From contig JAOMOG010000014.1 of assembly GCA_028353405.1 (NCBI GenBank), positions 1 through 39,111 on the forward strand: a stretch of 39,111 bases of DNA, read 5' to 3'. A program made the translations under genes and the position numbers. How positions within the stretch are numbered: the stretch's first letter is position 1; each line of letters opens with the position of its first letter. This document shows positions 1-39,111 of the stretch, one piece after another. This DNA comes from Candidatus Poseidoniaceae archaeon. GTDB lineage: Archaea > Thermoplasmatota > Poseidoniia > Poseidoniales > Poseidoniaceae. The notes below the pieces were generated by a model that was given only the letters and a program-made list of their open reading frames with translations, was not told the DNA's origin and did not search any database.

Positions 1-1
1 T

Positions 2-142
2 GGAGATTGGGCACGTATTCACGCACAAATTCTCAATCAACATATTGTCTATGCAACAATGTTAAACGAATTTAGATTAAATGAGAAGGGTTTGGTCAAT
101 GTCAATGATCTAAGAGATGCCTGGACGCTTCTCGACTACTGA
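2..142 (+). CDS. C-terminal end of an unrecognised protein (5' truncated)
   Basis: An open frame enters from the left edge and runs 46 codons to a TGA at 140-142. The peptide begins GDWARIHAQIL and ends in DAWTLLDY. It looks like a helical C-terminus with alternating hydrophobic and charged residues and has no cysteines. I do not recognise the family and the N-terminal part lies outside the window. It converges on the minus-strand gene that ends 36 nt away. It is supported only by being open to the edge and by a codon use that looks like its neighbours, so it could be a chance frame. Confidence 0.5.
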   Translation, partial: GDWARIHAQILNQHIVYATMLNEFRLNEKGLVNVNDLRDAWTLLDY

Positions 143-178
143 TTAGACTATTTCTTCGGAAAGCGATTAAGACGCATC

Positions 179-1243
179 CTATTGACTAGGTGGTGGAAGC
201 AATTGTTCCGGCATAGCCGGTATTGCTTTAGGTTGATTTTCATAAACAGCTGGAGGTGGAATCTCCAGTGAAGGCACCAGTTCTTCTTGCTTTGTCGCTA
301 ATCCAGCCCCCATATATTTACGATTAACAATTATTGGCGCTACCATCATGCACCCCACAATACCCAAGAAAGCAATAGAAACGGTCCAAGGTGGCAAAAT
401 GAATGAACGCAGCGTTGTCACTATTGACACATCTGCATTTACAATATTATTCGGCGTATCAGCATCCGAATCATGAGAGTTATCCCATGTATCAACCACT
501 ACATAGAAGTCTTCCCAATTTTCTCCTCCGAACATACTATGATAAATTTCTGGACCATCTAGGCTAACTGACATTGCAACTTCATCCATATTTTCATATT
601 CATGTGCATCTCTAAAAGTACGCCATCCAAGGACATCAAAACTTCTCCATTCAGGGTCCATGTTTTTGAGAGTATCTTCAATATCCTCCCACCAGCCATA
701 ATCACCATGGCTACGTGAATATGATTGCGTGTATGAGTCATATTGATTAGTAGTCATCAAGTATACATCACCATATGCAGGAACTATATCATCACCAATC
801 ATATGAGTCAATGTTACACAAATAGTAGTCCTGTGGTTGCTTGAAAGATTAAGACGTAATGCACCTATGCTATCATTTCCAATTTTCATGAAAGTGCTAT
901 AATCTTCTGTAAGCGGTTTCAGTGCATTATTTTGCCAATTATTTTCATACATGTAAGGCTGTTCCGGGCTTAGTGGATAATTATCTGGATTATTGTCATA
1001 TGACTCGGGAGAATCCATGTCGTCATCATAATAATAATCGTCTTCATAATAATAATCATAGTAAGAATATTGAAATGGTACTTCCGCAACTCTCTGTATG
1101 GTTTCATTCCAAACTACTGGCTGCCAGTCACCAGAACAGGCACTAGCGGCTTGAGCATTAGAAATAATACCCCCTCCAGTGAATCCACTAGAAGTAAGCG
1201 GAATTAGGATCAGCATTGTTACTAAAATCGTCACTAAACGCAC
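179..1243 (-). CDS. Secreted, membrane-anchored protein with Tyr/Asp-rich segment
   Basis: 354 residues, family not recognised. The N-terminus is a signal peptide (hydrophobic to about residue 20, likely cleaved after NAQA near residue 32). Residues about 58-95 form a low-complexity Tyr/Asp/Glu stretch (YYDYYYEDDYYYDDD). The middle is a soluble outer domain with several N-glycosylation sequons. One transmembrane helix near residues 285-308 is followed by a Pro-rich cytoplasmic tail ending PPPSQ. The start is a GTG preceded by a GGGGGTAGG ribosome-binding stretch. It lies 55 nt downstream of the PKD peptidase on the same strand and is probably co-transcribed with it, which suggests a surface partner, but this is only inference. 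Confidence 0.8.
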   Translation of the reverse strand: MRLVTILVTMLILIPLTSSGFTGGGIISNAQAASACSGDWQPVVWNETIQRVAEVPFQYSYYDYYYEDDYYYDDDMDSPESYDNNPDNYPLSPEQPYMYENNWQNNALKPLTEDYSTFMKIGNDSIGALRLNLSSNHRTTICVTLTHMIGDDIVPAYGDVYLMTTNQYDSYTQSYSRSHGDYGWWEDIEDTLKNMDPEWRSFDVLGWRTFRDAHEYENMDEVAMSVSLDGPEIYHSMFGGENWEDFYVVVDTWDNSHDSDADTPNNIVNADVSIVTTLRSFILPPWTVSIAFLGIVGCMMVAPIIVNRKYMGAGLATKQEELVPSLEIPPPAVYENQPKAIPAMPEQLLPPPSQ

Positions 1244-1252
1244 TATTGCCTA

Positions 1253-1282
1253 CCCCCTACATACATTCCAAGACATAGGGGG
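1253..1282 (-). promoter_or_regulatory. Hairpin covering the ribosome-binding site of the 179-1243 gene
   Basis: CCCCCTA at 1253-1259 and TAGGGGG at 1276-1282 are perfect 7-bp inverted arms separated by 16 nt. In the minus-strand transcript one arm contains the G-rich ribosome-binding sequence just before the GTG start at 1243. It could act as a translational brake or as an RNA end downstream of the PKD peptidase gene. The arms are seen in the sequence; the function is inferred. Confidence 0.4.
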
Positions 1283-1298
1283 TTGATGGATATAACGC

Positions 1299-4200
1299 TC
1301 AACCTCTTCTTCTAAGTGGACGAACATAACCAGAATCATCTGAGCGGCGTTCTTCCTTTGAAAGTATAGATGGGGCCGGTGGAGGGGCGTGTTGATCCAT
1401 GCCCAATAATCCTCCTTGCGACTCTACATGCTCTACATCATAGGTCTCTGCTGCCTTCTTTGCTTCCTCTTCGACTTCGGTAGGCTCTCTCATTACAAAC
1501 CAACCTAAAACCAATGCAGCTGTGATCAGGACGATGAATGTCAACAGGTCTGAACCTGCATCTGCTAGCCAATTCTTCCAATCTTGAACACTGAAATCAG
1601 ACAAAGATGGTGGCGCTTCTCCTTCAGGAATTACTTGGACTCCATAATCCATCTCATCGCACATGTCAAGTCCATTGCAGACCTGTAGGCGAATTTGTAC
1701 TAATCCTGCTTCTTGCCAACTTGCAGAGACTCTAGTTTTTGAACCTGTGAGAGGAGATACCCAATCGTCAGCAAAATTACCGTTTTCATCAGCATCTTCT
1801 GCCAAGTTCAAATCCCATTGAATCAATAGTCCGGATTCAATTCTCTCATCACGGTCACTAATCGAACCATCCAATACATTCAAATCTCTATAAATAATCA
1901 ATTCATCACTGTCTTGACCAGTAACATTTGCACTCAACGAATTTACATCCCCAACGAATACATCTTCTGGGATAAAAATTTCCTCAATATCTGGAGGTGT
2001 GGCGATAAGAACTGTAAATGACTGTCTTGAAACATCTCCTGTACCAAATGAATCCCTAACTGTAAGCGTAACGATATATTCCCCCGGAATTGAATACGAA
2101 TGCCAAGGAGATGGATCGTGGTTCAATGGTGTAGCATCACCGAAATCCCATGTATAACTAACGATTCCGTTCCATTCTGGAGATGCTGATTCAAGTGGAA
2201 TATACATCCCCTCATAACGACGGTCTCCATCTCTTGTTCCTTCCGAATCGAAGTACAGTAAAGTCCCAGGTGCCGCAATTGAATTACCATCTTCGTCAAA
2301 AGTTCTAGACCATGATTCGACCACAGTTCCTTCTGGCAAGGATGTTTCATCGGTAACAATTTCTCCTCCTAACCACGCATCTAGTATTTTCACACTAATG
2401 ATTGGAACTGGATTAGAGATTCTAATAACCATCGTCTTTGCAATACTCTCTTGCCCACTTTCATCGGTAACAATCAGTACTACACTGTTAACCCCTGGTT
2501 CAGTAAAAGAATGAGTGACTTGTGGCCTGTCACCGAATGTACCATCAGAGAAACTCCAATTAAATGTGAGATCACTTGAATCCCCAACTGTTCCATCAGG
2601 GTCAAAACTATTTCTTCCATCAAAGGTGTATGGGGTATCAACTTGCCCATCTGTTGCGCGGAAATCTATTGATTCAGAACCGGTTGATGCGGTTGTACGG
2701 ACAAGGAAATCTGATACTGGCATTTGATTAAGAACTATAACATAAAATTGTGCAGTAGATGAACTTCCATCGTCATCAGTTGCTGTAAGCTGGACTGTCA
2801 TTAATCCGGCGCTATCCCATCCGACTATAGGATTGGATTGGGCACTGCTGGTAGTTGTGAAATCATCAGTCCTATCTAGCGAACCACCATTGAGGTTAAC
2901 ACCCTCTGGGAAACTCCAGGCGTACGTCACTATTTGCCCATCATAATCTTTGAAGACATCAGGCATTACCATTGGCGTATAGGTGTATGTAGTCATATTC
3001 TCAGACCAAATCTGAACCGGAACGCGATTGTTTACGTGGACTAGAATTGATTTCATTCCGACATTAATACCATCGGAAACACTCAATGTTAGAGTGTATG
3101 TTTCATTAGTTGAATTCAATGCCCCCCATTCGTGGTGAGTGGAATACATCCCGACTCCCCCTTGGCTTGAACCATCACCCCAATCCCAGTCGAATTGGAG
3201 GTTCTCTGTCGGCACATTATCTGCGGTTCTTCCTGCAGAGAAGAGAATCTTTTGGTTCGTCAAAATTGAAATTTCCGTTTCAATGACAACATTGTTGACT
3301 GTGATAATAGGAATAGGTTGCGTGGTATCATTGACCACTATTTCATGAATATCCGTTTCCGACCAAGTTCCACCTACATCTTGAATTCTTAAAGTGGCAT
3401 TGAATGATCCGACCGAGGTATAAGATCTTACAGGGGATTTCAAACTTGAGCTAATATTATCTCCAAAATCCCAAGCATAGGCTGTTGGCGAGTCATAATA
3501 TGGCAATGAATTATTGTCCAAGGAAAGACCCCATGCGTCAAAACCATCTCCATTGAATTGGACATTTTCCCATGTTTGTGTTTGGTTTGGTGCAACACTA
3601 CCATTCGCTGTTGGACGCATATTTGCTAGAGCTTGTGGTGATGTGGTTTTGGTGTTTATCAATGCCCCAAGCATATCTCTCATCTCTAAATCAAATGTAT
3701 ATTGATCCGTCATTGCTGCAGTAAAGTAAACATCTCCTCCAACATCTACGCCGCCTCCAGCAGAAATTCTGTTTGTTAGTGAATCTATCTCATTTCCAAA
3801 TCCATCTTTGACCTTGACAGTAACGTCTAAATCTTCGAAGAAAGCGTTTGATAACACATTATAATTGATGTGAGCGGTGTCTGGTGAACCATCTCCATCT
3901 CTATCGGATAGAGTCGTTGTGTTCAGTCCAATAGTAGCAGGAGAGGTTATTCTTGCGGCTTCAACATCGATGGTCCCTTGTGGATAGGAAGACCCGCAAG
4001 ATGTGTAATCACAATCTGCAATTGTACTCGCATACCATGTTATTGCCCAGACTTCATCCGTCAAATTGCCAAATCCAGGGACAAGGCCAGTAGCAACATT
4101 ATTTTGGAAATTCAAATCGGTAACACTCCACAACCCATCGGCAGTAGATTTTGAAACTAACACTCCCTCAAATTGACTGACATCTGCTGTAAACCTCATT

Positions 4201-5504
4201 GTCAAAGGAGCGGGAGATGATGCCCCCGGTGTAAATTTGAAAGAACGTATTCCCCATCCCTCAACGCTATGCCCTGTTGAAGACCATGGCCCGACCCAAT
4301 CTGAGTTAGTATCTGCAGGTTGCGCCCTACAGAATGAACCGGAAGCACACGATTGTGTCAATTGAAGATTCGGATACCCCCATATTCCTTGATCGCTATC
4401 TAGCGTAGCAGCAATTGAGAAGTTAGCAAATATTTCAGACATTGTCGTACCAACTTTACCAGATTGGCCAGATTGAGGTGAAAGTGCTAGGTTAACAACT
4501 CCTTGACCACCTGTTGCACTATCCTGTACTAATTGCCTAACAGCCGGACCTCCACCTAAGTGTTCAGCCAAATACATTGTGAACATATATCCTGCACCAT
4601 AATCTGCAATTCTTTGATTCCACCATCGAACACTTAGTTCTGGGCTTGAAGTCCAAGCATTAACGTGACCTGTAAGAGTTGAATCTGCACCAAAACAAAG
4701 ATAGATTGCTACATCTGCATTTCCTTCATCTATCCACAGATTCTCATACGGGTCTTGCGCATTATGCAATAGATGTTCTAACTCGTGAGCAAGAATTGAT
4801 TTGCCCCAAGTTAATGTTATATCTGCATAATCAACAAAGACGGCTTCTCTGGAGACTGCAAATGAAGGAGAGAAATAGCCACCGATATTGTATGCCCCGT
4901 CAATATCATAAATTACGATTTGAACTTGACAATTGTTATCTTTATCAGGAGGAGCTAAACCTCTACCGTCCTGGTAGTCCTTACCATAGTAAGTAGTCAT
5001 TGTTGGATAGATTGTTTGATCCCATGTTTGTGCAAGGTTGTTTAGAACCGTGGATGAAAGTGTTCTTCCAGATTGCACCAGGAATGCTACTGAAACAGTT
5101 GTTTTTGCCACATAAGTGTCAACCGAACCACCAGAGGTTGGAACAGTCAGTGTATCTCCTACCACGTGTGGTGAACAAGCCCTTGCCGAAGAACGACCGC
5201 TCGTAACTGGCTGCATTGACATTTCATCTACGCCCGGCATACCGGCTTCAACCCACTTTGATTTCATGAATGATGAGGCCGAAACAACAATCTCGTCCTC
5301 TTCAATAAACAAATATTCTCTTCCATCGTGCGCATCAAATTCAGAAATGTCGCCAATAATTACTCCCTTGGCATCATATGGTGCTGCTTCGTAACTATCA
5401 GATTCGCCGGACTGTGCTGCTGCTGCCATCAATAATGGCGACATGCTAGCAATGAGCAATACTGTTACGAATATGAAGGCTGGACTAGTGCGTAGTTCCG
5501 ACAT
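1299..5504 (-). CDS. Large secreted M30-like zinc metallopeptidase with PKD repeats
   Basis: 1401 residues. A signal peptide covers about residues 1-30 (ending AAAAQS). The peptidase domain carries HELEH at 240-244 and the third zinc ligand in WIDEG (E260), with the preceding IYPTMTTYYG and GGYFSPSF segments resembling hyicolysin-type (M30) gluzincins. From about residue 640 come roughly five PKD-type beta-sandwich domains, visible as WDFGD, WDWGDG, WSFSDG and WDFGD motifs followed by sVGSF/PGEY strands. A transmembrane helix lies near 1325-1345 and a basic cytoplasmic tail ends PLRRRG. It is predicted to face outward on the cell surface and hydrolyse proteins. The ATG has GAGGT seven bases upstream. 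It shares a divergent promoter region with the M28 gene. Confidence 0.88.
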   Translation of the reverse strand: MSELRTSPAFIFVTVLLIASMSPLLMAAAAQSGESDSYEAAPYDAKGVIIGDISEFDAHDGREYLFIEEDEIVVSASSFMKSKWVEAGMPGVDEMSMQPVTSGRSSARACSPHVVGDTLTVPTSGGSVDTYVAKTTVSVAFLVQSGRTLSSTVLNNLAQTWDQTIYPTMTTYYGKDYQDGRGLAPPDKDNNCQVQIVIYDIDGAYNIGGYFSPSFAVSREAVFVDYADITLTWGKSILAHELEHLLHNAQDPYENLWIDEGNADVAIYLCFGADSTLTGHVNAWTSSPELSVRWWNQRIADYGAGYMFTMYLAEHLGGGPAVRQLVQDSATGGQGVVNLALSPQSGQSGKVGTTMSEIFANFSIAATLDSDQGIWGYPNLQLTQSCASGSFCRAQPADTNSDWVGPWSSTGHSVEGWGIRSFKFTPGASSPAPLTMRFTADVSQFEGVLVSKSTADGLWSVTDLNFQNNVATGLVPGFGNLTDEVWAITWYASTIADCDYTSCGSSYPQGTIDVEAARITSPATIGLNTTTLSDRDGDGSPDTAHINYNVLSNAFFEDLDVTVKVKDGFGNEIDSLTNRISAGGGVDVGGDVYFTAAMTDQYTFDLEMRDMLGALINTKTTSPQALANMRPTANGSVAPNQTQTWENVQFNGDGFDAWGLSLDNNSLPYYDSPTAYAWDFGDNISSSLKSPVRSYTSVGSFNATLRIQDVGGTWSETDIHEIVVNDTTQPIPIITVNNVVIETEISILTNQKILFSAGRTADNVPTENLQFDWDWGDGSSQGGVGMYSTHHEWGALNSTNETYTLTLSVSDGINVGMKSILVHVNNRVPVQIWSENMTTYTYTPMVMPDVFKDYDGQIVTYAWSFPEGVNLNGGSLDRTDDFTTTSSAQSNPIVGWDSAGLMTVQLTATDDDGSSSTAQFYVIVLNQMPVSDFLVRTTASTGSESIDFRATDGQVDTPYTFDGRNSFDPDGTVGDSSDLTFNWSFSDGTFGDRPQVTHSFTEPGVNSVVLIVTDESGQESIAKTMVIRISNPVPIISVKILDAWLGGEIVTDETSLPEGTVVESWSRTFDEDGNSIAAPGTLLYFDSEGTRDGDRRYEGMYIPLESASPEWNGIVSYTWDFGDATPLNHDPSPWHSYSIPGEYIVTLTVRDSFGTGDVSRQSFTVLIATPPDIEEIFIPEDVFVGDVNSLSANVTGQDSDELIIYRDLNVLDGSISDRDERIESGLLIQWDLNLAEDADENGNFADDWVSPLTGSKTRVSASWQEAGLVQIRLQVCNGLDMCDEMDYGVQVIPEGEAPPSLSDFSVQDWKNWLADAGSDLLTFIVLITAALVLGWFVMREPTEVEEEAKKAAETYDVEHVESQGGLLGMDQHAPPPAPSILSKEERRSDDSGYVRPLRRRG

Positions 5505-5592
5505 TTAATTGACCTCAGGGGAACGCATCACTGATTCCCAAAACAACCACTTGAAATGAAGTATTTAATACTCGGTTAATGAGGATTCAATA
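5505..5592. promoter_or_regulatory. Divergent promoter region between two secreted-enzyme genes
   Basis: 88 nt separate the start codons of the M30-like and M28 genes. AGTATTTAATACT at 5560-5572 is a perfect palindrome and has the TTTAATA composition of an archaeal TATA box, so it could serve either strand. On the plus side GAGGA at 5581-5585 lies seven bases before the ATG at 5593. Assignment of the TATA box is by pattern only. Confidence 0.45.
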
Positions 5593-6810
5593 ATGCTCTT
5601 GTCACATAGCACTCAAAGCGGCGGTCGAAAACGCCTCATAGGGGTCGTTTTTGTCTGTTTATTGCTATCAAATATCACATCTGCAAGTGGTAATGAAGAT
5701 GATTGGATTAATTCGGCTGACATTTGCCAAAAAACAAGTGAATTACAATTCAATGGAACATTAGCAAATCAGAGCGTTACATGGCAAACCGAACTTGGAC
5801 CAAGATTACCTGGTTCAAACGCTTCATTAGCACTTCGAAACTCATTAACTGAAAATCTTACAAATTATGGCTGGGATGTTGAATTAAGTAATCACACTTC
5901 TCATGAGATTAATTTAACTAATGTGATAGCAACTTGGAAACCTCAAAACCTTAGTCAAAATGAATATGACGAATTAGGTCGAATCGTGTTGTCTGCGCAT
6001 TATGATACTAGAAATATAGCCGACAGAGATTCAAATGAATCTCTTCGCAACACCCCTATTTTAGGGGCAAATGATGGTGCGAGCGGTGTTGCTGCTCTTG
6101 CCGAGTTAGGTCGAATTATCCCTAGTATGGATTTGAATAATGAGATCATGTTACTATTTTCTGATGCTGAAGATCAAGGAGATAACTACACCCTCGGTGC
6201 TGAGGCATGGGCCGACAATCTAACTCAAGAAGAAATTAATCGAACTGAATCTTTCATTTTATTAGACATGATAGGGGATGCAGATTTACAATTAACAAAA
6301 ATTATTCCGTCAACACCAATATTAACTGAAAATCTGATGATATTGGGAGAAAAACTCGGACTTTCTAATCAAACAGATGGTTGTAATGGCCAACGATCCA
6401 ATGTTATGCAGCCCAATCAATCAATAGCTGTAATAGATGACCATGTGCATCCATTCGCTCTTGGAATTCCTTCTCTAGATATTATTGACTTGACATATGG
6501 TGTAAACGCTACTCCTTTCGGAGGTTATTGGCATACAACACAGGATACCGCAGATAAAGTAAGTGCTGAATCGCTAGAAAATGTTGGAATGATTGTAGAA
6601 TTGGGCCTATTAACCGGTGCATGGACGACAATTGATACGCCATTAGAACAATCAAAACTGTCAAACAATTCTGAGCCCGAACAAAAGCAACCAATTGAAG
6701 AAGCCACCAACAAAGGTGCCGATTCTTCTAAATTATTGGCAGTTTTGTCTTTCAGCGTTCTTGCCATAAGTTTAGTTTCTTTGTTTTTCCTTAAGCGCTT
6801 TGTAGAATAA
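5593..6810 (+). CDS. Secreted M28-family peptidase / glutaminyl cyclase-like enzyme
   Basis: 405 residues. A hydrophobic leader at about 17-33 and a C-terminal helix at about 382-401 suggest an exported enzyme anchored by its tail. The zinc site reads in order: SAHYD (H136), GANDGAS (D161), DAED (E193/D194), LLDMIGD (D225), DDHVHPF (H284/H286) and WHTTQD (H314). The DDHxxPF and WHTxxD blocks resemble the glutaminyl-peptide cyclotransferase branch of M28, so it may be an aminopeptidase or a cyclase. The ectodomain holds about 15 N-X-S/T sequons, a very high density. The ATG has GAGGA seven bases upstream. It diverges from the PKD peptidase, consistent with a shared role in handling external protein. 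Confidence 0.88.
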   Translation: MLLSHSTQSGGRKRLIGVVFVCLLLSNITSASGNEDDWINSADICQKTSELQFNGTLANQSVTWQTELGPRLPGSNASLALRNSLTENLTNYGWDVELSNHTSHEINLTNVIATWKPQNLSQNEYDELGRIVLSAHYDTRNIADRDSNESLRNTPILGANDGASGVAALAELGRIIPSMDLNNEIMLLFSDAEDQGDNYTLGAEAWADNLTQEEINRTESFILLDMIGDADLQLTKIIPSTPILTENLMILGEKLGLSNQTDGCNGQRSNVMQPNQSIAVIDDHVHPFALGIPSLDIIDLTYGVNATPFGGYWHTTQDTADKVSAESLENVGMIVELGLLTGAWTTIDTPLEQSKLSNNSEPEQKQPIEEATNKGADSSKLLAVLSFSVLAISLVSLFFLKRFVE

Positions 6811-6825
6811 AATGATCGCTTTGTT

Positions 6826-6860
6826 GCGCGGACTTGCTATGAAAGGGGTAATATCCGCGC
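6826..6860 (+). terminator. GC-rich inverted repeat between the M28 gene and the next gene
   Basis: GCGCGGA at 6826-6832 and TCCGCGC at 6854-6860 can pair over a 21-nt loop. It lies 15 nt after the M28 stop and about 36 nt before the next start. No T-run follows, so a terminator is only one option; a 5'-leader structure for the following operon is equally possible. Confidence 0.3.
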
Positions 6861-6896
6861 ACCAACACCTATGGTTTGAGCGGAGGAGGTGAGGGC

Positions 6897-7775
6897 GTGT
6901 CTGACAAGAGTATAGAAGAAAGAAAAGCTGCACTGAAAGAACGCGTCCAGAACCAACTGCAAGCCTCGCAAGATGCAACTGAACAAAGAGCACTTGCTTC
7001 AAGTGAAGAACTAATTGTCAGTGTTGAAGATGTAGATGCTGCTGTGGAATTAGCAGCTGAAAAAACAAAACAACAATGGTTACGATTGGAGGAAGTTGAG
7101 AAGGGGCGATGGAGAACTATCGCTGCATCTTTGATCTTATTGGGTTCATTGTTGGGGATGATGAGTGGCGCTTTGATTCTACAAGGAAACCCTAGTGACA
7201 TTATTTCTTCTTCATTCTTCGCATCTACTGATTCTGTAGATGTAATAGGTACTGCAATTCAAGCAGAAGAAGGTACTGAAGTTCAAAATGTAACTGTTGA
7301 ATTAATTGAAATCGAGACCAATACAGTCCTACGCACTGTGAACACAGATGCAAATGGCCTCTTTGTCATTGATAATGTCATATCAAAATTACATATATTG
7401 AAACTGTCCAAAGAAGGATATAATACCATGGAATTGAAAATAATTCCAGAAAAAGCAGGAGTCGGACCGATTACCATGTCTTATGGTGATGATACAATTA
7501 CACGAGACCACCATATAGTGGCCACTGGATGGGATTTAGAGAATGCCGTAGGGCTTTCGACAACAATTGGTATTCTTACGGTAATTACCGGGATAGTAGG
7601 GGTTCAAGCTGCGGTTGAAGTTAGAAGAGGCAAATACTACCGAAGAACACAGTATTTGGCAGGAATCTCATTATTCAGTAGAGGATTAATAATATTTGGA
7701 CCGGCGTTAATCCTTGCCGGGATGATCACGATGGTGTTCATTAAGGAACAATTTGATGATTACCAGGAGGAATGA
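6897..7775 (+). CDS. Membrane protein with carboxypeptidase-regulatory-like domain
   Basis: 292 residues from a GTG start chosen because GGAGGTGA lies just upstream; a longer TTG start at 6876 would overlap this ribosome-binding site. The first 65-70 residues are charged and probably helical/coiled (RKAALKERVQNQ, AVELAAEKTKQQ). A first membrane helix lies near residues 75-97. The loop that follows has the fold signature of carboxypeptidase-regulatory/transthyretin-like domains (VIGTAIQ, TDANGLFVIDNV, LKLSKEGYNT), a small beta-sandwich. Two or three further helices fill the C-terminal third. It is presumably a structural or binding protein. Its TGA overlaps the thymidylate kinase start region, so the two are an operon. 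Confidence 0.75.
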   Translation: MSDKSIEERKAALKERVQNQLQASQDATEQRALASSEELIVSVEDVDAAVELAAEKTKQQWLRLEEVEKGRWRTIAASLILLGSLLGMMSGALILQGNPSDIISSSFFASTDSVDVIGTAIQAEEGTEVQNVTVELIEIETNTVLRTVNTDANGLFVIDNVISKLHILKLSKEGYNTMELKIIPEKAGVGPITMSYGDDTITRDHHIVATGWDLENAVGLSTTIGILTVITGIVGVQAAVEVRRGKYYRRTQYLAGISLFSRGLIIFGPALILAGMITMVFIKEQFDDYQEE

Positions 7776-7777
7776 GC

Positions 7778-9133
7778 GTGTACCTCATCACTGTCGAAGG
7801 AGGTGACGGCTCCGGAAAAGGTGAAGCTGCAAGGATCCTTCACGAGTTAGTTGCTGATTTTCCATTCCCTGGACATCACTCAACGCATGAACCAAGAAGG
7901 CATAGTGAATTGGGTAAATTGGCTTTGTCATCTGTCAAATTAGGTGATAAAACTCCTTTAGAAGAAGCGGGGTTGTTTGCTGCCGATAGACTGGACCATT
8001 CTCATACATGGATTCGTCCATTGCTTGCAAAGGGTCATGTTGTAATTTCAGACAGAAATATTCACTCATCATTAATTTATCAAGGAGTCGTCGGTGAATT
8101 GGGACTTGAACAGGTTGCCAAAATGAATGCTGCATCGATGATTCCCGACCTTGTATTTTGGATTGACTGTGACCCTGATAAAGCCATTAAAAGAATCAAG
8201 AGTGGTACTTTGCGAATGAGCAGTGGCAAAGCTGAATATTTTGAAACCCCTGAAATACAGAAAACAATTAGAAAGGGGTTCAATGACCTTTTATCCGGAA
8301 AAATAACAGTTCCGGCTCCATTTGACAAGTGTTGTGTAATAGGGCCAATACTCAATGAAGGGGGATTGGATGAACTTCGCGGAAAATTGCGAACAGAATT
8401 ACGCGCTTTTTTCAATCGAAGACCCGCTCCATTAAACGTTGATGCCGATGAAGTTGATCGTTATCTATTGAACGCACTAGTTAGCGATGTGAAAAAACAA
8501 ACAAGGCTACCAGGCGCTCCACAAGAGAAAACTTCGATGAATATCGGATGGCTTTCTGGTGAATCGCCAGCAAATTGGATGCATTTTGCAGAAGATAATT
8601 GGCCCAAAAAATCTGCGAAATCATTTGATGTCCCAGCAAGTCCACATGCCCAATCCTGTTGGGCAGTTTTAGGAACTCTCTCACTAATTGTAGGCTCGAG
8701 TGAAATTCCAAGATTGCATAAATCACTTGGTCCTCATCGAATGGTTACACAAAGGCATACTCAACGGTTGGTTAGGTGGCTGGAAAAAGAATGGTGGATT
8801 CATAAGCAACAATCACACGTACCTTTCGCTGAAGCACAGATGTTCAAATTGAGAGATGACAAACTGGGATATTGTCGTTTAGCATTAGCAATGTGGCCAT
8901 TGCGTTCCTCGCTGGCATCATGGAGAAGATCTAATCCAAAAGGCGAATGGAAGAATGCTTTAGCGGAAATATTACTTTTGGGACAAGAAAAATCACCCCC
9001 TCCGGCGATTAGGAAGGCTGTTAGCAATGTTATTAGTAGATTGGAGATGCTTACCAGTGGCCATGAAAATTGCCCAGTTCCGCAGGATATTGGGCAATTG
9101 ATTGTATGGTGGAGTATGGACCCACCACAATGA
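7778..9133 (+). CDS. tmk: Thymidylate kinase with a large C-terminal extension
   Basis: The N-terminal 205 or so residues are a dTMP kinase: P-loop EGGDGSGKG at 7-15, THEPRR, the AADRLDH segment, and VISDRNIHSSLIYQG, matching the family's DRY-SxxAYQG block. It phosphorylates dTMP to dTDP for DNA synthesis. The protein is 451 residues, about twice the usual length. The extra 240 residues are Trp-rich (PANWMHFAEDNW, EWWIHK, LIVWWSMD) and match no family I recognise. The GTG at 7778 is preferred because AGGAGG (7765-7770) is seven bases upstream; the ATG at 7772 is only one base from it. The kinase reading is firm, the extension is unknown. Confidence 0.87.
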   Translation: MYLITVEGGDGSGKGEAARILHELVADFPFPGHHSTHEPRRHSELGKLALSSVKLGDKTPLEEAGLFAADRLDHSHTWIRPLLAKGHVVISDRNIHSSLIYQGVVGELGLEQVAKMNAASMIPDLVFWIDCDPDKAIKRIKSGTLRMSSGKAEYFETPEIQKTIRKGFNDLLSGKITVPAPFDKCCVIGPILNEGGLDELRGKLRTELRAFFNRRPAPLNVDADEVDRYLLNALVSDVKKQTRLPGAPQEKTSMNIGWLSGESPANWMHFAEDNWPKKSAKSFDVPASPHAQSCWAVLGTLSLIVGSSEIPRLHKSLGPHRMVTQRHTQRLVRWLEKEWWIHKQQSHVPFAEAQMFKLRDDKLGYCRLALAMWPLRSSLASWRRSNPKGEWKNALAEILLLGQEKSPPPAIRKAVSNVISRLEMLTSGHENCPVPQDIGQLIVWWSMDPPQ

Positions 9134-9135
9134 AT

Positions 9136-9906
9136 TCATTCTTCTTCTGATTCTTTGATTAACTCGAATTTCGCCCCGCCCGGCAAAACTACCTGACTTG
9201 CATTCTCGAACTTAACAGGTCTTGCAGAATACATTGAAGAAATCAAAATTGCAAGGCCAATACCAAATGGCGCTCCCGTCAATGGCCTTGTTAGGTTGTT
9301 GGATTCATAATCAGTCAACAATTGTGTGAAACCATCAATGATTAAAGGAACGCAGAATAACATTCCAAAACCTATCCAAGATAAGGTCCTATAATTGCCT
9401 CTATAGATTTTCTCTAACAATGTATCTGGAATCAATGACAAGCACGTATCCTTGATTGTCCAACGATTATATCCCTTTCTAGAAAATACTAAACCACCAA
9501 TTGCTAAACCAAAGAAGATTCCTACATCTCTAGTACAAACTGGCATTTGATTTCCATTAATCTCCAATGCGCGTTCATGCTTATTGTGACAATTCAAATC
9601 TCCAAATGCATAAATGAATCCAGTATATGGGTCTAACTCCGTCCAAGCAAATTGATTGTGATTGTGAACCGTACCATCTTCATGCGTATGTGTCGCAGAT
9701 GCTTGCTCACTATTCCCTGATGATCCGAATCCATCTTTTGTTGCAAAATCTAATGCATTCGCTCGCCCGGAGATATTTGTGACAGTACCCTCGGGTAGAA
9801 TCAAGGGTGCGATGAAAAATGAGACGAAAAGAAAACCACAGATGTAGAAAATCCACATACCAACTTTCCTCTCAGGTTCACGGTTGACCAATCCATTCTT
9901 CCCCAT
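9136..9906 (-). CDS. DUF2085-family integral membrane protein
   Basis: 256 residues with about five membrane helices. The diagnostic DUF2085 block is present: LNCHNKHERALEINGNQMPV followed by CTRDVGIFFG, giving conserved Cys-His, Glu-Arg and CxRDxGIxxG residues. The family has no established function. Between helix 1 and this block is a His-rich outer loop (ATHTHEDGTVHNHN) that looks able to bind a metal. The ATG at 9906 is chosen over an upstream TTG because AGGA sits at a normal distance. It converges with the tmk gene with only two bases between stops. Confidence 0.78.
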   Translation of the reverse strand: MGKNGLVNREPERKVGMWIFYICGFLFVSFFIAPLILPEGTVTNISGRANALDFATKDGFGSSGNSEQASATHTHEDGTVHNHNQFAWTELDPYTGFIYAFGDLNCHNKHERALEINGNQMPVCTRDVGIFFGLAIGGLVFSRKGYNRWTIKDTCLSLIPDTLLEKIYRGNYRTLSWIGFGMLFCVPLIIDGFTQLLTDYESNNLTRPLTGAPFGIGLAILISSMYSARPVKFENASQVVLPGGAKFELIKESEEE

Positions 9907-9957
9907 ACCCAATCCTAGTAAGGGAGGGATATTATTCTTTTATTCATCAAAGCATTG

Positions 9958-10617
9958 ATGATATCTGCCAATTCCCTCAACCATATGGGGGAACTTGAAG
10001 GTGAGCCTGTCGGTTTATCGTTAGGCATGCAGGCTGGGGGATTCCTTGGTTTATACCTCGGATTCTCACTAGCGGTAGTTTCTGTTTTAACAGACCCCAG
10101 CGAATTACAAAGATTGGTATCACTGCTATGTGTTCCTCCTATTTTTATGTCTATTATTCTCGGCCCATTCCTTGCGAGGAGAAGAAAGCCTGTTGCTTTA
10201 GCTAATGAACCGGTAAAAGTAGCAAGAGATGCATTACAAATCCACAATGAAGGTCAAGGCAAATGGAGAGCTTTGAGCCATATTAATAGTGATGGAAGAA
10301 CAATTCGAATTGATATGCATAATTTATCAAATGTTGAGGGTGTACTTCGAGATGCATTGGTAATAGCAGAGAGTTATCCGATAAGATTCATTGTTGGCCA
10401 AGGAAAAAGCAGTAGTAGCCAGCAAAATCTCCGCAATATAGTTCTAACATATATTGAGGACAACGTCAGTATTACTAGAAGGAATAGAAGTGCAAAGTCT
10501 ATTGAGGTAATTCCCCAACCTTCAGCTGAGCATATCAACTACCAAAGGAAAACAAATAAGATTTTAATGATATTACTTCCAATAATTTCATTCTTCGCTT
10601 GGTTAGAAATGCGCTAA
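9958..10617 (+). CDS. Small membrane protein of unknown function
   Basis: 219 residues. Two membrane helices lie near residues 29-48 (GFLGLYLGFSLAVVSVL) and 60-78 (CVPPIFMSIILGPFLA), then a basic RRRK motif leads into a soluble domain of about 110 residues, and a third hydrophobic segment is at the very C-terminus (MILLPIISFFAWLEM). I recognise no family. The ATG follows a TTG directly and no ribosome-binding site is obvious, so the start may be ATG 9985 instead. It is divergent from the DUF2085 gene and heads a packed four-gene operon. Confidence 0.65.
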   Translation: MISANSLNHMGELEGEPVGLSLGMQAGGFLGLYLGFSLAVVSVLTDPSELQRLVSLLCVPPIFMSIILGPFLARRRKPVALANEPVKVARDALQIHNEGQGKWRALSHINSDGRTIRIDMHNLSNVEGVLRDALVIAESYPIRFIVGQGKSSSSQQNLRNIVLTYIEDNVSITRRNRSAKSIEVIPQPSAEHINYQRKTNKILMILLPIISFFAWLEMR

Positions 10618-10634
10618 AAATATGAGGTTTTTTG

Positions 10635-11621
10635 ATGAATTACAAATCTGAAATGAAAGATTTATTGAAACGCCTAGAAAAAGGTGGCATCCCAATAACC
10701 AATGCCATTAAAGAAGCAATGTTGAAAATTGAAGTTGATTACTTCACTGATTTTGATATTGCAGATTTCTTTGCTGACCGCCCCATCACTTTCTTGAAAA
10801 ATGAAAAGGGAGCAGTGAAAACAATTTCTGCACCGCATATGATTGTGACTCTATTATATCATTTAGAATTACAAAAAGGCAATGAAGTCGTTTTAATCGG
10901 TTGTAAAAGCGGATATATTGCAGCATTAATCTCTATAATTGTAGGAGAAGAAGGTAGTGTCAAAGTGTTAGACCCTTCACAAAGTGTAACTCAACATGCA
11001 GCATCTCGGTTAGCTTATTGGCCTACTGTTGAGGTAAGGCACATTGAATCATTGCAGATCTCTCCTATTGCCTTTCCTGGTGAATTGAATCGCGTATTGG
11101 TTACAGGCCAAATCAAGCAGTTGCCAGAATGGGTTAATACTAGAATTTCGGAGGCGGGATTCGTAATCGCACCACTAGGCGGAAGTAATGGACAAAAATT
11201 AATGAAAATGGAATGCCAAAATGGCGAATTACTTCCCACCGACCTCGGCCATGTTAGTTTTGGTCCCGTGGATATTTCTGATGCTGAAATTGGCCCAATC
11301 AATCCTAATGAGTTGGCTGATATCCTTGAATTGGCGATAGAAACTTTTCAAGAAATAGAAATGATTACCGAAGAAGAGCAAAAATCCATTACTGATTTAA
11401 TAATTGATTTACGCAATTTACCAGATGATTTACCACCTCCAGGGGAAGCTGGAGTCGCAATTGAAGAACATCCAATGATTCGTTTATTGTATCATGCATC
11501 ACCTTCATTCATTCGCTTATGGCCATTATTACAACTCATGGTTCAACCGAATTTGGCGAGTCCTGGCGGATATGATGTGGACTCTGATGATCACTTCGAA
11601 TTCGATGGTTTCGGAATCTGA
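10635..11621 (+). CDS. Protein-L-isoaspartate O-methyltransferase-like protein
   Basis: 328 residues. The N-terminal 200 residues follow the Pcm pattern: TISAPHMIVTLLYHL (the substrate-site TISAPHM motif), the SAM loop VVLIGCKSGYIAALIS, and FPGELNRVLVTGQIKQLPE, QLGG-like PLGGSNGQKL. Pcm repairs isoaspartyl damage in aged proteins. Deviations are notable: the glycine-rich loop is GCKSGY and the acidic ribose-binding residue is in VLDPS. A C-terminal 120-residue region is extra compared with the usual 210-230 residue enzyme and contains a DDLPPPGEAG linker. GAGGT lies before the ATG. It may be an active methyltransferase with another target. The stop is three bases before the next start. Confidence 0.72.
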   Translation: MNYKSEMKDLLKRLEKGGIPITNAIKEAMLKIEVDYFTDFDIADFFADRPITFLKNEKGAVKTISAPHMIVTLLYHLELQKGNEVVLIGCKSGYIAALISIIVGEEGSVKVLDPSQSVTQHAASRLAYWPTVEVRHIESLQISPIAFPGELNRVLVTGQIKQLPEWVNTRISEAGFVIAPLGGSNGQKLMKMECQNGELLPTDLGHVSFGPVDISDAEIGPINPNELADILELAIETFQEIEMITEEEQKSITDLIIDLRNLPDDLPPPGEAGVAIEEHPMIRLLYHASPSFIRLWPLLQLMVQPNLASPGGYDVDSDDHFEFDGFGI

Positions 11622-11624
11622 ATT

Positions 11625-12665
11625 ATGAGCCACAGCGGCTATAATGAGATGTTGGGTGGGATGTTCATGGCAGGCGGGCTAAATACAGAGATGGCTCGGC
11701 TGTCTCATCGCGATGTTCGCCAAAGAAGAAGAGCAATACGTGTATTATTCGATTTGGACATTCCACGTGCATTAGAAGCATTCGTCCCACTACTAGATGA
11801 CAATGACTCATGGTTTCAATCTAAGTCATTAGAAGCGCATCGTAAGTGGGCTGTTGAAAGTGGAATTGACAGTTTAAAACCATTAGTTGAACATAGTTGG
11901 ATAGATGCAAACCGCTGTGCTGCAAACCTATTGAGTCAATTCGGAACAGAATCTGAAAAATATGCTAACATATTGCTTGAATTTGATGATCAAACTTGCC
12001 AGAGAAAGGCTGCTGCTTCACTATTACAAGACTCCGAAGACCTTGAGTTAGCGCAGAGGCTGTCAAAAAATACAGATTATCAAATCCGTAAACTTGCCTA
12101 TTGTAGTTCAGCAGCAGATAAGGAATTGCGCTCCAGAGGAATTAATGATCCCAATAATTCAGTCAAGGAAGCAGTTTTGAGAGTCATTATCTCAAATGAC
12201 GAACCTATATCTAAACAAAATATTGTCAGTTTAATCGAATGCGGAGTTGATAGTTCGTTGCTTAGTAAACCTGCAATTAAACTAGGTGGGGATGTTTTTC
12301 TCAAGTTAGTTGATTCATGCCCTTCAAATAAAAACCTACAATTTAGTAAAGTCCTATCTGAAATGTGTAATGACGTCGATGATGAACAAATTAAAAATTT
12401 GATAGAGGCGGGGCAACTTTCTATTGTTGCTCGTTGGTTAAGAGGAAGAAATGATAGTAAAAGCGATGCACTGCTATGGCAATTCATGGATGACGATAGA
12501 CTTCCAACCATAGAAAAAGCAAGGCTACTTGAACGCTTAATCGGAAGAGCTGGAGAGCCAGAAATTAATGCACATGCTATTGAATTTGCTAGCCGTTGCG
12601 AAGACACTTTACTGAAAGTTACAGCAGAGAACCTTTCAACCGCCGCTGATGAACTCAAGATATGA
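11625..12665 (+). CDS. HEAT-like helical-repeat protein
   Basis: 346 residues, predicted all-helical. The first part has a HEAT/armadillo-like arrangement (RRRAIRVLFDLDIPRALEAF, VPLLDDNDSWFQSKSLEA), with repeating helix pairs through most of the length and no membrane helix. It is likely a cytoplasmic scaffold for protein-protein contact. It sits three bases after the Pcm-like gene and its stop overlaps the M61 peptidase start (ATGA, 12662-12665), so it is translationally coupled on both sides. Function beyond scaffolding is not visible. Confidence 0.7.
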   Translation: MSHSGYNEMLGGMFMAGGLNTEMARLSHRDVRQRRRAIRVLFDLDIPRALEAFVPLLDDNDSWFQSKSLEAHRKWAVESGIDSLKPLVEHSWIDANRCAANLLSQFGTESEKYANILLEFDDQTCQRKAAASLLQDSEDLELAQRLSKNTDYQIRKLAYCSSAADKELRSRGINDPNNSVKEAVLRVIISNDEPISKQNIVSLIECGVDSSLLSKPAIKLGGDVFLKLVDSCPSNKNLQFSKVLSEMCNDVDDEQIKNLIEAGQLSIVARWLRGRNDSKSDALLWQFMDDDRLPTIEKARLLERLIGRAGEPEINAHAIEFASRCEDTLLKVTAENLSTAADELKI

Positions 12666-14500
12666 GCCCAGTAAATTCAGGTATTACCTTCTCAATCGAT
12701 GCTACCGAGGGTAATTCACGTCGCATCCACGTTGGAATTGACATCAAGGGCCCTTTCACACAACCAATTCTCAAACTTCATTTCCCAAGATGGGTTCCTG
12801 GGTCATATTTTCTAAGAGAGCCAATCCAGCATATGACTGAGTTCGTGGCCGTAGATGATGATGGGATTGAATTAAATTCATTTCGTTATGAAGTTGATGC
12901 AATGAAAATAAAAGTACCTAAAAATACAAAATCGATTTCTATCTCTTACAAATTATTAGCAACTGAATTATCTTGCAGATCTAATCATCTTGATTCAACC
13001 CATGTTCACATAATGCCGCCTTTTACTTGGTTTCTGCCAACCTCTGGTATTGATTCAGAAAGAATGAATCAGAAACACTCAATTTCATTGCATACACCCG
13101 CGTCTTGGTTCGCTGCCACCCAGTATGAATTAGAAAGCAGTAATTCATGTGAGGGGTTGCTAACTGGCAACAATGGAATTACTCATTTGTTTTCCGCACC
13201 CAACCGTGACGAACTGCTAGATGGGATAATTGAAGCTAATGAAAATGAAAATATTTGTTGGAAGGTAGATGGTCGTAACCATATCCTCAAATTATGGGAT
13301 AGTGGAGGACATCCAATAGATCAAAAGATGCTTGAAAAATTCAAACTAGACATGAATAAAGTCATCAAAGAACATCATGCTTTGTTCGGTATACCTCCGT
13401 GGGATAATTACGTCACCGTCATTCAATTAACTGAGAACTCACGAGGTGGATTAGAACATTTAAATTCGCAAACATCAATGATGCCGCGACAATGTTTAAT
13501 GCCAAATCATGATGATCAATATATGGATTTAGTTAGTTTATTTTCCCATGAATACCTACATCAATGGAATGTAAAACGATTGAGGCCAAGGAATTTCATT
13601 GATTATAATTTGCAAAGAGAGGCGCATACCGAATTACTTTGGTGGTTTGAAGGATGTACTTCATGGCTAGGTGATATGATTTGTGTACGCTCAGGAGCAT
13701 GGTCTGAAAAAGACTGGCGCAAAGATTGGATGAGAAAAATGAAGCGTACCACTACAAGGAATGGTATGCAATTTGAATCTTTGAGTGAATCAAGTCATGA
13801 TGCTTGGACTCATTTATACCGGGGGCATTCATTCTCTAGAGAGACTCAAATCTCTTATTACAATGAAGGAGAACTTGCTATTTTTTGTCTCGATGCTGAA
13901 TTACAGCGTCGTTCAAATGGAAACACTGGGATCTGTGATCTAATGGTCGAATTATGCAAGCGCCATGCTATAGAATATGATTCTGCAGTCCAACTTGGAG
14001 TAACTTATGGTGATATCAGAAAGGCATTAACTTCAATCGAGGGAGGTTCTAGATTAGGGACTATGCTTGATTCATTAATGAAAAACCGGCAATTACCAGA
14101 TGTTGAGAAAGCATGTAAATATTATTCTTTGAAATTGGTTAGCGATGTCAAAAAAGGAGATGAACAAAATCATTTAGAAAATGCTTGGCTAGGTGTTTCC
14201 ATCAAAGATTCTGGAGGAAAACTAATTGTTACAACTCATCAAGCAGGCTCACCAGTACGTGATTTATTGATGCCTGGTGATGAAATAATTGCAATAAATG
14301 GAAGAAGAACTGATTCAAATAAAAAACTAAACAGTTCCTTGAAGGGGCAGAATGAAAAGATGGCCAATATTATTTACAGCCATGAAGGTGTGGTTAAATC
14401 AGCTGATGTAAAGATGATTAATAAGATTCAACACAAAGTAAAATTAGAAGGAAAAGGTAATCAAAAATGGCGCGATTATATCTCTACCCGTCAAGGTTGA
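12662..14500 (+). CDS. M61-family glycyl aminopeptidase-like protease with PDZ domain
   Basis: 612 residues. An N-terminal beta-rich domain (HFPRWVPGSYFLRE is typical of M61) precedes the catalytic domain with HEYLHQWNVKRLRP (zinc ligands H296 and H300, E297 catalytic) and a downstream WWFEG providing the third ligand. A PDZ domain occupies roughly residues 500-580 (AWLGVSIKD, GSPVRDLLMPGDEIIAING). M61 enzymes are aminopeptidases favouring Gly/Ala N-termini. No signal peptide is seen, so it probably works in the cytoplasm. It ends the operon beginning at 9958, and its last 10 bases overlap the convergent ParB-like gene. Confidence 0.93.
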   Translation: MSPVNSGITFSIDATEGNSRRIHVGIDIKGPFTQPILKLHFPRWVPGSYFLREPIQHMTEFVAVDDDGIELNSFRYEVDAMKIKVPKNTKSISISYKLLATELSCRSNHLDSTHVHIMPPFTWFLPTSGIDSERMNQKHSISLHTPASWFAATQYELESSNSCEGLLTGNNGITHLFSAPNRDELLDGIIEANENENICWKVDGRNHILKLWDSGGHPIDQKMLEKFKLDMNKVIKEHHALFGIPPWDNYVTVIQLTENSRGGLEHLNSQTSMMPRQCLMPNHDDQYMDLVSLFSHEYLHQWNVKRLRPRNFIDYNLQREAHTELLWWFEGCTSWLGDMICVRSGAWSEKDWRKDWMRKMKRTTTRNGMQFESLSESSHDAWTHLYRGHSFSRETQISYYNEGELAIFCLDAELQRRSNGNTGICDLMVELCKRHAIEYDSAVQLGVTYGDIRKALTSIEGGSRLGTMLDSLMKNRQLPDVEKACKYYSLKLVSDVKKGDEQNHLENAWLGVSIKDSGGKLIVTTHQAGSPVRDLLMPGDEIIAINGRRTDSNKKLNSSLKGQNEKMANIIYSHEGVVKSADVKMINKIQHKVKLEGKGNQKWRDYISTRQG

Positions 14501-14922
14501 GCATTACCCTCTAACTTCAATATTTGTAGAGATATATGGATTGGGGGAAGATGGTCTGCGATTGTATGGCGGCTAGTTTTTGGCGGAAACAAGTCATCTG
14601 ACAAACTCATCTCCAACACTTCTTCTTTGGAAAGTGAATCTCTATCGCTGCTAGGCCAAACATCCACAGTGATGCTTTCATCACCTAAATAATCGACACA
14701 AATAACTGGCACTCTTTTCAATTCAAGTATCTCTGCAATTGCATGGCGATGGTGTCCGTCAAGAATTGCACCTGTTAGTTGATCGACGATGAGCGGTTTA
14801 GTATATCCTTGCCATCTTTTGGTCATATCCAGGAGTTTATCTCTATTTCTAGGTTTTATTTGTTCATGTGCTTTCAGCCACTCTAGAGGAACCAGCCGCA
14901 CATCACTTTCATCCCACATCAT
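14491..14922 (-). CDS. ParB-like domain protein
   Basis: 143 residues. The core is a stand-alone ParB/sulfiredoxin-fold domain: VPLEWLKAHEQI, KPLIVDQLTGAILDGHHRHA and LKRVPVICVDYL. The DGHHRHA motif is the ParB CTP/ATP-site region; small archaeal proteins of this shape include the ADP-dependent serine kinase SerK, but I cannot tell whether this is a kinase, a nuclease-like or a DNA-binding member. There is no HTH domain as in plasmid ParB. Two adjacent ATGs (14922, 14919) are possible starts; a TTG at 14940 would extend it. It diverges from the CCA enzyme and overlaps the convergent M61 gene by 10 bases. Confidence 0.75.
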   Translation of the reverse strand: MMWDESDVRLVPLEWLKAHEQIKPRNRDKLLDMTKRWQGYTKPLIVDQLTGAILDGHHRHAIAEILELKRVPVICVDYLGDESITVDVWPSSDRDSLSKEEVLEMSLSDDLFPPKTSRHTIADHLPPIHISLQILKLEGNAQP

Positions 14923-14993
14923 GGCCTTGCCAATCTTCAACCTGCGATAATGCTTTGGCGCACTTGGACTTGAACAACACCGGAGGGGAGACT

Positions 14994-16364
14994 ATGGAGG
15001 GACTATCGGATTGGCCAAAGGAAGGCACTCATTCTGATGTTCCCGCACAACAATGCCCCCCTAATATGACTAAATGGCTTCGAAATTTAGATTCTAAATT
15101 GTTGTCAATTATCAATACTATTGCCGAAGCAGGTGGCGGAGTTTGGATAGTTGGCGGGGCACCGAGAGATGTCATGCTTGGAGCAGATGTCACCGACATT
15201 GACTTGGCAGTGGATCTAACTCCACAAAAAATGCTTACATTATTCCCTGACGCAATCCAAACAGGTGTTGAATTTGGGACATTGACATTGCGAGGCGGTG
15301 ATTCAATGTACGAATGTACAACTCTTCGCACTGAGTCGCAGTATCTTGATGGTAGACGGCCCGAGGTAGTAAATTGGGGGACAAGTTTAGAGCAAGATTT
15401 ACAACGACGTGATTTCACAATCAATGCGATGGCAATAGATGTCTCTAGAATGATATTGCATGACCCTCACAATGGTCTTCTTGACCTTGAGCGCGGGGTA
15501 CTGCGTGCTGTCGGACATGCATCTCTAAGATTGGCCGAAGATGGGTTGAGAATAATGCGAGCATATCGATTCATGGACCGTAATGAAGCCGGAATTTGGT
15601 ATCCTGACAACAACCTTGCTCAAGCATTATCGCAAAAAAGGAGAATGCTATCAAATGTTGCACCAGAACGGATTTGGAGTGAATTTAAGAAGATTCTTTC
15701 AGGGAGAAATGTATCTCTTGTGCTTGCTTTAATGCTCAAAGATGAAGTTCTAGAGATCGTTTTGAATACTGAATGGAACCTAGCAAGTCCAATTTTTGAA
15801 GCCATTTCTGAATTTACACTAAATGAGACAGATTATTTAGCGGTATTTTCAATTCTACTCAGTGAAACAGATAGAAACCAAATACCAGACTTGCTGAATA
15901 ATTTGAAAGTATCTAAGTATGAACGTGATTCGGTGATTGGAATTGTTTCTCGTATGGGCTATGTTCCAAACAATGTGATTGGTGAAATAAGAGTGCATCG
16001 CTATGTATTGGGTGAAGAAGCAGCGAATCATTTGCAACTAGAATACCTAATAAGAAAATTCTCAATACGCCTGCCACAGGTATCTATGGATGAATGCAGT
16101 CTACAAGAAATTGAACAATTAATTAACAAATCTTATCAATTACCGCCACTAAAGTTTTCTGGTAAATCAATATTAGATGGAAATCAGTTGATGAATTTGA
16201 CCGCTATTACCCGTGGACCTAAATTGGGTAATTTGAAATCATGGCTACATCGTATTCAAATTGAGAGAGATATTCAATCGGAACAAGAAATGATTCAAAT
16301 ATTGTCTACACTTGTGTGGCAAAATAGTGACGGGAATGAGTGGCCTAAGGTGCAATTTCCATGA
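14994..16364 (+). CDS. cca: Class II (bacterial-type) tRNA nucleotidyltransferase / CCA-adding enzyme
   Basis: 456 residues. The nucleotidyltransferase head has GGAPRD at 54-59 and DIDLAVD at 68-74 (metal-binding acids), RRDFTIN at 136-142 and EDGLRIMRAYRF at 180-191, the class II motif set. It adds or repairs the CCA end of tRNAs, or could be a poly(A) polymerase-type homologue. The C-terminal 250 residues are helical body, neck and tail. The ATG at 14994 is favoured since GGAGGGG lies just upstream; a longer frame to 14868 would overlap the divergent ParB-like gene. Archaea normally use an unrelated class I enzyme, so this gene is probably of bacterial origin. Confidence 0.88.
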   Translation: MEGLSDWPKEGTHSDVPAQQCPPNMTKWLRNLDSKLLSIINTIAEAGGGVWIVGGAPRDVMLGADVTDIDLAVDLTPQKMLTLFPDAIQTGVEFGTLTLRGGDSMYECTTLRTESQYLDGRRPEVVNWGTSLEQDLQRRDFTINAMAIDVSRMILHDPHNGLLDLERGVLRAVGHASLRLAEDGLRIMRAYRFMDRNEAGIWYPDNNLAQALSQKRRMLSNVAPERIWSEFKKILSGRNVSLVLALMLKDEVLEIVLNTEWNLASPIFEAISEFTLNETDYLAVFSILLSETDRNQIPDLLNNLKVSKYERDSVIGIVSRMGYVPNNVIGEIRVHRYVLGEEAANHLQLEYLIRKFSIRLPQVSMDECSLQEIEQLINKSYQLPPLKFSGKSILDGNQLMNLTAITRGPKLGNLKSWLHRIQIERDIQSEQEMIQILSTLVWQNSDGNEWPKVQFP

Positions 16365-16405
16365 AAATAAGTGATAATAAAATGTATTTTAATTATTATT
16401 CTTGG

Positions 16406-16412
16406 TTTTTTT
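16406..16412 (+). terminator. T-tract terminator after the CCA enzyme gene
   Basis: A run of seven Ts lies 42 bases after the stop in an AT-rich 120-nt gap. Archaeal RNA polymerase stops at such tracts. Upstream is AAAAT-GT-ATTTT (16379-16390) as a weak stem. The rest of the gap to 16484 holds a 6-bp inverted repeat ATTATC/GATAAT at 16419-16441 of unknown meaning and the promoter of the next gene. Confidence 0.5.
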
Positions 16413-16484
16413 AATCTTATTATCGATACCAACAAGATAATGAACAAAGTCCTTTCAAACTAAAAACATCAACGAGGCTTTTCA

Positions 16485-17684
16485 ATGAGTGGTATGAGTT
16501 ATAGTGAATTACAAGCAATAAAGGCTGAAATTGAAGACTCTTTTGCTAAAAGCAATGGGCAATTATCTGCCTTATCCGACAGCCAACTTGGAGTGATTGC
16601 TGCCCAATATGGCATCAAGATAAATCCTTCAAACCGCATGCAAACACTATCCCTTTTAGGGTCTAATCAATCTATTTCAGCTTGGAGTCAGTCTTTCTCC
16701 ATAGGCGATGTGGCTGCTGCTGCCGCTGCTGCGGGTACTGTTGGGGTTGCAACTCAAATTAATAATTCAAAAGAAGAATTACAACAAAAAGCAACACAAA
16801 ATGCACGAAGTGCGATTGCAAATGCTTCCTCATCAGTTGTAGACACAATTGAACGAAAGACCTCTGAAAACCCCATGGTCGACATGATAAGGAAAAATTT
16901 CGGACAATCACTAATTCAAGCTGGATATTCGATTCCACAACTAACACAAATGCTCGATACAGATGCTGATGGGATCATTACAGAATCAGAAATAATGCTC
17001 TTAATTAACAAAATGACTGGAACACCCCCTCCTCCTTGGGTCGTCACCACAATCTTTGAGATATTAGATGCAAATCAAGATGGTGAGGTCACCGTTGAAG
17101 AATGGTGGGCCTTCTTAGAAGAAATGGGCTTCGAAAATAACGTAGTTACACCAGAACCATCCCCGCAGGAGACCCCTGCCGTTACAGTAGTAGAAGAAGA
17201 ACTTGATATTGATGAGGTTTTTGAAGAAATTGACATCGTAGAGGAAGAAATACCTCCGCAGCAAGTCGTTGAAAGTCCAATTCCTATTGCTGAAACTATG
17301 AATGTTGAAGAGTCTTCAAGCGTAATTTTAGATGAAAATGTAAATACTACTAATGAGAAACTTATCGAAGAATTGTATTCATCGCGATTATCATCTGAAG
17401 AAAGAGCAATTATTTCAAGGGCCAAGAGTAACATTTGTACCATTAAGGTTGAAAGAATTGAAAGAACTTTGATGGTAACCGACCACTATCGTGGAGGACA
17501 TTCGATTGTAGGAATACTTGATGGCGGACCATACAAGGTTTCGATAATGCTTCCTAAGAGCGAAAATGATGTAGTCACGAAGTTCCAGAAAGAAGAAATC
17601 GTTGTGGTGGATGCGAAAATAGTTTCTTGGTCAAGCGGTTTAAAAATAGCAAAGTTTGCTGGAACCGATGCAAGAAATGCTTGA
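16485..17684 (+). CDS. Cytoplasmic EF-hand calcium-binding protein
   Basis: 399 residues without a signal peptide. Two canonical EF-hand loops form a pair: D158-T-D-A-D-G-I-I-T-E-S-E169 and D195-A-N-Q-D-G-E-V-T-V-E-E206. Before them is a small helical N-terminal domain and a hydrophobic Ala-rich run (DVAAAAAAAGTVGVAT, about 75-90). After them is a Glu/Pro-rich linker (about 220-300) and a C-terminal beta-rich domain of about 100 residues that could be an OB-like fold. It probably senses Ca2+ and binds something with its C-terminus. GAGGC precedes the ATG. Neighbours give no clear pathway. Confidence 0.8.
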   Translation: MSGMSYSELQAIKAEIEDSFAKSNGQLSALSDSQLGVIAAQYGIKINPSNRMQTLSLLGSNQSISAWSQSFSIGDVAAAAAAAGTVGVATQINNSKEELQQKATQNARSAIANASSSVVDTIERKTSENPMVDMIRKNFGQSLIQAGYSIPQLTQMLDTDADGIITESEIMLLINKMTGTPPPPWVVTTIFEILDANQDGEVTVEEWWAFLEEMGFENNVVTPEPSPQETPAVTVVEEELDIDEVFEEIDIVEEEIPPQQVVESPIPIAETMNVEESSSVILDENVNTTNEKLIEELYSSRLSSEERAIISRAKSNICTIKVERIERTLMVTDHYRGGHSIVGILDGGPYKVSIMLPKSENDVVTKFQKEEIVVVDAKIVSWSSGLKIAKFAGTDARNA

Positions 17685-17685
17685 A

Positions 17686-18855
17686 TCAAAGTAATGCACG
17701 AGCGATCACAATACGCTGTACTTCTTGTGTTCCTTCATATATTTGAGTTATTTTAGCATCTCTAAAGAATCTTTCAACTGGGAATTCTTTGGTATATCCA
17801 TATCCACCTAAGACTTGAATCGCTCTCTCACTAACCCACATTGCTGTATCACCTGCGAATAGTTTTGCCATGCTCGCTTCCTTAGAATGTCTTGGCCCAC
17901 CATTTTCGTAATGCTGTTGTTTAGCCCAACTTGCTTTGTATACCAATAATCGTGAAGCCTCTATCCTGGTAGCCATATCTGACAAATATGCCATTATCAT
18001 TTGATGGTGGGCAATTGGTTTACCAAATGCTTCTCTTTCATGAGCATATTTTAGTGCGGATTCGAATGCTCCCTGAGAAATACCTAATGCTTGTGCTGCA
18101 ATACCAATTCTGCTATTGTCTAATGCGTTCATGGCAATAGGAAAGCCATTTCCTACCTGCTTGATCACATTTTCAATAGGAACTTTGCAATCCTGCAAAA
18201 TCAGAGTGCAAGTATCCGAACTTCTAATGCCTAACTTGTCCTCCTTCTTTCCAACGGAAAAACCTTCAAAACCTGACTCCACGATGAATGCAGTAGTTCC
18301 ACCGTGCCTCTTTACGCCGTAATCAGGATGGTCAACATCTTTTGCAAACAATACAATTATTTTTGCTTGAGCTCCATTTGTAACCCACATCTTCTCACCG
18401 TTGAGAATCCAATGGCTTCCATCATCGGATATCTTTGCCTTACAAGTCATTGCAGCCGCATCGGTGCCAGCACCGGCTTCGCTCAATGAATATGCTCCAA
18501 CTTCGCCTTCAGCCAAGCGTGGCAAATATTTCTGCTTCTGTTGTTCATTACCATGTAATGCAATGGTTTTACAGCATAATCCTACATGAACACAGTACAT
18601 TACAGCAAAGGAAGGATCGACTCTAGCCAATTCTTCAATTATTATTGATTCTGATACATCGTCAACAGGTGAACCCCCATATTCCTCTGGAACAGTTACC
18701 CCTTGGAGGCCGTATTCTAGGAATTGTTCCCACTCTTCGCTCGGAGCGACTTGGTTTTGGTCTCGGTGACTAACCGTGGGCGCCAGTACAGTCTCTGCAA
18801 AGTCGCGAACTAAGTCCCTAATCATCTCCTGTTCATCGGTTTGTGCGAAATCCAT
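17686..18855 (-). CDS. Acyl-CoA dehydrogenase (short/medium-chain type)
   Basis: 389 residues, normal family length. It has the N-terminal helical domain, the ALSEAG-like YSLSEAGAGTDAAAM and WVTNGAQA flavin-binding blocks, and the C-terminal QVLGGYGYTKEFPVERFFRDAK / IYEGTQEVQR signature with the catalytic Glu in YEGT. It oxidises acyl-CoA to trans-2-enoyl-CoA with FAD and passes electrons to ETF; the exact chain length or branched substrate cannot be read from the sequence. The ATG at 18855 begins MDFAQTDEQ; the TTG at 18876 is less likely. Divergent from the GcvH-like gene. It points to aerobic fatty or branched-chain acid degradation. Confidence 0.95.
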   Translation of the reverse strand: MDFAQTDEQEMIRDLVRDFAETVLAPTVSHRDQNQVAPSEEWEQFLEYGLQGVTVPEEYGGSPVDDVSESIIIEELARVDPSFAVMYCVHVGLCCKTIALHGNEQQKQKYLPRLAEGEVGAYSLSEAGAGTDAAAMTCKAKISDDGSHWILNGEKMWVTNGAQAKIIVLFAKDVDHPDYGVKRHGGTTAFIVESGFEGFSVGKKEDKLGIRSSDTCTLILQDCKVPIENVIKQVGNGFPIAMNALDNSRIGIAAQALGISQGAFESALKYAHEREAFGKPIAHHQMIMAYLSDMATRIEASRLLVYKASWAKQQHYENGGPRHSKEASMAKLFAGDTAMWVSERAIQVLGGYGYTKEFPVERFFRDAKITQIYEGTQEVQRIVIARALL

Positions 18856-18978
18856 GACCCTACCCGTCAATGCCAAAGGGCCCGCTTTCTTAATCCGTTT
18901 GCACGATTAATTAGAAATGCGAATCATCCATGTGTTGATATATGAGAATTTGTGCGGCGTTTTAAGGGGAATTGCAGA

Positions 18979-19383
18979 ATGGATGACGATATTGTTGAAT
19001 TTAGCATTGCGCATAATAGAAAATACTCTACTAACCACCTTTGGTATCAAGAGAAAGACGACAGACTGATGATTGGTGTCAGTGAATATTTAGCTGTTGA
19101 ACACGGTGAAGTGTTGCGAGTAGTATTACCACAAACCGGATTGGAAGTAGAAGAGTTTGGAGCAGATATGTTCTCAATTTGGACCACTGATGAAAAACTT
19201 TCATTCCCATCACCGTTCTCTGGACAAATCGCCGAAGTAAATGGTGAAGTAGAAATCAATCCAGATATTGTTAACGAATCTGCATATGACCAAGGTTGGA
19301 TTATCCTACTCGATCCTCACGAGATTGATTTAGAAACACTCTTAGAACCAGACGAATACATAGAATATATTTCTGAACTTTGA
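18979..19383 (+). CDS. GcvH-like lipoyl-domain protein lacking the usual lipoyl lysine position
   Basis: 134 residues with the overall glycine cleavage H-protein pattern: N-terminal strand HLWYQ, IGVSEYLAVEHGEVLRVVLPQTG, SPFSGQIAEVN, NPDIVNESAYDQGWIILL. The H protein carries a lipoyl arm shuttling aminomethyl groups. In the usual motif ESVKA..PVSG the Lys is seven residues before the SP; here that position is D71 and the nearest lysine is K73, in TTDEKLSFPSPFSG. It may be lipoylated at a shifted site, or may be a non-lipoylated paralogue. AAGGGGA lies eight bases before the ATG at 18979. Other glycine cleavage genes are not in the window. Confidence 0.78.
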   Translation: MDDDIVEFSIAHNRKYSTNHLWYQEKDDRLMIGVSEYLAVEHGEVLRVVLPQTGLEVEEFGADMFSIWTTDEKLSFPSPFSGQIAEVNGEVEINPDIVNESAYDQGWIILLDPHEIDLETLLEPDEYIEYISEL

Positions 19384-19420
19384 GACAAAGGTGATACCCT
19401 ACCAACGGTGGGCATCCAAT

Positions 19421-19993
19421 ATGGCGGATGCAATGCAACGACTCCGAAGCAGTTTGCAGAATGCACCAGTTATTTGGAAAGGCGATTACCCATATTTCAT
19501 TCACCCACTAACAGATGGAGTTCCTAGATTGGAATCTGAAGTCCTATCCGCAGTTACAGATTTGTGCTTAGAAGCAATAGATTGGAATAATGTGGATTTG
19601 ATTCTTGGAATTGAGGCGATGGGTTTGCCCCTTACCGCTCCATTGAGTATCCGTTCAGGAAAACCATTAGTGGTAGTAAGGAAAAGGCCATATGGTCTTG
19701 AAGGAGAAATAGTAATAGATCAATCAACTGGATATTCAAAGGGTGAAATGTTCCTAAATGATGTCAGGGCTGGTGAGAAAGTTGTTATTGTCGATGATGT
19801 TTTATCAACTGGAGGGACTATCCGCGCGATTATCAAAGGAATTGAAAAAACTGGTGCTGAAATAATGCATATCATAACTGTTGTAGAAAAGGGACCAGGT
19901 CTAAAATCACTTCAAAATGATTATCCAGGCATCAAAATTGAATCTTTAGTTAGTCTTGAAATGGACGGAGCAAATATTGTTATTCTTGATTGA
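19421..19993 (+). CDS. hpt: Archaeal hypoxanthine/guanine phosphoribosyltransferase (Hpt)
   Basis: 190 residues. The start is set at ATG 19421 (MADAMQRLRSSLQNAPV), matching the archaeal Hpt N-terminus with YPYFIHPLTDGVP. The PRPP site is VVIVDDVLSTGGTI, with the two Asp residues and TGGT loop. The family salvages hypoxanthine or guanine with PRPP to IMP/GMP; related adenine enzymes share this core, so the base specificity is inferred. It is 37 bases after the GcvH-like gene, same strand. A GTG start at 19391 would add ten residues. Confidence 0.87.
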   Translation: MADAMQRLRSSLQNAPVIWKGDYPYFIHPLTDGVPRLESEVLSAVTDLCLEAIDWNNVDLILGIEAMGLPLTAPLSIRSGKPLVVVRKRPYGLEGEIVIDQSTGYSKGEMFLNDVRAGEKVVIVDDVLSTGGTIRAIIKGIEKTGAEIMHIITVVEKGPGLKSLQNDYPGIKIESLVSLEMDGANIVILD

Positions 19994-20058
19994 ATGAACC
20001 GTTTCAAAAAGCATGGTTTGATGAGGGGGGTTATTGCCCCAGCAAATAGGGGAACCTC

Positions 20059-21168
20059 ATGGACTTAGACCGTCACGATTTCGAACTCACAGAGTTGATG
20101 GAAAGAATTCGCTCCAGTGACCACCGATTAATTGCTCTTCAACTTCCAGAAGGATTGAAAATACAAGCCCTAGAAATGATGGATGAAATTGAAACTGAAA
20201 CAAGTGCAAAGGTAGTACTTGCAGCAGACCCATGTTACGGTGCCTGTGACCTTGTTCATGACAAGATGAAGATGATGGGTGTTGAATTGGTAGCGCATAT
20301 GGGACATAGCCAAATGAATATCGAATCGGGTATGCCGACACAATTTATTGATGTAACCTATGATGGCGATCCTGAATTAACTCCAGTGATACCTTTCCTA
20401 GAAAATCACCGAGCAATGGCAAAGAAGCGTCTTTTAGACCAAGAAAAGCCTGTTGAACTCAGTACAGAAGATGCTCAAGAGAAGTTTTTGGATGCAGTTG
20501 GCCGTCTATCACCTCTCACCGATACAAAATTGGGATTAGTTGGTTCAATTCAACACCTGCACTTATTGCCGGATTTCCATGACCGTTTAGAGAAAGCTGG
20601 ATATGATGTTACAATTCCATTAGGTGGAGCGCGTTTATCCTTCCCAGGACAAGTTCTAGGATGTAATTATTCAGGTGACCAAGATGATATTGGGCATTAC
20701 TTATTCCTAGGCAGTGGGGATTTTCATCCGATCGGATTAGTATTACACACTGGAAAACCACTTGCAATGCTAGATCCATATAGTGGAGATGCAAAAGAGA
20801 TGTCTCTTGAAAGAATTGAAAGGATACTAAGGCAACGTTTTGGACTCATTATGGCCTGTGATAACGCACAGAGTTTTGGAATTCTCATAGGAGAAAAACC
20901 TGGCCAAATGCGTCGTACTCTTGCCTTAAGAATGAAAAGAATGCTAGAGAAGCATGGTAAGAAAGGTTACTTATTGGCATTGGAACATATCGGTCCAGAA
21001 CTGATAGACTTCTATCCAGTTGATGCATTTGTTAATACCGCATGCCCAAGAATCGCCATAGATGATGCGGTACGCTATAGGAAACCATTGCTAACTCCGT
21101 TTGAGTTAGAGGTTGCACTTGGTGAAAAACAATGGGAACTCGGTTACCAATTTGATGAAATTCCTTGA
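20059..21168 (+). CDS. dph2: Diphthamide biosynthesis enzyme Dph2
   Basis: 369 residues. Archaeal Dph2 is a homodimeric [4Fe-4S] enzyme that transfers the 3-amino-3-carboxypropyl group of SAM to a His of elongation factor 2, the first step of diphthamide. The three cluster cysteines are at C59 (DPCYGACD), C202 (LGCNYSG) and C329 (NTACPRIAIDD). LPEGLKIQA and QLPE blocks also match. The ATG has an AGGGGA stretch about eight bases upstream. It follows hpt by 65 nt and is a typical archaeal housekeeping gene, supporting the archaeal origin of the window. Confidence 0.95.
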   Translation: MDLDRHDFELTELMERIRSSDHRLIALQLPEGLKIQALEMMDEIETETSAKVVLAADPCYGACDLVHDKMKMMGVELVAHMGHSQMNIESGMPTQFIDVTYDGDPELTPVIPFLENHRAMAKKRLLDQEKPVELSTEDAQEKFLDAVGRLSPLTDTKLGLVGSIQHLHLLPDFHDRLEKAGYDVTIPLGGARLSFPGQVLGCNYSGDQDDIGHYLFLGSGDFHPIGLVLHTGKPLAMLDPYSGDAKEMSLERIERILRQRFGLIMACDNAQSFGILIGEKPGQMRRTLALRMKRMLEKHGKKGYLLALEHIGPELIDFYPVDAFVNTACPRIAIDDAVRYRKPLLTPFELEVALGEKQWELGYQFDEIP

Positions 21169-21259
21169 TTTGAAAATAATAGAATTCAAAATAATTTGCT
21201 TTTTCCTTGCTTCAACTGCCCCTATGTTCAATAACGGTTGACGAGAGCCTTCCCTTGTT

Positions 21260-22462
21260 ATGAGTAACTACCTTGACCGAATTGGAGCGGGTTTCGTCCT
21301 AGCCAATCCAGAAGGTCTAGATTTTGATTACATGCCAGATGAATTAGTTGGTAGAGATGACATTCAGAAGCAATTAGCAAGTAAATTTTCAACCTTATCA
21401 CACCCTGATGGAGCTGGGCGTGCAGTTATTACTGGCCCAGTGGGCTGTGGTAAAACAGTTTTAGCAGGAACATTTTGTAGAGATATTCAGCGGCATTTGG
21501 CAAATAAAAGGCAAATAAAATCTGTTCAAATAAATTGCCGAAATGCATCTACCAGTATGCGAGTAGTCCAGCGAATCCTTCACAAATTAGACCCCGGCCA
21601 CCCTGATAGGGGTCTTTCAATGGGAGAATTATTGATTAGCTTACGGAAATTAGTCCGAAGAGATTCTGCACACTTAATCATTGTATTAGATGAAGTTGAC
21701 CATATGTTGAGACGTTCTGGTGACGACCTTCTTTACCAACTTCTAAGAATTGATGAGGATCAATCTGGAAAGGGTACATTATCTTTGATTATAATCAGCC
21801 AAGAGCAGGTTCTAGACCTATTAGAAACCGCTGTAATATCGAGAATGGGTAGTACAAATCATATCATGATCCCACCATATACAGTTGATGGAATTGAACA
21901 GATTGTCAACCAGCGAGCTGAATACTCCCTAGTTGGTGGAACATTTTCTCCTAATATCATCCGAATAATCGCAGAAAAGGCTGGCCCAAGTGGCGATGCT
22001 AGAAGAGGAATTGAACTACTTTCTGCAGCTGTAGAACGTTGTGAATTTAGACAGGATGCGCAAAGTGCAAGAGAGATATTGGTCGAGGATATTCATGAGC
22101 CAAACGATGGTGTAGCATTGAAAATCAGAGTCGAGTTAGAAGTTGTTGATGACCTTTCGGCTCACCAAATGTTGGTTCTCCTAGCATTGTGCAGGAGATT
22201 GAAAACTGAAGAGACTATGTCTATGGGTGATGTCGAATCTCTCTATGCTGTAGTCTGCGAAGAATATGAACAGAAACAAAAGAGTCACACAACGATTTGG
22301 AAATATATAAAGTACCTAGAACAGCAGCAGTTGATTGATTCTAAGGTCTCAAACGTTAGCGGTGGAAGAGGTAGGACAACTCATTTGAGTATGCCATATC
22401 ACCTGCCAGCAGACCTCTCAAGTCGCCTTGAATTGCTACTTCCTAAGCGACTACGAAGCTAA
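21260..22462 (+). CDS. cdc6: Orc1/Cdc6-type replication initiator ATPase
   Basis: 400 residues. AAA+ domain: LVGRDDIQKQL, Walker A GPVGCGKT at 59-66, Walker B VLDEVD at 142-147, sensor 1 LIIISQE, sensor 2 region GDARRGIELL. The C-terminal 110 residues form a winged helix (VSNVSGGRGRTTHLSM as the wing). It binds origin DNA and loads MCM. The known initiator often lies next to an origin, but the gap upstream (21169-21259) shows no origin-recognition-box array I can identify. No ribosome-binding site precedes the ATG, so the message may be weakly led or leaderless. Confidence 0.93.
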   Translation: MSNYLDRIGAGFVLANPEGLDFDYMPDELVGRDDIQKQLASKFSTLSHPDGAGRAVITGPVGCGKTVLAGTFCRDIQRHLANKRQIKSVQINCRNASTSMRVVQRILHKLDPGHPDRGLSMGELLISLRKLVRRDSAHLIIVLDEVDHMLRRSGDDLLYQLLRIDEDQSGKGTLSLIIISQEQVLDLLETAVISRMGSTNHIMIPPYTVDGIEQIVNQRAEYSLVGGTFSPNIIRIIAEKAGPSGDARRGIELLSAAVERCEFRQDAQSAREILVEDIHEPNDGVALKIRVELEVVDDLSAHQMLVLLALCRRLKTEETMSMGDVESLYAVVCEEYEQKQKSHTTIWKYIKYLEQQQLIDSKVSNVSGGRGRTTHLSMPYHLPADLSSRLELLLPKRLRS

Positions 22463-22489
22463 ATGCACTGCTATGCCTATGCGGTTAGC

Positions 22490-22497
22490 CTAAATAT
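22490..22497 (+). promoter_or_regulatory. Likely TATA box for the rps6e-aif2g-PIN transcript
   Basis: CTAAATAT lies about 45 bases before the S6e start and matches an archaeal TATA box in a gap of 73 nt. Placing transcription about 25 bases downstream leaves a leader of roughly 20 nt. Pattern-based only. Confidence 0.4.
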
Positions 22498-22535
22498 GGG
22501 TCTCTTGTCGGCGAGTTATTCTAAGTGGTGTGAAT

Positions 22536-23027
22536 ATGGCAGTTGGACAACAAGGAGAATTCGTCGCCGTGGTTAATGATACAGATCCTGATAATAATGG
22601 CAGGTCTTATTCATTGAAGATTAGTGGAAATAATCATGCTCAATTATTGGGTAGAAAAATTGGAGATACCATTGACGGTATTTTCGTTGGAGAGGGAGAA
22701 AAAACTCTTTCTGGTTTCAAGTTGCAAATCACTGGTGGTTCAGATAAAACTGGAACTCCTCTTCGCCGTGACCTTGAAGGCGGTTCCCGCCAATCAATTC
22801 TGGTCACTGCATCTACTGGATTCAAGGGACACTCTCTAGTATTCAAGAGCAAGGGTGGAGAAAAGAAGCGTTTCCGCTACAAGTTAGACGGACTACGCAA
22901 GCGTAGAAACTTCCGTGGTAACACTATCACCCAAGACACTCGTCAAATCAATTTGAAAGTAACTGAAGCTGGCAATAAGAGCCTTGCTGACATAACTTCT
23001 TCTGGAAGCGAAGAAGCATCGGAGTGA
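22536..23027 (+). CDS. rps6e: Small-subunit ribosomal protein S6e
   Basis: 163 residues. The core FVAVVNDTDPDNNGRSYSLK, GRKIGDTIDG, GGSDKTGTPLR and FKGHSLVFKSKGGEKKRFR run is clear S6e; archaea and eukaryotes have it, bacteria do not. The C-terminal half carries basic LRKRRNFRGNTI. The ATG at 22536 is chosen over GTG 22530. It is 39 nt before aIF2-gamma, the classic archaeal rps6e-aif2g order, so both are probably one translation operon. Confidence 0.97.
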   Translation: MAVGQQGEFVAVVNDTDPDNNGRSYSLKISGNNHAQLLGRKIGDTIDGIFVGEGEKTLSGFKLQITGGSDKTGTPLRRDLEGGSRQSILVTASTGFKGHSLVFKSKGGEKKRFRYKLDGLRKRRNFRGNTITQDTRQINLKVTEAGNKSLADITSSGSEEASE

Positions 23028-23066
23028 AACCCGAGAGGGATTTCGTAAATTGAGGAGTAGGGAAGA

Positions 23067-24305
23067 ATGGCAAGAACGCTTCCTTCTCAACCTGAAATCA
23101 ACATTGGTCTTGTAGGTCACGTTGACCATGGAAAAACAACTCTAACCCAAGCTCTTTCCGGAGTTTGGACCGATACCCATTCAGAAGAAAGAAAACGCGG
23201 TATTTCAATAAAATTAGGATATGCTGATACGGCATTCTACAAAACCAAAAAAGGGCAATACTACGCAACAGGTCGAAGACCTGATGGCGGTGATGATATT
23301 GATAATGAACTGCAAAGAGTTGTTTCCTTCGTAGATGCACCTGGTCACGAGACTTTGATGGCAATAATGATCACTGGAGCATCTATTATGGATGGAGCAA
23401 TGCTGATGGTTGCTGCTAATGAGACATGTCCGCAACCTCAAACCAGAGAACATCTAATGGCTTTGGAAATTGCAGGAATTGAAAATATTGTTATTGTTCA
23501 AAATAAAATAGATTTAGTCAGTAAAGAGCGTGCTTTGGAGTCTTACCAAGAGGTTAAATCCTTTTTGAAAGGTACAATTGCAGAAAACGCCCCTGTAATT
23601 CCTGTTTCAGCCCATCATGATGTCAATCTTGATATCCTAATCGATGCTATTGAACAAACAATTCCAACCCCTGACCGTTCAAAGGACAAGCGTTCTATCA
23701 TGCATGTAGCACGCTCTTTTGACATCAACCGACCTGGAACACGCCCAAGTAAACTACGAGGCGGAGTTATTGGAGGAAGTATTGTCGAAGGTGAATTCAA
23801 TGATGGTGATGAAGTCATCATAGGACCTGGCCGTAAAATTGAGAAGGGTAACAAATCTACATGGGAACCTATTGAAGCGGTTATTAGCAGTATGCAAGGT
23901 GGTGGATTGAATTTGAAAAAGATGCACGCTGGCGGCCTGTGTGGTATGGCAACTAAACTAGATCCGAGTATCACAACCGCTGATAATTTGAGTGGACAAG
24001 TCGTTGCCAAGAAGGGAGATTTACCTGAAGTACGCTCAAGAATTGAGATTTCTGTAAATCTAATGAATAATATGGTGGCTGGAGAGGGTGAAAAACCTGA
24101 GAAGATACAGCCACTACGCAATAACGAAATGTTGATGCTAAATGTCGCTACTGCAACATCGGTTGGAGTCACTAAGAATGCTGAGAAAACACGTACTGGT
24201 CTTGAATTAAGACTTCCAATTTGTGCTGATGTAGGTCAAAGAGTTTCTTTGTCCCGCCGTGTCGGTTCACGCTGGAGACTAATTGGCTACGGAACTATAC
24301 AATAA
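23067..24305 (+). CDS. eif2g: Translation initiation factor aIF2 gamma subunit
   Basis: 412 residues, normal length. GTPase motifs: GHVDHGKTTLT (G1), RGISIKLGYADT (G2), DAPGHETLM (G3), NKID (G4), SAHHDVN (G5), then two beta-barrel domains (RSFDINRPGT, GGVIGGSIVEGEF). With alpha and beta subunits it delivers initiator Met-tRNA to the 30S subunit. The segment between G2 and G3 (KTKKGQYYATGRRPDGGDD) holds no cysteines, whereas archaeal aIF2-gamma normally has a zinc knuckle here. GAGGAG lies nine bases before the ATG. It forms an operon with rps6e and the PIN gene. Confidence 0.97.
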   Translation: MARTLPSQPEINIGLVGHVDHGKTTLTQALSGVWTDTHSEERKRGISIKLGYADTAFYKTKKGQYYATGRRPDGGDDIDNELQRVVSFVDAPGHETLMAIMITGASIMDGAMLMVAANETCPQPQTREHLMALEIAGIENIVIVQNKIDLVSKERALESYQEVKSFLKGTIAENAPVIPVSAHHDVNLDILIDAIEQTIPTPDRSKDKRSIMHVARSFDINRPGTRPSKLRGGVIGGSIVEGEFNDGDEVIIGPGRKIEKGNKSTWEPIEAVISSMQGGGLNLKKMHAGGLCGMATKLDPSITTADNLSGQVVAKKGDLPEVRSRIEISVNLMNNMVAGEGEKPEKIQPLRNNEMLMLNVATATSVGVTKNAEKTRTGLELRLPICADVGQRVSLSRRVGSRWRLIGYGTIQ

Positions 24306-24319
24306 CCGTGCCAACAAAC

Positions 24320-24360
24320 GCACATTTCATCAAAGATTGCTGTTCAGCAGTGAAATGTGC
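24320..24360 (+). promoter_or_regulatory. Hairpin that encloses the PIN-domain gene start codon
   Basis: GCACATTTCA at 24320-24329 and TGAAATGTGC at 24351-24360 are a perfect 10-bp inverted repeat with a 21-nt loop; inside the loop GCTG-TT-CAGC forms a second small stem at 24339-24348. The GTG start at 24357-24359 lies in the 3' arm, so translation of the downstream gene should depend on melting this stem. It could also be an RNA processing or attenuation site after aif2g. Confidence 0.6.
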
Positions 24361-24731
24361 AGAGAATAATTGTTGATGCTTGCGGCTGGGTTGCTGTGAT
24401 TGATGCTGGTATCAATATTGATGGTGCATTGATGCATTTAGTAGGTCCAAGCCAACTTCTATTATTGCCAGATGTTGATAAGGAATTAGACAAGGTTAAT
24501 TCCCAACGATCTAAGAAAAAGTCACTATTACTGCCATTATTGAAGGCAAAAACGATACTGATCGAGGCACCTGAAGGTTCTGGAAACCATCCTGATGACC
24601 AAATATTCTTATTCGCAAAAAATGAAGGTATTCCTGTTTTAACCGTTGATAGAGAATTGAAACGCCGACTTTTTGAAGCAGGTATTTCTGTAATAGAAGT
24701 TGCAAAAAATAAGAGATTGAGTATGATTTAG
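24357..24731 (+). CDS. PIN-domain (Fcf1/VapC-like) nuclease family protein
   Basis: 124 residues: one PIN domain. Acidic residues: VDACGWVA (first Asp), the DKELDKV helix, HPDDQIFLFA and TVDRELKRRL supply the metal-site set expected of a Mg-dependent RNase. In many archaea a PIN protein of this type follows the aIF2-gamma gene, and it is thought to act in rRNA/translation rather than as a toxin; no antitoxin gene is next to it. The GTG at 24357 is the only possible start because an in-frame stop at 24351 precedes it and the catalytic VDA is only six residues on. No ribosome-binding site is visible and the start is folded in a hairpin. Confidence 0.82.
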   Translation: MQRIIVDACGWVAVIDAGINIDGALMHLVGPSQLLLLPDVDKELDKVNSQRSKKKSLLLPLLKAKTILIEAPEGSGNHPDDQIFLFAKNEGIPVLTVDRELKRRLFEAGISVIEVAKNKRLSMI

Positions 24732-24735
24732 ACTA

Positions 24736-24751
24736 TGAAACTCTTGTTTCA
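24736..24751 (+). terminator. Short hairpin downstream of the PIN gene
   Basis: TGAAAC-TCTT-GTTTCA is a 6-bp stem with a tetraloop directly after the PIN stop, in the 65-nt gap to the convergent DUF357 gene. It probably ends transcripts from both sides; there is no long T-run. Confidence 0.35.
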
Positions 24752-24796
24752 GAGATTACAATGTTTGCAGATTTAGCCCAAAAAGAAGATTTTATT

Positions 24797-25096
24797 CTAA
24801 GGCAGAGTGAATAAGACATCATCGTCATGTCCATCTAATAATCTCAATTTTACAGCTGCGTCTATCCAAGCATGAGCATAATTTATTGCTCCAAAGGCCC
24901 TTACTCTATCTCCAATCTTCAAAAAATGATGAGCATCAGAGGAATAATCGTCCGCCATCCTCATCATTATCGCTAATTGTGCGGATTGATCACTTCCTTC
25001 TGGATGGAGGGGTGTTGCTTTTTTTCTTGCTCTTTTTGTAATATCAAGATAGTGCAATACCCTTTCTTCTGTTAGTTCAATAAGTTCATCACTCAT
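24797..25096 (-). CDS. DUF357 family protein
   Basis: 99 residues, all helical. The family core is intact: MMRMADDYSSDAHHFL, KIGDRVRAFGAINYAHAWIDAAVKLRLLD, with the DA.HF, GD..RAF and YAH.WIDA positions. DUF357 is an archaeal family of unknown function. Its ATG overlaps the stop of the propeller gene (ATGA, 25093-25096), so it is the last gene of the AAA+/propeller/DUF357 operon and is likely translated with it. Confidence 0.85.
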   Translation of the reverse strand: MSDELIELTEERVLHYLDITKRARKKATPLHPEGSDQSAQLAIMMRMADDYSSDAHHFLKIGDRVRAFGAINYAHAWIDAAVKLRLLDGHDDDVLFTLP

Positions 25097-26139
25097 TCCC
25101 CACCCTCCTTTTGCCTTTGTAATAGACGGCGGACATCTTCTTTACGTCCTAGAGCACCATACAATTCCACTGCTATCGATAATTTCCCTTCATCTTCTGC
25201 AGTTTGAGCTCGGATGAATAAGTCCTTTCTTTCATCCCAATTTCTTGCCATTGCAGCCTCTGCTGCAGCCTCAAATCGTCCTTTTCGTTCAGACTGTGCT
25301 AGATGTGGTGCAGACCATTTACGAATTAACCCTGAACGTGTTGCTGTGATCATTGAATCTGGTGTAAGACCAACGAGTAAGTCTCCTAAGTCCATAGACT
25401 CACCAAGGGTTTCAACATCTTCTTCCAATGTCCTCGATATGTGATAGAGACGCCCTTCAATACCCAATACCCACCAGCCATCAGCACTGTTTATCCCTTC
25501 CATGGCTTCAATCGAGTCTTGTTCAAGTCGGATCAAATCATCCCATCCGAATGGATGAGGGATACCTTGCCACAAACTACCATCACTAGATTGTAAAATG
25601 ATTCTGCCATTTACTAATTCGCTTGACCAACTCCAAATTCTGTCCTCAAGACACCTTTTCTTGTCAGAACCGGTCAATCTACCGCACCAGATCCTTCCAT
25701 CACTTGCCTGCCACATCAAATGCTCTCTATCCAGCCAGCCAAGTAATCTCCTGACCATTCCACTGTCCATACGACGAATTCCTCTCCCCTCCTGTGAGAA
25801 AAGATGCATGTTTCCATCTCTACCAGATAAGACCCAACCACCACCAGGTCTCGCTTTTATTCCAGTAAAGCCTCCAGGGCTACTTCTTCCTTCGTGGAGT
25901 AATGAACCATCCCTCGTCGACATAACATAGAATCCATGTGCTGCTAATACTCCAAGAAGACCTTGTCCACTATCAATTGCATGTACTTTGAATGGCATGT
26001 CAACAGACCATCTTTCACTGCCATCATGTTCATAGAAAGATAAATTCAAGCCGCTACTAACAACTAATCCACCTTCGCTTGCTGCTATGGTCGAAATAAT
26101 GCTCGGTGTTTGTTTGGACCAAGTGATTTGCCAAGCCAT
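25093..26139 (-). CDS. PQQ/WD-like beta-propeller protein with helical tail
   Basis: 348 residues. Seven or so four-stranded blades, each with the pattern of a strand, a small-residue turn and a Trp or DG motif (SGRDGNMHLFS, SDGRIWCGRL, SSDGSLWQG, WVLGIEGRLYHIS). After about residue 285 comes a helical tail with TPR-like character (AAAEAAMARNWDERKD, AQTAEDEGKLSIAVELYGALG). No signal peptide, so it is cytoplasmic, most likely a binding scaffold. Its start overlaps the stop of the AAA+ gene by one base and its end overlaps DUF357, showing tight coupling. Confidence 0.75.
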   Translation of the reverse strand: MAWQITWSKQTPSIISTIAASEGGLVVSSGLNLSFYEHDGSERWSVDMPFKVHAIDSGQGLLGVLAAHGFYVMSTRDGSLLHEGRSSPGGFTGIKARPGGGWVLSGRDGNMHLFSQEGRGIRRMDSGMVRRLLGWLDREHLMWQASDGRIWCGRLTGSDKKRCLEDRIWSWSSELVNGRIILQSSDGSLWQGIPHPFGWDDLIRLEQDSIEAMEGINSADGWWVLGIEGRLYHISRTLEEDVETLGESMDLGDLLVGLTPDSMITATRSGLIRKWSAPHLAQSERKGRFEAAAEAAMARNWDERKDLFIRAQTAEDEGKLSIAVELYGALGRKEDVRRLLQRQKEGGE

Positions 26140-28211
26140 TAGAACTCACCCCCCATCATATTCCATGCAGTCAATTGGGCTCTTGCTGATTGAGTTAATG
26201 TGAACAGTCGACTTTTTCCAACTTTACGAGCATTTAGAACTCCGCCCTTATGTAAGCGATTACTTATTTGTGACAGTCTAGCCCTTTTTATGTTTAATTC
26301 TTGTAATAATTCTTGATCTGATGGAGAATATTTTCTTTCATTTGCTGTTGCAACAACAACTGCCTCATGAGGTGATAAATTAGATAATACGCTCGTGTTT
26401 AATGGGTGATCGATTCTTTCTCCCTCTTTTGGTTTCCTCAAGCTTGTAAGTGCATCTATCAATCTCCTTCGATCGATTGTGCCATCTTGCTTTTGCGGTG
26501 CTAGCAAAGCGGTTTGAAGTGCATTGACTAGATTTGAGAATGTTCTCATATCGCCTTTAGAAACAAATTCAGAATCTAATTCCAAGTCTTCCGTACCTTG
26601 GTAACTAGTTTCGGCTTCTATCGGAGTACCTACGTCGTCATCCATGTAACCTGTTTCGTCATGTATCATCGCAGTACCATCTCCTTCCAATTCCTCATCA
26701 CTTGATTCATCGATTAGATTAGAATCTTTGGCCACCCACAATTCAGCCCCTTTTACAGATTCTGATTGTTCATAATCATCCGGGTTTTCAGGAGATTTGT
26801 CAGGTGCTTCTCTCATTCTTCCGACCAATGAGCCAAACATTCCTGCCATTTCCACTGGTATTGGCTTAGTTGTTTCATTATTGATCTCATCACTGTCATA
26901 AACATCAAATGGTGTTTTCTTTAGAGGAGCGTCGTTATCCTTTGAACTGCCTAAATCATCTAAATCTAAATCAAATCCAGAAAGTGAGCCACCTGGGCCA
27001 TGTATTTCTTGGAAATTATCATCTTGGGTTGTTTCGGAGCTCAGTTCATCGTTTTGTTGTCTAGATTGCCAAGGGGTAGAAGCATCCATGGTCTCTACAC
27101 TGCTATCTTCTGAAGAATCTATTAATTTTTCAACCGATTCAACGTATTCATCTCCTAGTTCATCCATTAATCCGCCAAAAATATCAGTTTGACCATTATC
27201 TGCCGTAGAAGCGTCTAATTTGGCATCATTGTTATTTTCTTCAATACTTGCCTCTGGAACCAAATCATTGGTAGATAGGTCATGCTTAGAGGTGAAAATA
27301 CCTGTTGTAGATGCTTCTGGTTGTTGTGTAGGCAATATCGCACTCGTATCGAATCCCTTTCTGTCATGTGAAATGTGATTAATGTTATTCTGAGCACCTT
27401 GGTTTTGAGCCATACGGTTGTTGTCTACAGCATCCCTCATCACCCTAATAATAGAGGCAGGAAGGCCGTCAGTTATGGCCAATAGGTGCTCAGCATCCTC
27501 TTTTGGAAATGCGTACTGAGTGCTACAAGCCGAACTTATTCTCAGATTAACAAGCTCTTGAATCGACTCAACACTTAGCGGATTCAGCGTGTTTACCATG
27601 TCAAACCTCTTCAATACCGCTTCTGGTAAATGCGCTTTTTGTTTATGATCTAACACCACTACCATCAAAACCTGTAACCGTTCAATTACTGGTAAAGTAT
27701 CTCTCAGTGCCACATTTAGAACTGCAGAATCAACCGTAGGAACATCGATTACCACCAATGGCAGTTTACCAGTGAAAGATTTACTCGTTTCAACCATTTC
27801 AGAAACGATCGCCGTATAGTGCGAAGGAATATTTGGGCCAACTAACTCCAAATATAATGATTCCAGCAAACTTTTAGCGGGAGCAGATGCATGAATATGG
27901 TCTAAGTGTAGCGAAAGTGGTGCCTCCTTTCCTAAACACCTCAACAATGAAGTACGCCCAGAACCGACACTACCAACCATCAAAATACGTCTAGTTGAGC
28001 AGAAATGGATGTGTTGAGCTAGGCTGTCAAATACCTCATTACGACCCACTAAGAGGCTTTTTTGGCCTTCCTCTAGGGGTGATGTAGAAAATGGGTTCTG
28101 GAATAATAGAGGAAGTTCAATCTCTTTACCTTCTATCCGCATACTCCGAGCAATTCGAAGTGGGTATTTATTGTTTGACCTAATCAATAGGTCCCGCAGA
28201 CGTGTTAGCAC
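26139..28211 (-). CDS. Degenerate AAA+ / winged-helix protein with acidic linker
   Basis: 690 residues in three parts. Residues about 50-270 are an AAA+ fold related to Orc1/Cdc6-type ATPases: VGRNEVFDSL, a P-loop at 80-87 reading GSVGSGRT (Lys replaced by Arg), and a Walker B VVIDV at 153-157 with the catalytic Glu missing. About 280-560 is a very acidic, low-complexity linker (DELGDEYVESVEK, DLDLDDLGSSKD). About 585-690 is a winged helix-turn-helix (LLQELNIKRARLSQISNRLHKGG). It is probably a DNA-binding protein with weak or no ATPase activity. The GTG start has GGTGAT upstream; ATG 28142 is an alternative. Confidence 0.76.
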   Translation of the reverse strand: MLTRLRDLLIRSNNKYPLRIARSMRIEGKEIELPLLFQNPFSTSPLEEGQKSLLVGRNEVFDSLAQHIHFCSTRRILMVGSVGSGRTSLLRCLGKEAPLSLHLDHIHASAPAKSLLESLYLELVGPNIPSHYTAIVSEMVETSKSFTGKLPLVVIDVPTVDSAVLNVALRDTLPVIERLQVLMVVVLDHKQKAHLPEAVLKRFDMVNTLNPLSVESIQELVNLRISSACSTQYAFPKEDAEHLLAITDGLPASIIRVMRDAVDNNRMAQNQGAQNNINHISHDRKGFDTSAILPTQQPEASTTGIFTSKHDLSTNDLVPEASIEENNNDAKLDASTADNGQTDIFGGLMDELGDEYVESVEKLIDSSEDSSVETMDASTPWQSRQQNDELSSETTQDDNFQEIHGPGGSLSGFDLDLDDLGSSKDNDAPLKKTPFDVYDSDEINNETTKPIPVEMAGMFGSLVGRMREAPDKSPENPDDYEQSESVKGAELWVAKDSNLIDESSDEELEGDGTAMIHDETGYMDDDVGTPIEAETSYQGTEDLELDSEFVSKGDMRTFSNLVNALQTALLAPQKQDGTIDRRRLIDALTSLRKPKEGERIDHPLNTSVLSNLSPHEAVVVATANERKYSPSDQELLQELNIKRARLSQISNRLHKGGVLNARKVGKSRLFTLTQSARAQLTAWNMMGGEF

Positions 28212-28258
28212 ATGTTAATCAAATCACCATAGCACTAATTTTGGATGAAAAAAGCCTG

Positions 28259-28315
28259 ATTAACGCAACATTAACGCATAGTTAACGCGTTAGGTGAAGC
28301 GTTAAACGCGTTAAT
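28259..28315. repeat. TTAACGC iteron array in the divergent gap
   Basis: Three direct copies of RTTAACGC begin at 28259, 28270 and 28281, exactly 11 bases apart, followed by inverted copies GCGTTA(A) at 28287 (degenerate), 28299 and 28308. Two of these meet as palindromes TAACGCGTTA (28283-28292) and AACGCGTT (28305-28312). The array sits 48 bases from the AAA+ start and 100 from the HMG-CoA reductase start. The helical spacing is that of a protein-binding operator or origin iteron. No other long repeat is seen in 28212-28414; a hairpin ATCAAG/CTTGAT lies at 28360-28377. Confidence 0.8.
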
Positions 28316-28359
28316 GAATGGCAGAACCGAGAAATACGAAAACAACACATCTAGGCCTA

Positions 28360-28377
28360 ATCAAGCGATGTCTTGAT
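28360..28377 (+). promoter_or_regulatory. Small inverted repeat in the hmgA leader
   Basis: ATCAAG-CGATGT-CTTGAT is a perfect 6-bp inverted repeat with a 6-base loop, 37 bases before the HMG-CoA reductase start. It could be an operator half-site pair or a leader hairpin; nothing in the sequence decides between them. Confidence 0.3.
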
Positions 28378-28414
28378 GTGATTGAGATTAGTGGCTAAGC
28401 ACAGAGGAAGCAAT

Positions 28415-29713
28415 ATGTCTGTTGAAAATAGTCGCCTCAGTGGTTTTTTCCGCCTATCTGTAGCCGAACGTAGGCAAATCGTTGCCGAAGCGGCAAACCT
28501 AAGCCAAGAGCAAACCGATGCACTGGCAGCCCATGGAGAGTTATCTGAAGATGCTGCTAACAATATGATCGAGAATGTGATTGGAACTATGTCCTTGCCC
28601 GTTGGAGTGGCAACAAACTTTGTTATCGATGGAAAACACTACCTAATACCATTCTGTTTGGAGGAGTCAAGTGTTGTTGCTGCAGCATCCAATATGGCTA
28701 AGCGTTGCCTTTCTAGAGGTGGTTTCCGCACAAATAATGACGGCCCAATGATGATTGGGCAATTACAGATCCTAGATTTAACTGATATTCCATCTGCGAT
28801 TTCAATGATTGAAGATTCCAAGGATCAATTAATGAAAATATGTAACGACAGGCCAAGTACGATGATCAAACTAGGTGGTGGATGTAAAGAAATCGAATTG
28901 CGAGTGATTGAAAGTCTATCTGGACCAATGCTAATATTACACATTTTAGTCGATACAAGGGATGCTATGGGCGCAAATGCAGTCAATACAATGGCCGAAC
29001 TTATTGCCCCAGAAGTTGAAAGGCTAACCGGTGGAAGAGTCCACTTGAAGATACTATCCAACCTTGCAGCACATCGTTTAGCAAGAGTTGACGCTACCTT
29101 TACTGCTGAAGAGTTATCGGATGATGGAACTCGAGAAAATGGATTACAGATCATTACAGGTATATTGGAAGCATATCATTTCGCCATTGCAGACCCATTT
29201 AGGGCCGTCACACACAACAAAGGAGTGATGAATGCTATCAGTAGCGTTTCTGTAGCCTGTGGGCAGGATTGGAGAGCAATAGAAGCAGGATGCCATGCTT
29301 GGGCATCACATCAAGCAGGAATATACTCATCGATGACACAATGGGTACAGGACGATAATGGCGACCTTGTGGGCTCTATTGAGACTCCAATGGCCGTAGG
29401 AATTGTAGGGGGAGCTAGTAAGGTGCACCCTGTTGCCAGGGCTAATTTGGCTATTCTCGGAGTCGATTCCGCTCAAGAATTAGCTGGCGTCATCGCAGCA
29501 TCTGGATTGGCACAGAATCTAGGAGCTCTAAGAGCACTATCAACTAGCGGAATTCAGGCTGGTCATATGAAACTACATTCTCGCAATATGGCGGTTAGTG
29601 CAGGCGCTTCAGATGATGAAGTTGGAATCATAGCACAGAGATTACAGGCTTTCAAAGGTCCAAAAACTCAAACTAAAGTACAAGAGTTACTCGAGCAACT
29701 AAGAAATGAATAA
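28415..29713 (+). CDS. mvaA: HMG-CoA reductase, class II (bacterial-type)
   Basis: 432 residues. HMG-CoA reductase makes mevalonate, the entry to archaeal isoprenoid lipids. Class II features: LSGFFRLSVAERRQIVAEA at the N-terminus, ENVIGTMSLPVGVATNF (53-69), LEESSVVAAAS (catalytic Glu), DAMGAN, NKGVMNAI (catalytic Lys) and GHMKLHSRNMA (catalytic His). No membrane helices are present, unlike class I. AGAGGA lies six bases before ATG 28415, which decides the start over the upstream TTG. It ends two bases from the convergent scpB and faces the AAA+ gene across the iteron array. Confidence 0.93.
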   Translation: MSVENSRLSGFFRLSVAERRQIVAEAANLSQEQTDALAAHGELSEDAANNMIENVIGTMSLPVGVATNFVIDGKHYLIPFCLEESSVVAAASNMAKRCLSRGGFRTNNDGPMMIGQLQILDLTDIPSAISMIEDSKDQLMKICNDRPSTMIKLGGGCKEIELRVIESLSGPMLILHILVDTRDAMGANAVNTMAELIAPEVERLTGGRVHLKILSNLAAHRLARVDATFTAEELSDDGTRENGLQIITGILEAYHFAIADPFRAVTHNKGVMNAISSVSVACGQDWRAIEAGCHAWASHQAGIYSSMTQWVQDDNGDLVGSIETPMAVGIVGGASKVHPVARANLAILGVDSAQELAGVIAASGLAQNLGALRALSTSGIQAGHMKLHSRNMAVSAGASDDEVGIIAQRLQAFKGPKTQTKVQELLEQLRNE

Positions 29714-29715
29714 TT

Positions 29716-30327
29716 TTATTCTTCTTGTTCTACAATGGGTAGAGTCGATTGTACTGTCAAGTCTATGTCCTCTTCTTCCAGCAGTGCTTCAGCACCGACC
29801 ATTCCATCTAGCATCCCAGATGATTGAACCTGTTCCCTAAACCACGCCTTAACCTTCTTTCTTTCAGTAAATGGACAACCAAATGATTCCGAAAATCTTC
29901 GAGTGGTAATCAATCTACGAGTATTTCCATCTTTTCTCCGGTCAACCATTCCCAATTGCGCTAATTCTCGGACGTAATCATATGCTTTTTGCCCTAATAA
30001 CTCAACTAATCTTGATTGGGCCATCGGCTGGTGGTATGCGATTAGAGCTGCAGCTTTGAGCAACTTTTGAGGAATTTCAGTTCTTGCTTCTTTAGGCAGG
30101 TGATCTGCAATTTGCGGTTTGACTTCAATCGCCCAACGGTTACCAATTTCTGCAATTTGTAGAGCGCCGCCTCTGCGGCGCTTCAAGGTGGCTCTAAGTG
30201 AATTAAGAGAATCTATCATCTCTTCTTCATCATACCCTAATGATTCCGATAACTCTGAAATCGCCATGGAACGTCCTGCTCCAAACAATGTTGCTTCGAG
30301 TAATGATTCTAATGGTAACTCACTCAT
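29716..30327 (-). CDS. scpB: Condensin subunit ScpB
   Basis: 203 residues. Two winged-helix units: LLEATLFGAGRSMAISEL at the N-terminus and the second around YHQPMAQSRLVELLG with YVRELAQLGMVDRR and FSESFG, all typical of ScpB. With ScpA it closes the SMC ring for chromosome compaction and segregation. AGGAG lies eight bases before the ATG. It follows scpA by 12 bases, and this smc-scpA-scpB order makes the identification firm. Confidence 0.92.
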   Translation of the reverse strand: MSELPLESLLEATLFGAGRSMAISELSESLGYDEEEMIDSLNSLRATLKRRRGGALQIAEIGNRWAIEVKPQIADHLPKEARTEIPQKLLKAAALIAYHQPMAQSRLVELLGQKAYDYVRELAQLGMVDRRKDGNTRRLITTRRFSESFGCPFTERKKVKAWFREQVQSSGMLDGMVGAEALLEEEDIDLTVQSTLPIVEQEE

Positions 30328-30339
30328 GTAAATAACTCC

Positions 30340-31608
30340 TTACTCCACTAACCACTCATGGTTATCTAATGATTCCTCAAGATTATCTGGATTGTTTTTA
30401 TTTAACTCAACATCATTTTCTTGAGTCGTAATATGTTGTACTTGTTCTGGCCCCAATACAATCTCAACTGCTTCTTCTACTTGCAATAATTCTGCAGCCT
30501 TTTTCAAAGATCTTTCTTCCTTCAGCTTCGCCTTTTTAGCCCTATCAACCAAGTTGTCAGCATGGCGTTGCGAACCTGTAACTTGTTCTTGGATACGAAT
30601 AGACTCTTGTTCCTGCTCCGATTTTATCATTTCGATTATCTCAGCAAAATCGTTATTTGGCCTTAAGTCTTCAAGATAGATTACTCCATCAGGGACAGTA
30701 TCTTGGTAAATGCTAGCAATTCCACGGTGTGTCAGGAATAAACCAGCAATAAAGGAAGAGACCTTTGCTTCATCTTGATATCCTTCAGGTACTGAACCAT
30801 ATGTTTGCTCCAGTATTAGTTTCAATTCCCCCATCACATCAGCAACTGGCACATTATTGGAACCTGCTTTGAGGCATGTTTGCCTCAATGCCCGCCAACA
30901 GCGCTCGATATCCCCCTCCAGGTCTTCATTGTGCATTCTGCCACCAATATTGGATAAGTATTCAGATAATTCTTTTTCGTGAGCAATCCTATTAATCTCT
31001 CTCAATTTCAATTCTTCTGCATCATCTGCAGCATCCTTGAATGCAGATAACAATTCACCAAGAGTCACTGGTCGCCCTTCTGCCCTACGAACTCTCTCAC
31101 CAAATAGTGAAGGCAAAACGGAGTCTGCATCGCCTTCTAGGATAGTATTTGTAAAGAAAAATGCTTCATCATCGTATTCTGCTTCCCAGCCGAATTCCAT
31201 TTCATCATCCCAATCATCTTCTTCATCAGCGCGTTGAACTCTTTCAAACAATATTGCTGCTTGGTGATTCAACACTTCCCACGAAAGACGGATTAATCGT
31301 CCACAGGCAGGTAAATCTAATCCGGATGCTTGTGATTTTACCCTTGTAGTAAATACTTTCAGGAATGCCGATAAATCGATATTCCAGGCATCTAAACCCT
31401 CTTCTCTTACCAATGATAGAACTAATGCTACAGAACGATCGAAAGGGTCTTCAAGGCTTTGATGTTCAGCTTCTTCAGTTTTTGCGATATCGATAATACG
31501 GTCACTAAAAGACTGAGCTTCATCACTTTCTTCACCAGACTCTAGTAACTGATCGATGATATCCTGCCTGAGGAACCATTTATCCAAAACAGCCTGGTGT
31601 TCCGCCAT
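30340..31608 (-). CDS. scpA: Condensin kleisin subunit ScpA, enlarged
   Basis: 422 residues. The N-terminal domain (DPFDRSVALVLSLVREEGLDAWNIDLSAF) is the kleisin contact with the SMC neck, as in ScpA. The middle is acidic (ADEEDDWDDEMEFG) and a C-terminal winged helix is around 290-330 (AKVSSFIAGLFLTHRGIASI, YLEDLRPNNDF). Typical ScpA is 230-270 residues; here the extra length is the acidic middle and a charged coiled-coil tail. ATG 31608 is chosen with GGAGTGA upstream; the longer GTG start overlaps the smc stop. The order smc-scpA-scpB supports it. Confidence 0.9.
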   Translation of the reverse strand: MAEHQAVLDKWFLRQDIIDQLLESGEESDEAQSFSDRIIDIAKTEEAEHQSLEDPFDRSVALVLSLVREEGLDAWNIDLSAFLKVFTTRVKSQASGLDLPACGRLIRLSWEVLNHQAAILFERVQRADEEDDWDDEMEFGWEAEYDDEAFFFTNTILEGDADSVLPSLFGERVRRAEGRPVTLGELLSAFKDAADDAEELKLREINRIAHEKELSEYLSNIGGRMHNEDLEGDIERCWRALRQTCLKAGSNNVPVADVMGELKLILEQTYGSVPEGYQDEAKVSSFIAGLFLTHRGIASIYQDTVPDGVIYLEDLRPNNDFAEIIEMIKSEQEQESIRIQEQVTGSQRHADNLVDRAKKAKLKEERSLKKAAELLQVEEAVEIVLGPEQVQHITTQENDVELNKNNPDNLEESLDNHEWLVE

Positions 31609-31613
31609 TATTC

Positions 31614-34600
31614 TCACTCCAAGGTTTCCTCTTCGCCAACAACTTGTGCTTGTTCAACTTCATCCTCGACATCTTCTTCTGCCAATATTGCCTTGGTGAT
31701 TTCTACCCTCTCTTCAATGTCTTCAGTCATATCGGCAGTACGTTCGCTCAAAGATGCAAGTGTGCTTGATTCTTCATCGCTCTGTGACATATTATCATTC
31801 AAAAGTGACAATATGCCGCCTAATGAACTAGGAGCTTCCAATGAATCAGGTACTAATGGCATCTCAATCAAGGCTGCTGCTGCTTCATCAACACGTGATT
31901 GGTTTTGTTCAGATGCTTCATTCGCTTCTTTCCAAGCCTTAGCACCCAATTCCAATGCTCTTTCCTTATCGAAATCAACAATACGACGGCTACATCCATC
32001 GCCACCGTGTGTAATCCCGATGTGATGGTCAGCTAAGCGCAATGAAACCTTACGCAGTGTCACCATGATGAATTGAGCTCTCTTTGAACGTTCACTACAC
32101 ATCTTAGCAATTCTTTCAGCATTATACCCGTCAAGATTTTGGTCAACTTCATCAAAGTAGTAGAATGGGCTAGGATCATAGTCCTGTATTGCAAAAATCA
32201 AGGCAAGTGCTGCCATTGATTGTTCGCCACCCGATAGTTGGTGGCGTGTAACCTTAGCAGATTTTCCACGTGGTTGTGCCCATAACTCTAGACCGCCCTT
32301 GAATGGTTCTTTTGGATTCTCAAGGAATAATTCACCACGACCTCCATCACTTAGAGCATTGTATGCGACCTTGAAATTCTCATTTACCTTTTCAAGGACA
32401 TTTAACAGGCGTTCCTTTCTTTGCGATTCTAATTGCTCTGTAACATCCAATAAATGCTTACGACGACTCTGTAATGTTTTGAAATCATCTTTCATTTCGT
32501 CAAGTCTTTCTTGACAATGGTCATATTGTTCAATTGCAAGCATATTGACCGGACCATAGCCCTCAAGCCGACGCTCAAGTCCTCTAACTTTCTTCTCCGC
32601 ATCCCCAACGCTAGGTAGAGTAACATCAATTTGTGCTGGTTCAATATCTGAATCTGACATTTCAGACAATAAATCATCCAGAGTTTCTTGCTTTAATGTC
32701 AATGAACGACCGATCTCTTCGGCCATTTGAGTACGAGAAGTTGCATCATTTGCTTTCTGAGTCAAATCTGCTCTTAGTGAAGCCCTCTCCTCAACTAATT
32801 GAACACGCTCATTCTCCAATCCTTGATTTTCTTCAAGGAATTCAGAACGCTCAATTTCCTTGGCTGTGAGTTCTATAGAATCGGTTGCTATGGCTGCTTG
32901 CATTAAGTCTATCTTTTCACTACGAGAGACAATAGCACTTTCAATCGCAGCGATTCTACCATCAAATTCGACAACTCTACTATCAAGTAAATCTCTGTGA
33001 TCTGAACCACTAGCAAGTGCATCTTGAGCCCGATTCCTCAGCCCCTGAGCCTCTAATCTCTTGACTTCCGCCTTGTGTAATCTCTCCTTGAGATGTGCCG
33101 GGCTGGCATTTTCTAGACTTGCTTGTGCCACAGTTCTATCACTTTCAGATTGCTCAAATTGTTTTTGTGCAACATCTAATGCAGCGAGTGTTTGACTCGC
33201 CTGGCTTTGCAAAGTACTTAATTTCCTTTCAATCTCAGCAACTGCTCCCAGTGACTTGTTATGATTTGTTCTAGATTGTTTTAGTTCAGCACGCCATTCT
33301 TGTTGCTTTGAAGCATGCTCTCCATCGGTGAGTGTATTGATTTTCGCTCTTACTTCGGACTGGACCTTCCTAGCATCTACAAGTGCCCCGTTTACCGTTT
33401 CTGACATCAATCTTAGCCGTTCTACTTCCGCTGTTAGTGACTCTACTTCGTTAGCACCTTGCACTCTGCCTCCAAATGAAACTGACATTTTGCGCTTAGA
33501 ACCACCGATCATTGCACCGCCTGTTTCGGTAATATCACCGCGCAGTGTTACTAATCTCACACCACCCATATTTGCTCGGGCAGTTGACATTGAATCTACA
33601 ATGAGAGTGTTTCTCAAAGCAAAACGAACTGCGATATCGATTCTAGGATCATAATCAAGTAATTCGTAAGCAAATCCAACAACACCTGGTTTTCTTGCTA
33701 CCATTACTGCCTTACCAGCCGCTCTAGTATTCGCTAGCCGGTTTAGAGGAAGGAATGTTGCTCTTCCAGCTCTTTTCTCAGAAAGCCATTTGATTGCATT
33801 TGCTGCAACTTCATCGTTTTCAACAACAACAGAAGTCATTCCACCACCTATTGCGGCCGATAATGCATCTTCATGAGAACTATCTTTTGGAGCACACAAT
33901 TCAGCTATTGTTCCGATAATACCGCGTAATTCGCCTCTATCTCTTGCTGCAATTACAGCTGCTGAACCACCTGCTAACCCTTTAGCACCGGTTCGAGATT
34001 CCATTTCATTTCTTGCGCTAATTAATTTGCGTTCAGTTTCACGAAGCCGATTCTCAACAAGTTGTGATTCTTCGGCTAATTTTGATTCTGCGTTTTGTGA
34101 TGCGTGTAATTCGGTTGCGAGTTTCACTCTATCTTTTTCTGGATCTACGCCACCAAATTCTTCGCCCTTAAGTTCAAGTTCCTCAAAGGCCATTCGTGCT
34201 TCCTCTGCGGCTTCTTGAGCAGTGGCCAATTGCTCTTCAATCACTTCTGCTTGAGCCGCAGTCCGGTCAACCTCGCTTTGAGCATCCGCCATTGCTTTGC
34301 GACAGAGTTCAACCTTCTCGGTAGCTTTTGATAGATTGCGCGATAATTGGGCTGTTGATTCACCAGATGACTCCAGTAGTTTACTTACATCTGCCTCTTC
34401 TTGTTCGGCTTCTTGGAATGCTGTTTTTGCACTTTCCAAATCGGTTCTAGCTGATGAAAGGCTTTCTGCAAATGCAGTCAAGGACACTTTTGCTTCCTTT
34501 AGACTCTCAAACAACTCTTGTAATTCAAGTTTATCTTCTACGTCTTTTTCTTCAGCATCCCGTATCAAATCTCCATTGGTGGCAATGGTGACTTGGAGAT

Positions 34601-35525
34601 TCTGAATCTGTTGCTGCAACCCATTGGTATCCCCGCCCATTAGGGCATCGATTTCTTTTTGTAATTCACCAATTTGATCCTCTAAGCCAAGGAGGACCTT
34701 GCTTCCTTGCCTTACTTCTTCTTTAAGATCATTTGATTCCGCAATATATCTGCTCTGTTCGTTGACTTGGTAAGCGATCTCTGATTTTTGTGACGCATAT
34801 TTGGCCTGGTAGGAAATAATTCTTGAATCTGTTAGTTCTGTCACCAGATCTCTCACTTTAATTGCAAGGTCTTTCTCTTTCTTCAAATCCTTGAGGCGGC
34901 CTTTTTGCTCCTCTTCAAGCATACCGATTCTTTCAATGTATCCTTCAACTTGATTTCTTTGCTTATCCGCCTTTCTTATCTCATCATCATATGAAGTGAC
35001 ACCAGCAACGCCATCTAGCACCTTGCGGCGTTCTTTAGAAGTCATTTTTGCTAGATTGGTCACATCTCCTTGAAGGACGATGTTATATCCATCTGGGCGG
35101 GCATTTGCCGCACCTAGAAGGCGGTGGAATGATTTTTGAGTACTCTCAGCCCCGTCTAGAAGATATTGAGTAACCACATTATTTGCTTTGGTCAAACGAA
35201 CTGTACGAGATAAACGAACTTCTTCTAAATCGATTGGAAGGCGGCGACGCCCGTTAGATAGTTTTGGATTGGCAAATACTAATGTGACCGAACATGAACG
35301 TGCTGGTTTGTTGTTTTTACCACCATTGAAAATCAAATCTTTTGAATTCTGAGCCCTAATGACCTTGTTTGAACGAGGTCCTAATACAAATTGAATCGCA
35401 TCACCGCAATTGGATTTACCTGAACCATTAGGCCCAGTAATCGCTGTGAAACCTCTATCCAAAGGAACTGTTACTTCGCCTTTAAATGATTTAAAATTAC
35501 AAACTTCAAGTGCTTTAAGATACAT
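31614..35525 (-). CDS. smc: Structural maintenance of chromosomes protein SMC
   Basis: 1303 residues. Head N-lobe: NFKSF, Walker A GPNGSGKSN at about 32-40. Two long coiled coils flank a hinge with GIIGTIAELC and GGGMTSVVVEND. Head C-lobe: signature LSGGEQSMAALAL and Walker B FYYFDEVDQNLD. After the head is a 130-residue acidic tail (SDEESSTLASLSERTADM, EDVEDEVEQAQ) that usual SMCs of about 1150-1200 residues lack. The ATP-driven ring organises the chromosome. It heads smc-scpA-scpB; the upstream region has TTTAAGA as a possible TATA box about 35590. AGGGATAGGG precedes the ATG. Confidence 0.97.
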   Translation of the reverse strand: MYLKALEVCNFKSFKGEVTVPLDRGFTAITGPNGSGKSNCGDAIQFVLGPRSNKVIRAQNSKDLIFNGGKNNKPARSCSVTLVFANPKLSNGRRRLPIDLEEVRLSRTVRLTKANNVVTQYLLDGAESTQKSFHRLLGAANARPDGYNIVLQGDVTNLAKMTSKERRKVLDGVAGVTSYDDEIRKADKQRNQVEGYIERIGMLEEEQKGRLKDLKKEKDLAIKVRDLVTELTDSRIISYQAKYASQKSEIAYQVNEQSRYIAESNDLKEEVRQGSKVLLGLEDQIGELQKEIDALMGGDTNGLQQQIQNLQVTIATNGDLIRDAEEKDVEDKLELQELFESLKEAKVSLTAFAESLSSARTDLESAKTAFQEAEQEEADVSKLLESSGESTAQLSRNLSKATEKVELCRKAMADAQSEVDRTAAQAEVIEEQLATAQEAAEEARMAFEELELKGEEFGGVDPEKDRVKLATELHASQNAESKLAEESQLVENRLRETERKLISARNEMESRTGAKGLAGGSAAVIAARDRGELRGIIGTIAELCAPKDSSHEDALSAAIGGGMTSVVVENDEVAANAIKWLSEKRAGRATFLPLNRLANTRAAGKAVMVARKPGVVGFAYELLDYDPRIDIAVRFALRNTLIVDSMSTARANMGGVRLVTLRGDITETGGAMIGGSKRKMSVSFGGRVQGANEVESLTAEVERLRLMSETVNGALVDARKVQSEVRAKINTLTDGEHASKQQEWRAELKQSRTNHNKSLGAVAEIERKLSTLQSQASQTLAALDVAQKQFEQSESDRTVAQASLENASPAHLKERLHKAEVKRLEAQGLRNRAQDALASGSDHRDLLDSRVVEFDGRIAAIESAIVSRSEKIDLMQAAIATDSIELTAKEIERSEFLEENQGLENERVQLVEERASLRADLTQKANDATSRTQMAEEIGRSLTLKQETLDDLLSEMSDSDIEPAQIDVTLPSVGDAEKKVRGLERRLEGYGPVNMLAIEQYDHCQERLDEMKDDFKTLQSRRKHLLDVTEQLESQRKERLLNVLEKVNENFKVAYNALSDGGRGELFLENPKEPFKGGLELWAQPRGKSAKVTRHQLSGGEQSMAALALIFAIQDYDPSPFYYFDEVDQNLDGYNAERIAKMCSERSKRAQFIMVTLRKVSLRLADHHIGITHGGDGCSRRIVDFDKERALELGAKAWKEANEASEQNQSRVDEAAAALIEMPLVPDSLEAPSSLGGILSLLNDNMSQSDEESSTLASLSERTADMTEDIEERVEITKAILAEEDVEDEVEQAQVVGEEETLE

Positions 35526-35670
35526 CCCTATCCCTCATTGTCGAGAATTTCGCCCCGACCTTAATCTCGTCACCCATCGCGACAGGTCTTAAACAATCGC
35601 TTTGTCAACGGAACAGTAGGGCGGTTTTGGATACTAAAGAGAAAAAGCCAAATACAATTTTTACACATAC

Positions 35671-35686
35671 AATAATTGAAATTATT
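35671..35686 (-). terminator. AT palindrome terminator after the 35702-36490 gene
   Basis: AATAATT-GA-AATTATT is a 7-bp perfect inverted repeat in an AT-rich tract just past the stop of the four-helix membrane protein on the minus strand. Together with the flanking T-rich stretch it is a plausible transcription end before the smc promoter. The remainder of 35526-35701 holds only the smc leader and promoter. Confidence 0.4.
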
Positions 35687-35701
35687 ATTTTCTGAAAAGA
35701 C

Positions 35702-36490
35702 TCACAGTAAGCCTTTGTTAGCACATTTATTACATCCTGTCCCTGAGCAATATGGACATGTTGCAAAGACCTTAACCCCTAAACTTGACTTTCGCATTGC
35801 CAAATCGTAATCAGGCCTCAGCAAATTGGAAATTCTTGACGCAGCAATACTATCGGTACCAACTGCGTTTGTCTGGTGATTGAAAGTGGAACGGAACTTA
35901 TCGGCAACCACTCTTCTCTTTTCAATTGAAGTCTGGGTTGATTGTTGCGCTTCGGATTCCCAGTATTTCGGACCCCGCAGCAAAAACGCACCCAGTATTG
36001 CGATTGCGATTTGCACTACCCAAGGCGATAAATCAATAGGTATCAGTTCTGCTAAACCGGTTGAATTGGTCGGTGTAGGAAGCAATTGTAGCCTGTCAAG
36101 AATGGCAAGTGCGAAAAGTACCCCTCCTGCGACCATAGCCATCTTTCTAGATCTAGCCACCCATCCAGCACCCTTAGGTAATTTAAAGCGCCCAGCCAAG
36201 ACAATCACTAATCCTTCCAGAAGCATGATGAAATCCGCACCTCCCCAATCACCGGTAGTGCCTAGACAATAACTCTGACCACTACTTTCCAAACTATTTG
36301 AGATCTCATCAAAAGAGCATTGTGGCTCAGTCATTTTCAACACAGAAATTGTGGAATTGGGAGCTCCATCTATTGCAACTGGTGCAATGATGCCGAGTTG
36401 GACATTGCAGATTACAAATGAGATTAGTGCAATACCAAACAGGGTTGCAATCTTCTTCTTCAACCCCGCCATATACCTCTTTATCCACAT
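35702..36490 (-). CDS. Four-helix membrane protein with CxxCxGxG zinc-ribbon-like tail
   Basis: 262 residues. Hydrophobic helices are near residues 13-35, 88-108, 115-135 and 155-175. An outer loop between helices 1 and 2 holds two Cys (EPQCSFDE, QSYCLG), perhaps a disulfide. The cytoplasmic C-terminus ends CPYCSGTGCNKCANKGLL, two DnaJ-type CxxC knuckles that could bind one zinc. I recognise no family. The gene is upstream of smc on the same strand but is separated by 176 nt with its own likely terminator, and diverges from nadB. Confidence 0.7.
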   Translation of the reverse strand: MWIKRYMAGLKKKIATLFGIALISFVICNVQLGIIAPVAIDGAPNSTISVLKMTEPQCSFDEISNSLESSGQSYCLGTTGDWGGADFIMLLEGLVIVLAGRFKLPKGAGWVARSRKMAMVAGGVLFALAILDRLQLLPTPTNSTGLAELIPIDLSPWVVQIAIAILGAFLLRGPKYWESEAQQSTQTSIEKRRVVADKFRSTFNHQTNAVGTDSIAASRISNLLRPDYDLAMRKSSLGVKVFATCPYCSGTGCNKCANKGLL

Positions 36491-36544
36491 CTATTTCATA
36501 GTGCTATCGCAACCGATGGCGTGAAGAAGTGCAGAGTTGTGGCA

Positions 36545-38179
36545 ATGTTAATGAGGACGAGTGACGCTTCTCAAATCGTCATCATAGGTAGTGGGATAGC
36601 GGGATTATTTTGCGCAATTCGTCTTGCAAATGCTGGACACTTTGTCAAAGTAATTACCAAACAGAGACCTATTGATTCATCGACTAATTGGGCTCAAGGA
36701 GGCATTGCTGCAATTCTCGACAAAACAGACGGAATTGGTCTTACTTCACACATTGAAGATACTCTGAAAAGTGGAGGAGGACAATGTGACATTTCAGTGG
36801 TGAATAGCGTAATTAATGAAGCGAGTGATAGGATACAAGACTTGCTAGACATTGGAGTTGATTTTGAAAAAGATGTTGATGGTGAATTCCATTTGGCCAA
36901 GGAAGGTGGGCACTCTAGTAGACGCATTTTACACTCAAAGGATGCTACAGGAAAGGAGATTGAACGAGCCCTTAGTCAAACTGCTGAGCATCATGAGAAT
37001 ATTAAATTAATGCCCAATAATCTAGCGATTGACCTTATTCAGTGCGAACATGGGAATCCTAAAGCAGGAATATCTGGCGTTTGGTGTTTGGATCAAACAA
37101 CTCAAACTGTGATGACCGTCCATGCTGACACCCTCATCTTAGCAACTGGAGGCTTCGGCCAATTGTGGTCTCAGACAACCAACCCAAGTGTTGCTACAGG
37201 CGATGGTTTGGCAATGGCTTTCAGAGCTGGTGCTGCGGTGAAAAATCTCGCATATATTCAATTCCACCCTACGGCATTAGCAGTGAAAAGTGATAGGCCA
37301 TTCTTAATCACAGAAGCGATGCGTGGAGAAGGTGGCGTGATACTTGATAAAGAGGGATTAAGCAAATGGCAAACTCAGTGCAAAGAGAATGGGAGAATTA
37401 TATCTCCTGAACCATATTCATTTACTTTGAAATATTCAAAAATGGGATCTATGGCGACACGTGATATTGTTGCTAGAGCGATAGATAGGCAAATGAAAAT
37501 AACAGGGGATTCTCATGCATTCCTAGTTACTTCGCATCTTGATGAGAATCTCCTTAACTCACATTTTCCAACGATTAGTTCTAGATTGGAAAGGCATGGC
37601 TTGAAACTCGGACATGACCCTCTGCCAATTTCTCCTGCTGCTCATTATGCAGTAGGAGGCTTGCCAGTAGACGATATCGGGCGCCCTTTTGTCAAAGAGA
37701 GTGGTGAAATCTTTCCACGTTTATTTGCAATTGGTGAAGTAGCATGTACTGGAATGCACGGTGCAAATCGCTTAGCATCTAACAGTTTGCTAGAAGCAGT
37801 GGTATATGCTGCAAGGGCAGCCGAACATATTATCTCAAACCCCCCGACTAAACATCAAAATGAACTACCTGATTGGAGAGCGGATGGACTAGACAATCTA
37901 TCCGAGCACACTCCTGTAGTTCATGATAAGAATGAATTGAGGCAAACTATGACCCAAGAAGTTGGAATCGTAAGACGCTTTAGTAGATTAAATCGGGCTG
38001 CGAGGAGACTAGTATTACTAGGGCAAGAAGTTGATAGGTTATGGAGAGAATCAATACCCACTCGTTCAATTGTTGAACTAAGAAATCTAATATTGGTCGG
38101 CCAACTTGTTACTGAAGACGCTTTAGCAAGAAAAGAAAACTGTGGACTGCATTTCAATCAAGACCTGGTCAAGGAGTGA
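36545..38179 (+). CDS. nadB: L-aspartate oxidase NadB
   Basis: 544 residues, family length. FAD-binding IIGSGIAGLFCAIRLA, SSTNWAQGGIAA, EGGHSSRRILHSKDATGKEIERAL, FHPTALAV, ITEAMRGEGG, DIVARAID, ISPAAHYAVGGLPVDDIGR and GEVACTGMHGANRLASNSLLEAVV are present, with a C-terminal helical domain. It oxidises aspartate to iminoaspartate, the first step of de novo NAD synthesis (then NadA, NadC), using oxygen or fumarate. Fumarate-reductase/SdhA relatives are similar, but TNWAQGG and the 540-residue size fit NadB. The start is uncertain: ATG 36545, ATG 36551 or GTG 36521, none with a clear ribosome-binding site. It overlaps the next convergent gene by 11 bases. Confidence 0.93.
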   Translation: MLMRTSDASQIVIIGSGIAGLFCAIRLANAGHFVKVITKQRPIDSSTNWAQGGIAAILDKTDGIGLTSHIEDTLKSGGGQCDISVVNSVINEASDRIQDLLDIGVDFEKDVDGEFHLAKEGGHSSRRILHSKDATGKEIERALSQTAEHHENIKLMPNNLAIDLIQCEHGNPKAGISGVWCLDQTTQTVMTVHADTLILATGGFGQLWSQTTNPSVATGDGLAMAFRAGAAVKNLAYIQFHPTALAVKSDRPFLITEAMRGEGGVILDKEGLSKWQTQCKENGRIISPEPYSFTLKYSKMGSMATRDIVARAIDRQMKITGDSHAFLVTSHLDENLLNSHFPTISSRLERHGLKLGHDPLPISPAAHYAVGGLPVDDIGRPFVKESGEIFPRLFAIGEVACTGMHGANRLASNSLLEAVVYAARAAEHIISNPPTKHQNELPDWRADGLDNLSEHTPVVHDKNELRQTMTQEVGIVRRFSRLNRAARRLVLLGQEVDRLWRESIPTRSIVELRNLILVGQLVTEDALARKENCGLHFNQDLVKE

Positions 38180-39095
38180 TCAGTTCAATTATTGAAGCAA
38201 GCATATTGTTCAATGGAGTACTGATGCCAAGTTTTTCTCCCCGATTTACTATTTCTCGATTTAAAACTGAAATTTCAGTAGTTGCTCCAGCCTTCACATC
38301 TTCGAGCATACTACATGAGTTTGAAGATGTTGAAAGTAATACCTGTCTCAAATTATCTTCTAATTGCTGATCTGTACCGACATCTATCTGTTCTGCCCTA
38401 GCAACATTGGCACCTTCTATCATCGTAAATACGGCGTTAGCAAACATTTCTTCCTTTAATAATTCCCCGTTTTCAACACCTGCCATTGCTGCGAGAGGAT
38501 TGATTGCGATATTTATCAAGACTTTATTCCAAACCAAACTACGACCATCTTCAACAATTTCACAATTAATCCCGCTACTGATGAGACTATCTTTGAAACC
38601 ATTCAATTTTTTATTCTGTGACGCCACTGTATTTGCAAGATGCAATTGTCCTCTACCAGCCCAGCGAACCGTTGAAGGTGTTGCGATATTCGCTCCATGA
38701 GTTGTAGAAGCATATACGACTCTATGCATACCCAATTCATGGCAAAGTTTCTCAACATTGCCCAACCCATTGGTAATAGCGAATGCAATGCCATCTGTTT
38801 TGAGTAATTTAGCGGCCAAGTTACACAGATTATCAAGCGAACTGGATTTCCCTGCAATTATTACAACATCTGCACTACCATCAAAATGACCAGGGATACC
38901 AACCTCATCGAAAGTCAACTCAAATCTTTGATTCTCTACAGAAAATAATTCTTCACCGGTTACAGTGATTCCATCTTTTGCAATCATAGCCATATGTTCG
39001 CCGCGACCGTGGAGATGAATCTCATGCTCAGTGCGCGACAAAAGAGCTGCGAATAATGTCCCGATGGAACCTACACCTAAAACAGAAATTCTCAT
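38169..39095 (-). CDS. panE: Ketopantoate reductase-like enzyme (PanE/ApbA family)
   Basis: 308 residues. N-terminal NADP-binding Rossmann fold with VLGVGSIGTLFAALLS, LHGRGEHM and VIIAGKSSSLDN. The middle has TNGLGNVEKL and STTHGANI; the C-terminal helical domain has VWNKVLINIAINPLAAMAGVENGELL and, near the end, SCSMLEDVKAGATTEISVLNREIV, the signature of the PanE/ApbA family. It would reduce 2-dehydropantoate to pantoate for CoA. GAGGT lies six bases before the ATG at the right edge, so the start is secure. It converges on nadB with an 11-base overlap. Confidence 0.9.
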   Translation of the reverse strand: MRISVLGVGSIGTLFAALLSRTEHEIHLHGRGEHMAMIAKDGITVTGEELFSVENQRFELTFDEVGIPGHFDGSADVVIIAGKSSSLDNLCNLAAKLLKTDGIAFAITNGLGNVEKLCHELGMHRVVYASTTHGANIATPSTVRWAGRGQLHLANTVASQNKKLNGFKDSLISSGINCEIVEDGRSLVWNKVLINIAINPLAAMAGVENGELLKEEMFANAVFTMIEGANVARAEQIDVGTDQQLEDNLRQVLLSTSSNSCSMLEDVKAGATTEISVLNREIVNRGEKLGISTPLNNMLASIIELITP

Positions 39096-39111
39096 ATTCA
39101 AACCTCAAATA

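Follow-up and report, generated by a model that had tools for sequence, protein, structure and literature searches.

A six-site TTAACG array conserved between the divergent AAA+/winged-helix and HMG-CoA reductase genes of Ca. Poseidoniales

The window analysed here is a stretch of 39,111 nucleotides from a Candidatus Poseidoniaceae archaeon, and it carries a regular set of short repeats in the gap between two divergent genes, one encoding an AAA+ protein with a winged helix and the other encoding HMG-CoA reductase (HMGR). The question raised by this locus is what purpose these repeats serve. A first-pass annotation had considered an operator for the AAA+ gene that couples it to mevalonate and lipid synthesis or, alternatively, an origin cluster bound by a replication initiator. 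Representatives of this array are found in Marine Group II archaea, an uncultured group with very high abundance in surface oceans. Literature searches retrieved no earlier report of the array motif and no description of the control of HMGR in archaea.

The array and its immediate surroundings

The three direct RTTAACGC copies listed in the first-pass annotation are indeed present at positions 28259, 28270 and 28281, with a step of exactly 11 bp. They belong to a core array of six TTAACG half-sites (28260 to 28314, forward strand) with the offsets 0>, 11>, 22>, 28<, 40< and 49<, wherein YTAACG occurs at 28260, 28271 and 28282 and the inverted form CGTTAR occurs at 28288, 28300 and 28309. A six-site template scores 35 of 36 at position 28260, whereas no other place in the window exceeds 22 and 40 Markov simulations of 39 kb reach 23 at most. 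The array is real, is well beyond chance, and exceeds the first description in both size and regularity.

The centre of the array is formed by an overlapping inverted pair, TTAACGCGTTAG (28282 to 28293), which is the palindromic TTAACGCGTTAA in many relatives. The TAACGCGTTA of this pair is invariant in all 32 of the 32 aligned members of the genus. Two ACGCGT palindromes had been described, and both exist in the window (28285-28290 and 28306-28311), but the second is often ACCCGT in relatives and only the first is general. There is also a secondary pair of half-sites, spaced 10 bp apart, at 28204 to 28218 on the reverse strand, between the array and the core promoter of the AAA+ gene. This pair lies outside the interval originally annotated, reads GATTAACATGTGCTAAC towards the AAA+ gene, and keeps the same aligned position upstream of the AAA+ start in every genome of the window's family (f1). 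In the second family (f2), TCACGC/GCGTGA-type copies close to the AAA+ start, with a spacing of 11 bp, represent a diverged second site pair (for example GCGTGAGAATGCGTGAATATTA in locus L060).

The AAA+ gene had been placed at 26139-28211. Its divergent orientation and its AAA+/winged-helix product stand, but the gene very probably starts with the ATG at 28142 instead of the GTG at 28211, since the alignment with homologues begins at the residue of the former. With this conserved ATG, the gene (26139 to 28142, reverse strand) encodes a protein of 667 amino acids, and the gap extends from 28143 to 28414 (272 bp). On the other side of the gap is the HMGR gene (28415 to 29713, forward strand; PF00368, E = 8.4e-104). 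The end of the AAA+ gene is overlapped by the gene for a 348-amino-acid protein (25093 to 26139, reverse strand), for which no Pfam family was found and which is probably co-transcribed with the AAA+ gene. This 348-amino-acid protein is 62-70% identical in most of the genus and is a possible partner of the AAA+ protein.

A putative core promoter for the AAA+ gene (AGGTCAAACAATAAATACCC, 28162 to 28181, reverse strand) includes a TATA-like stretch approximately 23-31 bp before the start codon, and it is conserved in f1 as G(G/C)T(C/G)AAACATCAAATACC. Because the Poseidoniales are uncultured, transcription starts have to be inferred, and the short distance between the TATA-like stretch and the start codon suggests a leaderless mRNA. 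No Rfam family of structured RNAs was detected, the best match (E = 0.29) being below threshold and outside the array.

Occurrence within the order

There are 76 stretches that match the pattern TTAACGCNNNNYTAACGCGTTA among 84,980 prokaryote genomes (GTDB), and 73 of these 76 are contigs of Ca. Poseidoniales (Marine Group II). HMGR adjoins the array in 71 of the pattern matches, and the contigs of L159 and L179 end at the array. The bacterial matches (L182, L195 and L201) include two or three half-sites each and are not accompanied by HMGR, and they were rejected as chance occurrences. The filters used for this large scan were stricter, which leaves room for weak single sites elsewhere.

A sequence profile built from 32 genomes was searched in 60 relatives, which are mostly fragmented MAGs and are not independent samples, and it located the array in 56 of the 60, with one locus per genome. 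The E-values range from 1e-14 to 1e-19 in the genus and are mostly 1e-5 to 1e-8 in the other family, with values of about 1e-3 in the two weakest cases. Three of the unmatched genomes (G010, G035 and G051) are also without detectable HMGR and AAA+ genes, and the contig of the fourth (G009) stops just short of the array; these four cases may be assembly gaps.

When a second locus was sought in the 60 relatives, the profile gave only weak off-locus matches (E = 0.06-0.34). A regulon was considered and rejected, as neither exact patterns nor the profile yield a second locus of comparable strength. The exact off-locus matches (G030:C5, G037:C22 and G007:C147) lie within coding frames or at their ends and are unaccompanied by other half-sites. 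The array is absent from seven HMGR upstream regions outside the Poseidoniales, including one from the same class, and no viral carriage of the array was found in IMG/VR.

Relatives with the same gene order have the array in the same gap, and the offsets of its half-sites are rigid across genera. The six offsets seen in the window are maintained in its genus and are found again in two further genera of the family, while representatives from f2 mostly exhibit the offsets 0>, 11>, 28<, 39< and 53>, plus one extra site near -77. Among 32 genomes of the genus, column conservation is 96% in the core, 64% in the spacers and 47% in the flanks. In genus g2, the mixed architecture is replaced by a tandem TTAACGT variant that has an 11-bp step and mostly direct copies (L066:8452-8517, L067:7440-7505). 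In the complete 2.06-Mb chromosome G074, the array upstream of HMGR (L239) is interrupted by a run of N, and this copy is partly unreadable.

The array is always found in the gap between the divergent AAA+/winged-helix and HMGR genes, and it lies upstream of HMGR in every relative with sequence there. These two genes are adjacent and divergent in 54 of the 54 loci that have both on the contig. The widely conserved order of genes is eIF2-gamma, the 348-amino-acid protein, the AAA+ protein, the gap, HMGR, ScpB, ScpA and SMC, and the AAA+/HMGR pair is intact in five loci from genera g4 and g8 that are without ScpB, ScpA and SMC alongside.

A candidate operator of the AAA+ gene

Homologues of the AAA+ protein, which is the probable array-binding protein, are found in 57 of the 60 relatives. 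In a phylum-wide sample, full-length matches occur in Poseidoniales only, and two other genomes give weak partial matches; the homologues and the array have the same taxonomic range. The protein consists of an ORC/Cdc6-like AAA+ module, a linker and a C-terminal winged helix. Its predicted structure is confident for the AAA+ module and for the winged helix (residues 583-662, pLDDT about 90-96), and the linker is disordered. The best match among solved structures in a Foldseek search is 2qby_B, which is Cdc6/Orc1 on origin DNA (E = 5.6e-7). The Cdc6_C and Cdc6 lid profiles give no match, and the window's protein matches AAA_16 only, below the cutoff. Over 42 members, the leading Pfam families are AAA_22, AAA_16 and nSTAND1, with weak ORC-CDC6-like matches in 13. 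A weak link between the winged helix and ArsR-type regulators was obtained when PDB sequences were searched with a profile.

Conservation is highest in the winged helix (63%), followed by the AAA+ module (52%) and the linker (27%), and the winged helix includes an RLSQ-type helix that is invariant between families. In the Walker A motif (GxxGSGRTS), arginine replaces lysine in 41 of 42 members. Residue D133 of Walker B is followed mostly by Y, A or T, and there is no conserved glutamate. ATP hydrolysis is doubtful because of these departures in both motifs.

The distance between the array and the AAA+ gene, counted from the NPF codon of that gene, is 148-149 bp in 23 genomes of f1 and 158-160 bp in six others including the window, and these two distances differ by one helical turn. 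In f2, the distance is 182-187 bp among 15 well-scored genomes. In contrast, the distance between the array and HMGR is loose (120-170 and 130-271 bp) and exhibits no helical quantisation. The fixed spacing on one side and the variable spacing on the other indicate that the array is locked to the AAA+ promoter.

We consider it probable, although well short of certain, that the array is a multi-site operator or enhancer of the divergent AAA+ promoter and that it is most likely bound by the product of that same gene. The operator function proposed in the first-pass annotation is supported indirectly, by the inseparability of array and gene, by a distance that is fixed modulo a helical turn, and by the conserved winged helix. 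The winged helix would read TTAACG, and the degenerate ORC-like AAA+ module would let several copies of the protein assemble cooperatively side by side. The assembled complex would then contact the core promoter as well as the secondary sites, and would set the level at which the AAA+ gene and the next gene downstream are transcribed. Because the sites are located upstream of the TATA-like element, activation or architectural control is more plausible than simple blocking. Across the gap, the HMGR promoter would probably be influenced as well, but the influence would be loose, given the unconstrained spacing between this promoter and the array. Coupling to mevalonate synthesis, as suggested earlier, has the invariant adjacency of HMGR as its sole basis and the loose spacing against it; co-control of HMGR by the array is a possibility.

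An order-wide conserved cis-element with one candidate protein constitutes a directly testable regulator, and it would exemplify how an ORC-like AAA+ protein whose ATP site is degenerate can serve as a dedicated gene regulator. A more elaborate scenario, which we put forward tentatively and regard as rather doubtful, is that an ORC/Cdc6-like AAA+ protein lost its ATP-site residues and was recruited as a dedicated transcription regulator at the base of the Ca. Poseidoniales, assembling on the six-site array at a single chromosomal address and controlling itself and HMGR jointly. If true, this protein would be a lineage-specific regulator of lipid synthesis, as HMGR catalyses the committed step of archaeal lipid synthesis.

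Other targets, other binding proteins and the replication origin

The order-wide divergent adjacency to HMGR would also fit HMGR as the main target. It is possible, but unlikely, that the array is mainly an operator for HMGR and the mevalonate pathway, read by the AAA+ protein or by some other lipid-responsive regulator, wherein the fixed distance to the AAA+ gene would result from the regulator controlling itself, as CrtR-type systems do. The array is bordered by HMGR in all cases, the AAA+/HMGR pair persists where other neighbours differ, and there is a precedent in CrtR from Corynebacterium, a MarR-type protein that is encoded divergently to an isoprenoid operon and represses both this operon and itself (PMC7432914, PMC5401885). 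CrtR offers the nearest logic on record, since there, too, a winged-helix protein and an isoprenoid-synthesis gene are encoded divergently and the sites lie in the intergenic region between them (PMC7432914, PMC5401885). However, the DNA-binding protein examined here bears an ORC-like AAA+ module, the host is an archaeon, and a rigid six-site operator is tied to the regulator's own promoter, with HMGR control only possible. In addition, the variable distance to HMGR (120 to 271 bp, with no helical quantisation) and the occurrence of the array at no other locus, mevalonate genes included, argue against HMGR as the main target. Adjacency and co-occurrence would also fit another dedicated DNA-binding protein as well as they fit the AAA+ protein. 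Archaeal regulators can be unlinked to their targets, and the AAA+ and HMGR genes could merely neighbour a site for a different, unlinked transcription factor that is dedicated to one locus. This arrangement is quite improbable, as a factor with a single target is usually encoded next to it, and here the neighbouring gene already specifies a winged helix with the taxonomic range of the array. There is even less reason to expect a centromere-like or chromosome-organising site that acts with the nearby SMC-ScpA-ScpB genes, which we judge very improbable. Partition sites of the ParR/parC type consist of 11-bp direct repeats and additionally control the partition promoter, and the array resembles them in that helically phased direct repeats of 11 bp lie next to a promoter. 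The array is present at a single locus per chromosome, and SMC, ScpA and ScpB are encoded close by in many genomes. However, the array mixes direct and inverted sites and is chromosomal and conserved over the whole order, the five loci from g4 and g8 keep it without SMC genes alongside, the ATP site of the AAA+ module is degenerate, and the lock to the AAA+ promoter would be left unexplained. No ParA/ParM-type gene was recognised among the flanking genes in a Pfam scan.

The least probable function, rejected on the skew and ORB evidence, is that of a replication origin, wherein the array would be a cluster of initiator-binding sites for either the ORC-like AAA+ protein or Orc1/Cdc6, as the first-pass annotation had also entertained. 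The best structural match of the AAA+ module is Cdc6/Orc1 bound to origin DNA (2qby), an AAA+ module followed by a winged helix, and repeated sites next to the encoding gene, are shared with Orc1/Cdc6 and its ORB sites, and a true cdc6 gene is located at 21260-22462 and is nearby in 43 related loci. However, GC skew corrected for gene orientation exhibits no switch at the array in either of two genomes (t = -1.7 and 0.5 in G020, 1.4 and -0.7 in G054; absolute t at most 1.7), whereas a switch is evident at canonical ORB pairs situated elsewhere (t = -5.4 to -6.7 in G019, -2.7 to -3.0 in G044). The AAA+ protein also differs from Orc1/Cdc6 in its degenerate Walker motifs, including the near-universal arginine of Walker A, and in its long disordered linker. 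There are no ORB motifs in the gap and only a single CCANNGGAAAC in the window, at position 3070, and the AT content of the gap (0.596, versus 0.586 for the window) gives no sign of an AT-rich unwinding element.

The inverted ORB-type pairs (TCCANNGGAAACAANGGGG), whose members are about 145 bp apart, match the archaeal ORB consensus TTCCAGTGGAAAC...GGGG (PMC4153887). These pairs are found on contigs other than that of the array in G003, G019 and G044, and they occur at L211:8328-8510, L212:8407-8590, L210:8588-8770 and G074:C1:203746-203929 (165 bp start to start in G074). On the complete chromosome G074, the ORB pair at 203.7-203.9 kb and HMGR at 693 kb are approximately 490 kb apart. The ORB pair, present in four Poseidoniales genomes of two families, is likely the replication origin of the order, and the same data set the array apart from this likely true origin. 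The 15-17 kb loci that surround the ORB pairs revealed no cdc6 gene. The genuine Orc1/Cdc6 gene (21260-22462 in the window) stays near the AAA+/HMGR locus while the ORB pair is distant, and the initiator gene and the origin are uncoupled. In L211, the ORB pair adjoins a metallo-beta-lactamase/CPSF-like gene.
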